Assembly: GCA_024638645.1 (NCBI GenBank)
Contig: JAHEJX010000006.1
Location: forward strand, 1 to 64,000
Direction: 5' to 3'
DNA length: 64,000 nt
Origin: Actinomycetes bacterium
Lineage (GTDB): Bacteria > Actinomycetota > Acidimicrobiia > Spongiisociales > UBA5794
Each line of letters opens with the position of its first letter. Positions within the stretch are counted from its first letter, which is position 1. Below are positions 1-64,000 of the stretch, one piece after another. Under the pieces are notes generated by a model. The model did no database searches. It saw only the letters and a list, made by a program, of their open reading frames with translations, and had not been told where the DNA came from. The position numbers and the translations under genes are program-made.

Positions 1-101
1 ACATGGTCGCCGGCATGGTCCAGCGAGAACTGCGCCAGCCGCAACGCTTCCTCGGCCCGCTTTCGCGCCGTTATGTCGCTCACCACGGCGCCGGTTGACA
101 T
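1..101 (-). CDS. Partial PAS/PAC sensor-protein fragment
   Basis: On the minus strand this reads as VVSDITARKRAEEALR followed by LAQFSLDHAGDH, running off the window edge. The DIT-x-RKRAEEALR stretch is the classic linker between a PAC motif and the next PAS domain in sensor kinases and diguanylate cyclases. An in-frame ATG at 101-99 exists, but the PAC domain that should precede this linker is absent: upstream sequence is instead the coding strand of a different protein on the plus strand. Probably a fragment or half of an assembly or rearrangement junction. Family recognition is good; status as an expressed gene is doubtful. Confidence 0.45.
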   Translation of the reverse strand, partial: MSTGAVVSDITARKRAEEALRLAQFSLDHAGDH

Positions 102-243
102 TGCGGCTGTGCAAGCGAACACCATTGCCCGGGGTGGCGCAGAGGTTGCCATCACCGGTGCAGACGTGAGCGCTTGGATCAGCGGTGCCCGAGTCCTCAC
201 AGACGACTTCGCCCCGGTCGATCAGTTGATCGGACACCCCTAG
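94..243 (+). CDS. C-terminal end of a spermidine synthase-like protein (truncated)
   Basis: The frame ending in TAG at 241-243 encodes about 49 residues ending VLTDDFAPVDQLIGHP. The LTDD-x-APVDQL motif is typical of the extreme C-terminus of spermidine synthase-like proteins, including actinobacterial fused membrane forms. Upstream of about position 94 the same frame stops looking like protein, and the minus strand carries a PAS linker instead. The N-terminal bulk is therefore missing from the window. Its stop abuts the stop of the convergent zinc-ribbon gene with no gap. Function cannot be inferred beyond the family. Confidence 0.5.
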   Translation, partial: VDIAAVQANTIARGGAEVAITGADVSAWISGARVLTDDFAPVDQLIGHP

Positions 244-576
244 TCACTCCTGATCGAGCCGGCTGCCGGTCGGTAGCTCATCCGGCATCAACGGGTTGGG
301 GCGATTGGCATGGAATCGCAACAGCTTCTCTGCATCGCAGACTGAACACAGATCGACTGGACGCGTGCCCACGATTGAGAGCTGGGTACCCCGACTCTTC
401 TCGACGATGGCAAGCGGCACGGTCTGGATGTCGTCCCCGCCGCATTCGGCGCAGCGAGCCGAGAGATCCCGCGGCCAGGCGTGGCCACAAGCCTCACAGG
501 CAAGCTCGATAACGTCAGCGTTACGGGTACCGACCAGGTCTTCGTCTTCGCCACACATCGGGCATGAGATGTCCAT
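244..576 (-). CDS. Small double zinc-ribbon protein
   Basis: About 110 residues from the ATG at 576; a longer start at 633 is open but would overlap the upstream gene. Four CxxC knuckles are visible in order: CPMC, CEAC, CAEC and CSVC, enough ligands for two zinc ribbons. The rest is acidic and polar with no membrane segment or signal peptide. Such proteins are usually cytoplasmic and often nucleic-acid associated, but no specific function is recognised. It lies 26 nt downstream of the 603-1322 gene on the same strand, so the two may be cotranscribed. Confidence 0.7.
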   Translation of the reverse strand: MDISCPMCGEDEDLVGTRNADVIELACEACGHAWPRDLSARCAECGGDDIQTVPLAIVEKSRGTQLSIVGTRPVDLCSVCDAEKLLRFHANRPNPLMPDELPTGSRLDQE

Positions 577-602
577 AGGAAGTGATTCTGCCAGCCGGGG
601 GC

Positions 603-1322
603 TTAGCCACGCACCGACCTGATGGCGGCCCACGCTGCTTTGCCGAGGGTGAAGGGCATGCCACCTTGAACCACCGCGGCTCCGGCAGCGACTGAGGTGT
701 CCGCAAGCTCGAGAGTGACAACAAGCACTGCGGCAACCTCGGTGTCGCGCAGCTCCACGGAAACGAGCCGAGGAGCCGGCAACTCACCGACCAGTTCGGC
801 GACGGCAGCCACGATGACGGGATTGATCGAGGCTGCACCTCCAATCACCTTGGCCTCAGCCACATTACGGGCTGTGTCGACGGCTCGAACGGTCACCCCG
901 GTGGAAGATTCTTCGATGGCAATCATCTCGAGCGCGGGCGGTTTGGAGAGATCGATCGACACCAGGTGCGCCGGAGCCGGCTCGGCAACTGCGTCGGGAA
1001 TCAGCTTGTCGAGTCCTCGTCCAAGGCCCGTTCGCTTGGGGAGGCCGCCGATCGAAGGTACGGGTCGAGAGGGCTCAGCACGTGAAGATTCTCGCGGAGC
1101 TGACTCCAGTTCGCGAATTACCGGAGCCGTCGACCCCTCGAGGCCGCCGGAGCGGGCTCTTGCCACCAAGGACTTGACTTCCGCCTGGAGCTCCTCCGGG
1201 TCGCGAGAGTCATCCGTCCATACCCGCACCTTGGGCGCAGCCGTATCGCCATCGGAGACGACTGCGCCGACCACGCCCGGAACGCCGAGCACGGCGGCGT
1301 GAAGCTCTTCCAGATTGGCCAA
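603..1322 (-). CDS. Unknown protein with a ParB-like N-terminal-type motif
   Basis: A 239-residue protein not recognised as a named family. Residues 1-60 and about 115-239 look like two small alpha/beta domains rich in Ala and Val, joined by a charged, proline-containing linker. Inside that linker, residues 97-109 read KRTGLGRGLDKLI followed by P, closely resembling the conserved GLGRGL-x-ALIP patch at the N-terminus of ParB that contacts ParA. No ParB DNA-binding or CTPase motif follows, so this is not ParB. No signal peptide. Runs into the zinc-ribbon gene 26 nt downstream. The coding call is firm; the function is unknown. Confidence 0.65.
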   Translation of the reverse strand: MANLEELHAAVLGVPGVVGAVVSDGDTAAPKVRVWTDDSRDPEELQAEVKSLVARARSGGLEGSTAPVIRELESAPRESSRAEPSRPVPSIGGLPKRTGLGRGLDKLIPDAVAEPAPAHLVSIDLSKPPALEMIAIEESSTGVTVRAVDTARNVAEAKVIGGAASINPVIVAAVAELVGELPAPRLVSVELRDTEVAAVLVVTLELADTSVAAGAAVVQGGMPFTLGKAAWAAIRSVRG

Positions 1323-1361
1323 AATCGAAGCACCCCCCGGGGAAACAAAGCGCTCGGCACT

Positions 1362-1517
1362 CTAGGCACGATTACTTCGCAATCCCGATCGAGGTGGCGA
1401 ATAGAACTCGCGGTAGGCCACACGGGTCTGGTGCTGTAGCTCACGTTCGGCCATTCGACGGGGAGACGGACCGGTGATAGGGCGAATGCGAACCGGCCGG
1501 CCCGCGTCTGCTGCCAC
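1362..1517 (-). CDS. Possible small basic protein (51 or 30 aa)
   Basis: The 220-nt gap between the histidine kinase and the 603-1322 gene holds a frame open from GTG at 1517 (51 aa) or ATG at 1454 (30 aa) to TAG at 1364-1362. The product is arginine-rich, e.g. MAERELQHQTRVAYREF near the ATG. There is no convincing ribosome binding site at either start. It could be a genuine small protein, a decayed gene end, or chance. No homologue is recognised. Confidence 0.25.
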   Translation of the reverse strand: MAADAGRPVRIRPITGPSPRRMAERELQHQTRVAYREFYSPPRSGLRSNRA

Positions 1518-1543
1518 CAGCTGACCGCAGAGTCAAACAACAC

Positions 1544-2749
1544 CTACCCGGTGTGGTGCAGGCCGTCCTCGGTTACCAAATACAGGTCCGCACCCTCCTC
1601 GAGCGGCAGCCACAGCGCGAACTCAGAACCCGCTCCTGGTGCCGACGTCAGCGTGACCGTTCCGCCATGGCTTTCGGCGATCTGACGCGCTATCGAGAGG
1701 CCGAGGCCGGATCCGCCGTCCTTGCCACCAACCGTCTTGCTCCAATGTCGTTCAAAGACCCTCCGATGGTCCTCCGGTCCGATTCCAGGGCCCTCATCGA
1801 CGACTCGGATGGAGAGCCATGGGCCGTTCGCCCCGGCGTAGAGACCGACCGCAGTGCCCGCTGGCGCCGCCGCAACGGCATTGCGCAAAAGGTTGGCAAT
1901 TGCCTGTTTCAAGGCGGCTGCGTCACCCCCGATCGACATCGGCCGGGCGGCAACGTCGATGGTCAGTCCCCTGTCGGCCGCCGTCTCCGTGTACTCCTCG
2001 GCCAAGTCGGCGATCAGCCGAGAGATGTCGAGCTGCTCGTGCTTGCCGGTTGGCACCTCGTTGCGCGCAAAGGTCAAGAGATCGTCGACGGTGCGAGACG
2101 TCCGATCGAGGGTACGCCGGACCACTTCGGCCGCATCGCGCAACGATGCCTCGTCTGCGTTGGGGTCGGCCAGCGCTACGTCGAGGTTGGTGCGCATGAC
2201 GGCAAGCGGATTGCGCAGCTCGTGTGATGTGTCCGCAATGAAGCTGCGCTGAGCATCCACCCCGGCTTCAACACGATCGAGCATTTCGTCGAATGTGTCG
2301 GCGAGCTCGCGCAATTCGTCTTCGGGCCCGGCGAGACCGATCCGGCGCGACAAGTCACTCGCCTGAATGTCGCGGGCAACATCTGTGATCCGGCCGATCG
2401 GTCGGAGCGCCCTGTCTGCGATCAACCACCCCAAACCGATTGAAGCAGGAAACATCCCAAGAAGAGCCCACAGCGAAAAACGGCGCAGATTGTCCTGGGC
2501 CCGCAGGTTGACCAGACGCTCGAGGTTGGCCATCTGAGTCCGGTATCGATCTTCGATCAGGAGGAGCGATCCATCGGGCTGGATGAACGCCTGGAACTCC
2601 GTGCGGTTGGCTAGCTGCTCATCGTCGAGCGTGTTGGTGATCGCGAGGTTGACGCCCGCAATGACGAGAAATGCCAAACCAAACACAACCAGTGAGTACG
2701 TGACGGATAGCCGGAACCGGATCGACCGCACGAACGGCGGAGCTTTCAT
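1544..2749 (-). CDS. Sensor histidine kinase of a two-component system
   Basis: About 401 residues from the ATG at 2749, chosen because it overlaps the upstream regulator stop as ATGA; longer starts lie inside that gene. Order: TM1 (about 15-36), a short extracytoplasmic loop, TM2 (about 92-112), HAMP (about 110-163), HisKA with the phosphoacceptor His176 in DTSHELRNP, then HATPase with the N-box (NLLRNA), DEGPGIG and GSGLGLS. It phosphorylates the response regulator encoded just upstream in the same transcript. The sensor loop is only about 55 residues, suggesting membrane or small-ligand sensing. The signal is not predictable. Confidence 0.92.
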   Translation of the reverse strand: MKAPPFVRSIRFRLSVTYSLVVFGLAFLVIAGVNLAITNTLDDEQLANRTEFQAFIQPDGSLLLIEDRYRTQMANLERLVNLRAQDNLRRFSLWALLGMFPASIGLGWLIADRALRPIGRITDVARDIQASDLSRRIGLAGPEDELRELADTFDEMLDRVEAGVDAQRSFIADTSHELRNPLAVMRTNLDVALADPNADEASLRDAAEVVRRTLDRTSRTVDDLLTFARNEVPTGKHEQLDISRLIADLAEEYTETAADRGLTIDVAARPMSIGGDAAALKQAIANLLRNAVAAAPAGTAVGLYAGANGPWLSIRVVDEGPGIGPEDHRRVFERHWSKTVGGKDGGSGLGLSIARQIAESHGGTVTLTSAPGAGSEFALWLPLEEGADLYLVTEDGLHHTG

Positions 2750-3429
2750 GCCGGCTCGCCCTCGAGCCGGTAGCCCGCTCCAATCACGGTTTCGATAGTG
2801 TCCACTCCCCCAACGTTGCGCAGCTTCTTGCGCAGGTTGCTCACAGTCACGCGCACTGTGTTTGTGAATGGGTCGGCATGTTCGTCCCACACGTGGTCGA
2901 GCAGATCTTCAGCGGACACGATCTCACCGGCGTGGAGCATCAAATAGCGCAGCAGCGCGAACTCTTTCGTAGTCAATTCGAGCGGCTGCTCGCCGTAGGA
3001 CACAACACGCTTGGCGGCGTCGAGATAGATCGGCCCGATCTGCATGGCCGATCCTTGTGTCGGAGTGTCGCGGCGCAGCAGGGCGCGCACCCTGGCGAGC
3101 ATCTCTTGGAAGTCGAAGGGTTTGACGAGGTAATCGTCTGCTCCGTCGTCGAGACCGTCGATTCTGTCCCGAACCTCGTCGCGCGCCGTAACCATGAGGA
3201 TCCTTGGACCAGGCATGATGCCTTGGGCGCGGAGATGGCGAGCGATGTCGCGCCCGTCGTCGTCCGGCAGGTTCAGGTCGAGTGTCACGAGATCGTACGG
3301 ATTGACATCGAGTTTCTCGCGAGCTGTGACGCCGTCATTGGCGACATCAACTGCATAACCTTCTCGAGTGAGGCCGCGGGCGATGGCATCGGCCAGGTCC
3401 ACCTCATCTTCGACAACAAGAATGCGCAT
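2746..3429 (-). CDS. OmpR/PhoB-family response regulator
   Basis: About 227 residues from the ATG at 3429 (MRILVVEDE); an upstream ATG at 3453 would add eight unlikely residues. The receiver has the acidic pair ED at 7-8, phosphoacceptor Asp51 in TLDLNLPDDDG, and the conserved Lys in YLVKPF. The C-terminal half is a winged helix (LTTKEFALLRYLM, then TVRVTVSNLRKKL). It binds DNA as a phosphorylated dimer and is translationally coupled to its kinase by a 4-nt overlap. It is divergent from the nuclease gene at 3516, with about 86 nt of shared promoter space. Confidence 0.93.
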   Translation of the reverse strand: MRILVVEDEVDLADAIARGLTREGYAVDVANDGVTAREKLDVNPYDLVTLDLNLPDDDGRDIARHLRAQGIMPGPRILMVTARDEVRDRIDGLDDGADDYLVKPFDFQEMLARVRALLRRDTPTQGSAMQIGPIYLDAAKRVVSYGEQPLELTTKEFALLRYLMLHAGEIVSAEDLLDHVWDEHADPFTNTVRVTVSNLRKKLRNVGGVDTIETVIGAGYRLEGEPA

Positions 3430-3515
3430 TCGACCCGAAACGCTACACCGCACGAGTTAAACGTCGCCTAAAGCAATGTCGGCCCACTCCCGGTCCACGG
3501 CTACCGTTGCCGCCG

Positions 3516-4415
3516 ATGAAAAGGGCCTACTTCGCCGCTGTGCTCCTCTCGGTGTTGGCATCTGCCTGCGCCGGCACGAGCGACACGAGCGCGGCGCCGC
3601 GCAACCCGACTACTGCTGGACCCGATTCGGGCTCTTTGCCGCTACAGACGACCGCAACCATCGACATCCCGGACGGTGACAGCGCCAGGGTCGTCCGCAT
3701 ATTCGACGGTGACTCCTTTGAGGCCGACTTCGACGGCCGGGTGGTGGAAGTGCGGATGCTCGGGATCAACGCCCCTGAGAGGGACGAATGTCACGGCGAC
3801 CAAGCCCGAGAGAGGCTCCGCGAGCTGATCGGTGAGGGAGAGATCACTCTGGTCGCCGACGGCGAGGACACCGAAGACAGGTTCGGCCGCCTCCTCCGCT
3901 CGGTTTACAACGCCACTTCCTTCGTCAACGCCACCATGGTCGGCGAAGGCCATGCGGTGGCGCTCCAGAGTGGCGACCCGCAGGAGGCCGCCCTCACCAC
4001 ACTCCTCGATGAGGCAGCAGCGGGCGGGCTCGGCATGTGGGCACCAACGGCCTGCGGCAACGATGCACCGGGCGGCGTCGAGATCGCCGAGATTGAGTAC
4101 GACCCGCCGGGCCGGGATTGGGAGAACAAGAACGAGGAGTGGGTGGTCCTATTCAACGACACCACGGACTCCATTGATGTGAGTGGCTGGATACTGCGCG
4201 ACGAGTCGTCGACCCACCGCTACGAATTCACGGATGGCGAGACGATCGAGCCGGCAGCCGCCCTTCGCGTTCGTACGGGATGCGGCGAAGACCGCGGCGC
4301 CGACCGCTACTGGTGTGCAGACGATGCCGTGTGGTCGAACGGTGGCGACACGGTCATTCTGCAGACGGCAAACGGCACCGTGGTCGATTGGGTCCGCTAC
4401 GACGGGGATTATTAG
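3516..4415 (+). CDS. Secreted thermonuclease (SNase) with C-terminal lamin-tail domain
   Basis: About 299 residues from the ATG at 3516; a TTG nine bases earlier is also open. The N-terminus is a lipoprotein-type signal (VLLSVLASAC). The SNase fold follows: DGDSFEADF, VRMLGINAPERDE and EDRFGRLLRSVY carry the Arg/Glu/Arg residues expected for Ca-dependent cleavage of DNA and RNA. From about residue 185 the sequence matches a lamin-tail domain (IEYDPPGRDW, NEEWVVLFNDT, VDVSGWILRDE-like, ending VVDWVRYDGDY). Lamin-tail domains are common on extracellular nucleases and may tether or bind ligand. Likely cell-surface nucleic-acid scavenging. Confidence 0.88.
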   Translation: MKRAYFAAVLLSVLASACAGTSDTSAAPRNPTTAGPDSGSLPLQTTATIDIPDGDSARVVRIFDGDSFEADFDGRVVEVRMLGINAPERDECHGDQARERLRELIGEGEITLVADGEDTEDRFGRLLRSVYNATSFVNATMVGEGHAVALQSGDPQEAALTTLLDEAAAGGLGMWAPTACGNDAPGGVEIAEIEYDPPGRDWENKNEEWVVLFNDTTDSIDVSGWILRDESSTHRYEFTDGETIEPAAALRVRTGCGEDRGADRYWCADDAVWSNGGDTVILQTANGTVVDWVRYDGDY

Positions 4416-4420
4416 GAAAG

Positions 4421-4458
4421 CGTATCTCGTATCTCGTATCTGGCACAAGACACGAGAT
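4421..4458. repeat. Heptamer repeat patch with inverted half
   Basis: Three perfect tandem copies of CGTATCT at 4421-4441, followed after 9 nt by an inverted match (ACGAGATAC, 4452-4460 region) that can fold back on the direct copies. It begins 5 nt after the nuclease stop codon. It shares the 7-nt period and TA-centred unit with five other patches in this window. Confidence 0.75.
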
Positions 4459-4471
4459 ACCGGAAACACAA

Positions 4472-4497
4472 AGGGGACCCGCCGTGGCGAGTCCCCT
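4472..4497. terminator. Bidirectional hairpin between convergent genes
   Basis: Arms AGGGGAC (4472-4478) and GTCCCCT (4491-4497) form a 7-bp GC-rich stem, extendable inward by CGCC/GGCG with one mismatch. It sits between the plus-strand nuclease and the minus-strand RTX protease, where a bidirectional terminator is expected. No strong T-run on either side. Confidence 0.6.
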
Positions 4498-4519
4498 GCG
4501 ATTCTTGGCCCAGTCGGCC

Positions 4520-6604
4520 TTACAGACCGGCTGCTGTCATCGAGGTCAGGACCTCGCCTGCCTTCTCGATGTTCCAGGTCCGCACCTTCAACAGATCGAG
4601 ATCCTCGATGGGAATCGAGACGATGAAGCCTGCGCCGTCGGCATGGTCGAGGGGGTAGCTACGGAACGAAGCGCTGACCACCTCGTTGCCGGCAGCGTCG
4701 ACGCCCACAATGCGATGGTCGCCCAGGGTGGGGCCGAAGCCAAGGCGGTCGACGATGCTCACCTTCGAGATCTGCGCCGCGGCGACGTTGCCCACAAGGT
4801 TTTCTTGCAGTCCGCCCTGCGCCCAGTTGGTTGGGACCATGCCCTGGAACTGCACGTACCTGGTGCCGTCTGGTGCGGGAGCGGAGTCGAGCTCGAGATC
4901 GGTATCCCACCCGAACCCGCCGGTGCGGAATGCGAGCACGTTGGCGAAGTTGTAGTCGCTCACCCACTCCGGGTTGCAGTAGCTCATGAGGTCGACATAT
5001 ACCGCGGGGTCGTAGAGCGCACCGGTCTCGATGTCGTATCCCCAGGTCCCGATGCCACCACCGGCATACGGATAGTCGGGGTCGGGCCCGCTTGGACCGC
5101 CACACGGGGCATGCGGGAGATTCAAGTTGTGCCCGGTCTCGTGAGCAATGGTCTCTTCGTTCTGGATCGAAACCGCCGCCGGCAACCCGATCCAACCGAT
5201 GCCGCCGATCCCGGGGCTGAGGCCGCCGGGTGGCAACAAAGCGTGATACTGACGATTCGGATTCTCCGCCTGCTGCAGCGACAGCATCTCGTTGACCAGA
5301 GTGACCCAGTCTTGGGATGTGCCCGTAGCGTTTTGGAACACATAGTTGTCGCGAACCTGAACGTTGTAGTCGCCAACCGGATGAACCCGGAAGGTCTTGT
5401 CGAGAAGGCTCTTCGCCTGACTGAGCGAGACGTTGGCCGAGTTGCCACTGTACGGACCGCCCTGGATCGTGATAGGCACGATCGTGATCTTCATCCTCGG
5501 CACGTCCTGCGTGTCGAGGTCAAGCCAGTTCTGCGACGGGTACCGGTTGTTGTTCTCGTTGGACTCGAGCGTGACATCCGCAGGATCGATTACGACATAC
5601 ATGTCTGCGCCGGGCAGGAGGAGTGTCTCGTCGAAAACGTAGTTGTAGGTCGAGTCAAGGTCGCCGATGTCCGGGTTGGTGGGAATCGTTGCCGGGCCAA
5701 CGAGCGTGGCGCTACCTGTCGTGCTATTGACCCGCCAGTGCACCCTCATCACCGGTGCCGGGGTGTTGGGCTGATTGGCCGTTACAAAGACTCTCACAAT
5801 GCCCGCCCGCTTTTCGACCGTGCCGACGCGTTGGTTGGCAGCCTGGTCGGAGTCGGCCTGCGGTACAGCCTGACTGATGAGGAATCGTTCGAACTTGAAA
5901 TCGAGCGGATCCATCTCGCAGAAGTTCTCCGTCTCGGCTCCGCAGCGATCTTGGCCCATGCCTCCGTTCGTGACGTCGTTTCCGCCACCTCCGACAAGCG
6001 TGTCTCCGCCCTTGTTGCCTCTCAGGGTGTCGTCGCCAGCCTTACCTGTGAGACGGTCTGCGCCGTCGCCGCCTTCGAGAACGTCGTTACCGTCGCCACC
6101 GTTGAGGAAATCCCGGCCGATTCCACCGGTGAGCGTGTCGATCCTCTTGTCGCCCCGGAGGGTGTCTCTACCCTCGCCACCGTCGATGGTGTCTCTTCCA
6201 TTACCGCCCTGAAGCGTGTCGTTGCCGGCTGAGCCGTTCATCTTGTCGTTGCCGTCACCGCCCTTGACGATGTCGTTGCCCGCGCCGGCGAACAGATTGT
6301 CTGGACCAGCTCCGCCCTTGAGGATGTCATCGCCGTCGCCACCGCAGATGGTGTCGGCGCCGTCGAGGCCGGTGATCGTGTCGTTACCCGCTAGGCCGTG
6401 GATGACGTCAGCACCCGCCGTGCCGGTGAGCACATCGTCGCCGGCGGTTCCGGTGATTGTCACCGTCTTGCCTGCGCATTTGAGTGCCGCAGCCTCGGAG
6501 GCCGTTGGAACTGCAACCAGTAGCGCCGAAACCAAGAGAGCAACCCCCATCACTGTGATGGCCGCTCGACGGTTCCTGGTCTGCGTCGAAATCAACTTCT
6601 GCAC
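4520..6604 (-). CDS. Secreted metzincin-like metalloprotease with N-terminal RTX repeats
   Basis: A 694-residue protein from a GTG at 6604. It has a Sec signal peptide (hydrophobic core about 18-32, ASEA-like cleavage), then about 19 RTX nonapeptides of GGxGxDxLx type at roughly 52-222, which bind Ca2+ and fold after export. The C-terminal half has a zinc motif HETGHNLNLPH followed by PC and, about 50 residues later, a Met-turn-like VDLMSYC; this resembles the M66-type and metzincin peptidases. RTX arrays usually lie C-terminal to the protease, so the order here is reversed. Probably digests extracellular protein. Expressed alone, between terminators. Confidence 0.85.
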   Translation of the reverse strand: MQKLISTQTRNRRAAITVMGVALLVSALLVAVPTASEAAALKCAGKTVTITGTAGDDVLTGTAGADVIHGLAGNDTITGLDGADTICGGDGDDILKGGAGPDNLFAGAGNDIVKGGDGNDKMNGSAGNDTLQGGNGRDTIDGGEGRDTLRGDKRIDTLTGGIGRDFLNGGDGNDVLEGGDGADRLTGKAGDDTLRGNKGGDTLVGGGGNDVTNGGMGQDRCGAETENFCEMDPLDFKFERFLISQAVPQADSDQAANQRVGTVEKRAGIVRVFVTANQPNTPAPVMRVHWRVNSTTGSATLVGPATIPTNPDIGDLDSTYNYVFDETLLLPGADMYVVIDPADVTLESNENNNRYPSQNWLDLDTQDVPRMKITIVPITIQGGPYSGNSANVSLSQAKSLLDKTFRVHPVGDYNVQVRDNYVFQNATGTSQDWVTLVNEMLSLQQAENPNRQYHALLPPGGLSPGIGGIGWIGLPAAVSIQNEETIAHETGHNLNLPHAPCGGPSGPDPDYPYAGGGIGTWGYDIETGALYDPAVYVDLMSYCNPEWVSDYNFANVLAFRTGGFGWDTDLELDSAPAPDGTRYVQFQGMVPTNWAQGGLQENLVGNVAAAQISKVSIVDRLGFGPTLGDHRIVGVDAAGNEVVSASFRSYPLDHADGAGFIVSIPIEDLDLLKVRTWNIEKAGEVLTSMTAAGL

Positions 6605-6650
6605 CTTCCGCTCGCTTATCTGCGGTCGCGACTAAAACGCCCCTGTTGTC

Positions 6651-6658
6651 TTATCGGC
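6651..6658 (-). promoter_or_regulatory. Possible sigma28/WhiG-like -10 element upstream of the RTX protease
   Basis: On the minus strand the octamer GCCGATAA lies about 47 nt upstream of the GTG start of the RTX protease. It matches the FliA/WhiG consensus -10 exactly. The -35 box at the usual distance (TTGGATTT) matches the TAAAGTTT consensus only weakly, so this is a candidate rather than a call. Confidence 0.3.
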
Positions 6659-6690
6659 AGCCGAGCCGAAAATCCAAACCCCACGTGTAG

Positions 6691-6715
6691 AAAAATCGAA
6701 GGTGCGCCACGCACC
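6691..6715 (-). terminator. Rho-independent-type terminator after the amidase gene
   Basis: Read on the minus strand, a 6-bp stem GGTGCG/CGCACC with a 3-nt loop (6701-6715) is followed by TTCGATTTTT. A second perfect hairpin, CCAGGC/GCCTGG with a 5-nt loop, sits just before it at 6718-6734. They lie about 85 nt past the amidase stop and upstream of the RTX protease promoter. A structured leader of the protease mRNA is an alternative reading. Confidence 0.55.
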
Positions 6716-6799
6716 GCCCAGGCAAGTGGCCTGGTAACCCCTTTCGTGCTGCCCTTGCCATTCACCATACCGATAGTTCCGGCGTGCAGGCATGGCCAT

Positions 6800-7996
6800 T
6801 CAATCGTCAGGCTGCTCGGGGACCACACACGATGACGTGCTGGCGGTGCCGGCGCTGGATGTGAACAGCTCGGGTTCGTTCACATCTTCTCCGAACTCCG
6901 GAGTAGTGAGAAAGCGCACAATTCCCCGGTATACGGCCTCGGCATATGCCTGGCGAAACTCATCGGTCCGCAACAACGCCTCCTCTTCGGGCTCGGAGAT
7001 ATAGGCGCCCTCCACGATGACAGCCGGCATGTTCGCCCTGCGCAGCAACCCGTAGTAGTCGGTGTCGGTCTCAGGGTCGATACGTGCCCTCGCCCCCCGG
7101 ATCACCCCGCCCTTCCAGTCGACGTCGAAGTCTTGGAAGCTGAGCAGCAGCTCCTGATGGATGAGCGAGGCGAGTCGGTCACTGTCTTCGACAGACCACG
7201 CATAGAAGACCTCGCTGCCAGGACCTTCAGGATCCGCTGTGGGAACGGTGTTGTGGTGGATTGAGACAAAAGCATCTGCCCCGGCGGTGTTGGCAATGTG
7301 GCTGCGGTAAGCGAGTCCCAGCTCGTAGTCGCCGTCGAGGGGCCCGGCCGGGTCGCGCGTCAGGAATACGGCATCCACAGCCGGGACGGTGCTACCTGCG
7401 ACGACATCGCCTGTGGTCCAATTCACATCATGCGAACTGAGCAGGAGATCGCGCAGACGCACCGAGACGTCGAGGTTCACGTCCTTTTCGGACAAGCCGG
7501 TCGGGCCCACCCCACCCCAGTCGCGGGAACCATGGCCGGGGTCGACGACGATAGTTGCACGAGCAAGGTTGGCCTGGCCGGCCGGTCCGGCGCTCCGCGC
7601 CTTTGGAATCACGTCAACGTCGGTCTCCCTCACCCACACAACGTCATTGCATGTGTTGACGACTTCGAGGAAGTTGCCCTCCCGGCTGTCGAAGCCAAGC
7701 AGCACGCCCTCGTGGATCAAGTACTCGCGAGGGCCCCCGGGCGCGGCGAAGACAGGGGCGCCTCCCGGCGGGATCTTCGCCAGGCCGACAGACGTCACAG
7801 GAGCCCTTGTCGTGGGAGGAGTCGTCACTGACGTCGATGGCGCCAGCGGTGCGGTAGTAGACGGGGCCGTCGGCGCGACGGTGGCGACGCTGCGGGCGGC
7901 GCCCTGCGAGGTGATCATTTCCCCTGCACAAGCCGTAGCGGCGAGGGAAAGACAGGTGAGTGCTATCGCGGCGCGGAAGGACATTGCAGGGCGCAT
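6800..7996 (-). CDS. Secreted N-acetylmuramoyl-L-alanine amidase (Amidase_3)
   Basis: A 398-residue protein from the ATG at 7996 (7984 is an alternative). It has a lipoprotein signal (CLSLAATAC), then a Thr/Pro-rich linker (about 35-70) typical of wall-spanning tethers. Residues about 80-130 may be an SH3-like wall-binding region. The catalytic domain carries the zinc ligands of Amidase_3: His in VVDPGHGSRD, Glu in GLSEKDVNLD, His in SIHHN, and the catalytic Glu in VIVEGAYIS. It hydrolyses the amide bond between MurNAc and the stem peptide, for cell separation or wall turnover. Followed by a terminator. Confidence 0.9.
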   Translation of the reverse strand: MRPAMSFRAAIALTCLSLAATACAGEMITSQGAARSVATVAPTAPSTTAPLAPSTSVTTPPTTRAPVTSVGLAKIPPGGAPVFAAPGGPREYLIHEGVLLGFDSREGNFLEVVNTCNDVVWVRETDVDVIPKARSAGPAGQANLARATIVVDPGHGSRDWGGVGPTGLSEKDVNLDVSVRLRDLLLSSHDVNWTTGDVVAGSTVPAVDAVFLTRDPAGPLDGDYELGLAYRSHIANTAGADAFVSIHHNTVPTADPEGPGSEVFYAWSVEDSDRLASLIHQELLLSFQDFDVDWKGGVIRGARARIDPETDTDYYGLLRRANMPAVIVEGAYISEPEEEALLRTDEFRQAYAEAVYRGIVRFLTTPEFGEDVNEPELFTSSAGTASTSSCVVPEQPDD

Positions 7997-8038
7997 TATT
8001 ACCGTCGTGTGGGCGTACTCAGCTTCGCTTGCCTGGGC

Positions 8039-9583
8039 TCACAGACGTCGTGCCACGGATTTCATCTCCATGAACAGGCGTAGGTAGTCAGGGCCCCCTG
8101 CCTTGGCGTTCGACCCCGACATATTGAATCCACCGAACGGCTGGATGCCCACGAGCGCACCCGTGATCTTGCGATTCAGATAGAGGTTCCCGACATGGAA
8201 CTCGCGGATGGCCCTTTGCAGGTTGTCTTCACTCGTTGAGTGGAGTCCGCCCGTCAGTCCGAATTCAGTTCCATTGGCAATAGCGAGGGCATCTTCGAAA
8301 TCGGCGGCTTTGATCACCGAAAGCACCGGCCCGAATATCTCGTGCTGGGCGAGTCGAGAGTTGGGTGCAACATCGGCGAAGATCGTCGGCTCGATATAGA
8401 AGCCACCGTCCTTGTCGATGGCCGAGCCTCCAGCAACCATGGCTGCCTCGGTGCGTCCGCTTTCTATCTCGCTCAGGATCGAGCGATGCTGTGCTGCCGA
8501 AATCACGGGACCCACTGCGCAGTTCTCAACGCCAGGGCCAATACTCAAGTTTGCCGTGAGGTCGAGCACCCTATCGAGTACGTGGTCGTAGATCTCTTCG
8601 ACGAGGATGAGCCGAGAGCATGCCGAGCACTTCTGGCCTTGGAATCCGTAGGCGCTGCGAACTGCGTCTGCTGCGGCCGCTTCGAGGTCCGCTGTTTCAT
8701 CGACGATGAGGGCGTCTTTGCCACCCATCTCCATGTAGGAGCGCTTCAACCAGCGCTGGCCGGGATGGACCTTGGCGGACCGTTCGGCAATTCGTAGTCC
8801 AACCTCTTTCGACCCGGTGAAGTTCACAAAGCGTGTGCGGGGATCGTCGACAAGCGCATCGCCAATGGTGCCACCGGACCCGGGTAGGTAGTTGATGACA
8901 CCGGGCGGCACGCCGGCTGCAATCGCAGCTTCCATGAACATTGCCCCAATCATCGGGGTGTTCGATGCCGGTTTGAGGACGACCGTATTGCCCGCCGCGA
9001 CAGGGCCGACCGTCATGCCGCACAGGATGGCGAGCGGGAAGTTCCAAGGTGGGATGACGACGCCGGCTCCGAGCGCCATGAGGAACGACTCGTTGGTCTC
9101 ACCAGGGAATTCGTAGACCGCAACTGGTGCGGCCATATCGATCGCCTGATGAGCGTAATAGCGGCAAAAATCGATCGCTTCTGCAGTGTCGGCTTCAGAT
9201 TCTGCGTAGTTCTTGCCTGCTTCGAGTGTCATCCACGCCGAGAACTCGTGGATGCGATCTTCCATGATGTCGCCGATTCGATGGATGATCTCGGCCCTTG
9301 CGGAGGCCGGCGTCGCAGCCCAAGCCGGAAACGCCTCCCACGCTGCCGCCAGGGCCGCTTCTGCATCGGCCACCGTTCCTGCCGCCGCGTTGGCGACTGC
9401 CATCTCCGGCTGAGCAGGGTTGACGGAGACTATTGAAGCCGCCGGCTCTCGCGTGTCGCCTCCGATTATCACGGGAGCGATACCGGGCACTTGGGACAGC
9501 ACGGAAGTCAAGGCGGTCTCGTAAGATCTGCGAGGCTCGTCCTGGGTGAAATCGGAATAAGCGACTGGGGCATATGGCTTCAC
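8039..9583 (-). CDS. L-glutamate gamma-semialdehyde (P5C) dehydrogenase
   Basis: About 514 residues from the GTG at 9583. That start is set by a strong ribosome binding site, AAGGAGG, ending 10 nt upstream; an ATG at 9622 lies before it. An NAD-dependent aldehyde dehydrogenase of the RocA/PruA type: PPWNFPLAI, NTVVLKPAS, FTGSKEVG, catalytic Glu in MEMGGKDA and nucleophilic Cys in GQKCSACSR. It converts glutamate semialdehyde (from proline or arginine catabolism) to glutamate. No proline dehydrogenase is adjacent. It is divergent from a response regulator. Confidence 0.9.
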   Translation of the reverse strand: MKPYAPVAYSDFTQDEPRRSYETALTSVLSQVPGIAPVIIGGDTREPAASIVSVNPAQPEMAVANAAAGTVADAEAALAAAWEAFPAWAATPASARAEIIHRIGDIMEDRIHEFSAWMTLEAGKNYAESEADTAEAIDFCRYYAHQAIDMAAPVAVYEFPGETNESFLMALGAGVVIPPWNFPLAILCGMTVGPVAAGNTVVLKPASNTPMIGAMFMEAAIAAGVPPGVINYLPGSGGTIGDALVDDPRTRFVNFTGSKEVGLRIAERSAKVHPGQRWLKRSYMEMGGKDALIVDETADLEAAAADAVRSAYGFQGQKCSACSRLILVEEIYDHVLDRVLDLTANLSIGPGVENCAVGPVISAAQHRSILSEIESGRTEAAMVAGGSAIDKDGGFYIEPTIFADVAPNSRLAQHEIFGPVLSVIKAADFEDALAIANGTEFGLTGGLHSTSEDNLQRAIREFHVGNLYLNRKITGALVGIQPFGGFNMSGSNAKAGGPDYLRLFMEMKSVARRL

Positions 9584-9590
9584 TGTGCGA

Positions 9591-9600
9591 TTTCCTCCTT
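9591..9600 (-). promoter_or_regulatory. Strong ribosome binding site fixing the P5C dehydrogenase start
   Basis: The minus-strand reading is AAGGAGGAAA, near-perfect anti-16S complement, about 7-10 nt before the GTG at 9583-9581. Few genes in this window have a Shine-Dalgarno of this strength. Confidence 0.8.
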
Positions 9601-9670
9601 GGATTTCACCGGCACGAGCCAAGGCTACGCCAACTCAGCCCTGGTGAGCCACAAGAAACGGTTGAAGGTT

Positions 9671-10066
9671 GTGGGAACAATCACCGATATTGCCATTGTG
9701 AATCACCGAGTGCTGGTCATCGAAGACTCTGCGAGCGTGCGCCGCCTCATCGAGGTATGCCTCCGCGTGCTCGATGTCGAGCTGTCTGCGGCCGAAGATG
9801 GGCTGCGTGGCCTCGAACTCGCCAAGGCAGCGACGCCAGATGCCGTCGTGCTCGATATCGGCCTACCCGAAATGGATGGGTGGGAAGTTTTGAGGCGCCT
9901 TCGGTCGGATGAGGCAACGGCCGACGTCAAGGTGTTGATTCTCACGGCTCACGCTCAACCCGAGGTCGCCGAGCAGGCTGTTGCCGGCGGGGCCGACGAC
10001 TTCATGACGAAGCCGTTCCGGCCTACCGAGCTGCGCGAACGCATCGAAAAGCTGCTCGCCGGCTAA
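9671..10066 (+). CDS. Single-domain (CheY-like) response regulator
   Basis: Start is a GTG at 9671 (with GAAGG just upstream) or GTG at 9698; earlier in-frame starts would overlap the divergent dehydrogenase. The product is just a receiver domain of about 122 residues: acidic pair ED in VLVIEDSASVRRL, phosphoacceptor Asp in VVLDIGLPEMDG, and Lys in DFMTKPF. There is no output domain, so it must act by protein contact or as a phosphorelay intermediate. No kinase is adjacent. Stop is followed 43 nt later by the lipid kinase gene on the same strand. Confidence 0.88.
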   Translation: MGTITDIAIVNHRVLVIEDSASVRRLIEVCLRVLDVELSAAEDGLRGLELAKAATPDAVVLDIGLPEMDGWEVLRRLRSDEATADVKVLILTAHAQPEVAEQAVAGGADDFMTKPFRPTELRERIEKLLAG

Positions 10067-10109
10067 CCGCCGCCGACCATGCTTCCCCCACCGGTTACGC
10101 TGCGCGTCT

Positions 10110-11015
10110 ATGGCGCGCCTCCTGATCATTGCCAATCCAGCGGCTTCCGGCTTTACCGGTGCCGCGGTGCGAATCGTGAAGCGAGCCCTCTCAGCGCAGT
10201 ACGAGGTAGACACTGACTGGCCGACATCAGCCGACGGATCGCGCCGAGCTGCAGCAGGCGCAGCCGCTGCCGGCTACGACGTCGTCGCTGCCATGGGCGG
10301 CGACGGAGTGGCTCATCATGTCGCCAACGGGCTCGTGCACACCAACACCGCACTCGCCTTGATCCCAGCCGGCACAACCAATGTGTTGGCGCGCATCATC
10401 GGGCAGCCGACCAAGCCGTCGAAGGCCGCTGCAGCCATCCTCAACAGCACGGCCCGGCCTATGACACTCGTACACGTGACGGACGGCAAGCGCTCGGACC
10501 ATGCCCTCTTTGCTCTCGGAGTCGGTTTCGATGCCGACATGGTCCGGGAGTCTGAAAAGCGCCCCCACTCGAAGGGCAAGATCGGCTCATTGCATTACGT
10601 TCGATCATCCATTTCCGTGGCACTGCGCGACTACCGGGCCAAGCCGGCCAACCTGATTGCAACGTGCGACGGTGACACATTTCACGCGGTAACCGTGATG
10701 GTTCAGATCCATGACACATACACGTACTTCGGTCCGCTGGCCCTCAGCCTCACTAGAGACATGAGCGACGGTCCCGTGGCGATGGCGACGAGCGACCTCC
10801 GGGTGCGCCGTGCCGTGGCGATTGCAGGAACGGCGGCCTTGAGACGAGACCTGGCAAAGCGCAACGGAGTCAGACTGTGGTCCGGATTCAAGAAGTTGAT
10901 AGTCGAAGCCGACCCAGGAGCTTCGCTGCAAGCAGACGGGGATTTCCTCGGAGTCGGCGAGTACTTCGAGATAACGCCTGCGCCAGATGCCTTGCGGATG
11001 ATGCTGCCGGTTTAG
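10110..11015 (+). CDS. Diacylglycerol/lipid kinase family protein (DAGK_cat)
   Basis: 301 residues. The N-terminus LLIIANPAASG and the nucleotide-binding MGGDGVAHHV and PAGTTNVLAR segments are hallmarks of the YegS/DgkB/sphingosine-kinase fold; a C-terminal beta-sandwich includes ADGDFLG. It uses ATP to phosphorylate a lipid such as diacylglycerol, or may make a phospholipid precursor; substrate cannot be told from sequence. It is cytosolic and membrane peripheral. Its TAG stop overlaps by 4 nt (TTAG) with the stop of the convergent GTPase gene. Confidence 0.87.
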   Translation: MARLLIIANPAASGFTGAAVRIVKRALSAQYEVDTDWPTSADGSRRAAAGAAAAGYDVVAAMGGDGVAHHVANGLVHTNTALALIPAGTTNVLARIIGQPTKPSKAAAAILNSTARPMTLVHVTDGKRSDHALFALGVGFDADMVRESEKRPHSKGKIGSLHYVRSSISVALRDYRAKPANLIATCDGDTFHAVTVMVQIHDTYTYFGPLALSLTRDMSDGPVAMATSDLRVRRAVAIAGTAALRRDLAKRNGVRLWSGFKKLIVEADPGASLQADGDFLGVGEYFEITPAPDALRMMLPV

Positions 11016-12199
11016 CCGCCGGGTGAGTAGCGATCCCGCAACTGGTGGGTGGCGACGACTCCGCTGGCGAGCGTGGCCGCAAACACGCCTCTGCGCCAAA
11101 TGAGTCGACGCAGCGGCTCGCCGAGCGAGGCCTCGAGACGGGCCGCGATGTCGGCAGTGCTCGTCTCGTCTGTCGCCAGCTTCATGTCGACGGCATGTTC
11201 GATCCGCTCCGATGGAAACTTCTCTCTCAGATCTGCGCCCAGAGTTGGCCCGACCTCCGTCGCCAGCGCCGTAACCAGATCTTCGAGCCGGCTGATGGCG
11301 TCTTCCCTGGCCGCCGGTCCAGGGTGAGCCAACAACTCTTGCGCCGAAGCGTCACGGGCCTTCGTCCATCGTTCCTCGAAGTCGACCCCTCCGCCAGAGC
11401 GGGCCACAGCTGATTCTCCGAGCCGATCGAGGATCGTTGCCAAATCGTTGATCGCCTTGCCCATTGCAACTCGCTTCACGTCGACCTCTTCTGCGAGGTG
11501 AGCAACAACCTGTTCAATACCCATCCGAGCGCCTACCGGCGGGTCGGCGGCAACCGGGAATAGGACCGGCCGTTTGAAGCCGTCGTGCCGTAGCGCTGCG
11601 ATCAAATCGCTGCGAACCACGTCGACATCGCCTGCCGGCAACAGATCGATCTTGTTGAGAACGAAGAGGAACTGCTCTTCGAATGCCGCAAGCGGGCTGA
11701 GAAAGTGCTCGTGGAGGACATCGTCGTGGTATTTCTCAGGATCCATGATCCAGAGAACCGCATCCACGTGCGGAAGCAACTCTTCGACCATCTGTCTATG
11801 CCAGTCGGCAATAGAGTCGATATCGGGCAGGTCTATCAGCGCGATGTTGGGGAGTTTGTTTTGCAGCACCCGCTGAGTGATGCCGAGATCGTCAAGCAGT
11901 CGTTCTACGCCCTCCGATCGTTCTTGCGGTATCCAGGCCAATGGCGTCTGGGTGTGGGGCCGCAGAATGGATACGCCGGCAACGTCTTCGTCTGCAATTG
12001 CGTTGAGAAAACTCGACTTGCCGCTCCCGGTGCCTCCAGCCAGAGCCACAACGAGGATCTCTCCGAAGTGGCCCTTGCGGCCCCGTAAACCTTCCACCCG
12101 TGACTGAGCTTCAGCAATTACCTCGGCCGGTGCGTTACCTGTGCTTCTCGAAACGGCCAGCTCGACGGTGTCGATGAGCTCGAGGATCGCTCGATTCAC
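11012..12199 (-). CDS. Dynamin-like/YfjP-type GTPase, second of a coupled pair
   Basis: 395 residues. GTPase motifs: P-loop GGTGSGKSSF at about 55-64, G3 LIDLPDIDS, G4 VLNKIDLL. A long helical C-terminal region follows, ending in a hydrophobic stretch near 370-385 (GVFAATLASGVVATH). The ATG overlaps the stop of the upstream GTPase as ATGA, so the two are made together. Paired bacterial dynamins (DynA/DynB, IniA/IniC) remodel membranes at septa or under wall stress; a similar role here is inference. Tail-to-tail 4-nt overlap with the lipid kinase. Confidence 0.8.
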   Translation of the reverse strand: MNRAILELIDTVELAVSRSTGNAPAEVIAEAQSRVEGLRGRKGHFGEILVVALAGGTGSGKSSFLNAIADEDVAGVSILRPHTQTPLAWIPQERSEGVERLLDDLGITQRVLQNKLPNIALIDLPDIDSIADWHRQMVEELLPHVDAVLWIMDPEKYHDDVLHEHFLSPLAAFEEQFLFVLNKIDLLPAGDVDVVRSDLIAALRHDGFKRPVLFPVAADPPVGARMGIEQVVAHLAEEVDVKRVAMGKAINDLATILDRLGESAVARSGGGVDFEERWTKARDASAQELLAHPGPAAREDAISRLEDLVTALATEVGPTLGADLREKFPSERIEHAVDMKLATDETSTADIAARLEASLGEPLRRLIWRRGVFAATLASGVVATHQLRDRYSPGG

Positions 12200-13908
12200 G
12201 AATCGGGCTCCGAACTGCCCGCGTCCGCGACAGCCTCGAGTTTCCTGTACAGCTCCTCGCCGCCGAGCTCTATAACAGTCGAGCCTTCTGCGATTTCGAT
12301 GGTGACTACTTCGTCCGGCGCGCTCTCGACAATCTCGACCTCGTCAATCGGCTCTGACCACGACCCGGGGATCTGGCCGGCAAGATCGTCGAGGCGCTCA
12401 TCGAGAATGTCGGCGCGATCGACGATCGCCGCATAGATGTCCTCTAGTCCGTCCGATCCGAGGTAGCGGGTGAACCGCTCGGCGTCGGCGGCAAGCGCTT
12501 TGCGCATGGCCTCGGAGAGTTCGGCACGCGCGGTAGCTATCAGATTGCTCCCGCCATCACGAAAGCGGCGATGCAGCAGACGTGGCATTTCGTCGCGGCC
12601 ATCGAGCACTGCCCGCCACGCTTCCTGAACCGTTCTCGTCCTGATGCTGCGCCATCGCATGCGGCGCGGTTTGGCATGAGATGTGACCAATGTCTCCAGG
12701 CCGGCGTGCCAGCCTTGCAGAGCCAGGGCAGCTGCCTGCGTAGTGTCGGCTCCGTGGCGCCACAGGGCCACTCCGGCACCGGAAACGAGCTCAATCGACT
12801 CATCATGTTTGGCCCACTCGGAGGCTGCTGCGTGGGCCGCAGTGCCCGCTCGGCGAGTGATCATTCCCGCGATATCTCCCTGAGCGCTATCCCATGTGAT
12901 GTAAGACGATGTGACGGCCAACTCGCCCGATTCAAGGTGTCGATCGAGCAGACTGGCCTGCTTTTCGTAGGCCGAAGCAACGGCATCAAGCAGCTTCTTG
13001 ACGACCGGGAGCTCGGCAGCCATCGGCCTGGTTAGCGAACGGGCCCGCTCGGCGACCATGCGAGCAGTGGCATATACGGTCTCGTCCACGAGCCCGTGGC
13101 GATACACCGGATCGGCCACTTCGGCCAACTCCTTTCTGATCGCCGCCACCCCGTCGGCGTCGAGGCCGCCGATTGCGAGATCGATGTCACCTTCTGCGAT
13201 TCCGAACAGCAGCGACGAGTCGGCCGCAGCAAGCAGCTCGCGGTGATAGAGCCGTGTGGCCAAGTCGTCGAGCAGGGCCTGTTGGGCTTCGATGTCCGCG
13301 GGAAGCCGGTTCATCACGAACAAGATTGGTATTCCGCGACGTCTGGTGCTCTTCAGGAAGTTCCAGGCCAGTCCGTCGGCGTATCGGCTCGGTGTTGTGA
13401 CGAAGATACATAGATCGGCGATGGCCACGGCGTGGGCTGCGATGCCGCTCGAGTCGAGGCTGAGCGGAGGTGTGTCCACCAGCGTCAGGTGTGCGGTGAG
13501 CGAGCTCTCTCCGAGAACAAGGTGCGACTCGTCACCCAGATGTTGGGCAGCCCTCTCTATGAAGTCATTCCAGTGTCCGGCGCGATGGGAAGCGTCGGCC
13601 CAGACAACGGGATCGATCGTCGTCGGCCTCACGACGCCGGCCTCGGACACATGACTCTGTGCAATCGAGTTGAGCAACGTCGATTTTCCGACCCCGCTGG
13701 CCCCGACGATCGCAGCGACGATTGGAGCATCTGGAGCCCCGATTCTCGGTTCGAGATAGCCATCGAACGTGGACATGATCTCGTCACGCTCCGCGCGAAA
13801 CGCATCTGCGGTACTCCCGGGGAGAAGCATCGACGTATCGCGGAGGAGATCGGTCAATCTGGCGAGATCCGCTCCAATGGCGGCGAGATCGAGGGGGTCC
13901 ATCGGCAT
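12196..13908 (-). CDS. Dynamin-like GTPase, first of a coupled pair
   Basis: About 570 residues from the ATG at 13908 (ATG at 13902 also possible; an upstream ATG at 13977 would run into the mca gene). P-loop GASGVGKSTLL, G3 LVDTPPLS, G4 FVMNRLP. The middle and C-terminal parts are long amphipathic helices; the last about 60 residues are strongly acidic. No clear transmembrane segment. Operon with the GTPase at 11012-12199 through an ATGA overlap, and 46 nt downstream of mca. Likely forms hetero-oligomers with its partner. Family call is good, function inferred. Confidence 0.8.
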   Translation of the reverse strand: MPMDPLDLAAIGADLARLTDLLRDTSMLLPGSTADAFRAERDEIMSTFDGYLEPRIGAPDAPIVAAIVGASGVGKSTLLNSIAQSHVSEAGVVRPTTIDPVVWADASHRAGHWNDFIERAAQHLGDESHLVLGESSLTAHLTLVDTPPLSLDSSGIAAHAVAIADLCIFVTTPSRYADGLAWNFLKSTRRRGIPILFVMNRLPADIEAQQALLDDLATRLYHRELLAAADSSLLFGIAEGDIDLAIGGLDADGVAAIRKELAEVADPVYRHGLVDETVYATARMVAERARSLTRPMAAELPVVKKLLDAVASAYEKQASLLDRHLESGELAVTSSYITWDSAQGDIAGMITRRAGTAAHAAASEWAKHDESIELVSGAGVALWRHGADTTQAAALALQGWHAGLETLVTSHAKPRRMRWRSIRTRTVQEAWRAVLDGRDEMPRLLHRRFRDGGSNLIATARAELSEAMRKALAADAERFTRYLGSDGLEDIYAAIVDRADILDERLDDLAGQIPGSWSEPIDEVEIVESAPDEVVTIEIAEGSTVIELGGEELYRKLEAVADAGSSEPDS

Positions 13909-13954
13909 GGCCCGATTACAGCACAAGCAGTGGCGATCGTCTTGAACGCGAAAC

Positions 13955-14806
13955 TCACCCCACTGCGATGCCGTCAAACAGGTTCTTCTCGTCGGGTTCG
14001 ACGGTCACACGCGTCGCGAGCAATTCGAAATCCTCATAGGGGTATGTGTCGACCACGAGATCGACCGGCACATGGAACCAGAATCCATCGGGATCGACCT
14101 GGGTGCGGTGGGCCCGCAAGGCGTCGCGTCCCCGACTCAGCGTGGCTGATACGTCTACTGATGTGACCCGCTTGCCGATGTCGGCCACCGGGTCCATTCG
14201 CTCCATCCAGTCTGCGAAGGGCGACTCCCCCGTCCTGGTGAGCATCGCCTCGTGTAATGCGGTCAGCCGGGCCACCGAGAACATCGGGGCATACAGCTTC
14301 TTGACCGCCCACGGCTCACCTAGCTCCGGACCGAACGAGGGATCAGCGGCGGCGGTGAAAACGTCTACGCCATAACGGTGAATCGCCAGGTGGTCGGGGT
14401 GGGGGTAGCGCTCGTGCGAGTCGTAACCGAGCAGGACATGCGGGCGCTCGCGCCGCACAATCTCAACGAGTCGAGCCAATACCTCGGCTTCGTCGACGTT
14501 GGTGAAGGCATCCGCTCTGGCGTTGTCTTCTGTATCCGGCATTCCAGAGTCGCGGTAGCCGAGGAGGATCACCTCCTCGTAGCCGATGATCGCAGCCGCC
14601 TCGGCCAGCTCCTGCCGCCTGATCTCCGGCAGGTTCTTCTTGACGCCGGGCTTGTCCATTGCCGGGTTGAGGATGTCACCGGCCTCGCCGCCCGTGGCGG
14701 TGACGAGGACGGCCCTGACACCGTCGTCGATGTATTTGGCAACGGTGGCGGCCCCTTTGGAACTCTCATCGTCGGGGTGAGCGTGTAGCGCGAGCAGTCG
14801 AAACAT
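13955..14806 (-). CDS. mca: Mycothiol S-conjugate amidase
   Basis: 283 residues. The N-terminus LLALHAHPDDESSKGAAT is the signature that separates Mca from other LmbE/PIG-L deacetylases; the zinc ligands are in AHPDDE and HPDH (YPHPDHLAIH). Mca cleaves the amide of mycothiol-toxin conjugates, releasing a mercapturic acid for export. Its presence implies that the organism makes mycothiol. First gene in the mca-GTPase-GTPase run on the minus strand. Length fits the family (about 285-290). Confidence 0.88.
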   Translation of the reverse strand: MFRLLALHAHPDDESSKGAATVAKYIDDGVRAVLVTATGGEAGDILNPAMDKPGVKKNLPEIRRQELAEAAAIIGYEEVILLGYRDSGMPDTEDNARADAFTNVDEAEVLARLVEIVRRERPHVLLGYDSHERYPHPDHLAIHRYGVDVFTAAADPSFGPELGEPWAVKKLYAPMFSVARLTALHEAMLTRTGESPFADWMERMDPVADIGKRVTSVDVSATLSRGRDALRAHRTQVDPDGFWFHVPVDLVVDTYPYEDFELLATRVTVEPDEKNLFDGIAVG

Positions 14807-14830
14807 AGGTCGGGCAGTATGGCACGGCGC

Positions 14831-15601
14831 CTAGGCGCTCAGAACCCGCAGCGCGGTCACGCCCTCCTCGCACTCCTCATGCAGCGGGCAGTACCTGCAG
14901 CCCGGACCGCCGCGCAGGGGGACCGTCGCTGGATCGGCAAAGCCGCCACGTAGCGTGGCGATCATCCCAGACAATTTGCGAGCGGTATCCGCGGCGGAGC
15001 CCATCGAAGGGACGGTCACATGTCGCTCCCCGGAGGCGACCGATGCCGCCTCGACAAAAGCCGGCAACTCGCCCCTGACGAGGCCCCACAACAGAGCATA
15101 GAAATCGAGCTGATCCTCAGCACCACCGAGAGATCCGGTCTTCCAATCGACGAGGCGAACGCCACGAGAGTCGTCGAACACGGCGTCCACTCGTCCCCGC
15201 AATACGACCCCGGACCCGACGTTGCACTCGAGCTGTTCCTCGACACCTAAGCAGCCGTCTGTGGACACCAGCTGAAACCGTTTGTACAGCACGCCCACTT
15301 CCGCAATAACCCCGCGTAACTCGCTGGGCCTCAACTGGAGGCTGCCGAGCTTCGGATTCATCGCCTGCCCGATTTCCTCTCGGCAGGCCGATGTGAAGTT
15401 TTCGTGAGGGACTGGACCGGAGTTGAGGTGACGGGCGAAGATCCTGTGCGCCAGCATTCCCGAAAACGAGGATCGGCTGTCGGGGCCGTAGGTGCCCTGC
15501 ACGTTCGCAAGAGCCTGCCCCGGGCACCGCAGAAACGTTGTGTAGAGGGTCGCCGAGATACTCAGCGGCTCTCCGGGCGGCACTGCAGGAAACTCGATCA
15601 C
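14831..15601 (-). CDS. RecB/Cas4-like PD-(D/E)XK nuclease with probable Fe-S cluster
   Basis: 256 residues. The nuclease core shows GRVDAVFDDSRG then LVDWKTGS, the D...(D/E)xK active-site pattern. One Cys near residue 26 (FLRCPGQ) and three at the C-terminus (GCRYCPLHEEC) match the four-Cys Fe-S staple of Cas4/AddB-type nucleases. There is no helicase domain and no cas genes nearby, so it is a stand-alone RecB-like exonuclease, probably in DNA repair. Divergent from the VanW gene, 134 nt apart. Confidence 0.85.
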   Translation of the reverse strand: MIEFPAVPPGEPLSISATLYTTFLRCPGQALANVQGTYGPDSRSSFSGMLAHRIFARHLNSGPVPHENFTSACREEIGQAMNPKLGSLQLRPSELRGVIAEVGVLYKRFQLVSTDGCLGVEEQLECNVGSGVVLRGRVDAVFDDSRGVRLVDWKTGSLGGAEDQLDFYALLWGLVRGELPAFVEAASVASGERHVTVPSMGSAADTARKLSGMIATLRGGFADPATVPLRGGPGCRYCPLHEECEEGVTALRVLSA

Positions 15602-15735
15602 CGGGCAATCGTACGTATTGACCGCGAGATGTGGTGGAATTGACTAAAGCGTGTGGCCAGTAAACTCCATGCCGGTCGTTGAACAGTGCCAGGAGCTCCG
15701 ACCAAAACACCCCACGGTCCCGCACGTCATTTCGG

Positions 15736-17763
15736 ATGGATGTCCTGAAGCGTCTCAAGAACCTTTCTCGAAACGGGCGCCTCGCTCTTGTCGGAGCGGT
15801 GCTGCTCGTACTGTTGCTCGCTCCCGTCGCGGCCTTCGCCGTCGACGAGATGCGGTACAACGGCGAGGTGCCGCGCAACGTGAGCGCAGGAACGGTGGAG
15901 CTGGGAGGTCTTGGCCACGACGACGCCATTGCCGCACTCAGGTCCTACGAGAGCGAGCTGCGGCAATCCCCCATCAGCTATCAGGTTGGCGAGACGGTCT
16001 TTGAGATCCCCGCAGCCGACCTCGGCGTCGACATCGATGAGAACGCCATCTTGGAAATGGCAATGGAACAACGCAGAGGCGATGGATTTCTGTCGAGATT
16101 CGCTGATTGGTTTGGTTCATTCGACGATCAGATCGCCATCGAAGTGCCCGTTTCGTACGAGCCCGATCTTCTCGACGACCTCCTCGACGGTTGGGAACAG
16201 GTGGCGATCAACGACCCCGCATTTGAGGGCGGGCTGATCGTCTCCGATGGAAGGGTTCTCCCGCAGTACCCGCAGCCCGGAGAGGGAATCGACCGCCAGG
16301 CGGCCCAAGCAGCAACTCAGCGGGCCTTGCAGACCATTGAACGGCGACCCCTCACTCTGGCGACGCTCGACCTGACGCCAACTCTGACGGCAGATGACAT
16401 CGATGCCGCAGTGACCCGGGCGAGTCGGATCATCGACTCGCCCATCACCCTGCGAGCCAACGATCCAGAGATCGAGGTCGAGTTCACGACAGCGACCTTG
16501 GCCGAGGCCCTGATCGCCGAGGTGCGGGCGACGGAGCCCGCCCGTGTCGACCTGTCCTTTGGCCGGACACCGATTTCCCGAGTGCTCGAGCCGCTGCGAC
16601 AGGCAATCGAGCAGCCTCCTCGCGATGCCGAGTTCGTCATCGACGACGAGGACAACGTGACATTACGAGAGTCGCGACCCCAGACACTTTTGGATATCGA
16701 CCTCGTAGTCGCCCGCCTCTTCGAGGTGGCCGATCGGGGCGGCACAACCGGCACCTTGCCCTTCGCGTATGGCGAGGAGGCCGCCTTCACGACCGAAATG
16801 GCGGAGGCAATGGGTGAGATAAGCAAGGTCTCTCAGTTCACAACTGAACACTCCTGCTGCGAACCGCGGGTCACGAATATCCAGACGATGGCGACGGCAG
16901 TCGATGGCGTGATCGTCCAACCCGGCGAGCAGTTCGACCTGAATGGACATGTGGGAGAACGGACCCGCGACAAGGGGTACGTGCCTGCGCCGCAGATCTT
17001 CGAAGGTGAAATCGTCGATGCCGTGGGCGGTGGCGTGAGCCAGTTCGCTACGACGCTGTTCAATGCAATGTTTTTCGGCTGTTACGAAGACATCGAGCAC
17101 AAGGCACATAGCCGCTACTTCTCTCGATACCCGGAGGGACGGGAAGCCACCGTGTCCTGGGGTGGACCAGAACTGATCTTCAGGAATGACACCGACGCTT
17201 TCCTGATCATCAAGACCGCGTTCACCAGCCGGTCGATCACGGTCAAGATGTTCGGCAACACCAATGGACGCGAATGCACGGCAGGACTCGGCGACCGCTA
17301 CGCCTACACCAATCCGCCGGTCGAATTCGAAGGCAACCCCTCGATCCCGCCGGGCACCGAGGTTCAGGACAAGGCGGGCGGGCGCGGCTGGTCTATCGAC
17401 TTCTTCCGCTACGTGTCCTACGACGACGGCGGGGAAGAGACCCAGAGCTGGACGCACCGGTATCTGGCGACTCCAACAATTGTGCTCAAACATCCCTGCG
17501 ACCTAGAGGATGCTCCGAGCCCGTGCTTGATTGCAGTCCCCGACGTCGTTGGCATGAAGCCCGGTAAGGCCACGTCGACTCTCGAAACGTGGACCTTCGT
17601 GGTTGTCAAAGAGACGGTGCCGGTCACGGACGAGGGACTCGACGGCCGCGTCGTGTCCCAAAGCCCCAATTCAGGGCTTGGGCACGCTCGCGGCGCAACG
17701 GTGACAATCCAGATCGGTCAATTCGAGGAGGAGGGCGGAGACCCTGGAGCGGACCTGCTCTAG
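15736..17763 (+). CDS. VanW-family wall protein with C-terminal PASTA domain
   Basis: About 675 residues from the ATG at 15736. A single N-terminal membrane anchor (about 15-35) is followed by two putative peptidoglycan-binding domains (PG_binding_4 type; each begins with a GVDID- or TLDLT-like segment). The VanW domain is at about 370-520 (QFDLNGHVGERT, GGGVSQFATTLFNA). A PASTA domain closes it (VPDVVGMKPGKA ... VVSQSPNSG). It should sit outside the membrane and bind wall precursors. VanW's activity is unknown. Its TAG is shared as CTAG with the stop of the next gene on the opposite strand. Confidence 0.88.
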   Translation: MDVLKRLKNLSRNGRLALVGAVLLVLLLAPVAAFAVDEMRYNGEVPRNVSAGTVELGGLGHDDAIAALRSYESELRQSPISYQVGETVFEIPAADLGVDIDENAILEMAMEQRRGDGFLSRFADWFGSFDDQIAIEVPVSYEPDLLDDLLDGWEQVAINDPAFEGGLIVSDGRVLPQYPQPGEGIDRQAAQAATQRALQTIERRPLTLATLDLTPTLTADDIDAAVTRASRIIDSPITLRANDPEIEVEFTTATLAEALIAEVRATEPARVDLSFGRTPISRVLEPLRQAIEQPPRDAEFVIDDEDNVTLRESRPQTLLDIDLVVARLFEVADRGGTTGTLPFAYGEEAAFTTEMAEAMGEISKVSQFTTEHSCCEPRVTNIQTMATAVDGVIVQPGEQFDLNGHVGERTRDKGYVPAPQIFEGEIVDAVGGGVSQFATTLFNAMFFGCYEDIEHKAHSRYFSRYPEGREATVSWGGPELIFRNDTDAFLIIKTAFTSRSITVKMFGNTNGRECTAGLGDRYAYTNPPVEFEGNPSIPPGTEVQDKAGGRGWSIDFFRYVSYDDGGEETQSWTHRYLATPTIVLKHPCDLEDAPSPCLIAVPDVVGMKPGKATSTLETWTFVVVKETVPVTDEGLDGRVVSQSPNSGLGHARGATVTIQIGQFEEEGGDPGADLL

Positions 17764-18068
17764 GTGGCCGAATTGTCGTCGGCGTAGAACAGGAAGAAGC
17801 TCGAGATAACGCCGGCCGCGGTAGCCACTACATCTTCGTCCCAGCCATGTGGCCTGCGCACAACCACCTGATTCGAAGCAACGAACACGTGGTCGATGCC
17901 CGGAACCTCTCGAAATAGCCGATCCGCGAGCAGGGCCGGGAAGTCGGTCGAGGTGATTTCTTCGCCAGAGGTGTACGAGACGCCGTCTTGCCCCGTGATA
18001 CCGCGGTCGGTATCAAACATTGCGATGTCATCGACGACTGTCGACCCGACCTGAATCTTCTGTCCCAC
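17760..18068 (-). CDS. Unknown acidic 102-aa protein
   Basis: GTG start at 18068 with a good ribosome binding site (GGGAGGG) about 4 nt upstream. The product is acidic with alternating beta-strand-like hydrophobic stretches and one hydrophobic segment near the C-terminus (VATAAGVISSFFLFY), too short to be confident of a membrane span. No family recognised. It lies 62 nt downstream of pyruvate kinase... on the opposite side of the pyk start-stop axis: pyk ends at 18131 after it on the same strand is upstream, so cotranscription with pyk is plausible. Confidence 0.6.
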   Translation of the reverse strand: MGQKIQVGSTVVDDIAMFDTDRGITGQDGVSYTSGEEITSTDFPALLADRLFREVPGIDHVFVASNQVVVRRPHGWDEDVVATAAGVISSFFLFYADDNSAT

Positions 18069-18130
18069 GTGCCCTCCCGGTACGTGCTGTCTGCGGCGCT
18101 GACTCTAGACCGTGCCGCAGGCCCTGCGAC

Positions 18131-19567
18131 TCACTCACCGACGGATGGGATGCCGGATATCTGTGAACCAATGAGATGCAGCTTCATGAGGTTGGTGGAC
18201 GCCGACCGGTTGGGCGGAATTCCAGCTGCCATGACGACACTGTCGCCGGGCTTCACGATGCCGAGGTCAACCAGGCTGCGCTCCGCGTATGAGATCATCT
18301 CGTCGGTCGATTCGACGCGTCCGAACTGGAGCGGTGTCACACCGGAGTAGAGCGCCATCCGGCGATACGTTTCCTCGATCGGCGTATAAGCGAAGATATC
18401 GGCGTGCGGCCGATACTTTGAAATCAGGCGGGGTGTCGATCCAGACTCCGTGAAAGCGACGATCGCGGCAAGATCGAGGTTGTCTGCCGCATCCACACAA
18501 GCCTGGGCCGTTGCCGAGGCGAAACGCGCCGCCGACTCGAGGAAGTGGATGTCCTCGCCGCGGCTGTAACTGGGGCTTGCTTCCGCTTCCACGCAGATTC
18601 TGGCCATGGCGGTGACCGCCCGCACGGGGTATTTACCGATGGCGGTTTCAGCAGAGAGCATCACTGCGTCCGAACCGTCGAGCACGGCGCTCGACACGTC
18701 CGTCACCTCGGCGCGCGTTGGACGCGGTGAAGATGTCATCGACTCGAGCATCTCCGTGGCGGTGATGGTCAGCCGAGCTTTGGAATTGGCGTATGAGATG
18801 ATCTGCTTCTGAGCACGCGGCACACTTTCGAAGGACAACTCGACGCCTAGGTCGCCCCTCGCCACCATCACGCCGGCGCTATCTTCGACGATCTCGCCGA
18901 GATTCCCGTAGCCGACAATCGATTCGATCTTCGAGATGACAGGGACCCCGTCGGCGAGACGCTTCACCTCGCGAACCCCAGCTCCCGAGGTGACGAATGA
19001 GGCAGCGACGTAGTCAACGCCCAGCTCCTTGCCGAACTCGAGATCCTCCCGGTCCTTATCCGTGACGGTTGGGACGTCTACCTGAATGCCGGGGAAAACA
19101 ACACCCTTGTGGTCGCGCAGCACGCCCCCTTCGGTGACGCGACATTTGACAATCCCGCCGTCGACGAACATCACGTCCATGACGATCATGCCGTCTGCCA
19201 TCAACACCGTGGAGCCGTCGGTCAGCGCCGCTGCCTCCAGGTTCTCGACATAGACCTCGCGGGAAGTGCCTTCTGCCTCGCCAGGCACCAGCACGACCTC
19301 CGTGCCGGTCTCGAGAACGGTTGATCCACCGGGGAAGGACCCAACTCGGATGCGGGGTCCTTGGATGTCTTGCAGAACGGCCACAGGAACTCCGAGACGC
19401 TCTGACGCCTCTCGGACCCAGCCGTGGTATCGCCGGTGCGTGTCGTGGTTCCCGTGAGAGAAATTGAGCCGCGCGACGTTCATGCCGGCCTCTATCAGCT
19501 CCGTGATGTCCTCGAGCGAAGCGACGGCCGGTCCCAGAGTCGCGATGATCTTGGTCTTACGGGACAT
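18131..19567 (-). CDS. pyk: Pyruvate kinase
   Basis: 478 residues, the usual bacterial length. It catalyses phosphoenolpyruvate + ADP to pyruvate + ATP, the last step of glycolysis. Visible: KIIATLGPA at the N-terminus, NFSHG, QDIQGPRIR, the catalytic Lys/metal motif ISKIES, MVARGDLGVEL, and TATEMLESM where most enzymes have TATQMLESM. The C-terminal allosteric domain is present (AFTESGSTPRLISKYRP). The 102-aa gene lies 62 nt downstream. Divergent from cofC with 69 nt between starts. Confidence 0.96.
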   Translation of the reverse strand: MSRKTKIIATLGPAVASLEDITELIEAGMNVARLNFSHGNHDTHRRYHGWVREASERLGVPVAVLQDIQGPRIRVGSFPGGSTVLETGTEVVLVPGEAEGTSREVYVENLEAAALTDGSTVLMADGMIVMDVMFVDGGIVKCRVTEGGVLRDHKGVVFPGIQVDVPTVTDKDREDLEFGKELGVDYVAASFVTSGAGVREVKRLADGVPVISKIESIVGYGNLGEIVEDSAGVMVARGDLGVELSFESVPRAQKQIISYANSKARLTITATEMLESMTSSPRPTRAEVTDVSSAVLDGSDAVMLSAETAIGKYPVRAVTAMARICVEAEASPSYSRGEDIHFLESAARFASATAQACVDAADNLDLAAIVAFTESGSTPRLISKYRPHADIFAYTPIEETYRRMALYSGVTPLQFGRVESTDEMISYAERSLVDLGIVKPGDSVVMAAGIPPNRSASTNLMKLHLIGSQISGIPSVGE

Positions 19568-19636
19568 TCCAACGACGTTACCAGTGCCACCAACGGCGCC
19601 TGTCCCTATCTAGAAATGCCGGAGTAGGTTGACGGC

Positions 19637-20242
19637 GTGCCAAATGACCTCCCGCTCGTTGGGATTCCCATCAAACCGTTCGGAGTAGCCAAACAAAGGC
19701 TCGACTCCCGGTTGACCGCCGCGCAACGATCAGCGCTCGGCAAAGCTGTCGCCGGGCACACCACAGAGGTTGCTCTCGCCGCAGATTGCCGGGTAGTGGT
19801 CGTGACGAGTGATCCTGGCGTCCGCAAGTGGGCAAACAGAGTCGGAGCAGAGGCGATTGCGGAAGGGCCCCCCGGCACCGGCCTGAACGGAGCTGCCAGT
19901 GCGCTGCGCGATGCGGCCTTGGGCACGTCGCGACCCTGGTTGGTCTTACACGCGGACCTTCCTTCGATCACGTCGACCGACATGACGGCGCTGCTCCTGG
20001 CCCTGTCCGCGGGTGCCGTCATTTCCCCAAGCTACGACGGAGGCACCGCGGCGTTCGGAGCCCATCGCCGCGCAGACTTCGCTTACGGGCCCGGCTCGTT
20101 TCACCGGCACCTGCGGCGACTTCCGGGTGCCAGAGTTGTCACGCGGCCCGGACTGGCCTTCGATCTAGACACCGTGGCCGATCTCGACGAAGCGGCGAAA
20201 GCCAACGCTTGGATTCGCGCTGCCCTAGATTCGCCGACGTGA
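19637..20242 (+). CDS. cofC: 2-phospho-L-lactate/PEP guanylyltransferase (F420 biosynthesis)
   Basis: 201 residues from a GTG start. It matches CofC/FbiD: N-terminal GIPIKPFGVAKQRL nucleotide-binding loop, HADLPSITSTDM and the acidic C-terminal FDLDTVADLDE metal site. It transfers GMP to phospholactate or PEP, feeding assembly of coenzyme F420. In actinobacteria PEP is the known substrate. Its stop overlaps the next gene's start as GTGA, coupling it to a PIG-L deacetylase, not an F420 gene. Divergent from pyk, which consumes PEP. Confidence 0.87.
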   Translation: MPNDLPLVGIPIKPFGVAKQRLDSRLTAAQRSALGKAVAGHTTEVALAADCRVVVVTSDPGVRKWANRVGAEAIAEGPPGTGLNGAASALRDAALGTSRPWLVLHADLPSITSTDMTALLLALSAGAVISPSYDGGTAAFGAHRRADFAYGPGSFHRHLRRLPGARVVTRPGLAFDLDTVADLDEAAKANAWIRAALDSPT

Positions 20243-20985
20243 CGAACATCTATTCAGAGATGCGAGACGCGCCCGAGCCTCTCGAGCCACCACAACGAGC
20301 ACTCGCAATAGGAGCTCATCCGGACGACATCGAGTTTGGTTGCGGCGGGACTCTGGCGCGATGGGCTGCGGCAGGCTGTCAGGTCACGATGCTCGTCGTT
20401 ACCGACGGGAGCAAGGGTACGTGGGACCCGACCGCCGACCCCGGCGAGCTTGCCGCCCGCCGATCCGAAGAGCAGGACCGAGCCGCCTCTGCCCTTGGGG
20501 CCGCAGCCGTCGTCAATCTCGGGTACGTGGACGGTGAGCTGGAGTACTCAATGGAGCTGCGGCGTCGCATCTGCGAACAGATCCGCATGGCACGGCCAGA
20601 CGTTCTGCTCAGCCACGACCCGTGGAAGCGTTATCAGATCCATCCCGACCACAGGGCAACTGGGTTTGGAGTGGTCGACGGCATGGTCGCCGCTCGCGAC
20701 CCTTTGTTCTTCCCGGAAGTGGCGGTTGCTCCGCACCGGCCGGGAGCGATGCTGCTGTGGTCCGCCGACGAGCCGGACCATTGGGAGCCGATCCAAGAGA
20801 CGTTCGACAACAAGCTCGCCGCGTTGCTGTGTCACTCCAGCCAGGGCGAAACCACCATGGGAGACGCCCAAGCGAGCGGCGAGGCGCTGGCGGCGTTTAC
20901 TGAACGGATCCGTTTGTGGGCCGCCGAGAATGGCGCCGGCACCGAATTCGATCTCGCCGAAGCCTTCAAGCGGCTCACTCCGTAG
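20239..20985 (+). CDS. PIG-L/LmbE-family N-acyl deacetylase
   Basis: About 248 residues from the GTG at 20239 (ATG at 20260 is an alternative). Zinc motifs: GAHPDDIEFGCGGT and HPDHRATG, with TDGSKGTWDP between. The family removes acyl groups from GlcNAc-type sugars in mycothiol, bacillithiol, antibiotics and other glycoconjugates. The motif is of generic LmbE type and lacks the Mca signature seen at 13955. MshB is possible but not supported by the motif. Coupled to cofC by a 4-nt overlap; the SDR gene follows 40 nt later. Confidence 0.82.
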   Translation: MTNIYSEMRDAPEPLEPPQRALAIGAHPDDIEFGCGGTLARWAAAGCQVTMLVVTDGSKGTWDPTADPGELAARRSEEQDRAASALGAAAVVNLGYVDGELEYSMELRRRICEQIRMARPDVLLSHDPWKRYQIHPDHRATGFGVVDGMVAARDPLFFPEVAVAPHRPGAMLLWSADEPDHWEPIQETFDNKLAALLCHSSQGETTMGDAQASGEALAAFTERIRLWAAENGAGTEFDLAEAFKRLTP

Positions 20986-21025
20986 TTACGAGGCGAGCAT
21001 CTACGGCTCCGCTAACGTGCCGGGA

Positions 21026-21733
21026 ATGGACCAGCCAATCGCAGTAGTGACAGGCGGCACCGGCGCCCTTGGCCGAGCCCTGGTTCCGCTTCTCGTACGC
21101 CGCAACTTCAAGATCGCGATCACCTATATCGTGCCGGAAGAGGCCACCGACCTCGAAGAGAAGCTGGATCTCAACGAAGATCACATGTTGTTGCGCCGCG
21201 TCGACACCACCGACCCGGAAGCGGTCAACATGTTCATGAAGGAAACCGTCGAGGCCTTCGGTGGCCTCAATGTGCTGTGCAGCCTCGTTGGCGGTTGGGC
21301 GGGCGGCCGCGATGTAGCTGAGACGGACAACGTCCGGTTCGACCGGATGATCGACCTCAACCTGCGCTCCACGTTCTACACGCTGCGTGCCGCTATCCCC
21401 CACATGCGCGAGGCCGACTGGGGCCGGATCGTTGCCGTCGGGTCGAAGGCCGCATACGACGCTCCGGCCGGCCAGGCCACCTTCAACATGGCCAAAGCCG
21501 GCGTTTCGGCACTCATCCGCAGCGTCGCCCGCGAACTCGAAGACTCCAACGTCACGGCCAACGTCATTCTGCCGACGGTGATCGACACCGAAGCAACGAG
21601 GGCGGCCCTCCCCTACGCCGACTACGTCGACTGGCCTACCCCCGATGAAATTGCGGCCGTGATCGATTTCCTGGCGAGTCCCGCAAGTCGCGTGATCACG
21701 GGAGCCGCAATTCCCGTCCACGGTGGGGATTGA
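21026..21733 (+). CDS. Short-chain dehydrogenase/reductase lacking the catalytic Tyr
   Basis: 235 residues from the ATG at 21026. The cofactor motif TGGTGALG is at 9-16, SDR helix motif LNLRS near 111, Ser140 in VAVGSKAAY, and Lys157 in NMAKAG. The residue in the Tyr position of S-x12-Y-x3-K is Phe153, so the usual proton donor is absent. The C-terminal ITGAAIPVHGGD is normal. It may use another acid, bind without catalysis, or be inactive. Possible third gene of a cofC operon; followed by the heptamer array and a strong terminator. Confidence 0.85.
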   Translation: MDQPIAVVTGGTGALGRALVPLLVRRNFKIAITYIVPEEATDLEEKLDLNEDHMLLRRVDTTDPEAVNMFMKETVEAFGGLNVLCSLVGGWAGGRDVAETDNVRFDRMIDLNLRSTFYTLRAAIPHMREADWGRIVAVGSKAAYDAPAGQATFNMAKAGVSALIRSVARELEDSNVTANVILPTVIDTEATRAALPYADYVDWPTPDEIAAVIDFLASPASRVITGAAIPVHGGD

Positions 21734-21739
21734 TGGACA

Positions 21740-21808
21740 GGTATTAGGTATTAGGTATTAGGTATTAGGTATTAGGTATTAGGTATTAGGTATTAGGTAT
21801 TAGGTATT
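21740..21808. repeat. Perfect heptamer tandem array (GGTATTA)
   Basis: Nine perfect copies of the 7-nt unit GGTATTA (21740-21802) plus a partial tenth (GGTATT), 69 bp in all, with no mismatch. It starts 7 nt after the SDR stop and is followed at once by the terminator. Because 7 is not a multiple of 3, the TAG formed at the unit junction falls in all three forward frames. It is the longest of six heptamer patches here. Confidence 0.97.
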
Positions 21809-21815
21809 GGATACG

Positions 21816-21866
21816 GGCGTATATGAGGAAACCCCGCCGTTACGGCGGGGTTTCCTCATATACGCC
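21816..21866. terminator. Very long perfect bidirectional terminator
   Basis: A perfect 24-bp stem (21816-21839 with 21843-21866) around a TTA loop. The arms contain GAGGAAACCCCGCCG and its complement. Lies between the plus-strand SDR and the 3' ends of two minus-strand tRNA genes. The A-run in one arm and T-run in the other suit termination on both strands. Confidence 0.9.
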
Positions 21867-21870
21867 TTCG

Positions 21871-21943
21871 TAGCCCCGACCGGATTCGAACCGGCGTTAC
21901 CGCCTTGAGAGGGCGGCGTCCTAGGCCCCTAGACGACGGGGCC
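21871..21943 (-). tRNA. tRNA-Glu (CTC)
   Basis: A 73-nt cloverleaf. The anticodon arm CCGCC-CTCTCAA-GGCGG gives anticodon CTC; the T-arm GCCGG-TTCGAAT-CCGGT, U8, A14 and discriminator A are in place. CCA is not encoded. It is 5 nt from the terminator, with tRNA-Gln 28 nt upstream, likely one transcript. Confidence 0.96.
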
Positions 21944-21971
21944 GCAATCTGCGACCAATGCCGCAAAGGCG

Positions 21972-22043
21972 CTCGGGGGGGAGGACTCGAACCCCCAACG
22001 ACAGGACCAGAACCTGCTGTGTTACCAATTACACCACCCCCGA
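21972..22043 (-). tRNA. tRNA-Gln (CTG)
   Basis: A 72-nt cloverleaf. Acceptor TCGGGGG pairs with CCCCCGA; anticodon loop TTCTGGT gives anticodon CTG; T-loop TTCGAGT; discriminator G. CCA is not encoded. In organisms without GlnRS this tRNA is first charged with Glu by GltX and amidated by GatCAB; both genes are in this window. Confidence 0.95.
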
Positions 22044-22200
22044 ATGGGTTGTGCGAGCCGAGAGGATAGCGGAAACCCCAAGTGCCATAGTGAGCGGAGC
22101 CCGAATACCGGCACCCTTCCTGATTTCGCCCAGATTCACCCATTTCCCACAACGTGGCGTGTTCGAACTACACGAATCACCACAATCCGCAGCCGAATGA

Positions 22201-22233
22201 CAAAATCGACTTACACGCGTTTGTGTGTGTAAG
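22201..22233 (-). terminator. Probable terminator after gltX
   Basis: Read on the minus strand: CTTACAC, a 10-nt loop, GTGTAAG (22210-22233), then TCGATTTTG (22209-22201). It lies about 70 nt past the gltX stop and before tRNA-Gln. The rest of the 262-nt gltX to tRNA gap (22044-22305) holds the heptamer patch and otherwise nothing recognisable; the tRNA promoter must lie within it. Confidence 0.55.
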
Positions 22234-22268
22234 AAGGTGTCTGGGTATCTCGTATCGTTCGCGGTACC

Positions 22269-22317
22269 GGATACCGGATACCGGCTACTGGCTACTGGCT
22301 ACTGGCTACTGGCTACC
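22269..22317. repeat. Mixed heptamer array running into the gltX 3' end
   Basis: Seven consecutive heptads: GGATACC twice, GGCTACT four times, GGCTACC once. The last two lie inside gltX and encode its C-terminal VGSQ and TAG stop. Upstream bases GTATCTCGTATCGTT (22242 on) look like degenerate further units. Confidence 0.93.
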
Positions 22318-23757
22318 GACTCTCGCAATCGCACTCTCGAGCCGGGAAACAGCCTCGTCGCGGCCGAGCACTTCGATGCTCTCGAACAGAGGCGGGCTCA
22401 CTGTGGAGCCAGAAATGGCGACCCGGATCGGTTGTAGCCCTTTGCGGGCCGACAATTCGGTCTCGGTCAACATGTTGCGCAAGGCGTTTTCGATGCTTTC
22501 CGTTGTCCACTCCTCGAGGGTGGCTACTGCGGAGAGCGCCGCCGGCAACACGATGGCCGCCTCGTCCTTGGTCATGACCTTTTCCCACGATGTCTCGTCG
22601 TAGACGACATCGCCGAAGATGAACGACACTTGGTCGGCCACCTCCGCGAGCCGCTTGGCGCGCTCCTGAACCTGAGGAGCGATCGCGGCGAGCTGAGCCG
22701 CCTCTCGCCCATCGAGCTGCCGGCCCAAATGCGACTCGACGAGAGGAGTCACCCTGGCAACGAAGTCGGTGACGGTGAGCTTCCGGATGTAGACGCCGTT
22801 CATCCACTCCAGCTTGTCGTTGTCGAAGATCGTTGGATTCTTCGTCACCTCGTCGAGATCGAAGCGGTCGATCATGTCGGCGAGCGAGACGATCGTTTCG
22901 TCATCGCCCGGCGACCATCCGAGGAGGGCCAGGTAATTCACCATCGCCTCAGGCAAGATCCCCGCTTGTCGGTATGCACTCAGTGCCGTGTGGCCATGGC
23001 GCTTGGACAGCTTCTTACCGTCGGGCCCCATCAGAAGCGCCAGATGCCCGTAGGTCGGTGGGATCGCCCCCATGGCCTTGGTGAGGACGATGTGTTTTGG
23101 AGTAGAAGACAAGATGTCCTCGCCGCGCACTACGTGAGTTATCTCGAAATCGACGTCGTCGACGGTGCTGGCCAGGTGGTATGTGGGAGATCCATCTGAG
23201 CGCAGTATCACGAAGTCGTCGACCTGGGCATGGTCAAACGTCACCTCGTCGCGCACAACGTCGTGGAAGGTCGTGGCGCCGGGCCGAGGCACCGCCATGC
23301 GGATCGGAGCCGACTCACCGGCCGCAATGCGATCGGCAGCTTCTTCGGGAGCAAGCTTGAAGCGGCCGTCGTACGCCGGCGTCTTCCCCGCAGCCTGGGC
23401 CTCCTTACGAAACTCATCGAGTTGCTCAGAGGACGCGAAGCTGTAGTAGGCCAGGCCGCGTTCGAGGAGATCCATGGCGACGTCGCGGTATCGGTCGTAA
23501 CGCAAGCTCTGCTGATAGGGCGCGTGAGGCCCGCCGATCTCAATGCCCTCGTCCCAATCCAGTCCCAGCCATCGCAGCGATTCAATGATGTCGGTGTGAT
23601 ATTCGAGTGCGTTGCGCTCCGAATCGGTGTCGTCAGACCTCAGTATGAATTGGCCGTTGCGTCCTCTTGCGAAGAGCCAGTTGTAAAGCGCGGCACGTGC
23701 CGTTCCGACGTGCAGATAGCCGGTCGGCGATGGAGCGATGCGGACTCGGACGCTCAA
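22306..23757 (-). CDS. gltX: Glutamyl-tRNA synthetase
   Basis: 483 residues from a TTG start that overlaps the upstream stop as TTGA. Class I synthetase: PSPTGYLHVGTARAAL carries the HIGH-like motif and KKLSKRHG the KMSKS-like motif. It charges tRNA-Glu and, if non-discriminating, tRNA-Gln as substrate for GatCAB. The last four residues and stop come from a heptamer repeat. End of an apparent ilvE-unknown-FAH-gltX run on the minus strand. tRNA-Gln and tRNA-Glu lie directly downstream. Confidence 0.96.
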   Translation of the reverse strand: MSVRVRIAPSPTGYLHVGTARAALYNWLFARGRNGQFILRSDDTDSERNALEYHTDIIESLRWLGLDWDEGIEIGGPHAPYQQSLRYDRYRDVAMDLLERGLAYYSFASSEQLDEFRKEAQAAGKTPAYDGRFKLAPEEAADRIAAGESAPIRMAVPRPGATTFHDVVRDEVTFDHAQVDDFVILRSDGSPTYHLASTVDDVDFEITHVVRGEDILSSTPKHIVLTKAMGAIPPTYGHLALLMGPDGKKLSKRHGHTALSAYRQAGILPEAMVNYLALLGWSPGDDETIVSLADMIDRFDLDEVTKNPTIFDNDKLEWMNGVYIRKLTVTDFVARVTPLVESHLGRQLDGREAAQLAAIAPQVQERAKRLAEVADQVSFIFGDVVYDETSWEKVMTKDEAAIVLPAALSAVATLEEWTTESIENALRNMLTETELSARKGLQPIRVAISGSTVSPPLFESIEVLGRDEAVSRLESAIARVGSQ

Positions 23758-24518
23758 CGGTCCAACACAGGATTCAAGAGCAGGCCGATGCCTTCGATCT
23801 CGACCTCCACTCTGTCCCCTGCCTCGATCGGGCCCACTCCCGATGGCGTGCCCGTGAGGATCACGTCACCCGGCAGCAGCGTCATGACCCGAGACACATA
23901 GGAGATCAGTTCGCCCACGCCGAACACGAGGTCGGCGGTCGTGGCGGCTTGACGGACTTCGCCGTTCACCCGACAGGTGATTGCGAGCGACTCTTGCGGA
24001 TCGAGCTCGGTGTCGATAACCGGGCCAAGTGGACAGAAGGTGTCGAATCCCTTGGAGCGGGTCCATTGGCCGTCCAGGTTCTGCAGGTCCCGCGCAGTGA
24101 CGTCATTGGCCGCCGTGTAGCCCATGATGTAGGGGCCCACGTCCTCGATGGCAACGTCTTTGGTTACCTTGCCCATGACTATGGCGAGCTCGGCCTCGTG
24201 GTGCACCTCATCCGAGTCCGCGGGCAGCCGAATCGGCTGCAACGGCCCGATAACGCTGGTGGGAGGCTTGAGAAACATGAGCGGCCGTTCCGGCACGTCT
24301 GCGCCCATCTCAGCGGCATGGTCGACATAGTTCTTGCCGATGGCGACGATTTTGGTGGGAATGACGGGCGCCAAGAGGCGGGCCTCCTGCCAGCCGACGA
24401 CGGTCTCCGTAGGCTCCCACGCCACAAAGGGTGACCCGCGGTGAAGCCGTATTCCTTCAGGCTCCACGGCGCCGTATGCGATGTCCGCGACCTCCGAGTC
24501 AACCCGAACGATCTTCAC
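23754..24518 (-). CDS. Fumarylacetoacetate hydrolase (FAH) family protein
   Basis: About 254 residues from the GTG at 24518, fixed by a GTGA overlap with the upstream stop. The core FAH motifs are present: IAIGKNYVDHAAEMG, FLKPPTSV, the metal ligands EVHHEAELAIV, GYTAANDVTARD and GDVILTGTPSGVGP. The family includes hydrolases of 2-oxo-acids, acylpyruvases and oxaloacetate decarboxylases; substrate cannot be told. Coupled to gltX by a TTGA overlap, so it is translated just before it. Confidence 0.9.
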   Translation of the reverse strand: MKIVRVDSEVADIAYGAVEPEGIRLHRGSPFVAWEPTETVVGWQEARLLAPVIPTKIVAIGKNYVDHAAEMGADVPERPLMFLKPPTSVIGPLQPIRLPADSDEVHHEAELAIVMGKVTKDVAIEDVGPYIMGYTAANDVTARDLQNLDGQWTRSKGFDTFCPLGPVIDTELDPQESLAITCRVNGEVRQAATTADLVFGVGELISYVSRVMTLLPGDVILTGTPSGVGPIEAGDRVEVEIEGIGLLLNPVLDR

Positions 24519-25039
24519 TCGGAGCTTCCCCCATTTCTGAATATCCAGCCCGAACTCACGTGGGTCCGCAAGGCGTCCGGAGTTGCCTCGAGTAGTTGCT
24601 GCGGCACGTCGGCTACCAGCTTCCTCAACTTGGCGGCGTCGTGGCCCACGTTGGCCAACCATCGCGGCCGATTCGACAGGACCCCTGCATCGACCGCAGC
24701 GGCAGCATCGAGACCAAGCACGATCATGCCGACCGCCACGTCGTCTGCGATAGGAGCGCGGCCCAGTCGCGCCGCTCGAGCAGAGGCAATCGCGGCAACA
24801 GCTGCTGCGACGTCGTGATGATGCTCACCGGGGAGCAAAGCCAACTGATGCTCGCCAACGAGCTTCAGCGCGTACCCCGAGTCGGGACCGATCACGCCAA
24901 ACGGCCCGCCGGACGGGACCTCTTCTGGTGAATTGAGCTCGCCGGGACGGGAGGGGCGCCACGAGCGGGCAACTCCCGGCGCCGCACTACGGCGCGGCAG
25001 GTCGCGTGGATCGATCTCGATGTTGGGCTGCTGACCCAA
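24515..25039 (-). CDS. Unknown 174-aa cytoplasmic protein
   Basis: A conserved-looking but unrecognised protein. The N-terminal 55 residues are proline-rich and probably disordered; a compact alpha-helical region follows, with ALLPGEHHHDVAAAVAAIASARAAR and an alanine-rich segment around 105-120. No signal peptide or membrane span. Coupled to the FAH gene by GTGA. The C-terminal HHH motif could bind metal, but this is a guess. Confidence 0.65.
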   Translation of the reverse strand: MGQQPNIEIDPRDLPRRSAAPGVARSWRPSRPGELNSPEEVPSGGPFGVIGPDSGYALKLVGEHQLALLPGEHHHDVAAAVAAIASARAARLGRAPIADDVAVGMIVLGLDAAAAVDAGVLSNRPRWLANVGHDAAKLRKLVADVPQQLLEATPDALRTHVSSGWIFRNGGSSE

Positions 25040-25118
25040 GGTTCGACCTCCCTGACGAAGCTAAGCGATGGTAGCGGCGCCGGTGTCCCGGTCCGCGGTA
25101 CACGCCGGCGCAATTCAA

Positions 25119-26030
25119 TCAGACGTACTCGAGCCACTCCGGATGCGAATGCAGCTTGCCTCTGACTGTGTCCAGATACAGTTGCTGGGCCCGCTTGGTG
25201 ATCGGACCCGGCTTGCCGTCGCCGACCACTCGATCATCGACTTCCCGGACAGGTGTCACTTCAGCTGCGGTACCCGTGAAGAACACCTCATCGCAGTAGT
25301 ACAAGTCTGAACGCGAGAATGTCTTCTCCGCTACCTCGTACCCGTCCTCAACAAGCAGTCTGACCACAGAGTCTCGCGTGATGCCATCGAGACAACCCGC
25401 CGAGACAGGCGGCGTATAGACCTTGCCGTCGCGAATGATGAAGATGTTTTCGCCTGAACCCTCGGAGATCTTGCCGTCGGTATTGAGCATGATCGCCTCG
25501 TCGTAGCCGTTTCGGACCGCCTCCATCTTGGCGAGGATGCTGTTGATATATGTGCCGGATGCCTTGGCGTTCGGAAAGACATCCATGGGGAAACGGCGCC
25601 ACGAGGAAACTGCGACGCGGATTCCGTTCAGCATTCCCTCCTCGCCGAGATACGCACCCCAACGCCACGTGATGATGGCGGTACGGACTCTGGCGTTGGC
25701 TGGGTTGAGACCGACGGCACCGAGCTCGAGGAACTTGATCGGACGAACGTAGCCGCCTTCGAGCTCGTTGGCTGCCAGCAACTCCTTCGTGGCCTTGGTG
25801 AGATCCTCAACGGACCACTCGGCATCCATGTGATATGCCTTGGCGGATCGCAGGAGGCGATCCATGTGCTCAGTCAGGCGAAATACGGCCGTGCCCTGCG
25901 GGGTCTCGTAGGCACGAATTCCCTCGAATACGGCAGTTCCATAGTGGATCGCGTGCGTGAGGACATGCACTTTGGCCTCGTCCCAAAGCACCATTTCGCC
26001 GTCGAGCCAGATGTATTTCGTTGGTTCCAT
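25119..26030 (-). CDS. ilvE: Branched-chain amino acid aminotransferase (class IV)
   Basis: 303 residues. PLP fold-type IV enzyme: IWLDGEMVLWDEAKVHVLTHAIHYGTAVFEGIRAY, GTYINSILAKMEAV with the PLP Lys, DEAIMLNTDGKISEGSGENIF, and TRDSVVRLL. It interconverts branched-chain 2-oxo acids and Leu/Ile/Val with glutamate. First gene of a minus-strand run leading to gltX; 79 nt separate it from the next gene. Substrate assignment is from the EGSGEN/GIT-RD class motifs and is moderately safe. Confidence 0.9.
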   Translation of the reverse strand: MEPTKYIWLDGEMVLWDEAKVHVLTHAIHYGTAVFEGIRAYETPQGTAVFRLTEHMDRLLRSAKAYHMDAEWSVEDLTKATKELLAANELEGGYVRPIKFLELGAVGLNPANARVRTAIITWRWGAYLGEEGMLNGIRVAVSSWRRFPMDVFPNAKASGTYINSILAKMEAVRNGYDEAIMLNTDGKISEGSGENIFIIRDGKVYTPPVSAGCLDGITRDSVVRLLVEDGYEVAEKTFSRSDLYYCDEVFFTGTAAEVTPVREVDDRVVGDGKPGPITKRAQQLYLDTVRGKLHSHPEWLEYV

Positions 26031-26116
26031 CCGACGATGATATACCAGCGATACCCGGGCGTGGCTGGGAGATCGTTAGTCGGGAGCAACGGTCATTCCA
26101 CAGACGAGAAGCCACG

Positions 26117-26149
26117 CGTTTGAAGGAGGCTCGCGGCCTCCTTCAAACG
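26117..26149. terminator. 14-bp hairpin whose arms contain an SD-like core
   Basis: Arms CGTTTGAAGGAGGC (26117-26130) and GCCTCCTTCAAACG (26136-26149) with a TCGCG loop. It is between the end of the S9 peptidase and ilvE, both on the minus strand. No T-run follows. The AAGGAGG in one strand resembles a ribosome binding site that the hairpin would mask. The remaining 26031-26257 spacer has the heptamer patch and no gene. Confidence 0.6.
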
Positions 26150-26253
26150 TTCCCCCTCCACAGCTAGGCCCTATACGCCTGGCTCTGCCTACACAGATAG
26201 GAGATGTCCGCCACGAGTTCCTGATACACGATTCTCAGTGACATATTCGAGAA

Positions 26254-26280
26254 CCGACTACCGACTACCGACTACCGGCT
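26254..26280. repeat. Heptamer patch forming the end of the S9 peptidase
   Basis: Three perfect CCGACTA copies (26254-26274) and a degenerate fourth. On the coding (minus) strand the unit reads GGTAGTC and supplies the last codons VVGSR and the TAG stop of the peptidase gene. Confidence 0.93.
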
Positions 26281-28198
26281 GTGGGTCGAGGTAACGCCCG
26301 TGCCAGTCGAGGATTGCTTCGAAGCGTTCAACCCGATGCTTCGGCTTGCCCGACCGAGACAGCTCGTGGCTTTCGGGACCGGGAAACCGCAGCAGCTCGA
26401 CTTCAGTGCCGTTGCGTAGCAAAGCGGTGAAAAGCTGCTCCGCCTGTTCGATCGGGCAGCGAAAGTCGTCCTCGCTGTGCAGGATCAAAGTCGGCGTAGC
26501 TATCGCTTTGAAGCGGCTCATCGAGCTGCCGCTCCACATCGTGGCTTGATCGTCGATCGATCCCCGGCCGAGGTACATGTCGGTGAACCACGGACCGATG
26601 TCGGAAGTCCCGGAGAACGAGTTGAAGATATATACCCCTCGTTCGGCGACCGCAGATTTGTATCGCGGATCGGCGGCGATGATGCGGACAGTCGCCAATC
26701 CCCCGTAGCTGCCGCCCATCACTCCAACGTTGCCCGTGTCTAGGCGGGGTTCGACGGCCGCAGCCGCGTCGACCGCAGCCAAAAGGTCACGCAGGTCGGG
26801 GGGCATCTCTTCCTGCCATTGTCTTGCGACGGCGCGCACGTGGGCATCGCCGTAGCCGCTCGAACCCCGCGGGTTTGTCGCCACCACGCCGTATCCGGCG
26901 CCGACGTAGACCTGGAACTCGTCGAAGAAACCCCATCCGTATTGAGTAGCGGGACCGCCATGGATGTTCAGAAGCACGGGTACCTTGTCATCACCGGGCG
27001 GCAGGTACACCCAACCCTCGACAGTGACGTCCTCATGTTCAATCGTGAATGTCGACGGTTCTACCAATGACGCTGCCAGACCCCCATTCAGGTCCGTCAG
27101 TCTCTCGGAACCTGCGCTCGTCCACCGCCACAGCTCACCGGGGTTGGTGGCAACACTCGCCACATACACGGCCTCAGCCCCATCTGTGGTGAAGCTGGAA
27201 CCAGTGATTACCTGCCTACCGCCGATGAGCTCTTCTACCTCACCCGATGCGGAGACCACGTTGCAGGTCACTGCGCCACGGTCTTCGATGAGCATTCGAG
27301 CAGTTCCGTCGGCAAGCCACTGTGGACCTGCGGGCGCCGTGGGCGGAGCGGGCACAACCACATTGCGATCCAAACCGGGCGTCAATACGACGGCGCCGTC
27401 GGCATCGAGCCGGTACAGCCGTGTCGTGGATGGATGATCCCAGTGGTCGGGATTGCCGCCCGCATAGAGCCGACCGGCGCCGTCGAAGCTGAGTTCGGCC
27501 CAATTTCCGACCTCGGCCCTCAGCGTCGCTTCGCCTCCCCGCACACCGACCGTATAGACCTGGGTACCGCTCTCGAGGCCATAGCGCTCGTGGCGTGGCG
27601 ACAGGAAGGCGACCTCGGAGGAGTCGGGGCTCCACACAATCCCGGTCTCGTTGTCGTCGCCGGGTGTCAGGCACAGGGGGTCGCGCGCCCCGTTCGGATC
27701 GACGATCCAAACATGGTCACGCCGGTCATGGGTCCAACCCTTGTTGTCCCAACGAAAGGGCAGCGAAGTGATCCTGCGAGCTCGCCGAGCTCGCTCTTCG
27801 GCCTCGAGGCCCTGGAGTTCGGGAACATATTCGGTGGCAACGACAGCCAAGTGGGTGCCGTCTGGAGACCACTGAATCTCCTTGACGCCGAGCTCGAAGT
27901 CCGTCAATACGACTGGCTCGCCGCCGTCGCCCGGCATGACCGCTACTTGCGGCTTGAGAGTCGGGTCCACAGCTCTCAAGAATGCGAGCCGGCTGCCGTC
28001 TGGTGACCAGCGCGGGGCAGTGTCGGCGGGGCCGGCGGTGAACGGCGCACAATCGGCGCCATCCCACTGCCAGATGACGTTGACGTACCAGTCATCCTCG
28101 AGGTCCATTTGCTTCACGACGAACGCGGCGCGAGCACCGTCCGGATGCATCGCCGGGTCTGACGGTTGACGGATGTCGGCGATCTGCTCCGGATGCAC
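26258..28198 (-). CDS. S9-family prolyl oligopeptidase/acylaminoacyl peptidase
   Basis: 646 residues. An N-terminal seven-bladed propeller with WSPDGSRLAFL, WSPDGTHLAVV and WSPDSSEVAFLS Tol-B-like repeats, then an alpha/beta hydrolase domain. The nucleophile elbow is GGSYGG; the Asp is in HSEDDFRCP and the His in PESHELSR. It cleaves short peptides, often after Pro or acyl-aminoacyl groups. No signal peptide, so cytoplasmic. The C-terminal five residues come from a heptamer repeat. Divergent from pgpA, 113 nt apart. Confidence 0.92.
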   Translation of the reverse strand: MHPEQIADIRQPSDPAMHPDGARAAFVVKQMDLEDDWYVNVIWQWDGADCAPFTAGPADTAPRWSPDGSRLAFLRAVDPTLKPQVAVMPGDGGEPVVLTDFELGVKEIQWSPDGTHLAVVATEYVPELQGLEAEERARRARRITSLPFRWDNKGWTHDRRDHVWIVDPNGARDPLCLTPGDDNETGIVWSPDSSEVAFLSPRHERYGLESGTQVYTVGVRGGEATLRAEVGNWAELSFDGAGRLYAGGNPDHWDHPSTTRLYRLDADGAVVLTPGLDRNVVVPAPPTAPAGPQWLADGTARMLIEDRGAVTCNVVSASGEVEELIGGRQVITGSSFTTDGAEAVYVASVATNPGELWRWTSAGSERLTDLNGGLAASLVEPSTFTIEHEDVTVEGWVYLPPGDDKVPVLLNIHGGPATQYGWGFFDEFQVYVGAGYGVVATNPRGSSGYGDAHVRAVARQWQEEMPPDLRDLLAAVDAAAAVEPRLDTGNVGVMGGSYGGLATVRIIAADPRYKSAVAERGVYIFNSFSGTSDIGPWFTDMYLGRGSIDDQATMWSGSSMSRFKAIATPTLILHSEDDFRCPIEQAEQLFTALLRNGTEVELLRFPGPESHELSRSGKPKHRVERFEAILDWHGRYLDPQPVVGSR

Positions 28199-28311
28199 AG
28201 ACTCTCCCCACTTGGCGAATGGCTATCGGGCCTCCGTGATGATAACGAGCGCTGCCCGTCGAGTCCGGTCGCGGTTCCTTGCCGAACGAGTCTGCACGGT
28301 ACGCTCGCGCC

Positions 28312-28761
28312 ATGCGAAGATTCGTGGCCGCCGGCTTCGGTGCCGGCTTGCTGCCCAAACGCCTCTACGGAAGCCACAACGGGGCCGGGACTTTTGGAGC
28401 CGCCGTTGCGCTCATCGTCGGAGTGTTCCTGATCCCTTCTCCGTGGTGGATTGATCTGATGGTTGCGCTCGTTGCGGTCGGTGTCTCCCTGTGGGCTTCC
28501 GCGCCGTTTGCCGTGGATGGCGCAGACCCGGCATGGGTGGCGATAGACGAGGTTGCAGGCACGCTCGTCGCCATGATCGGTCTCAGCGGATGGCCATTCG
28601 CCGCCGCTGTGGCCGTGGCTCGACTGCTCGACATCTTCAAGGTGGCCCCCGGAATCAGCAGGGCGGAGTCACTGCATGGGCCGCTGGGCGTAACGATGGA
28701 CGACGTGGTCGCCGGGCTCTACGGACTGGGGATTGGGTGGCTCCTCATGGGGTTGCTGTAG
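28312..28761 (+). CDS. pgpA: Phosphatidylglycerophosphatase A
   Basis: About 149 residues from the ATG at 28312 (28279 is an alternative start). The PgpA motifs GAGTFG, WVAIDEVAG and VTMDDVVAG are present with 3-4 membrane helices. It dephosphorylates phosphatidylglycerol phosphate to phosphatidylglycerol in the membrane. Its 3' end overlaps the end of the convergent substrate-binding protein gene by 17 nt. Confidence 0.88.
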   Translation: MRRFVAAGFGAGLLPKRLYGSHNGAGTFGAAVALIVGVFLIPSPWWIDLMVALVAVGVSLWASAPFAVDGADPAWVAIDEVAGTLVAMIGLSGWPFAAAVAVARLLDIFKVAPGISRAESLHGPLGVTMDDVVAGLYGLGIGWLLMGLL

Positions 28762-29518
28762 CTGCACCCGGGCGATAGACAGGCTCAGCGAATACGACCG
28801 CGTCGGCGGCCACTATTCCGCGAACACCGGCATCGCTGACCAACCAGTTGAAGAATTCCAGCCCCGCTTCATCGACCCGAATCGCCGAATACTGGTTGGC
28901 GAGGGTGGCAGCGTCATCCAGGGGCACCGGTACGAGGTCGATGGTGTCAGCGGCACTCGCGTACACCCCAGCCTCGACCAAGGTGAAGCCACCGATCTGA
29001 TCGGCGACCTGGAGCGTCAGGCCCATACCCTGGCCCGTAGCCACGTACCAGGCACCTTCCGGCGTAACGCCGGCTTCGGCCCACAAGGCGAGCTCGCGGC
29101 TGTGGGTGCCCGACCCATCATCTCGCGTAACGAACTTGTGACCGGCTGCTGCGATCGCCCCCATTGCATCTGCAGCCGACGCCGTCGAGATACCTCCGAC
29201 GAGTTCGAATGGTCCGACCAAGAGAAAGCGGCTGTGGAATACACCAGCGCGCTGCGCAGTGGGGTTATTCGCCATGAACTGCAATTCCTGACGCTCATCG
29301 TGGACGACCACCAGATCGAGTGACCCCTGAGCCGCCAACTCGAGCAGCTCCGCCGTGGAACCGGGCACGATCGATAGGTCGGCACCGTACTGCTCTTCGA
29401 GCGCCGCCATGAAGCCGGAGTCGACCGTTGTCGTGCCGGCGCCCGCAACCACCCTGTCCCCGCCGCCACAGGCGGTGGTCACTAGGGCAACCATGAGAAT
29501 CCAGCGGCGCCGAATCAC
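28745..29518 (-). CDS. tupA: Tungstate-type ABC transporter substrate-binding lipoprotein
   Basis: 257 residues from a GTG start. Lipoprotein signal ending VTTAC, then TupA-like features: TTTVDSG (oxyanion loop), VVHDERQE, RDDGSGTHSRELALW, and WYVATGQGMGLTLQVAD. TupA captures tungstate for the ABC importer; molybdate homologues are similar. Last gene of the 31562-28745 operon, coupled to the ATPase gene by a GTGA overlap. The anion is inferred from family resemblance. Confidence 0.85.
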   Translation of the reverse strand: MIRRRWILMVALVTTACGGGDRVVAGAGTTTVDSGFMAALEEQYGADLSIVPGSTAELLELAAQGSLDLVVVHDERQELQFMANNPTAQRAGVFHSRFLLVGPFELVGGISTASAADAMGAIAAAGHKFVTRDDGSGTHSRELALWAEAGVTPEGAWYVATGQGMGLTLQVADQIGGFTLVEAGVYASAADTIDLVPVPLDDAATLANQYSAIRVDEAGLEFFNWLVSDAGVRGIVAADAVVFAEPVYRPGAATATP

Positions 29519-30534
29519 TGCTTGGCGGAGGTGACGGCTCGGGCAGCGGTTGCCTTGACCGAGAGCGCAACCTTGTCGTCAACGGTGATGCCCATGCCTG
29601 CCATAGAGCCCTCCGTGATGAGCGCGGCGACGGGCTGTCCCACATCGACGACGACCTCGATCAACCTTCCCACATCACCGAGCGAACGAACGCTGCCGAG
29701 CCAGTGGTTGCGAGCTGAATCCTGGCCCTCCGTGGCCGTCGCAGAGGAAACCGTGTGCAAGGTCACTGCGTCCGCCCCAAAGGTGACCCGGACCTCGCTA
29801 CCTGCCGCTTGCTCGCCGAGCGCCCACACCATCAGACCAGAACAAGACACTTGCACCAAAGGACCGTCTTGTTTGACAACCGTGCCGACCATGACGTTCT
29901 GATGACCCAGCAGATGGGCTACATCCTGGTTGGCCGGGTCGAGAAATATCTCCTGGGGCGGACCTACCGACCGAACTGCACCGTCGACCATCAGCGCGAC
30001 GCGGTCGGCAAAAGCAACCGCAATGTCTCGATCATGAGTCACGACTACCGCGGTGCGCTCGCCAATGGCGTCGCCGGCTACGGCAATCACGTTGTCGCGA
30101 TCCTTGGCGCCGATAGCCGCCAGCGGTTCATCCAAGGCCACCAAGCTTCGCCCCGAAGCGAGGGTCCTCGCCAGAGCGAGCCTTTGCCGTTCGCCTCCGC
30201 TGAGGCGAGCTGCGGGAGTCCCCAGCAGATTGGACACACCGAGGCGTTTCGCCAGGACTTCTGCGCGATTCGACTCTTCTCCAGCCAACCCCATCAACAG
30301 ATTGCGCCGGCCACTGCCGCGGAACATGAAGGGGCGTTGCGGGAGATAGGCGACGTCCTCACCGCTACGTTCTCCGATGACCCCGGCGATCAGTCGCAGC
30401 AGGGTGGACTTGCCCGCGCCGTTGGGCCCAAAGATCACCATTCGCTCGCCGCTGCGTATCCCCAAGTCGGTCGGAGCGACAATCTGCATGCCGTCACTCT
30501 CCCAAGCGAGCTCGCCGAAATCGACGGCCCTCAT
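29515..30534 (-). CDS. tupC: Tungstate-type ABC transporter ATP-binding protein with TOBE-like tail
   Basis: About 339 residues from the ATG at 30534, fixed by an ATGA overlap with the permease stop. Walker A GPNGAGKST, signature LSGGERQRLALA, Walker B LVALDEPLAA, switch His in VVVTHD. A C-terminal region of about 130 residues after residue 210 (VMVGTVVKQDGPLVQV) looks like a TOBE/Mop oxyanion-sensing domain, as in ModC. It powers the importer and the tail could give feedback inhibition by the anion. Confidence 0.85.
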   Translation of the reverse strand: MRAVDFGELAWESDGMQIVAPTDLGIRSGERMVIFGPNGAGKSTLLRLIAGVIGERSGEDVAYLPQRPFMFRGSGRRNLLMGLAGEESNRAEVLAKRLGVSNLLGTPAARLSGGERQRLALARTLASGRSLVALDEPLAAIGAKDRDNVIAVAGDAIGERTAVVVTHDRDIAVAFADRVALMVDGAVRSVGPPQEIFLDPANQDVAHLLGHQNVMVGTVVKQDGPLVQVSCSGLMVWALGEQAAGSEVRVTFGADAVTLHTVSSATATEGQDSARNHWLGSVRSLGDVGRLIEVVVDVGQPVAALITEGSMAGMGITVDDKVALSVKATAARAVTSAKQ

Positions 30535-31232
30535 GCTGCCGGCTCCCCACGCAGCTGCGCCCAGGTCAGGGCCAGGTTGACGATGAGGGCCACCGCCAGC
30601 AGGACGAGACCGAGCCCAAGAGCCGCCCCGAGATTGGACTGTCGTGCCTCCTGGACGATGGCAGTTGTCAGCACCCGAGTCTCCCCCTCGATGTTGCCGC
30701 CAACTACGAGTACTGCGCCGACTTCGGCGATGACGCGTCCGAAGGCAGCGGCAACGGCGGCTGCAATCCCCGGCCATACCTCACGCGCCGCAATCCACGA
30801 GCGTCGCGACGCGCTCACGTTCAGGGCCGCCAGTTGCTCAACCGCATCGCCACTCAGATTCCGCACGGCGCCGGCAGTGACCCCGGCCGCTATCGGAAAG
30901 GCAAGCAGAGCCTGCGCCCCGATCATGGCGCCGGGCGTGAAGAGTGCGTCCCACGAGCCCAAGACGCCGTCATTCCAGAGAAGGATCAAGAGGAGGAGAC
31001 CGGCGAGGACCGGCGGGATTCCCATGCCCGTATTGACGAGCGCCAACACGAGACCGCGCCCCCGAAACCTGCTCAGACCGAGCCACACGCCGAACGGCAC
31101 ACCGACCAAAACGCCGATCGCCGTCGCCAATCCGGCCACGATGAGCGTCAATGCCAGGATCGTCCGCAGCTCGGGTCCGAACTCAAAGACATACCGAAAG
31201 GCGTCTCCGAGCACCTCACCTAAGAATTCCAT
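30531..31232 (-). CDS. tupB: Tungstate-type ABC transporter permease
   Basis: 233 residues with about five to six membrane helices. It has the BPD_transp_1 loop ALNVSASRRSWIAAREVWPGIAAA, the EAA motif that contacts the ATPase. Resembles TupB/WtpB. It is the second gene of the operon, three nt after the octapeptide-repeat membrane protein and coupled to the ATPase by ATGA. Confidence 0.85.
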   Translation of the reverse strand: MEFLGEVLGDAFRYVFEFGPELRTILALTLIVAGLATAIGVLVGVPFGVWLGLSRFRGRGLVLALVNTGMGIPPVLAGLLLLILLWNDGVLGSWDALFTPGAMIGAQALLAFPIAAGVTAGAVRNLSGDAVEQLAALNVSASRRSWIAAREVWPGIAAAVAAAFGRVIAEVGAVLVVGGNIEGETRVLTTAIVQEARQSNLGAALGLGLVLLAVALIVNLALTWAQLRGEPAA

Positions 31233-31235
31233 TGC

Positions 31236-31562
31236 CTACCTAAGGAATAGAAACCACGCGATTACAGCAAGTACTCCGAAGAAGACCGCAGCCTTCGTCG
31301 CGCTCTTGACAACCCCGTACCCGAAGCCGATTACCGCCATTACACCAATCAGGGCAAACAAGGGGTTCGATGACGCCGCCTCGATGAGGCCGGGAGGAAC
31401 TCGGTCCTGCAGCCCCTCCGGTAGTCGATCGATGATGTCCTGCGGAATCTTGTCGATCACGCCGTCTTCGAGCTGTTGCCGAATGTCCTCAGGAAGCCGT
31501 TCGAGAACCTCGTCGGGAATCGAGTCCACCGCGGATTGAAAACGGATGAATAGCGAGAGCAT
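31236..31562 (-). CDS. Small membrane protein with six octapeptide repeats
   Basis: 108 residues. Residues 15-62 are six back-to-back octads of the form [ILV]P-x-[DG]-[VIL]-x-[DE]-[RK] (for example IPDEVLER, LPEDIRQQ, IPQDIIDR, LPEGLQDR), with the third unit lacking Pro. Two to three C-terminal membrane helices follow (about 68-105). The family is not recognised. Only 3 nt separate it from tupB, so it is the first gene of the importer operon. The repeat region would be amphipathic, cytoplasmic or extracytoplasmic. A role in transport is inference. Confidence 0.75.
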   Translation of the reverse strand: MLSLFIRFQSAVDSIPDEVLERLPEDIRQQLEDGVIDKIPQDIIDRLPEGLQDRVPPGLIEAASSNPLFALIGVMAVIGFGYGVVKSATKAAVFFGVLAVIAWFLFLR

Positions 31563-31615
31563 GGGCGATAGCCTACCGGCGCATTCTTTCGCCGCACCTC
31601 AACTGATCGCGCCTT

Positions 31616-32011
31616 ATGACCCAGCAACAACTAGAGCTGAACAGGTCGTGGTGGCGGGGCGCCGCCCGCGCCGTCCTGCTGCGCTGTCCGCGTTGCGGGA
31701 AGGGAAGGGTTTTCCGCCGCCTAGTGATCATGAACGAGCAGTGTGCGGCTTGCCACCTCACTTTTGATCGTGGTCACGGCTATTGGCTGGGGTCGATGAT
31801 GTTCAACATGGCGTTCGCAATGGGGGCCGTGGTTGCCGTGTTCGTCCTGACCCTCGTCCTCACGAGCCCCGAACCGGACTGGGACCTGACGATCATCCTG
31901 GTGGTGACGATCGCACTCCTGTCACCGCTGCTCTTCTTTCCGTTCTCGCGAACTCTGTGGATCGCCGCGGAGCGGGCCGCCCGACTCCGGGATGGGACGG
32001 AATCAGAGTGA
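31616..32011 (+). CDS. DUF983 membrane protein with zinc-ribbon-like CxxC
   Basis: 131 residues. The N-terminus has LLRCPRCGKGRVF and NEQCAACHLTF, two CxxC knuckles, then two hydrophobic helices (about 58-83 and 88-108). This is the DUF983 pattern. The function is unknown; the ribbon faces the cytoplasm. Divergent from the octapeptide-repeat gene and 17 nt upstream of ppc. Confidence 0.85.
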   Translation: MTQQQLELNRSWWRGAARAVLLRCPRCGKGRVFRRLVIMNEQCAACHLTFDRGHGYWLGSMMFNMAFAMGAVVAVFVLTLVLTSPEPDWDLTIILVVTIALLSPLLFFPFSRTLWIAAERAARLRDGTESE

Positions 32012-32027
32012 ATTACCCTCATCGACG

Positions 32028-34796
32028 ATGAGCCACGCCTACAACCCAGACAAAGATGCCCCGCTGCGGGCAGACATCCGATTGCTCGGCAACATGCTCG
32101 GCGGGACCCTGGTTCGCCAGGAAGGGCAACACTTGCTGGATCTCGTCGAGCAAGTAAGGGCACTAACCAAGCGACAACGCGCCGCCGAGCAGAAGGGCGA
32201 GGTCGACGTTGCCGCAATGGAAGAGCTCAGCGAGATCATTGCCCACCTGGACATTCCGACCACGATCTCGCTCGTCCGGTCGTTCACAGTCTTCTTCTAT
32301 CTGGCGAACGTAGCCGAGCAAACACATCGGCTCGACGAGGCCGGCGCCCGTTCTGAGGCCTCCCGGGGCTTCCTCCAGTCCACAGTGGACCGCATCGAGG
32401 CCGCAGACCTCGACGTCGCTACGACCCACGAGGTCATCAACCGCCTCGAGCTCCGTCCAGTCTTCACCGCTCACCCCACGGAAGCAGCCCGCCGCTCGAT
32501 TCTCTCGAAGATCTCGGCCGTCGCCGAGCTTCTCACCGAACGCTCCGATCCACGCATATCCGACTCGGGACGCGATCGAATCGATCGCCGCCTTGCGGAG
32601 CTCATCGACCTGATATGGCAGACGGACGAGCTACGTCGCGCTCAACCGACGCCCCTCGATGAGGCCCGCTCCGTGATCTACTACCTGGATGAGATATTCC
32701 GAGAAGTTTCAGCGGACCTCTATGACGAACTCGATCATCAACTCGCCAGGCTCGGAGTCGAGTTGCCGGCCGATTCGAAGCCACTCCACTTCGGAACCTG
32801 GGTAGGTGGTGATCGCGACGGCAATCCCTACGTGACACCTGCCACCACGATCGAGGTGCTCGAGATGCAACACGGCCACGCATTGCGCGAGCTGATCCGG
32901 GCGATCGAGGAACTCTCCTTCGAATTGAGTCCTTCTGACCGGATCAACGAGATCACGAGCGAGCTGCTCAAGTCGCTGGAGGATGATGCCCAGTCTCTCC
33001 CGGGGGTCCATACTCGATTCCGCAAGCTATCTGCCGGTGAGGCCTACCGACAGAAGTGCGCCTACATCCATCAGCGTCTTGTGAACACCGTGGAGCGGCT
33101 CCAGGCCGGCACAGACCACGTACCGGGCCAGGACTATCAGTCTGCCTCCCACATGCGAGCGGAACTGGAGCTGATGCAATCGAGTCTCGAGGCGAACCAC
33201 GGGGAGCTGGTCGCCGACGGCATGCTGCGTCGCCTGATCCGCCGCGTTGCCGGATTCGGATTTAGCCTGGCAACGATGGACATCCGAGAACACGCCACCA
33301 AACATCATGCCGTTATCGACGAGCTACTGCGGCGTGTCGACCCTGCCACCACCTACGCCTCATTGGAGCGAAGCGAAAGGGCGAAGATTCTGGCTGCCGA
33401 GTTGTCTAACCCGCGGCCGCTGTCACAAGTGACCACCCAGCTGGCACCCGAAACCACTCGCACAATCGAAACGTTCCACACGGTTCGCGTAGCGCTCGAT
33501 AGGTTCGGCCGCGACGTCGTCGAGAGCTACATCATCTCGGAAACAAGGGGCGCAGACGATGTGCTCGCCGCATGTGTGCTCGCCAAAGAGGCCGGCCTCA
33601 TCGATCTTCAGGCCGACATCGCACAGATCGGCTTCGTCCCGCTGTTCGAAACCACAGAAGAGGTTCGCAGCTCCGGCGCGATGCTCGATCAGATGTTGTC
33701 CGACCCCTCATATAGGCGCATTGTCGAGCTCCGCGGCAACCTTCAGGAAGCCATGCTCGGCTACAGCGACTCCTCGAAACACGGCGGCCTGACGACATCG
33801 CAGTGGTTGCTCTATTCGGCGTCGCGCGATCTGCGCGACGTCGCACGGCGCCACGGCGTGGAACTGCGCATTTTCCACGGGCGCGGCGGCACCGTAGGCC
33901 GCGGTGGCGGCCCGACAGGCGAAGCGATCCTCGCCCAACCGTGGGGAACCGTCGATGGCCGCATCAAGATCACCGAGCAGGGCGAGGTCATCGCAGACAA
34001 GTACGGCCTGCCTGCGCTGGCCTATGCCAACCTCGAGCTGGCCCTAGCGGCCACCCTCGAAGCTTCGCTCCTGCACCGGGTGAGCCGTAAGTCGCAAAGC
34101 GTGCTTGCCGAGTGGGACGCCGCCATGGACAAGATCTCAGAGGCGGCCCACGGCGAGTACCGCGCACTCGTTGAAGATCCCGACATGATCGCCTACTTCC
34201 ACGCATCGACGCCCGTCGAAGAGCTAGCCGCCATGAACATCGGTTCGCGTCCGTCGCGCCGGCCCGGCACCAAGCCCGGTCTAGATGGATTGCGTGCAAT
34301 TCCGTGGGTGTTCGGCTGGACACAATCGCGCCAGGTAGTTCCCGGTTGGTTCGGAGTCGGCACCGGCTTGGCAGCCGCGCACGAGGCAGGCCTCGGCGAC
34401 GCCATCCGCGACATGTACGAGAACTGGTCTTTCTTCCGCACTTTTGTGTCAAATGTCGAGATGACTCTCACGAAGACCGACATCACGGTCGCCGGGCGTT
34501 ACGTCGACCAACTCGTACCAAACAACCTGCGCCATGTGTGGGACACGGTGCTCGCCGAGTTCGAGCAGACGCTCGAGCAGGTACTGAACATCACAGGCGA
34601 TACCGAGCTACTCGACCGTTACCCGATCCTCCAGAGAACCTTGGCCGTCCGCGACACATATCTAGACCCGATCAGCTACCTCCAGGTCGCCTTGCTGAAA
34701 CGGTCTCGCGAGGACGGCGAGACCAGCGCCGACCTACAGCGTGCGCTGCTATTGACGGTGAACGGCCTCGCAGCCGGCCTCCGCAACACCGGCTAA
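32028..34796 (+). CDS. ppc: Phosphoenolpyruvate carboxylase
   Basis: 922 residues from the ATG at 32028. It carboxylates PEP with bicarbonate to oxaloacetate, an anaplerotic step. Visible active-site segments: FTAHPTEAARRS with the catalytic His, GGDRDGNPYVT, LGYSDSSKHGG and FHGRGGTVGRGGGP, plus FSLATMDIREH. The C-terminus is RNTG where most enzymes end QNTG. It is cytoplasmic, tetrameric in known cases. The stop is 10 nt from the stop of convergent gatB. Pyruvate kinase for the same substrate lies at 18131. Confidence 0.95.
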   Translation: MSHAYNPDKDAPLRADIRLLGNMLGGTLVRQEGQHLLDLVEQVRALTKRQRAAEQKGEVDVAAMEELSEIIAHLDIPTTISLVRSFTVFFYLANVAEQTHRLDEAGARSEASRGFLQSTVDRIEAADLDVATTHEVINRLELRPVFTAHPTEAARRSILSKISAVAELLTERSDPRISDSGRDRIDRRLAELIDLIWQTDELRRAQPTPLDEARSVIYYLDEIFREVSADLYDELDHQLARLGVELPADSKPLHFGTWVGGDRDGNPYVTPATTIEVLEMQHGHALRELIRAIEELSFELSPSDRINEITSELLKSLEDDAQSLPGVHTRFRKLSAGEAYRQKCAYIHQRLVNTVERLQAGTDHVPGQDYQSASHMRAELELMQSSLEANHGELVADGMLRRLIRRVAGFGFSLATMDIREHATKHHAVIDELLRRVDPATTYASLERSERAKILAAELSNPRPLSQVTTQLAPETTRTIETFHTVRVALDRFGRDVVESYIISETRGADDVLAACVLAKEAGLIDLQADIAQIGFVPLFETTEEVRSSGAMLDQMLSDPSYRRIVELRGNLQEAMLGYSDSSKHGGLTTSQWLLYSASRDLRDVARRHGVELRIFHGRGGTVGRGGGPTGEAILAQPWGTVDGRIKITEQGEVIADKYGLPALAYANLELALAATLEASLLHRVSRKSQSVLAEWDAAMDKISEAAHGEYRALVEDPDMIAYFHASTPVEELAAMNIGSRPSRRPGTKPGLDGLRAIPWVFGWTQSRQVVPGWFGVGTGLAAAHEAGLGDAIRDMYENWSFFRTFVSNVEMTLTKTDITVAGRYVDQLVPNNLRHVWDTVLAEFEQTLEQVLNITGDTELLDRYPILQRTLAVRDTYLDPISYLQVALLKRSREDGETSADLQRALLLTVNGLAAGLRNTG

Positions 34797-34806
34797 TCGG
34801 CCCCAC

Positions 34807-36258
34807 TCAGCCGCCGGTTTTGGCCCGGATCAAGTCGGAAACCTGCTTTGGATCGGCCTTACCTCCTGTGGCTCTCATGACTTGGCCGACGAGGAACCCA
34901 AAAGGCTTGTTGTCACCGGCTTGGATACTCGCAACGGCATCGGCATGCCCTGCCAGTACCGCATCTACCTCAGCCTCGATGACGGACGAGTCCGAGATCT
35001 GAATCAGGTCGCGTGACTCGGCAACCTCGCCCGGAGTGCCTTCTCCGGCTAGGACGCCTGCCAAGACCTGCTTGGCGGCCGACGCGCTGAGGGTGGAGTC
35101 GCCGACCATTTCGGCGAGCTCGACGAGATGGGCCGGTACAAGCGGCGTATCACCGATGGCGACTTCTTCCGCCCGGCTCCACGCCACGGCCTCGCCGCTG
35201 AGCCAGTTGCCGATGAGCCGCCCATCGCCGCCTGCGTTCATTGCACCTTCGAACAAGTCGCCTATGGCGTCCTCGGAACCCACCAGCACCGCAGCCACCC
35301 TGGCATCGACGCCGAGACCCTGGTACCGAGCCCGGCGGGCGGCGGGCAGCTCTGGCAGCGCCTCTCGGACTGCATCGCGCCACGCCGCCGAAACCTCGAT
35401 CGGAACGAGATCCGGTTCCTGAAAATACCGGTAGTCCTCAGACTCCTCTTTGGACCGCATCGAGGTTGTCTTACCGCTGTCCTCGTTCCAATGGCGCGTC
35501 TCCTGCACGACGACGCCACCGCTCTCGACCAACTCGATCTGACGGTGAATCTCGAAAGCCACCGCTCGCTGGAGCGAACGGAGTGAGTTGACGTTCTTGA
35601 CCTCCGCCCGGGTGCCAAGCTCAGCGGCCCCGGCCGGCCGGATCGAGACATTGGCGTCGAATCGCATACTCCCCTCTTCGAGCCTGGCATCCGACACACC
35701 GAGTGTCCGCACGATGCGCTGGAGTTCGGCGCCATATGCTCTTGCCTGCTCTGCGCTGCGAATGTCTGGCTCGGTGACGATCTCGACGAGGGGGACGCCG
35801 GAACGGTTGAAATCAAGCAGCGAGTACTCGGCGTCGTGGATGCGGCCGCCGCCACCGACGTGAATGCTCTTGCCCGTGTCCTCCTCCATGTGAACCCGGG
35901 TGATCCCAATCTTGGTGTCCTCACCATCGACCTCAACCTGGATCTCGCCGTCGTGGCAGATTGGGACGTCGTACTGGGAAATCTGATAATTCTTGGGAAG
36001 GTCGGGATAGAAATAGTTCTTCCGGTGAAAGAAGGAGGTATCGGCAACTTGGCACCCGAGCGCGGTACCGATCTGGAGGATGCCTTCGATGGCCTCGGAG
36101 TTGGGCACCGGAAGCGCGCCGGGCAAACCGAGGCACACTGGGCATGTGGTGGTGTTTGGCGGCTCACCGAACTTGACAGGACAGCCGCAGAACATCTTCG
36201 AATCCGTCATCAACTCAACGTGGGTCTCGATGCCAATGACGGCTTCGTAGTCGGTCAT
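34807..36258 (-). CDS. gatB: Asp/Glu-tRNA amidotransferase subunit B
   Basis: 483 residues. The N-terminal cradle domain begins EAVIGIETHVELMT, with CVCLGLPGALPV-like Cys residues (CPVCLGLPG) for zinc, RTRAEVKNVNSLRSLQRA, and a C-terminal helical YqeY tail domain (KADPKQVSDLIRAKTGG). It binds the mischarged tRNA and phosphorylates the carboxylate. Third gene of gatC-gatA-gatB, with a 4-nt ATGA overlap to gatA. Confidence 0.96.
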   Translation of the reverse strand: MTDYEAVIGIETHVELMTDSKMFCGCPVKFGEPPNTTTCPVCLGLPGALPVPNSEAIEGILQIGTALGCQVADTSFFHRKNYFYPDLPKNYQISQYDVPICHDGEIQVEVDGEDTKIGITRVHMEEDTGKSIHVGGGGRIHDAEYSLLDFNRSGVPLVEIVTEPDIRSAEQARAYGAELQRIVRTLGVSDARLEEGSMRFDANVSIRPAGAAELGTRAEVKNVNSLRSLQRAVAFEIHRQIELVESGGVVVQETRHWNEDSGKTTSMRSKEESEDYRYFQEPDLVPIEVSAAWRDAVREALPELPAARRARYQGLGVDARVAAVLVGSEDAIGDLFEGAMNAGGDGRLIGNWLSGEAVAWSRAEEVAIGDTPLVPAHLVELAEMVGDSTLSASAAKQVLAGVLAGEGTPGEVAESRDLIQISDSSVIEAEVDAVLAGHADAVASIQAGDNKPFGFLVGQVMRATGGKADPKQVSDLIRAKTGG

Positions 36259-37736
36259 GGGCTCACGACCTCGGATGTCGCCAGCGGGGCGCGGGCGGTG
36301 AAGTTGGCGATGTCTTCGACTGCCTGAGCCACCTGGAACATCCGCTCCTCACCCAGCGAAGGCGCCATCACCTGGTATCCGATGGGCAAATCGGCAGAAT
36401 CGAGCCCAATCGGTATTGAAGCTCCTGGATCGCCAGTGAGGTTGATCGGAATCGTGCAAACGTCGGCGTAATACATCGCAATAGGGTCATCTGTTTTCGC
36501 CCCGATCTCGAAAGCCGTCGTGGGGCTAGTCGGCGCCACCAGGACATCGACCCCTTCATAGGCGGCAGCAAACTGCTGTCGAATGAGCGTGCGCACTCGC
36601 TGTGCTTGGCCGTAGAAGGCGTCGTAGTAGCCCGCGCTGAGCGCGTAGGTGCCAAGGAGGATGCGCCGAATCACCTCGGGCCCGAATCCCTCCGCCCGGG
36701 TCGCCGCCATCATCTCTTCTGTGGTGGCACCTTCGGAACGCAGCCCGAAACGGACCCCGTCGAAGCGGGCGAGGTTCGCCGAGCATTCGGCAGGCGCAAT
36801 GAGGTAGTAGGCGGACAGCCCGTACTCGCAGCTGGGCAGCGACACTTCGGTGACCTCGGCGCCGGCGTCGGCAAGTGCGTCATGCATCTTCGACACGGAC
36901 GTGCGCACCTCGGGGTCGATCTCAGGGCCGCTGAGCTCCTTGATCACGCCGATCTTGAGGCCGGCAACCCCATGATGCAGCGAGCCGCGGAAGTTAGGGA
37001 TCTCGCCGCGGATACTCGTTGCGTCGTGAATGTCGTGGCCGGCAATCGCCTCCAAGAGAACCGCAGAGTCTTCGACGCTGCGAGTGAAGGGCCCGATCTG
37101 GTCTAGAGATGAGGCAAACGCGATCAGCCCGTACCTGCTGACCAGGCCATACGTCGGCTTCACTCCAACTACGCCGCACAGGGCCGCAGGCTGTCGGATG
37201 GAACCGCCGGTGTCCGAGCCGAGCGCGGCCAGTGCCGAACCGGTGGCGACGGCAGCAGCCGAGCCTCCGGAGGACCCGCCGGGAACTGTGTCTGTGTTCC
37301 ACGGGTTGCGCGTGGCACCGTAGGCCGAATTCTCGGTTGAAGAGCCCATGGCGAACTCGTCGAGGTTGGTCTTGCCGACGAGCACAGAGCCTGCGGCCTG
37401 CAGCCGGCTGACCACCGTCGCGTCGTAAGGGGGTATCCATCCGGCCAGGATCTGCGAAGAGGCTGTGGTCTCGATGCCCTTGGTGCACATGTTGTCCTTG
37501 AGGGCGATCGGTATCCCATGCAGCGGCCCGCGATCGTCGCCGGCGGCCAACGCCGCATCTGCCGCGGTCGCCTTCTCGCGAGCCCCCGTTTGATCGAGCG
37601 TGAGATAGGCGTGCAGGTGGGACTCTGACATCCGGGCGCGTTCGAGCACGGCTTCCGTCAGGTCGACTGAAGACAGCTCGCCCGAACGAAGTTTGGCGCC
37701 GGCTGCGGCGATCGTGAGGTCTGCTGGATCGCTCAT
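36255..37736 (-). CDS. gatA: Asp/Glu-tRNA amidotransferase subunit A
   Basis: 493 residues. Amidase-signature enzyme: catalytic Lys in GIPIALKDNMCTKG, the Ser-cisSer-Lys triad in GGSSGGSAAAVATGSALAALGSDTGGSIRQPA. It releases ammonia from glutamine for transfer to Glu-tRNA(Gln) or Asp-tRNA(Asn). Coupled to gatC upstream and gatB downstream by 4-nt overlaps. Confidence 0.96.
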   Translation of the reverse strand: MSDPADLTIAAAGAKLRSGELSSVDLTEAVLERARMSESHLHAYLTLDQTGAREKATAADAALAAGDDRGPLHGIPIALKDNMCTKGIETTASSQILAGWIPPYDATVVSRLQAAGSVLVGKTNLDEFAMGSSTENSAYGATRNPWNTDTVPGGSSGGSAAAVATGSALAALGSDTGGSIRQPAALCGVVGVKPTYGLVSRYGLIAFASSLDQIGPFTRSVEDSAVLLEAIAGHDIHDATSIRGEIPNFRGSLHHGVAGLKIGVIKELSGPEIDPEVRTSVSKMHDALADAGAEVTEVSLPSCEYGLSAYYLIAPAECSANLARFDGVRFGLRSEGATTEEMMAATRAEGFGPEVIRRILLGTYALSAGYYDAFYGQAQRVRTLIRQQFAAAYEGVDVLVAPTSPTTAFEIGAKTDDPIAMYYADVCTIPINLTGDPGASIPIGLDSADLPIGYQVMAPSLGEERMFQVAQAVEDIANFTARAPLATSEVVSP

Positions 37737-38023
37737 TCGTCCCCCAGAACCGGTGGCACCTTGAAGTAGCCGTCTTCGGCCGCAGGCGCACCGCTGAGCG
37801 CCTCGTCGGGCGACAGCGATTCGGTGACCTTGTCTGGACGGAATGAGTTTGTCATCGGAACGGGGTGCGACGTTGGTGGAATGCCCTCCGTGGGCAGTTG
37901 TTGGACCCGCTCCGCGTGTTCGAGAATCGCGCCTAGCTGCGCGCCATAGCGGGCAAGCTCCTCGGCGGATAGGGCAATGCGGGCCAGGGACGCGACTTTG
38001 GCGATGTCAATCTCAACGGGCAT
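37733..38023 (-). CDS. gatC: Asp/Glu-tRNA amidotransferase subunit C
   Basis: 96 residues from the ATG at 38023 (a longer open frame to 38242 lies upstream). MPVEIDIAKVASLARIALSAEE and the C-terminal LRPDKVTES-like region match GatC, the belt that stabilises GatA-GatB. The start overlaps gatA (ATGA) at its 3' end. Divergent from the 38104 membrane protein. Confidence 0.9.
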   Translation of the reverse strand: MPVEIDIAKVASLARIALSAEELARYGAQLGAILEHAERVQQLPTEGIPPTSHPVPMTNSFRPDKVTESLSPDEALSGAPAAEDGYFKVPPVLGDE

Positions 38024-38103
38024 GGCTGCGATGCTAACCGGGCTCGGAGACGCATCAGCTCGCATCACATCGCCTTGCATCGCCACCGGTAGGCTCTGGC
38101 GCC

Positions 38104-38757
38104 ATGGCCGTACGCGACATGTTTCTCGATCCGCCGCCGCGCCGGGAAATGCCGGGACGCCTGGCTCGACTCTTTGCCGGACTCGCCATGTTCGGGTTCG
38201 GAGTGGCCTTGATGGTGCGATCAGAGCTGGGGCTATCGCCATGGGAGGTGCTCCACCAAGGCATCTCGTTCAAGACTGGGATCCTGCTCGGCACCGTGGG
38301 GATCATCGTGGGTTTCTTCGTCCTGTTCGGCTGGATCCCGCTGCGGGAGAAGCTCGGGATCGGTACGGTCGCCAATGTTGTAGTGATCGGGATTGTGATT
38401 GACCTGTCGCTGTGGCAGCTCCCTGAGGAGTTCACGCACTTCGGCGTGCGATGGGGCCTGCTCATCGCCGGAATCACGCTCATCGGCGTGGCCACGAGCC
38501 TCTATATCGGGGCCGGCCTCGGGCCCGGGCCGCGTGATGGACTCATGACGGGGCTGGCCAAGCGGGGGTGGGCGATCGGGCTGGTACGCACCGCTCTGGA
38601 ACTCTCGGTCTTAGCGGCGGGTTGGCTGCTTGGCGGCACCGTCGGAATCGGGACGGTCCTCTTCGCCGTAGGCGTTGGTCCAATCGTGCACTGGACGCTG
38701 CCTTTCTTGACGCACGGGAATTCAGCGGCGCAGAAACTCGCCGAGAACCTCGAGTGA
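38104..38757 (+). CDS. YczE/YitT-like integral membrane protein
   Basis: 217 residues with about six membrane helices. The motif GVALMVRSELGLSPWEVLHQG and IGAGLGPGPRDGLM are typical of the YczE family, whose transport function is unclear. No signal peptide. The last 36 nt overlap the end of dapE on the opposite strand, both coding. Confidence 0.8.
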   Translation: MAVRDMFLDPPPRREMPGRLARLFAGLAMFGFGVALMVRSELGLSPWEVLHQGISFKTGILLGTVGIIVGFFVLFGWIPLREKLGIGTVANVVVIGIVIDLSLWQLPEEFTHFGVRWGLLIAGITLIGVATSLYIGAGLGPGPRDGLMTGLAKRGWAIGLVRTALELSVLAAGWLLGGTVGIGTVLFAVGVGPIVHWTLPFLTHGNSAAQKLAENLE

Positions 38758-39774
38758 CCGGTCCAGGTTCTCCAACGGAACCGACTCGGCCACCTGATGG
38801 GCTTGGGCCACCTCGCCCGGTCCGTAGTTGACTGCCGGAATCCCTCTTGCCGTAAGCCGTGCGACGTCCGTCCAGCCCTGTTTGGCCTTGCGGTCGCCGC
38901 CGGCGATGCTTTCGAGCCGAAGGACGAGGTCATTGCCTGCCGGGACCGTCCCCGCCGGCGCCCTGTCTCGAATCACTATTTCGTCAGCCTCGGCCGCCAC
39001 CGCCCGAAGGCGCGCCTCTGCCTCTTCGAGCGAGTAGACCGGAGGGAATCGGTGATTCACGTTGATGACGAACCGCGGCGGAATAACGTTGTTGGCGATG
39101 CCGCCGTTGGCGCGGGTCACCGCGAACACCTCTCGAAACTCGAGACCTTCGATCGTGACCAGGTCTGGCTCCATCGTGTGCAGTTTGGCGAGCAAGTTCC
39201 CCGCTTTGGTCACCGCGTTTTCGCCCAGCCAAGGCCGGGCGCTGTGTGCGGACCTCCCTGAGAAGATGACATCGGCATTGAGTGCCCCGTTGCAGCCGAG
39301 CTCGATGTTCAGGTCGGTCGGCTCCATCACGATCGACAACTGGGCGCCACTCAGCCACTCGACCCTATCGAGAACCTCTTCGAGACCGTTCTCGTCGGCC
39401 GGCCCTTCTTCCTTGTCATAAAAGACTCCGACGACGTCGTATGCGCCGTTGCGAACCTTGTCGTCCTCGAGCAGGTGGATCATCACTGCGAGACCGGCCT
39501 TCATGTCAGAGGTGCCGAGACCATGCATCCGGCCGTCGGCAACACGGGCAGTGCCGTTGTTCTGCTCCGGCACCGTGTCGGTGTGGCCGTAAAGTGCAAT
39601 CATCGGCCTTCCAGACGGCTCTCCGACGACCAAGCTGTTGCCGATACGCGTGACCGACTGCATCGACCAGTGCGGCAGCAGCCGCTGAGCTATTGCGGTC
39701 GCGATACGACCCTCGTTACCTGTCACCGAAGGCGTGTTGACAAGCCATTCGAGGGTCTCATGAACTGCGTTCAC
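38722..39774 (-). CDS. dapE: Succinyl-diaminopimelate desuccinylase
   Basis: 350 residues from a GTG start overlapping the dapD stop (GTGA). M20-family metallopeptidase: metal ligands in YGHTDTVP, MHGLGTSDMKAG, YDKEEGPA and MEPTD. It hydrolyses N-succinyl-LL-DAP to LL-DAP in lysine and peptidoglycan precursor synthesis. Third gene of dapC-dapD-dapE. The 3' end overlaps the YczE-like gene by 36 nt. Confidence 0.92.
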   Translation of the reverse strand: MNAVHETLEWLVNTPSVTGNEGRIATAIAQRLLPHWSMQSVTRIGNSLVVGEPSGRPMIALYGHTDTVPEQNNGTARVADGRMHGLGTSDMKAGLAVMIHLLEDDKVRNGAYDVVGVFYDKEEGPADENGLEEVLDRVEWLSGAQLSIVMEPTDLNIELGCNGALNADVIFSGRSAHSARPWLGENAVTKAGNLLAKLHTMEPDLVTIEGLEFREVFAVTRANGGIANNVIPPRFVINVNHRFPPVYSLEEAEARLRAVAAEADEIVIRDRAPAGTVPAGNDLVLRLESIAGGDRKAKQGWTDVARLTARGIPAVNYGPGEVAQAHQVAESVPLENLDRSLEVLGEFLRR

Positions 39775-40601
39775 ACCGCTACCCCGTGAGTGCGGAGCGC
39801 GTCGTTGAGGCTGAGCTTGTCGTCGGTCGACTCGCTGCGCTGCCCGATGATGTAGGCGCAGCCGAGCTGGACCACTCCGGACGGGAACTCCTTTGGCCTC
39901 GTGCCGGGAACCACGATCGCGCGCGGAGGAACGTAGCCCCGATACTCGACGGGCTCGTCACCGGTCACGTCGATGATGGGGATGGAAGCGGTCAAAGATG
40001 TGTTGGCACCGAGAATCGCCCCGGCGCCAATAATCGTGCCCTCCGTGACGATGCAGCGACTACCGATGAACGCGCCATCGCCGACGATCACAGGACGGGC
40101 GTTCGGGGGCTCGAGTACGCCACCGATCCCCACCCCGCCCGATAGGTGAACGTTGCGCCCGATTTGAGCGCAAGATCCGACGGTCGCCCACGTGTCGACC
40201 ATCGTTCCAGAACCGACGTGGGCGCCGATATTCACATAGCCGGGCATGACTATGACCCCCGGCTCGCAGAAGGCGCCGTAACGCACGGTACCCGGCGGGA
40301 CCACCCTGATGCCGGCCTCGGCAAGGCCCTTCTTGGTGGGGATCTTGTCGTGGTATTCGAACGGGCCGACCTCCATAGTCTCGAGGCCCGCCAGCCGGAA
40401 ATAGAGCAATATCGCTTCCTTGGCCCACAGATTGACTTGCCAAGCGTCGCCGGGATCTCCGTCGGACGCGCCGCTTGGCTCTGCGATCCGCAACCGGCCC
40501 TTGTCGAGTTCTTCGATCGTTGCGGCTACTGCGCTTGCCGCATCTTCGATGGGAGTCTCGCCGGCGTATGCCGCCTCGATCATGGCGCGGGCTTCGCTCA
40601 A
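39771..40601 (-). CDS. dapD: Tetrahydrodipicolinate N-succinyltransferase
   Basis: 276 residues from a TTG start overlapping the dapC stop (TTGA). Left-handed beta-helix hexapeptide repeats are visible (GVIVMPGYVNIGAHVG, GSGTMVDTWATVGSCAQIG, VHLSGGVGIGGVLEP). It transfers succinyl from succinyl-CoA to tetrahydrodipicolinate. The protein resembles the 275-residue E. coli-type DapD, not the longer form common in many Actinobacteria. Confidence 0.93.
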   Translation of the reverse strand: MSEARAMIEAAYAGETPIEDAASAVAATIEELDKGRLRIAEPSGASDGDPGDAWQVNLWAKEAILLYFRLAGLETMEVGPFEYHDKIPTKKGLAEAGIRVVPPGTVRYGAFCEPGVIVMPGYVNIGAHVGSGTMVDTWATVGSCAQIGRNVHLSGGVGIGGVLEPPNARPVIVGDGAFIGSRCIVTEGTIIGAGAILGANTSLTASIPIIDVTGDEPVEYRGYVPPRAIVVPGTRPKEFPSGVVQLGCAYIIGQRSESTDDKLSLNDALRTHGVAV

Positions 40602-41797
40602 CGCAACGCCTCCTCGATTGCCGACACCGCAAGTTCACATTGGGCAACAGTCGGGACCAACGCCAAACGCACGTACCCCTCGCCGCCGGCGCCGAAAAAG
40701 CGGCCCGGCGACACGACGATTCCTGCCTCGAGGAGCCGGTCGGTGACTGCCATGTCGTCGCCGACCGCTACCCACATGTAGAGGCCCGCGGTCGATGCAA
40801 CCACGTCCATGCCGAGTGAGTCGAACGCCGGGCGCAGCGTGTCGCGCTTCTTGGCGAAGATGGAACGGCGCTCCGCAGCGTGAGCGTCGTCGTCCCAGGC
40901 GGCGGCGGCAGCCATCTGCACGAAGTCGGGCGAAGCAGTTCCTGTGGCCGTGCGCAGGCGTTTGAGTGCAGCGATCGCGTCGGCGTCGCCAACCATGGCG
41001 CCGGATCGGTATCCCGTCATGCCGCTGCGCTTGGAGCAGCTGAAGAAAGCGAGCACACCGGTGGCTCCCGGGCCAGCATGCTGCAACACCGAGGCTGGGC
41101 CGCCGGGGTGGACGCCCTCCTCGTAGACGTCTGCATAACACTCGTCGGACATCAACAGCGTGTCCGTGGCGCGGGCTCGCTCAACGAGGTCGGCGAGGTC
41201 GCCGCCCGACGTCACCGCGCCGGTCGGGTTGTGTGGGGTGCAGATCCACAGCATGCGAGCTCGTTCCCACCGCTCGTCGCTCACGTCCTTGGCTCGCAAC
41301 ACGAAGTCGCCGCTGAGTGTGATGGGGTCGATGGCCGCGCCGGCGAACAGGGCACCGCGCTCATATATCGGGTAGCCGGGAGAGCCGTAGACAACCGATT
41401 GATCTGCGTTGCGATCCAGAAAGGCCAAGGGTGTGCTGAATACGGCCTCCTTGGACCCGGAGGTTGGCATCACCTGAGTCGCCGGGTCGATCTCCACGCC
41501 GAAACGCCTTGCTAGATAAGCCGCTATCGACTCCCTCAGTTCACCTCGGCCTCCGGTCAGCGGATACTGCGAAACCGCCGGGACTGCGGCTTTGAGGGCG
41601 TCCGCTATGAACTCCGGCGTCGGCTCGCGCGGATCGCCGATTGAGAAGTCGATGACGTTCACACCTTGCGCGGCAAGGCTGTGCGCCCGCTCCTGAATCA
41701 TTGCGATCGGGTAGGCGCCGAGCTGGTCGAGGATGGGATTGAGCTTCACGAGTGCCGATCTCGTTGTGGCCGATTGATGCGGAGTGAACCGTAACAT
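40598..41797 (-). CDS. dapC: Succinyldiaminopimelate transaminase
   Basis: 399 residues from the ATG at 41797; a later GTG at 41749 (VKLNPILDQLGAYP) is possible, and no start has a clear ribosome binding site. Class I/II PLP aminotransferase: PLP Lys in FFSCSKRSGMTGYR, CTPHNPTG, and the DFSIGDPREPTP N-terminal segment. It makes N-succinyl-L,L-2,6-diaminopimelate from the 6-oxo acid. First gene of dapC-dapD-dapE. Starts 8 nt from the divergent gene at 41806. Confidence 0.9.
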   Translation of the reverse strand: MLRFTPHQSATTRSALVKLNPILDQLGAYPIAMIQERAHSLAAQGVNVIDFSIGDPREPTPEFIADALKAAVPAVSQYPLTGGRGELRESIAAYLARRFGVEIDPATQVMPTSGSKEAVFSTPLAFLDRNADQSVVYGSPGYPIYERGALFAGAAIDPITLSGDFVLRAKDVSDERWERARMLWICTPHNPTGAVTSGGDLADLVERARATDTLLMSDECYADVYEEGVHPGGPASVLQHAGPGATGVLAFFSCSKRSGMTGYRSGAMVGDADAIAALKRLRTATGTASPDFVQMAAAAAWDDDAHAAERRSIFAKKRDTLRPAFDSLGMDVVASTAGLYMWVAVGDDMAVTDRLLEAGIVVSPGRFFGAGGEGYVRLALVPTVAQCELAVSAIEEALR

Positions 41798-41805
41798 GAC
41801 CGGCC

Positions 41806-42207
41806 GTGAGCACGACCCGCTACCGCATCATTCTGTCCGTCCTGGGCTTGGCATTTGGAGCTCTCGTGGTTGGCGCCGTGGTACTGGCGCCGTCCGGCGA
41901 CGTGACCGACTTGCCAGGCGCCCTCGAGGGCTTCTCGCCGGACGACGGTGCCATCGTGCAGCGCCAGACATCACTCGAGGTGGACCTACGCGCAGGCTAC
42001 GACCTGAACATCGTGATCGACGGTTTGACTATCCCACGAGAAGACATCGAGTTCACCGAGGCCACAGGCAAGTACGTCTTCCGGCCCGGGCCAGACAAGG
42101 TCATCACCGAGTGGCTACCCGGGTTCCACATCGTGGAGATCGAGTTCGATCGGGCAGTTGGGCTTCCCGACCCTGGATCGCTGCGATGGAGTTTCCGGAC
42201 CCAATAG
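41806..42207 (+). CDS. Small membrane-anchored protein of unknown function
   Basis: 133 residues from a GTG. One N-terminal membrane anchor (about 8-30), then an extracytoplasmic domain of about 100 residues with beta-sandwich-like character (YDLNIVIDGLTIP, YVFRPGPDKVITEWLPG). No family recognised. Starts only 8 nt from dapC, so the promoters overlap, and may be cotranscribed with the gene at 42294. Confidence 0.65.
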   Translation: MSTTRYRIILSVLGLAFGALVVGAVVLAPSGDVTDLPGALEGFSPDDGAIVQRQTSLEVDLRAGYDLNIVIDGLTIPREDIEFTEATGKYVFRPGPDKVITEWLPGFHIVEIEFDRAVGLPDPGSLRWSFRTQ

Positions 42208-42226
42208 TGCGTCAGAACCGTACAGG

Positions 42227-42248
42227 TGCCTGACATATGTCAGACACA
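42227..42248. promoter_or_regulatory. Operator-like palindrome
   Basis: A 14-bp perfect palindrome CTGACATATGTCAG (42230-42243), extended to a 22-bp imperfect one by GTGC/GAC arms (one mismatched pair). It lies between the 41806 gene and the 42294 gene, 46 nt before the latter. The 86-nt gap has no other feature. Likely a regulator site for a helix-turn-helix dimer, or a REP-like element. Confidence 0.4.
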
Positions 42249-42293
42249 TCGGCGACATGCCGCTAGCTTTCTGCGACACACCCGGGGGTTCGA

Positions 42294-46492
<4,199 letters not shown>

Positions 46493-46496
<4 letters not shown>

Positions 46497-47620
46497 CGGA
46501 CTTCCCTCGCAACGGCGGCGACTCGCTTGGCCGCTTGCTCGCCATCTACAACGTCGTTCACCCAGCCGAAAGTGAATCGCACGCTCTCGGCCGCAACTTG
46601 GTCGGACGCTCCCATCGCTTCGAGAACATGGGACTTGTCAATCGCACCGCTCTGACATGCGGATCCGGCGGCTGCAGCGACCCCGGCCTGGTCGAGGCGG
46701 ATCAGAAACGTCTCGGAGGCCACGCCCGGGATCCTTAGATGGCTGTGTTGGACGAGTCTTGGCTCACCAATAGTGAGGACGACATCCCCGAGCTCAGCCC
46801 GCAGGACATCTTCGAACCTATCGCGGGCTCCCCCGACCCTTCGCCTGAACGCATCACGATCCGCCGCACTCGCCTCCATGGCGGAGACCAGCCCGACAAT
46901 TCCGGCGACGTTGTGTGTACCCGAGCGCCGTCCCAGCTCCTGCCCTCCGCCGTGAAGCACAGGCTCGAGGTTGATGCCGGTACGGACATAGAGAAGACCT
47001 GCGCCCTTGGGACCCCCCAACTTGTGGCCCGCAATCGAGATCATGTCGGCCCCCGTGGCCGCAACCGAGACCTCCTCTGAGATGAAGGCTTGGACAGCAT
47101 CGGTGTGGATGACTGAGCCGCCGCGGGCATGGACGAGGTCGGCCACCTCGGCGATGGGCTGGACGGCACCCGTTTCGTTGTTGGCGGCCATGACCGACAC
47201 GATCGAGGCATCGTCACATGCCGCGGCAACAACCGCGGGGTCCACTCGGCCCTCGTGGTCTACTCCGACCACAACGAGCTCGCATCCGAGCTTCTCGGCG
47301 AAACGAGCAGACTCGAGCACCGCCTCATGCTCAATGGGAGTCGTGACGATGCGACGGCGGCCACCCCCGGCAATGGCCGCCCCGACAACGGCCAGGTTAT
47401 CCGCCTCCGTGCCGCCACCTGTGAAGACGATCTCGAGCGGCTGCGACGCACCTAGCAGATCGGCGGCCCGCTCCCTGGCCTCCTCGATGGCGTTTTTGGC
47501 GCGCCGCGACACCCCGTGGATACCGGAGGGGTTACCGAAAGCGTCTTCGAGATACGGAGCCATGGCATCGCGCACCTCGGGACGCACGACGGTCGTAGCG
47601 GCATGGTCCAGATACAGCAT
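46493..47620 (-). CDS. Cysteine desulfurase
   Basis: About 375 residues from the ATG at 47620 (MLYLDHAATT); an upstream ATG at 47677 adds unlikely residues. PLP Lys in SIAGHKLGGPKGAG, substrate Cys in SACQSG, GGTEADNLA and HEAVLE. It removes sulfur from cysteine as persulfide for tRNA thiolation or Fe-S assembly. Coupled to mnmA by ATGA, which favours supply to MnmA. NifS/IscS class; the symbol is left open. Confidence 0.93.
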
Positions 47621-47718
47621 TGCGGCGACATTCTCGCAGAGCGCCCGTTGCAGTAAGCCGGAATGCACGTAGTGCATCTGAAGTTGCAGAAGCCGGAAGC
47701 GAAACGACAGGTGACTGT

Positions 47719-47955
47719 GTGAGCAAAGACGTGACTGTGTACTGGCGGCCCGGATGTGGGTTCTGTATCGGGTTGTTGCGCGATATCGATGAGGCGGGTT
47801 TGACCCATGCCAGGATCAACATCTGGGACGACGCGGACGCCGCCGCCTTCGTCCGCTCCGTCGCCAACGGTAGCGAAACGGTGCCCACCGTCATGGTTGG
47901 GAATCAGGCCATGGTGAATCCAAACCTGCAACAGATCCAAGCCGCCCTCGGGTGA
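47719..47955 (+). CDS. Glutaredoxin/mycoredoxin-like protein
   Basis: 78 residues from a GTG at 47719, with AGGTG upstream. The thioredoxin-fold active site is RPGCGFCIGL, then the TVPTVMV cis-Pro loop. Mycoredoxin-1 has CGYC and reduces mycothiol disulfides; CGFC is close to it. With mca this fits a mycothiol system. It might be called glutaredoxin by others. Divergent from the cysteine desulfurase. Confidence 0.85.
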   Translation: MSKDVTVYWRPGCGFCIGLLRDIDEAGLTHARINIWDDADAAAFVRSVANGSETVPTVMVGNQAMVNPNLQQIQAALG

Positions 47956-47991
47956 CGAGGGCAGCGGCCCAAGTCGGTACTGTCGTCGGCA

Positions 47992-48429
47992 ATGGATGTG
48001 ACACTCGTCGAAATCTCAGCCGAGAACCTCAGGGCCGTCATGGATCTGGAAGTCAAGCCTCAGCAGCAGAGCTACGTGGCTCCCAATTCGGTGTCGATTG
48101 CTCAGCATTGTTTCGACCAGGAATCGTGGATGAGGGCGATCTACGCCGGTCCCGCTCCCGTCGGATTTGTTCTGCTCAGCGAAAGGCCAAGCCCGCCCCG
48201 CTACTACCTATGGCGTTACATGATCGCCGGGGACCAACAAGGTAGGGGCTACGGCACGCGAGCTCTCGACCTCGTCGTCGAGCACGTCCGCACCTTGCCA
48301 AGCGCCACGGAGCTCTTTCTCAGCTATCAATCCGGCCCAGAAGGTCCCAGGGACTTCTACGCCAAATACGGCTTCGTCGAGACGGGGGTTGAACACGAAG
48401 GCGAGCTCGAGATGCGGCTCGTCCTATAG
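47992..48429 (+). CDS. GNAT-family acetyltransferase (polyamine-type)
   Basis: 145 residues. The acetyl-CoA loop DQQGRGYGTRALDLVVEHV and C-terminal FYAKYGFVETG are typical GNAT. The N-terminus (EISAENLRAVMDLEVKPQQQSYVA) resembles BltD/spermidine acetyltransferases. Substrate is inferred only. One nt separates its stop from that of the convergent hydrolase gene. Confidence 0.85.
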   Translation: MDVTLVEISAENLRAVMDLEVKPQQQSYVAPNSVSIAQHCFDQESWMRAIYAGPAPVGFVLLSERPSPPRYYLWRYMIAGDQQGRGYGTRALDLVVEHVRTLPSATELFLSYQSGPEGPRDFYAKYGFVETGVEHEGELEMRLVL

Positions 48430-48430
48430 C

Positions 48431-49612
48431 TCACTCGGCAGCACGGACTGTGTCGATGAAACTGAGGAGAGCTTCCTCGTAGCGGGCGGGGTCGGCGTTC
48501 CACAGTTGCCCATGGCGGCCAGACTCGAACCGCACGAACCGACCCAGATTGCCGAGTCCGGATACGAACTCCTCAGCAACTGCGATGTCTGCAACCCGGT
48601 CCAATTCACCGTGCAATACCAACACCGGCACGGTGTACTCCGGCGCCCTGTCGACCTGGTCGAGTTCGTTCCAATCGATGTCGAATCGGATCGATGCCAA
48701 TAGCTTTCCGGCGCCGACTATCGGAGCCGGCACGCCACGCTCTTCGGCAACGCGATCCGCGATTCGCTCAGGATCCAGAAGGGCTGAGTCGTACACGACA
48801 CCACGTACTGCGTTGATGTCGTCGGCTCGATGGAGAAAGTTGGCAACTACGCCCGCCCCGGTGTCCAAGCCGATGAGCACGAACTCGCTTGCGTCCTGAC
48901 TCAATCCGAACTCGACTGCGGCGGCCAGGTCTCGCCACTCGGTAGCGCCGAGGGCCCGTAGACCGTTGTTGGGACGGGGCGCCCCGCGATCGCCCCGCAC
49001 CGTCATGACCATCACCGAAAACCTCTGGGCGACTAGGCCCGGCAGCATCCGCAAGGCCTCTGCCCGCTGCTCAGGGCCGGCTCCGTGCACGACGATCACC
49101 CACGCTTCACGGTCACCTTCGATTATCCAGGCTGGATATACACCGAGATCGCCGGTGAATCGAACCTCTTCGAACTCGATGTCATGAGCCTCGAGCGGAT
49201 TTCCCGGATACGCGATCGGGTCGAATGCAACCAACTCGCCGACGTCGAACTCGCCACTCAGAACGCGAAAGCCCCGCTCGACGACCTCGTCTGTGGAAGC
49301 GATCACGACCGATGCTTGGCCGTACCCGTTGGGCCCGGCCACCCCCCAGATTCCTTCGATCTCCGTGAGCTCGGTGCGCGCCACCGTGATCCGCCCGGAG
49401 CCAACCGTCACCACCTCGATTTCCTGCTCTATCTCGGAATCGTCGATGAGCACGAGTTCGTCACGCAACGCGTTGCTGTACGACCACGTCGCGAAGAGGA
49501 GGACAAGCAGTAGCAACGTGACTACGGCAAACCCGATGCGGGCTGGCCACTTGGATCTCTCGGTCGGCTCCACGGAGCGAGATGATACGAGCGCTCGGCA
49601 ACTCTGTTGCAT
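48431..49612 (-). CDS. Membrane-anchored alpha/beta hydrolase with Asp nucleophile position
   Basis: About 393 residues from the ATG at 49612; 49657 is a longer start that overlaps the divergent gene. N-terminal anchor (about 25-45), then an alpha/beta hydrolase fold: oxyanion HGAGPEQ, nucleophile elbow IGLDTGAGV, Asp in LHGELDRVAD, His in SGRHGQLW. The elbow has Asp where esterases have Ser (GxDxG instead of GxSxG), as in haloalkane dehalogenases and epoxide hydrolases. Function uncertain; possibly unusual chemistry or a dead enzyme. Confidence 0.8.
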   Translation of the reverse strand: MQQSCRALVSSRSVEPTERSKWPARIGFAVVTLLLLVLLFATWSYSNALRDELVLIDDSEIEQEIEVVTVGSGRITVARTELTEIEGIWGVAGPNGYGQASVVIASTDEVVERGFRVLSGEFDVGELVAFDPIAYPGNPLEAHDIEFEEVRFTGDLGVYPAWIIEGDREAWVIVVHGAGPEQRAEALRMLPGLVAQRFSVMVMTVRGDRGAPRPNNGLRALGATEWRDLAAAVEFGLSQDASEFVLIGLDTGAGVVANFLHRADDINAVRGVVYDSALLDPERIADRVAEERGVPAPIVGAGKLLASIRFDIDWNELDQVDRAPEYTVPVLVLHGELDRVADIAVAEEFVSGLGNLGRFVRFESGRHGQLWNADPARYEEALLSFIDTVRAAE

Positions 49613-49650
49613 CGGATTCGATGACTCAGCGCATACCCTACGATTCGGCC

Positions 49651-50085
49651 ATGCCACGAACGATTGAAGTGTCCGTTGAAGTGCCCGCCCCGATCGACGC
49701 GGTCTGGGCAGACCTAGCCAAGCTCGAATCTCACAGCGAGTGGATGCGCGACGCCGAGGCGATCGAGTTTCTCACGGAGCAACGAGAAGGCGTCGGAACG
49801 CGGATTCGGGTGCCAACTCGGGTCGGCCCACTGACCACGGTCGATGAGATGGAGTTCACGGCATGGGAGCCACCACATCTCATGGCGATCAATCATCAAG
49901 GCAAATTCTCCGGTCAAGGAGAGATCGCACTCCAGGAGTCCGAACACGGCACCCAGGTCACGTGGCGGGAGAAGGTCAAGTTTCCGTGGACTTTCGGCGG
50001 GCCTGCCGGCGAGCTAGTGGCGGCGCCGATCTTGCAATGGATCTGGAAGACCAATTTGAAGGCACTGGCGAAACGGTTCGAATGA
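49651..50085 (+). CDS. SRPBCC/polyketide cyclase-like protein
   Basis: 144 residues from the ATG at 49651. The START-like fold is seen in RTIEVSVEVPAPIDAVWADLAKLESHSEWM and the C-terminal helix ILQWIWKTNLKALAKRFE. It binds a hydrophobic ligand in a cavity. No specific substrate. Followed 9 nt later by a heptamer patch. Divergent from the alpha/beta hydrolase. Confidence 0.82.
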   Translation: MPRTIEVSVEVPAPIDAVWADLAKLESHSEWMRDAEAIEFLTEQREGVGTRIRVPTRVGPLTTVDEMEFTAWEPPHLMAINHQGKFSGQGEIALQESEHGTQVTWREKVKFPWTFGGPAGELVAAPILQWIWKTNLKALAKRFE

Positions 50086-50093
50086 CGGTTCGC

Positions 50094-50135
50094 CAGTATC
50101 AGGTATTGGTTACCCAATACCTAATACCCATTACC
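50094..50135. repeat. Degenerate heptamer patch with an internal hairpin
   Basis: Six heptads in a row: CAGTATC, AGGTATT, GGTTACC, CAATACC, TAATACC, CATTACC. AGGTATTGG and CCAATACCT form a 9-bp stem with a TTAC loop, so this patch can also act as a bidirectional terminator between the SRPBCC and crotonase genes. Confidence 0.85.
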
Positions 50136-50149
50136 TGACAGCCCCACGC

Positions 50150-50917
50150 TCACTTCCCCTCGAAAGCAGGCTTCTCCTTTGCCAGGAATGCGTTGATGCC
50201 GCGTGTGGCGTCTTCGGTGCGGAAGACCTGGTTGAAGACCCGGCGCTCGACGGCGAGGGCATCGAGAATCGGCCTGCCCCATCCCTCATTCATTGCCTGC
50301 TTCACGGCCGCGTATCCCAACGTCGGTCCCTCGGCCCACTTGGCGGCGTCGGCCAGGGCGGTGGCAACGAGCTCTTCGGCCGGCACAACCTTGTCCGCGA
50401 GACCGATAGCGAACGCCTCGTCAGCATCCAGATGCCGCCCGGACAAGTTCATCTCCTTCGCGCTTTGAAAGCCCACGATCCTCGGCAATCGTTGGGTGCC
50501 GCCGGCCCCGGGGATGATCCCGAGGAGGATCTCGGGCTGCCCGACTTTGGCGTCCGCCGCCATGTAACGAAAATCTGCTCCCATCGCCAGCTCGAGCCCA
50601 CCGCCCAGCGCGTATCCACTGATGGCGGCAATTGTCGGCTTGGCCAGGTTCTCTAGCTCGACGATCACCTCGAAAAGCTCACTTGCGATTTCCTCGTCAC
50701 CTGCGTTCTCCAACGAGTCGAGGAACCTGGCGATATCGGCGCCCGCTGCGAAATGCCTCTTACCCGCAATGACAACCGATCGGATGGCGGGATCAGCAGC
50801 CTCAGCGAGAGCGGCACTGATGTCGCCGGCTAGTTCCGCATTGAGGGCATTGACGGGCGGACGGTTGAGAGTGAGCAGAGCCACTGCTCCCTCTGTGGTG
50901 TATTCGACAAGGCTCAA
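50150..50917 (-). CDS. Enoyl-CoA hydratase/isomerase (crotonase) family
   Basis: 255 residues from a TTG. The oxyanion-hole segments HFAAGADIARF and GYALGGGLELAMGADF, and both catalytic Glu positions (ELAMGADF region and GQPEILLGIIPGAGGTQRLPR) are as in enoyl-CoA hydratases. It hydrates 2-enoyl-CoA in beta-oxidation or degrades related acyl-CoA. The meaB gene lies 44 nt upstream on the same strand. Confidence 0.92.
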   Translation of the reverse strand: MSLVEYTTEGAVALLTLNRPPVNALNAELAGDISAALAEAADPAIRSVVIAGKRHFAAGADIARFLDSLENAGDEEIASELFEVIVELENLAKPTIAAISGYALGGGLELAMGADFRYMAADAKVGQPEILLGIIPGAGGTQRLPRIVGFQSAKEMNLSGRHLDADEAFAIGLADKVVPAEELVATALADAAKWAEGPTLGYAAVKQAMNEGWGRPILDALAVERRVFNQVFRTEDATRGINAFLAKEKPAFEGK

Positions 50918-50961
50918 CAGATAACCAATCTCTCGGGAATCGGCAGGCTAATCGGACCAGA

Positions 50962-51900
50962 TCAGTGTCCTTCGAGCAGCCGACCAGCGCCGGTCCACGG
51001 ATCGATGTCACCGGCCACCACCGCGGCCAGGGTCTCGCGTCCGGTTGGAGTGTCCAAAGCCTCCTGCGCGGCCCGGGCCAAGCGCTCGGCAACTGCCCGC
51101 CTCAGTGCGCCTTCGCGTCTCTGCACGGCTACCTCACCGCGGGCCGTGAGATGCTCACGGTGCGCTGCTATTGCATTCACGAGATCGAGAACACCTTCAC
51201 CGGAGGTTCCGACCGTGGTTACAACAGGTGCTCGCCAATCTGTTGGTTGTGCCAGTGCCAACATCTCGGTCAGCTCACGCACCGCATCTGCCGACCCATC
51301 GCGGTCGGCCTTGTTCACCACGAACACGTCTGCAATCTCCATCACTCCGGCTTTTGCCACCTGGACGCCGTCGCCCCAACCGGGAGTGACGACAACGACC
51401 GTCGTATCGGCCGCGGCCGCCACGTCCACTTCCGACTGGCCGACACCCACAGTCTCGATCAGGATTTCGTGGTAGCCCAGCCCGATGCACAGCGCGGCCA
51501 CACGCTCGGTCGTTCTCGCCATCCCTCCCAGCCACCCGCGCGTTGCCATGGAACGCACAAGCACTCCATGATCGGCTGAACCGTGCTGCATCCGGATGCG
51601 GTCGCCAAGCAAGGCGCCGCCCGTGAAAGGGCTGGTGGGATCGACGGCCAACACGGCAACCCGGCTCTCGGTTTCGCGCCAGTGGGCGACGAGATGGTCG
51701 ACGAGGGTGCTCTTCCCGGCGCCGGGCGCACCGGTGATGCCGGTGATCCAGCCGACGGTACGGCTCTCGTGGATGCGGGACAGCACCGCGGCGCTGGCGA
51801 CTGCATCGTTCTCCACGGCAGAGATGAGGCGTCCAGTTGCACGACGATCGCCTGAGCGAGCCGCGGCAATCAGGTCTTCGAAATAGGTGGGGTCGGCCAT
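50962..51900 (-). CDS. meaB: Methylmalonyl-CoA mutase-associated GTPase
   Basis: 312 residues. P-loop GAPGAGKSTLVDHL, DPTSPFTGGALLGDRIRM, the GxxxxE and NKADRDGS (G4) motifs. MeaB protects and gates cofactor loading of B12-dependent methylmalonyl-CoA mutase. No mutase gene is in the window. It is 44 nt from the crotonase start, suggesting an acyl-CoA operon. Confidence 0.92.
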   Translation of the reverse strand: MADPTYFEDLIAAARSGDRRATGRLISAVENDAVASAAVLSRIHESRTVGWITGITGAPGAGKSTLVDHLVAHWRETESRVAVLAVDPTSPFTGGALLGDRIRMQHGSADHGVLVRSMATRGWLGGMARTTERVAALCIGLGYHEILIETVGVGQSEVDVAAAADTTVVVVTPGWGDGVQVAKAGVMEIADVFVVNKADRDGSADAVRELTEMLALAQPTDWRAPVVTTVGTSGEGVLDLVNAIAAHREHLTARGEVAVQRREGALRRAVAERLARAAQEALDTPTGRETLAAVVAGDIDPWTGAGRLLEGH

Positions 51901-51936
51901 CGAGCCAGCTTAGAAGTCGAAGCGAAAGGCTCCGGG

Positions 51937-52251
51937 TCAGGTGGCGACGATCTCTTCTACGCCGGCCACCCTGTCACGCAGGATACGTTCGATCCCCGCC
52001 GTGAGGGTCATGCTGGAAAGCGGACAGCCGCCACAGGCTCCCACCATCTGTAGATGGACCCTGCCTCCCGTTGTTCCCAGCAAGATCATGTCGCCGCCGT
52101 CGGCTTGAAGTGCCGGACGGATGTACTCGAGAGTCTCCGCCAGCAGATCGTGGTCGATCGGGCTGTCTGCCGGCGCGTCGAAAGTAACGGTCCCCGTCGA
52201 GCCGAGGGAACCGACTTCAATTACCGACGACGTAACTTCGTTCTCAGACAT
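51937..52251 (-). CDS. NifU-like Fe-S scaffold (NfuA domain)
   Basis: 104 residues. The C-terminal domain has the two-Cys motif GACGGCPLS and LQADGGDMILLG, the Nfu signature. Only the Nfu domain is present, with a short N-terminal extension. It carries Fe-S clusters to target proteins. Followed 36 nt later by meaB on the minus strand. Confidence 0.9.
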   Translation of the reverse strand: MSENEVTSSVIEVGSLGSTGTVTFDAPADSPIDHDLLAETLEYIRPALQADGGDMILLGTTGGRVHLQMVGACGGCPLSSMTLTAGIERILRDRVAGVEEIVAT

Positions 52252-52366
52252 CTCCGCGTTTCAACCATCTCGTGGGTTGGGCAATTCCCGGACAGGACTT
52301 GTCGGGTCCCGGCATTCTAAGGCGGCATCGACGCTCCGCCGACATTGCCTGGCAGAATGCCCTGCC

Positions 52367-52603
52367 GTGTCGACCTACAAGCACCCGAGACTGCCCCTTG
52401 GCATCGACGCAGTCGCTGCCAACCTGCCCCGGCAAGACGCCCGGGTGCATCTACGTGGCGACCGAACGATCCGGGTCGAAGTAGCGCGCAGCTGCGAACG
52501 GGAACGGACTACCTGGGCCACTTGCGTCGCAAAACAGCAGGCCCGTAGCTGGATTCCGCGCCCTCAGGGGGTACCACCGCAATACCGCCGGACACCGCTC
52601 TGA
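52367..52603 (+). CDS. Doubtful small plus-strand ORF overlapping spoIID
   Basis: A GTG at 52367 opens 78 codons. The first about 40 residues (LPLGIDAVAANLPRQDARV) look protein-like, but the 3' 95 nt lie antisense inside the SpoIID gene. The 52252-52366 stretch has no other feature. It may be a decayed gene fragment or chance. Confidence 0.25.
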   Translation: MSTYKHPRLPLGIDAVAANLPRQDARVHLRGDRTIRVEVARSCERERTTWATCVAKQQARSWIPRPQGVPPQYRRTPL

Positions 52604-53846
52604 ACTGCCAATCGCCGGCCGGAGCCACGCCCAGGGACATGCCATTGGCCCGCAGCTCGAAGGGTCCGTCGGCCGCGACATCCAGTGCAAGTGCCTCCTC
52701 GACCAGTCCAATCCGAACCATCCCTGGGAGGTCGCCGGCCTCTGGCAGTAGTCCTCCGTAGTAGTGCGCCAGGATCTGGTCATACGTGGCGCCCCGATCT
52801 GCCATTGCTTTGGCACCCCACTGGCTCATGCCGACTCCGTGCCCCCAACCCTCGCCTGCGATCTGCAACCGGCCGTCGTGACCCCGGTCCGACTCTGGCA
52901 GCAGCTGGCGGAGCGCCGCCGAAGAGCGCGGAGTGCCCGACTCCCATGAGATGTCGAACGTGTACGAGAGAACCGATTGGGGCCAGCGCCGCCCATCGGG
53001 TCGCGCCGCCGGGAGCAGGCCTGGATAGAGCTCAGGCCCGTAGACGTTCATGATGGCCCGAAATCTCGAGATGCTGAGCCTGGTCAACCCTGATTCAGAA
53101 GCCACGACCACCGAGGAACGGCCGGCCCCCTCCGCTGGTGCATCCACGTAAGCGTCGGTGATTGCTCCGCCGGTGCTGATTCCGGCTGCAGCCATCACAC
53201 GCCGCACTTCCTCACTCCCCAGTTCCACCAACCACTCTTCGTATGGGGTGACGCCTTCCTCGGGCGAGTCGACTGCAACCAGGTATGGCGAGCCCCCACC
53301 GCCCCAGACGTCTTGAACCGGCCTGGTTCGGCTCCCGGCGCTCGACGAGTAGAACGTGTGCGCTGGGCTGCCGTTGTGAAGCAGGACCTCGCCGCTGGTT
53401 CGGTTGACTGCATCTACCCACGGGGCGGCAGCCGGGTCGCGCGCTATGGCGCTCCCTCGGTAGACCTGGCACGCCTGCGTTGCACAGATGTCGTAGCCGT
53501 AAGTGCGAGCCGAACCCGATCTCCCCCGGTTCATCTCCCAAGCCAGGAAGCTGCGGGCTGCAACCGCTTGAGCCTCGAGGGCAGCAGCCGGCCAACTAGC
53601 CGGGACCTCACGCAGCCCGGTCAAGTAGTCGTCGAGTGGCCGCGACTCGACGAGGCCAAGCCTCCCGTCGACGGCCACCACTTCCAACTGGCCGACGAAC
53701 CGCCCTGTGCCCCATACCAGCTCGGTTTCCCCAACTGGCATGAGCTCAACTGTCTCCGGGAGCGTATCGGGCAACGCGGAGGCGGCCGGCATGCCTGAGA
53801 CCGCCAGGAGAAGGGCAGTGAGGCTGATCGGCAGGAATCGTCGCAT
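52509..53846 (-). CDS. SpoIID/LytB-domain secreted protein
   Basis: 445 residues with a signal peptide (about 1-24). The SpoIID core is visible: PLDDYLTGLREVPASWPAAALEAQAVAARSF, HTFYSSSAGSRTRPV, and GEGWGHGVGMSQWGAKAMA. SpoIID of Bacillus is a lytic transglycosylase that trims denuded glycan strands. In non-spore formers the role is wall remodelling. Long C-terminal extension after residue 350. Confidence 0.9.
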   Translation of the reverse strand: MRRFLPISLTALLLAVSGMPAASALPDTLPETVELMPVGETELVWGTGRFVGQLEVVAVDGRLGLVESRPLDDYLTGLREVPASWPAAALEAQAVAARSFLAWEMNRGRSGSARTYGYDICATQACQVYRGSAIARDPAAAPWVDAVNRTSGEVLLHNGSPAHTFYSSSAGSRTRPVQDVWGGGGSPYLVAVDSPEEGVTPYEEWLVELGSEEVRRVMAAAGISTGGAITDAYVDAPAEGAGRSSVVVASESGLTRLSISRFRAIMNVYGPELYPGLLPAARPDGRRWPQSVLSYTFDISWESGTPRSSAALRQLLPESDRGHDGRLQIAGEGWGHGVGMSQWGAKAMADRGATYDQILAHYYGGLLPEAGDLPGMVRIGLVEEALALDVAADGPFELRANGMSLGVAPAGDWQFRAVSGGIAVVPPEGAESSYGPAVLRRKWPR

Positions 53847-54145
53847 CAGTTGATTCTCTCATTGCCGGACGTACAGTCGCGCAAAGGCCCGGGACTGACG
53901 CCCCGAGCCTTTGTCGCGGATCACCCTTCAGGAGGTGGTCGCTGAGTGACCGATGGTCCGCCAGCTGCCCATTGCCCCATCTGGGTTCTTTGTCGGATCC
54001 CGCATGACCGGGACCGCAACTTCTTACTGCTGCCACCTCGCTTGACCGGGTCTACAAGCCCGAAAAACAACTCGTTGTAGCCGAGCATAAGCGTTGAGCG
54101 TTCGATTCGCTCGGAAACGTGGATGGGTCGCGGATACCTCGGCGC
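53847..54145. other. Intergenic region with hairpins, no gene
   Basis: A 299-nt gap between murA and spoIID, both on the minus strand. It has a hairpin (CAAAGGC/GCCTTTG with inner CGGG/CCCG, 53882-53913) 36 nt before the SpoIID start. No tRNA, and no convincing protein frame or known RNA motif. It may be a leader or attenuator of spoIID. Confidence 0.6.
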
Positions 54146-55408
54146 TCATGTACGAGAGATCCTGGCCCCGAGAGCCACCATCTTTGGTACGAACCCCGCG
54201 TAACCTCGATCGATGTGATCTGCGTCGACGACTCTCGTTTCCCCGTCTGCAACGAGCCCCGCCAGTACGAGAGCGGCGGCGGCCCGGATATCGCAGCCGT
54301 CCACCTCGCATCCACTCATCTCGTCCACGCCTCGAACCACAACGTGCTGGCCGTCAGTCGTTATGTCTGCGCCCATACGATTCAGCTCACCGACATAGCG
54401 GAATCGGGCGGCGTAGACATTCTCGGTGACGATGGAGGTGCCGTCGGCAGTAGCCAGAAAAGCCACCATCTGCGGATGCATGTCGGTGTGGAACCCGGGA
54501 TATGGAAGCGTGGCGAAGTCCACCGGCGATGCGCGCTCGGGTCCCGCCACGGTGACCCAGTCTTCACCCGTTGATACCTCGCACCCGGCGGCAGCCATCT
54601 TGCGGAGCTCCATTCGGAGATGATCTGGGACACAATCGATGATGGTCACAGCACCGCCGGTGATGGCGCCGGCAAGTGCGTAAGTGCCGGCTTCCAGCCG
54701 GTCCGGAACCACACGATGATTGGCCGGTTCCAGGCCGGGCACACCGTGAACGGTTATCGAAGAGGTACCGGCGCCCTCAATCTTCGCCCCCATCTTGTTG
54801 AGGTACTCGGCAAGGTCGGCAAGCTCCGGTTCCCTGGCAGCATTCGAGATTGTCGAGGTGCCGGATGCCATCGCCGCCGCCAGGAGGATGTTTTCTGTGG
54901 CCCCGACACTGGGAAACTCGAGGTAGATGTCTGATGCATGCAGTCCGTCGGGAGCAGTGCCCCTGAGCACGCCGTGGCTCAGTTCGAAGGTGGCGCCCAT
55001 TTCCCGCAAACCGTCCAAATGCATATCAATGGGTCGCGACCCAAAGTCGTCGCCACCGGGCAGAGCGACTCGTGCTTCCCCGCAGCGCGCCAGCAGAGCT
55101 CCGAGTATCAGGATGGATGCTCGCATCTTGCGAACGAGCTGGAGCGGCGCCTCAGGATTGGGTCGCTCTGGCACGGTGATTTGAAGGGAGTTGCCTTCAC
55201 GTTGACACGTGGCACCGGCGTGCGATAGAACCTCTCCCATGATCGCCACGTCGGCAATCCCGGGAACGTTGTCGAGAACGTGGTCCCCCGGGGCGAGCAT
55301 GGCAGCGACCATGTGCTTGAGAACCGCGTTCTTGGCCCCGAGAACGGCTACCTCGCCACGCAGAGGCGCACCGCCGGTCACCTTGATCGTTTCGATCCTC
55401 GAACTCAC
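54146..55408 (-). CDS. murA: UDP-N-acetylglucosamine 1-carboxyvinyltransferase, Asp-type
   Basis: 420 residues from a GTG. EPSP-synthase fold; it transfers enolpyruvate from PEP to UDP-GlcNAc, the first committed peptidoglycan step. The fosfomycin target Cys (Cys115 in E. coli, GGCxxGxRP) is here Asp120 in LPGGDDFGSRPIDMH, as in M. tuberculosis, which is naturally fosfomycin resistant. Other motifs (GAKNAVLK, RMGADI) are normal. Single-gene transcript; a lipoprotein gene lies 51 nt upstream. Confidence 0.95.
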   Translation of the reverse strand: MSSRIETIKVTGGAPLRGEVAVLGAKNAVLKHMVAAMLAPGDHVLDNVPGIADVAIMGEVLSHAGATCQREGNSLQITVPERPNPEAPLQLVRKMRASILILGALLARCGEARVALPGGDDFGSRPIDMHLDGLREMGATFELSHGVLRGTAPDGLHASDIYLEFPSVGATENILLAAAMASGTSTISNAAREPELADLAEYLNKMGAKIEGAGTSSITVHGVPGLEPANHRVVPDRLEAGTYALAGAITGGAVTIIDCVPDHLRMELRKMAAAGCEVSTGEDWVTVAGPERASPVDFATLPYPGFHTDMHPQMVAFLATADGTSIVTENVYAARFRYVGELNRMGADITTDGQHVVVRGVDEMSGCEVDGCDIRAAAALVLAGLVADGETRVVDADHIDRGYAGFVPKMVALGARISRT

Positions 55409-55459
55409 GGTACGAGTCTACGGCGAATGCCGGCTACTGCAGGGTACCGGCCCGTCGCT

Positions 55460-55990
55460 TCACAGATCCTCGTTGAGAACCACTAGGCCGCTGCGAAAGA
55501 CGTTGGCGTGAGACTCCCAGCTCGAGTTGGGGGCCCTGACTTCGACGCCGAAGCCCTTCGACGGAGTCACAGGGACAAGTCGATGCCAGAGGCGCCCGCT
55601 CGAGATAAATCCCCACGAGTCGTAGACCCCACCCTGCTCGAGCATCACGTTGGCCAACTCAGCTTCGCCACCGTCGAGGATCGACCACAGGAGTTCAACG
55701 ACGTCTCGAGGAGCCACGGGCCACGACGCTCCGGCATTCACAGCTATTCCTTCGAGATTGACCCGACCAACCGTCGCGATGACGTCGGCTGAGTCTGCAT
55801 GGGTGAACGAAACGAACCTTTCTCCTGTTTCTGCCACGGTCCAGCCATCCGGATAGTCGACGCAGAAGTCGGCTATGCAGACCTGCTGGGTCGCGGCTAT
55901 CACAGGCGCGTTGGGACCGCCGCCGCACGACGCTACGAGCATCGCCGCGGCGAGTGCGACGATCTGGGAAAGCCTGGTACTGCGATACAT
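55460..55990 (-). CDS. Small lipoprotein of unknown function
   Basis: About 176 residues from the ATG at 55990; 56002 is alternative. Lipobox LVASC followed by GGG. The mature part has an early CIADFCVDYP Cys pair and is otherwise a beta-rich domain. No family recognised. 51 nt upstream of murA on the same strand. Confidence 0.75.
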   Translation of the reverse strand: MYRSTRLSQIVALAAAMLVASCGGGPNAPVIAATQQVCIADFCVDYPDGWTVAETGERFVSFTHADSADVIATVGRVNLEGIAVNAGASWPVAPRDVVELLWSILDGGEAELANVMLEQGGVYDSWGFISSGRLWHRLVPVTPSKGFGVEVRAPNSSWESHANVFRSGLVVLNEDL

Positions 55991-56067
55991 CGTTCCTCTC
56001 AAACGCCCGGTCCGGGGCGCCGATTCATTAGTACTATTGCCGCTCCCCCACTTCTTGATCGGCTGCT

Positions 56068-58137
56068 GTGATGCAAGAACGATATATCAACCGAGAGTTG
56101 TCGCTGCTGGCGTTCCAGGAGCGGGTTCTCGCGCTCGCCGCAGAGGCGACCGCTCCCCTACTCGAGCGGCTCAAGTTCATTGCCATCGTGAGTTCCAACC
56201 TCGACGAGTTCTTTCAGGTCAGGGTCTCCGGTCTCATCGGACAGAAGCGCAGCGGAGCCGACATCCGGTCGATCGATGGGATGACGGCGTCTGAGCAGCT
56301 CGAAGCCATTCGGCAACGGGTGGCATCGATCGTCACTGAGCAAGACGACATCTTTCTCGACCAGATAGTGCCGGCCCTCGACAAGGAAGGCATTGCATTC
56401 GTCAGTTGGGACGAGCTCCCCGCCGCAGAACGCCGCGAGCTGGCTGTGACGTTCGAAGAGCAGATGTTTCCCGTCTTGACACCGCTTGCGGTCGACCCGG
56501 CACACCCCTTCCCGTACATCTCGAACCTGTCCTTGAACCTGGCCGTACTGGTTCGCGACGCGGCGTCGGACACGCGCCGTTTTGCCCGCGTCAAGATCCC
56601 ACCCGTTTTGCCGAGATTCGTACCCCTCGCCGATGGCGAGCGCTTCGTACCCCTCGAACAGGTAGTTGCTGCGCATTTGCCACGCCTGTTCCCGGGTAGC
56701 ACGGTCGAGGCTCACTTCGCATTCCGTGTGACACGCAACGCCGATTTCGCGGTTGAGGAGGACGAGGCCGACGACCTGCTGTCCGCAATGGAGAACGTCC
56801 TCTACTTCAGGCAGCGCTCAGCGAGCGCTGTGCGGCTCGAGGTGGAAGAGGACATGACCGACGAAGTCCTCAACGTTCTCATCCGCGAGCTCGACCTGAC
56901 CTTTGATGACGTCACAATTCACCGGGCGCCACTCGGCCTGTCGGCGCTATTCAGCATCCACAGTGTCAATCGCCCCGATCTCAAAGACCCACCGTGGGTG
57001 CCGACCACACAGCGGACCCTCACCCCGGCGGGCGAGACGGTCGATTTCTTCGCAAAGATGAGACAGCAAGACATTCTCGTGCATCACCCTTATGAGTCGT
57101 TCGGCACGTCGACTGCCGCCTTTCTCGCCCAAGCAGTGAAGGACCCTGACGTCCTCGCCATCAAACAGACCCTCTACCGAACATCCGCGGCAGACGACCC
57201 GGCGATAGGAGGCGAGCGGGCCGTGGTTGAGATGCTCCGTGAAGCAGCCATGGCCGGCAAGCAGGTTGTTGTGCTCGTCGAGCTGAAAGCTCGGTTCGAT
57301 GAAGCGGCGAATATCAACTGGGCTCGGATGCTCGAAGACGCAGGCGCCCATGTCGCGTACGGCGTGACCGGCTTGAAGACCCACGCCAAGATCCTCCTCG
57401 TGGTGCGCCGTGAAGATGGCGGGGTTCGCCGGTACGCCCATCTGGGCACGGGCAATTACAACCCCAAAACTGCAGTCATCTACGAAGACCTTGGTTTGTT
57501 CACCGCAGACGAGAAGATCGGGGCCGACATCTCGGAGCTCTTCAACTCGCTCACCGGTTACGGTGCGGGCGCCGAGTACCGGAAGCTGTTGGTGGCGCCG
57601 GCGCGGCTGAAGGACCGCATGATCGAGCGGATCCGTAACGAAGCGGCGCTCGGCACCGATGGCAAGATCGTCTTCAAGATCAACCACATCACCGATCCGG
57701 ACGTCATTGACGAGCTGTACGCCGCCTCGCAGGCCGGCACTCGGGTCGAGCTCATCGTGCGAGGGATCTGCTCTATCAGGGCCGGAGTCCCCGGGCTTTC
57801 AGACAACATCAGCGTACGTTCGATCGTCGGCCGCTTCCTAGAGCACTCCCGGATCTACCGCTTCGGCCGACCAGGTCGGGGTGCGGTCTACTACATGGGT
57901 TCGGCCGACCTCATGCAGCGCAATCTCAGCGGAAGGGTGGAGTCGCTGGTTCCGGTCACCGATTCCGGCCTTCAGGAGCGCATAGAGGAGATTCTCGACA
58001 CACTGCGCGCCGATGATGTGCTGGCATGGGAGCTCGAGCCGAGCGGTGAGTGGCACAAGGTTCCGGCCGACGCCGGAATCGATACTCACGTCACAATGCA
58101 GGCGAGCGCACTCAACCGAAGCAAGGAAGCGTCCTAG
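56068..58137 (+). CDS. ppk: Polyphosphate kinase
   Basis: 689 residues from a GTG at 56068 (ATG at 56071 is equally likely). The PPK1 domains are all present: N domain YINRELSLLAFQERVL, middle HPFPYISNLSLN, and C1/C2 with the autophosphorylated His in GLKTHAKILLVVRRE and HLGTGNYN. It makes polyphosphate from ATP reversibly. Its stop TAG overlaps the next gene by 1 nt. The ppk1-mutT1 neighbourhood is also found in mycobacteria. Confidence 0.96.
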   Translation: MMQERYINRELSLLAFQERVLALAAEATAPLLERLKFIAIVSSNLDEFFQVRVSGLIGQKRSGADIRSIDGMTASEQLEAIRQRVASIVTEQDDIFLDQIVPALDKEGIAFVSWDELPAAERRELAVTFEEQMFPVLTPLAVDPAHPFPYISNLSLNLAVLVRDAASDTRRFARVKIPPVLPRFVPLADGERFVPLEQVVAAHLPRLFPGSTVEAHFAFRVTRNADFAVEEDEADDLLSAMENVLYFRQRSASAVRLEVEEDMTDEVLNVLIRELDLTFDDVTIHRAPLGLSALFSIHSVNRPDLKDPPWVPTTQRTLTPAGETVDFFAKMRQQDILVHHPYESFGTSTAAFLAQAVKDPDVLAIKQTLYRTSAADDPAIGGERAVVEMLREAAMAGKQVVVLVELKARFDEAANINWARMLEDAGAHVAYGVTGLKTHAKILLVVRREDGGVRRYAHLGTGNYNPKTAVIYEDLGLFTADEKIGADISELFNSLTGYGAGAEYRKLLVAPARLKDRMIERIRNEAALGTDGKIVFKINHITDPDVIDELYAASQAGTRVELIVRGICSIRAGVPGLSDNISVRSIVGRFLEHSRIYRFGRPGRGAVYYMGSADLMQRNLSGRVESLVPVTDSGLQERIEEILDTLRADDVLAWELEPSGEWHKVPADAGIDTHVTMQASALNRSKEAS

Positions 58138-59039
58138 TGGCGAAGTTGCTGCGAAGAGAGTCGGACTACCTCCCCACTATTTGGGCTGCGGGCGCAGCTG
58201 TGTATCGCATGCGCAACGGCAAGCCCGAGATCCTTCTCACCCATCGGCCCCGCTATGACGACTGGTCACTGCCCAAGGGGAAGCTCAACCGGGGTGAAGG
58301 CTTCAGGGATTGTGCGGAACGTGAAACAGAGGAGGAAAGCGGAGTCACAGGGGTCGTCGAGGATTTGATCGGCACCGTCGGCTACGTGACGGGCGCCGGG
58401 AACAACAAGGCCGTCCGCTATTGGCTGCTCCAGGCAAAGGACGAGTCGTTCAAACCAAACCAGGAAGTGGACAAGATTCGCTGGTTCCGCCCGAACAAGG
58501 CGATGGACAAAGCAACCTATTCCCGCGACGAGGCAATAATCGCCGCAGCTGTTGACATGGCCATGGACCGTGAGCCCGGCACCGTCTATCTGGTGCGACA
58601 CGCCCACGCCGGAGAGAAGAAGAAGTGGCGCAAGGCCGATGTTGTGCGACCAATTTCGAAGAAGGGCCACGAGCAGGTCGAGGAGCTAACGACCCGTCTC
58701 GTGCGGACCCCTATCACTGAAGTACTTTCGAGCCCCTCGCTGCGTTGTGAACAATCAGTCGCACCGCTTGCGGCGCGGCTCGGACTAAAAGTCAGAACGG
58801 CGCAGGCTTTGCGCCGCGAATCCACATTGGACAAGACCCTGCGGCTCATTCGCAAGAACCGCGGGAAGCGCACCGTGATGTGCGCGCACGGCGAGACCAT
58901 CGGTCCGCTGATAGAGAAGCTCGCCGCCGACCCGAAGGTCGACGTACGAGGACCGATGGAGTGGCCGAAAGGCTCGATTTGGGTGGTCACGACCCGCAAG
59001 AATCGGATCGTCAGAGCCCGATACGTCCCGCCTGCCTAG
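58137..59039 (+). CDS. MutT1-like Nudix hydrolase fused to histidine phosphatase
   Basis: 300 residues from a GTG overlapping the ppk stop (TAGTG), with AAGGAAG upstream. Nudix box at about 44-66 (GKLNRGEGFRDCAERETEEE, then SG) and an RHG phosphatase domain from about 145 (YLVRHAHAGEK, second His in CAHGETIGP). Mycobacterial MutT1 has this order and hydrolyses 8-oxo-GTP and diadenosine polyphosphates. Same activity is inferred here. Confidence 0.9.
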   Translation: MAKLLRRESDYLPTIWAAGAAVYRMRNGKPEILLTHRPRYDDWSLPKGKLNRGEGFRDCAERETEEESGVTGVVEDLIGTVGYVTGAGNNKAVRYWLLQAKDESFKPNQEVDKIRWFRPNKAMDKATYSRDEAIIAAAVDMAMDREPGTVYLVRHAHAGEKKKWRKADVVRPISKKGHEQVEELTTRLVRTPITEVLSSPSLRCEQSVAPLAARLGLKVRTAQALRRESTLDKTLRLIRKNRGKRTVMCAHGETIGPLIEKLAADPKVDVRGPMEWPKGSIWVVTTRKNRIVRARYVPPA

Positions 59040-59692
59040 AGAGAGCGTACCCAATCGGCGGCCCGGCCCACGATGCCGTCGATGACCTCCGCCGTTGTCG
59101 ACTCGGACCTCTTGGGGACATTGAAGCTGTGGTCGCCAAGTTCGATCACCTCCACGGTGGCATTTGGCAGGGTCTTTGCCAATGGCACCATCAGCTCGGG
59201 CGGGCTGAGGCGGTCTCGCGTGCCGGCGAAGAAGATCTGCGGTACTCCAATTCTCTCCAGGTGATCTGTTGGGCGCGGCTCGCCCTTGCCGATGGGAACG
59301 AGCGGATAGCCGAGGTACAGCATTCCAACGGCAGGCCACCCTGCGTCGCCGGCCAGATGCGAGCCAACCCGGCCGCCCATGGACTTCCCTGCCAGCACGA
59401 CGCCGTCGGCATAGGCGGCGAGGCGGTCCGCGGCAGCCCTGTGCACGGCTAGGAGTTTGGGCATTCGGTCAGGCGCGCGGCGACCCGACTGGATGTAGGA
59501 ATAGTCAAACGTCATCACGATGATGCCGGCAGCGCCGAGGCCACGCCGAACGCGTTCCATGAAGCGATGCCGTTGGCCCGCCCCGGCCCCGTGAGCGAGA
59601 AGCACTCCAACGGATGTGGTGTCCTTCGGGACTTCGAGAAGCGCATCAACTGCGTCGCCACCATCCCATTTGATCTTCAGTCGCCTAGCCAT
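59036..59692 (-). CDS. KANL3/Tex30-like alpha/beta hydrolase
   Basis: About 218 residues from the ATG at 59692 (59710 is alternative). Oxyanion AHGAGAGQRHRFME, nucleophile GKSMGG, Asp in AGTRDRLSPP, His in GDHSFNVPKR. This is the small dienelactone-hydrolase-like family of unknown substrate. No signal peptide. CTAG overlap with the stop of the mutT1-like gene. Confidence 0.85.
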   Translation of the reverse strand: MARRLKIKWDGGDAVDALLEVPKDTTSVGVLLAHGAGAGQRHRFMERVRRGLGAAGIIVMTFDYSYIQSGRRAPDRMPKLLAVHRAAADRLAAYADGVVLAGKSMGGRVGSHLAGDAGWPAVGMLYLGYPLVPIGKGEPRPTDHLERIGVPQIFFAGTRDRLSPPELMVPLAKTLPNATVEVIELGDHSFNVPKRSESTTAEVIDGIVGRAADWVRSL

Positions 59693-59753
59693 GGTCCCAT
59701 TGTGCCGCATTACTCAGTGAGCAGAATGTTCCTGGGCTGCCATGCCAGGCCGT

Positions 59754-59774
59754 GACTACCAGATACGAGATACC
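59754..59774. repeat. Short heptamer patch in a divergent promoter region
   Basis: Three heptads, GACTACC, AGATACG, AGATACC. Unlike the other patches it lies at gene 5' ends, between the hydrolase (minus) and pgl (plus). If pgl used the ATG at 59742 instead of the GTG at 59802, the patch would be coding. Confidence 0.65.
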
Positions 59775-59801
59775 AGGTTCTCCGGAGTTAGTGTCGCTTC
59801 C

Positions 59802-60506
59802 GTGAACGCCATCACCACCCTCGCAACGCCTCAGGCCGTCGCGGCCGCTGCAGCAGATCACATAGCTTCCGCGCTCGACGTCATCGGTGGTCCGGCAACC
59901 CTCGGCCTGGCCGGGGGCGGCACACCGCAAGCGACTTACCGTGAACTCGCGTTACGGGATGTGGCTTGGGAGGACATCACGATGTGGCTCGGGGATGAGC
60001 GATGGGTAGCTCACAATCATCCAGAGTCCAACGTGGGAATGGTGCGTGGAGCGCTCGTCGATTCCGTGAACGGTCACTTACTCGCCCCCAACCATGCTAT
60101 CGGTGACCCGCACGCGGCGGCAGCCGCATATGAGACTGCGCTCGGGTCGGCATTCGTCGATCGGGGCCAGGGCAAGGCCCCCGATATCGTTCTCCTCGGA
60201 ATCGGCGACGACGGGCACACCGCGTCGTTGTTCCCCGGGACGGCCGCCCTCGAAAGCGCCCACCTCGGCTATCTAGCCAACTGGGTCGAGGCCAAAGATG
60301 CATGGCGCCTGACCGCCACACTGCCGTTGCTGTGGTCGGCCGAACAGCTCGTCTTCATCGTCACGGGAGAAGGTAAGGCGCCGATAGTGAAAGAGATTCT
60401 GATTGAATCCAAGCCGTATCCAGCGCAGCGGGCAGCTGAGAGCGCCCTTCTGGCTACCTGGTTTCTCGATGAGGCAGCCGCGAGCCTCTTAGGAGAAGCG
60501 GGCTAA
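59802..60506 (+). CDS. pgl: 6-phosphogluconolactonase
   Basis: About 234 residues from the GTG at 59802; an in-frame ATG at 59742 would give 20 extra residues. GGGTPQATYREL, WLGDERWVAHNHPESNVGM and LGIGDDGHTASLFPG are the SugarP_isomerase/6PGL signatures. It hydrolyses 6-phosphogluconolactone in the pentose phosphate pathway. No zwf or gnd in the window. Shares CTAA with the stop of the next gene. Confidence 0.92.
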   Translation: MNAITTLATPQAVAAAAADHIASALDVIGGPATLGLAGGGTPQATYRELALRDVAWEDITMWLGDERWVAHNHPESNVGMVRGALVDSVNGHLLAPNHAIGDPHAAAAAYETALGSAFVDRGQGKAPDIVLLGIGDDGHTASLFPGTAALESAHLGYLANWVEAKDAWRLTATLPLLWSAEQLVFIVTGEGKAPIVKEILIESKPYPAQRAAESALLATWFLDEAAASLLGEAG

Positions 60507-60913
60507 GGGCCGGGACTGTCTCCAGGTGTGACGCCGCGCATGATCTCGAGCAAGATCGCCCCGGCCAGCGAGTTCGGTTCGAGATCGTCACCAACCCGTT
60601 CCATGATTGCGGCGTTGAGCGCAGCCGGATCGCAGTCGAGCGCCTGGGATCTGCTGTCGAACTCCTTGCCCTTGGCGAGGAGCTCGGCCAAATCGCCTTC
60701 CGCTGGCTGATCACCGGTGATCACGTCGAGCGGAGCCGCCTCCAGTGCAGCGAGCAGCTGAACGGCAAGCGCTTCTCCAGTCGGGATCAAATCGTCGCAA
60801 CTCTGGGCCTCCTCGGGCAGCACCTCAACCTCGATGGGATCAGGCGTGCATGCCGCCAACAGCGAGAAGAGGACGAGCGAGGAGGCGAGCCAGATTCGGG
60901 GGTGAACGAACAC
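60503..60913 (-). CDS. Small lipoprotein of unknown function
   Basis: 136 residues from a GTG. Lipobox SLLAAC, then an acidic helical mature domain with two further Cys (SCDDLIP, ALDCDPA). No family recognised. Convergent with pgl (4-nt CTAA overlap). A membrane protein gene ends just upstream on the same strand (10 nt), so it may be cotranscribed. Confidence 0.7.
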   Translation of the reverse strand: MFVHPRIWLASSLVLFSLLAACTPDPIEVEVLPEEAQSCDDLIPTGEALAVQLLAALEAAPLDVITGDQPAEGDLAELLAKGKEFDSRSQALDCDPAALNAAIMERVGDDLEPNSLAGAILLEIMRGVTPGDSPGP

Positions 60914-60923
60914 AGCGCGCAGT

Positions 60924-61643
60924 CTAAGTCGGCACTTGTGCTGCGCCCTGTCGATATGAGGCGCGGCTGGCCACCCGATAGCCGGCCCACAGGAGCGCAG
61001 CCCCGATCAGCAGCGAGATGGCGAACGCACCACCTTCTCCAAGGGCGGTCAACGAGCCACCGAAAGCAGGAGCAAGGGTGCCAAGGATGATCAGAACGTT
61101 GCCGATCAAGGCGTTGCGGTCACTGCGGCGCCGTACCGCGCTGATTGCGGCCAACCCGATGACGATGACCGTACCAACTCCGCCGGCTATGGCGGCGAAG
61201 GTACGCGGACTCGGGATCGGGGGGACCGCAGGATCGTCGATCATCCCGCGTTGGAAGACGGCGGATCCCTCGGGAACACCGACGTCGGCGATCTCCCCAA
61301 CTGCAGGCGCCACCATGGTCGACCAGGCCGCCAACGCGAAGAACGGGATCAGGAAGCCGACAAATCGTCTACCTGCCCGTTCTCCCCTGACGAGTGCGAT
61401 CGACCCAAGCGCCAAGATCGGGATGTTCACAACAGCCCCGAGGTAATAGAACACACGAAAGCTGGTGTCGGTCCAGCCTCGAAGCAGGCCCCAGGCCAAG
61501 GTCCATGTTGCGATGGCGTACAACGACATCGCCATTGCCCAGGCAAGCGCGTGGAAACGAGCCCGACGCACCTGACTGTGCCACAGATCAATGGCAAAGC
61601 CCGAGGCCAGGGCGGCAGCCAAGAACGCAAGTGCTCCGTCCAT
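60924..61643 (-). CDS. Seven-helix membrane protein of unknown function
   Basis: About 239 residues from the ATG at 61643. Six to seven membrane helices fill the chain; a polar loop of about 30 residues (GSAVFQRGMIDDPAVPPIP) faces out. No transporter motif recognised. 197 nt from the divergent PGPGW gene. Possibly cotranscribed with the lipoprotein 10 nt downstream. Confidence 0.7.
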   Translation of the reverse strand: MDGALAFLAAALASGFAIDLWHSQVRRARFHALAWAMAMSLYAIATWTLAWGLLRGWTDTSFRVFYYLGAVVNIPILALGSIALVRGERAGRRFVGFLIPFFALAAWSTMVAPAVGEIADVGVPEGSAVFQRGMIDDPAVPPIPSPRTFAAIAGGVGTVIVIGLAAISAVRRRSDRNALIGNVLIILGTLAPAFGGSLTALGEGGAFAISLLIGAALLWAGYRVASRASYRQGAAQVPT

Positions 61644-61840
61644 TCGGGCGCAACCATAAGGCCGATGACCGACTGCGTCACAACCACGCCACTCGCGGGG
61701 CCGCGACGATTTCAGAGCCGGCGACGTTGTAGCTGAGGAACGCAACAAGGCTCATCGGCGTCTCATGCGATGGGAGCGCGAATACACCGCCCAATTGAGA
61801 CGCGAAGATCTCGGCCCACAAACCCCAATCCAGACATAAG

Positions 61841-62119
61841 ATGAAATCCATGGCGAGCGACGGTGATGTGAAGAGGGAGGGCGAGGCTGCCGAGCGCCGC
61901 TCTGGGCCGGTCCGCAAGGTAGGGGTGGCGGTCGCCGGCATGGTCGTGATCCTCATCGGCATCCCGATGATCCCGCTGATTGGGCCCGGTTGGCTCGTTG
62001 TGTTCACCGGCCTTGCGATCCTCGCCAGCGAGTTCGAGTGGGCGGGTAGATTGCGGGACCGGATCCGGGACCGGATCCGGTCACTGATTGGAAGATCGCC
62101 TTCTGGAAGCACCGACTGA
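61841..62119 (+). CDS. PGPGW-family small membrane protein
   Basis: 92 residues. The motif PLIGPGWLVVFTGLAILASEFEWA is that of the TIGR02611/PGPGW family, with two membrane helices. The C-terminal tail has a 12-bp perfect direct repeat in the DNA (62055-62078) coding RDRI twice. The stop abuts the ATG of the ABC gene with no gap. Function unknown. Confidence 0.8.
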   Translation: MKSMASDGDVKREGEAAERRSGPVRKVGVAVAGMVVILIGIPMIPLIGPGWLVVFTGLAILASEFEWAGRLRDRIRDRIRSLIGRSPSGSTD

Positions 62120-63037
62120 ATGACCGCTGCCGCTGCGGGGGGTTTGATCTCGACGAGCCGGCTCGGCCATGCATATGGCGAGATCGTCGCGCTCCACCAC
62201 CTCGATTTCGAGGTACCGGACGGCCGGATTGGCCTCGTCGGCGCCAATGGAGCGGGCAAGAGCACCTTGATCAAGGTCCTGCTCGGCATTCTCTCGCCAA
62301 CCGACGGCAACGCGACGGTTCTCGGACACGACGTTCAGCGCGATCCGATTGGCCTCAGAGCGCGAGTTGGCTACATGCCCGAGGAGTCTTGCCTTCCGCT
62401 TTCGCAAACCGCCGCAGACTTCACGGTGTACGCGGCTGAGCTGGCAGGGATCCCAACCAAGGCCGCCCGGCAGAGGGCATCTGATGTCTTGACCCTCGTA
62501 GGCCTGCACGAAGAGCGCTTCCGATACTTGGGCGAGTTCTCCACAGGAATGAAGCAAAGGGCCATGCTCGCCCAGGCAATCGTGCACGACCCCGAACTTG
62601 TCTTTCTAGACGAGCCAACCGCCGGGCTCGACCCCGAAGGCCGCGCAGAGATGCTCGAGCTGATTGCCCGTCTCGGCGACTTCGGTATCAACGTGCTCGT
62701 GTCATCCCATGTGCTCACGGACATCGAGTCGACGTGCGACTGGGTCGTGATGCTCGACGGCGGCAGAGTGCTGCGAACCGGGCCGCTCAGCGGTATCACT
62801 GGTAGCGACACCGTCGATGTCGAGCTCTTCGGGACCCATGATGTGGTAATCGAGCATCTCCAATCTCGCGGTGCAACTGTTGAGGTACGCGGCAAGGTCC
62901 TGCGGATCAGCTCCGAGGAAGATTCGTTCGACATGATCCGAGACGTTCTTGCGGAAACCGGAGTCGGCATGCGTCGCCTTTCCCAATCAGCCCGCACCCT
63001 CGAAGACGTTTTCCTCGCGGAAGGCAACGTCGAATGA
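62120..63037 (+). CDS. ABC exporter ATP-binding protein
   Basis: 305 residues. Walker A GANGAGKST, signature STGMKQRAMLAQA (FSTGMKQ instead of LSGGQ), Walker B LVFLDEPTAGLD, switch His in VLVSSHV. The C-terminal 80 residues resemble the DrrA/NatA-type regulatory tail. It powers a membrane exporter with the next gene, whose start overlaps the stop as ATGA. Confidence 0.92.
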   Translation: MTAAAAGGLISTSRLGHAYGEIVALHHLDFEVPDGRIGLVGANGAGKSTLIKVLLGILSPTDGNATVLGHDVQRDPIGLRARVGYMPEESCLPLSQTAADFTVYAAELAGIPTKAARQRASDVLTLVGLHEERFRYLGEFSTGMKQRAMLAQAIVHDPELVFLDEPTAGLDPEGRAEMLELIARLGDFGINVLVSSHVLTDIESTCDWVVMLDGGRVLRTGPLSGITGSDTVDVELFGTHDVVIEHLQSRGATVEVRGKVLRISSEEDSFDMIRDVLAETGVGMRRLSQSARTLEDVFLAEGNVE

Positions 63038-63930
63038 CTGCTGAACAGGGCGCCGTCTTCGATCTTGGATACCAACCTCACGAGGGGCCGCGACTGGGCC
63101 GTCGCGGGGCGATACTCGCAACGCTGCGCGACGGACTGCGCCGCATCCTCGGGCTGCGCCGCAAAGCGCGTAAGAAGATCATGCCTTGGTTACTTTTCGG
63201 GATCGCTTTGCTCCCGGTCATTGCCATTGTCGGCCTCTCGTTCTTCACGAGCACCGTGCTCGGCGAGGCGGGGCCGGAGAACCCGTTCGCCGGCCATCCA
63301 AACATCTTCACACTGACTACGAGCGTATTCCTGATCTTCACCGCGCTTGCCGGTCCCGAATTGCTCATACCCGATCGCGTCGAGGGCGTGCTGTCCGTCT
63401 ACGCCTCCCGCCCCATGCGGATCAGCGACTACCTGGGAGCGCGTGCCGGTGCTCTCGCAGTCGCAGCAGGAGGCTTCCTCGTTCTGCCCCAGTTGGTGCT
63501 GTACATAGGGCTCGCCTCGTTGCATCCGGACGGGTGGTTCTCAGGCCTGACGGCCAACCTCTCCGACATTCCCAAGATTCTGTTGGCCTCGCTGTTCTAT
63601 CTGCTCGCATATGGGGCTCCCGCATTCTTGATCAGCATGTTTGCCAAGCGACTCGGCCCCGCCTGGGGCGTGTATTTGGCGGTGATGATCCTCTCGACGG
63701 CATTCGCAGTTGCCATCTCCGAGGCCACGGCGGGAATCGGGCGCTGGGCGGCGCTTGCTGCCCTGAGCATCAACCCCGACATCGTGATGGACTGGATATT
63801 TGGACAAACAACGGTTCGCGAAGGAATCTCGAGCGCCGGCTTCAGCCCGATGTGGAGCGTCGGTGTGATCCTCGGCATAGCAATTGTCACCTGGATCGTG
63901 GGGCTGCGCCGCTATCGGAGCCTGCTGTGA
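63034..63930 (+). CDS. ABC-2-type exporter permease
   Basis: 298 residues with six membrane helices. The N-terminal 45 residues are basic and cytoplasmic (RRGAILATLRDGLRRILGLRRKARKK). The C-terminus ends RRYRSLL. Overlaps the ATPase start by ATGA and the next gene by GTGA. Substrate unknown; the NatA/DrrA-type ATPase suggests drug, lipid or ion export. Confidence 0.85.
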   Translation: MTAEQGAVFDLGYQPHEGPRLGRRGAILATLRDGLRRILGLRRKARKKIMPWLLFGIALLPVIAIVGLSFFTSTVLGEAGPENPFAGHPNIFTLTTSVFLIFTALAGPELLIPDRVEGVLSVYASRPMRISDYLGARAGALAVAAGGFLVLPQLVLYIGLASLHPDGWFSGLTANLSDIPKILLASLFYLLAYGAPAFLISMFAKRLGPAWGVYLAVMILSTAFAVAISEATAGIGRWAALAALSINPDIVMDWIFGQTTVREGISSAGFSPMWSVGVILGIAIVTWIVGLRRYRSLL

Positions 63931-64000
63931 CGGCGCCTCCTCCCCCGCCACCGATGCCGGCCGAGCCGGCGGCGCCCCCACCGCTGGAGGCCATCCCGCC
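63927..64000 (+). CDS. Partial gene, proline-rich N-terminus
   Basis: GTG at 63927 overlaps the permease stop as GTGA. About 24 codons are in the window, starting with a run of Pro (TAPPPPPPMPAEPAAPPP). Likely the next gene of the ABC exporter operon. It is cut by the window edge, so no family can be given. Confidence 0.7.
   Translation, partial: MTAPPPPPPMPAEPAAPPPLEAIP

Follow-up and report, generated by a model that had tools for sequence, protein, structure and literature searches.

The window, the whole 64,000-nucleotide stretch that was analysed, carries on its minus strand an open reading frame at 31236..31562 (start codon ATG, read from 31562 to 31236) encoding a small membrane protein of 108 amino acids. 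Residues 15-62 (31377..31520, minus strand) form six octads, in order IPDEVLER, LPEDIRQQ, LEDGVIDK, IPQDIIDR, LPEGLQDR and VPPGLIEA, with the proline missing from the third. The octad stretch is acidic, containing 13 Asp or Glu versus 5 Lys or Arg residues. Residues of the same class were found at positions i and i+8 in 23 of 40 pairs, a value reached by none of 100,000 shuffles, and when any period from 4 to 14 was allowed over the N-terminal 66 residues none of 20,000 shuffles reached the observed periodicity. The octads are followed by a hydrophobic core, residues 67-108 (31239..31364, minus strand), comprised of a first membrane segment (TM1, residues ~67-85), a basic loop (KSATK) and a second segment (TM2, residues ~90-107) with an invariant tryptophan, Trp103. 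The preliminary description of an octad-repeat membrane protein is thus borne out. Of the two to three helices that it proposed, two hydrophobic segments were identified but no third, residues 2-13 being partly hydrophobic and apparently too short to make a membrane helix. Comparison with genus-mates (73-76% identity) gave dN/dS ratios of ~0.05-0.09, placing the gene under purifying selection. The homologues and this selection, together with the period of eight and relatives that differ by whole octads, confirm that the reading frame and its repeats are real.

Downstream on the same strand are genes for an ABC permease (tupB, 30531..31232), an ABC ATPase (tupC, 29515..30534) and a substrate-binding protein (tupA, 28745..29518). 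The permease matched NCBIfam ABC_perm1 above the cut-off, the ATPase matched Pfam ABC_tran and TOBE, and the binding protein matched Pfam PBP_like_2. The mechanical reading frame of tupC extends to 30777, the likely start being at 30534 where it overlaps the tupB stop. A tungstate importer is the likeliest assignment of these genes, though an uncertain one since TupB and TupA (2.4e-24) were the best equivalog matches yet scored under the curated NCBIfam cut-offs (129 versus 320 bits and 86 versus 400 bits, respectively). The stop codon of the octad gene (TAG) is followed by three bases (GCA) and then by the ATG of tupB, and an AGG-type ribosome-binding sequence for the tupB start falls within the final codons of that gene. 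The proposal that the octad gene heads the tup operon, 3 nt from tupB, therefore stands, and six families of the order share the tight junction. The further proposal of production together with the importer is supported to the extent that the 3-nt gap makes co-translation with tupB probable, although this is deduced from adjacency. On the other side of the octad gene, at a distance of 53 nt, is a divergent DUF983 gene (31616..32011, plus strand; Pfam PF06170). A scan of the window against Rfam at gathering scores returned two tRNAs and nothing else, and riboswitch control was rejected. The tRNAs, tRNA-Glu(CTC) and tRNA-Gln(CTG), lie side by side at 21870-22043 (minus strand) and are ordinary.

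The octad protein had no match above curated cut-offs in Pfam or NCBIfam, and literature searches on the gene returned nothing. When the 16 relatives in alignment A1 were scanned against Pfam, the database used for this set, weak matches were obtained, the best at 6e-4 and each to one to three members. The matches to Tsr0524-like, UBM, CcmH and Gram_pos_anchor were rejected as below the cut-off or found in too few members; UBM, the ubiquitin-binding motif (PF14377), shares a short helix-LP-helix pattern with the octads and scored 11.1 bits against a gathering score of 23.3. Leucine-rich repeats of the LPxxVFxxL type, matched in the PDB (e.g. 5a5c), resemble the octads in LPxxVxxxL spacing and in a 24-residue unit equal to three octads. 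However, the octad unit is 8 residues rather than 20-29 and shows no LxxLxLxxN (no LxLxxN) pattern. Homology was rejected, the best single-stretch i-Evalues being 1.3-6 and the score a sum over many weak target repeats; the likeness is a chance resemblance of periodic sequences.

Relatives were detected in 20 of 60 related genomes with the full-length protein as query. A full-length profile, run on 138 genomes of the order, detected them in 55, a few of these matches being weak or confined to octads (two proteins of family f2). The named relatives (GTDB r220) are mostly from metagenome-assembled Acidimicrobiia. A profile of the core by itself placed the family in one order and in two genomes of f42, another family of the class (~1e-6). 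In a sample of 198 genomes of the phylum, the core profile matched strongly only in the window and in a second genome from the same order. A search for octads in other proteomes, as suggested in the preliminary description, retrieved nothing at E <= 1e-5 besides the window from the 198 phylum genomes with a made-up consensus octad query. These results show that the octad-linker family extends across one order of Acidimicrobiia and rarely beyond.

The constant part of the family is the C-terminal core, in which TM1, a loop with two or three basic residues, TM2 and the invariant tryptophan are aligned throughout (alignments A1 and A2). In families f2, f3, f4 and f5 the core is nearly the entire protein, 45-47 amino acids from the likely start in most, without octads; in f8 and f6 it is preceded by a short N-terminal segment, also without octads; and in f1, f7 and f42 octads are present, recognisable octads and core occurring in f42 with no tup alongside. 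Length changes by whole octads: two proteins of genus g11 are shorter by exactly 24 residues and one of g18 is longer by 8. The third octad is without its proline in nearly all members, indicating that each repeat is specific to its position and that the array is old, not a recent duplication. Since many relatives that head tup (45-75 amino acids) have no octads, the octads cannot be the tie to tungstate. The protein is best read as a member of a small membrane protein family of Acidimicrobiia, unnamed in Pfam and NCBIfam, of which the C-terminal membrane pair would be the working part. The family so defined has a minimal core of 45 amino acids and an octad extension that varies by whole repeats.

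The site of the core gene was compared using GatA, GatB, HAD, LCP, PEPC, Tup, SerA, PgpA and S9 peptidase as anchors and is conserved in the order gatA-gatB-HAD-CORE-[tupBCA]-[serA]-pgpA. With the window counted, tupB is directly next and on the same strand in 28 of 57 core loci, so that the place beside tup is kept in these but not in the other 29, where the next gene is serA (5), convergent pgpA (14) or none of the tested genes (10). Where both are at the site the core gene and tup are always adjacent on the same strand, and in nearly all tup-positive core loci with a clear tupB start the two genes either overlap by a few nt or are 0-10 nt apart. Core without tup was found in 15 genera (for example g10, g11 and g18 in f1, all genera of f7, most of f8, and g57 in f2), besides g47 with both kinds of core locus. 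In genome G031 (L026 and L027) two diverged octad-tup-PEPC loci occur in one bin, which has a listed contamination of 6% and may be a strain mixture. In a search of the 138 genomes, none of those with the core gene but no tup yielded a TupB orthologue scoring above 200 bits; many of their assemblies are incomplete, although the site is contiguous. Conversely, tup was found without the core gene in 20 loci, in several of which ~40-180 nt separate tupB from the next gene. At the level of 61 genera, tallied by hand, 11 have both, 15 core only, 9 tup only and 26 neither (odds ratio 2.1, Fisher p = 0.27). A GatB tree of 49 loci, midpoint-rooted so that the direction of changes is not fixed, gave 8 changes among three states, of which the branches with good support require a minimum of 4 for core only and 3 for tup only. 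Core and tup are thus not mutually dependent, for lineages keep either gene alone. The preliminary description held that homologues in unrelated contexts would reduce the link to chance; instead the tup-less homologues are mostly in the same syntenic neighbourhood, and the link to tup therefore resembles inherited gene order rather than functional partnership. The locus shows by example that close operon spacing, even when conserved in six families, can mislead about partnership.

A protein serving the importer only should experience relaxed selection upon loss of tup. In tup-less lineages dN/dS was 0.06-0.25 in 14 of 16 pairs and 0.43 and 0.54 in two, both of f8, while tup-positive pairs were mostly at 0.04-0.13 with outliers mostly at small dS; with synonymous sites close to saturated in many pairs the ratios are approximate, though values well below 1 are robust. 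The core gene stays under purifying selection where tup is absent. A non-functional leader ORF whose translation merely couples ribosomes to tupB would be consistent with the tight junction and the ribosome-binding sequence within its end, but is largely refuted, and exceedingly improbable, in view of the strong purifying selection on amino acids that persists without tup.

AcrZ and KdpF are examples of small membrane proteins that modulate transporters. Such proteins are a known kind, reviewed in PMC10710835, and like the octad protein they are short, hydrophobic and encoded with a transporter; the octad protein differs in its two membrane segments, its octad linker and its retention without the transporter. 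By this precedent the octad protein could be an accessory subunit of the Tup importer or a regulator of its activity, the tup-less copies having been repurposed. The position of the gene would fit, since in six families it lies directly 5' of tupB, always on the same strand, separated by 0-10 nt or slightly overlapping. An accessory would be expected to be present wherever tupBCA is, to be lost along with it, and to be adjacent to and co-translated with tupB. The adjacency was found, with co-translation deduced from it, but 20 tup loci are without the core gene, the 29 loci with no tup adjacent keep it under selection, and across genera the association is not significant. This possibility is accordingly considered rather unlikely. 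The evidence speaks against a sensor dedicated to tungstate and against a subunit that the importer cannot do without, and the octad protein is probably not part of the importer. Of the roles first suggested, neither that of a metal or oxyanion sensor, as regards tungstate or oxyanions, nor that of a structural partner specific to the importer found support, in view of the 29 loci that keep the gene without tup, the 20 tup loci without it and the many octad-less relatives that head tup. The tup link is real as gene order and probable co-translation, and not as dependence.

Other neighbours were considered as partners. A general helper for insertion or assembly of membrane proteins, translated together with any such gene that comes next (TupB or a class A penicillin-binding protein), could explain a first cistron ahead of tupB in six families and, in one f42 genome, a position 25 nt ahead of a penicillin-binding protein gene. 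In g11 and part of f8, however, convergent pgpA comes next so that no membrane protein gene is headed, and the protein bears no likeness in Pfam or NCBIfam to known insertases; a helper of this kind seems quite improbable. The f42 arrangement is that of L182, where the octad protein gene (5379-5768, minus strand) lies upstream of the class A penicillin-binding protein gene (3071-5353, minus strand); in L181, from the other f42 genome, a penicillin-binding protein gene is on the same strand ~3.4 kb off. A divergent LytR-CpsA-Psr gene is beside the octad gene in all three genus-mates (L022, 6989-7858; L023, 6975-7844; L024, 6959-7828) and in many f8 genomes, and is missing from the window, where 31563-31615 leaves only 53 nt to the DUF983 gene. 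The octad protein might instead function in cell-wall assembly, acting alongside LytR-CpsA-Psr ligases or penicillin-binding proteins as a small partner whose octads extend into the wall. Consistent with this, among the genes tested it is the ligase gene that lies closest upstream in most f8 loci and in the f1 genera g1 and g20, and a penicillin-binding protein gene is a neighbour in f42. These neighbours give a hint of the cell wall, but a HAD phosphatase gene takes the upstream place in f2, f3, f4, f5 and g11, the ligase gene is absent from the site in the window, and divergently oriented neighbours say little about joint function, leaving the cell-wall role doubtful.

The loop between the membrane segments has a net charge of +2 to +3 in all 60 sequences (mean +2.3) and the N-terminal flank a mean of -1.2. 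Since the loop is positive and the N-terminal flank negative, the positive-inside rule predicts a cytoplasmic loop and extracytoplasmic octads, with both ends of the protein outside. Two AlphaFold models, both low in confidence (pLDDT 60 and 67), agree in placing short helices at the octads and disagree on the core, which is a hairpin in one and one long helix in the other.

Taken with the preceding comparisons, this topology suggests a membrane-anchored envelope adaptor, independent of tungstate and co-translated with tupB through inherited order where tup follows, a function proposed from sequence comparison and held at about even confidence. The two C-terminal segments joined by the cytoplasmic basic loop would be the working part, the hairpin docking on an integral membrane partner. 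The acidic octads would fold into short proline-capped helices and serve as an extracytoplasmic linker, variable in eight-residue steps, that sets spacing or offers an acidic surface outside the cell membrane. The same job would be done whether or not the cell imports tungstate, and where tup follows the octad gene would be the first cistron, translated with tupB. This reading is favoured by conservation of the core down to the 45-47 amino acid forms, by the same locus with or without tup, and by selection without tup. Counting against it are a core-tup spacing in six families tighter than inherited order alone requires, the two f8 pairs with the highest ratios, and the weakness of the models, one with a single long helix. 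A more speculative and distinctly unlikely extension of the adaptor reading is that the octads represent a new extracytoplasmic short-helix rod, a spacer adjustable in eight-residue steps on a two-helix anchor, serving as an envelope scaffold in Acidimicrobiia.

Tandem octads of similar type (IPEDFLDQ, LPQDFLDQ) were also seen in the two f2 proteins, encoded at L141 2-790 and L142 1987-2814 (both plus strand), which are 262-275 amino acids long, unrelated-looking and with one hydrophobic segment; that of L141 had no Pfam match. A weak octad match was further obtained to a secreted-looking protein of 199 amino acids (L143 3-602, plus strand) that contains many repeats of the DRxTDRxxD type.
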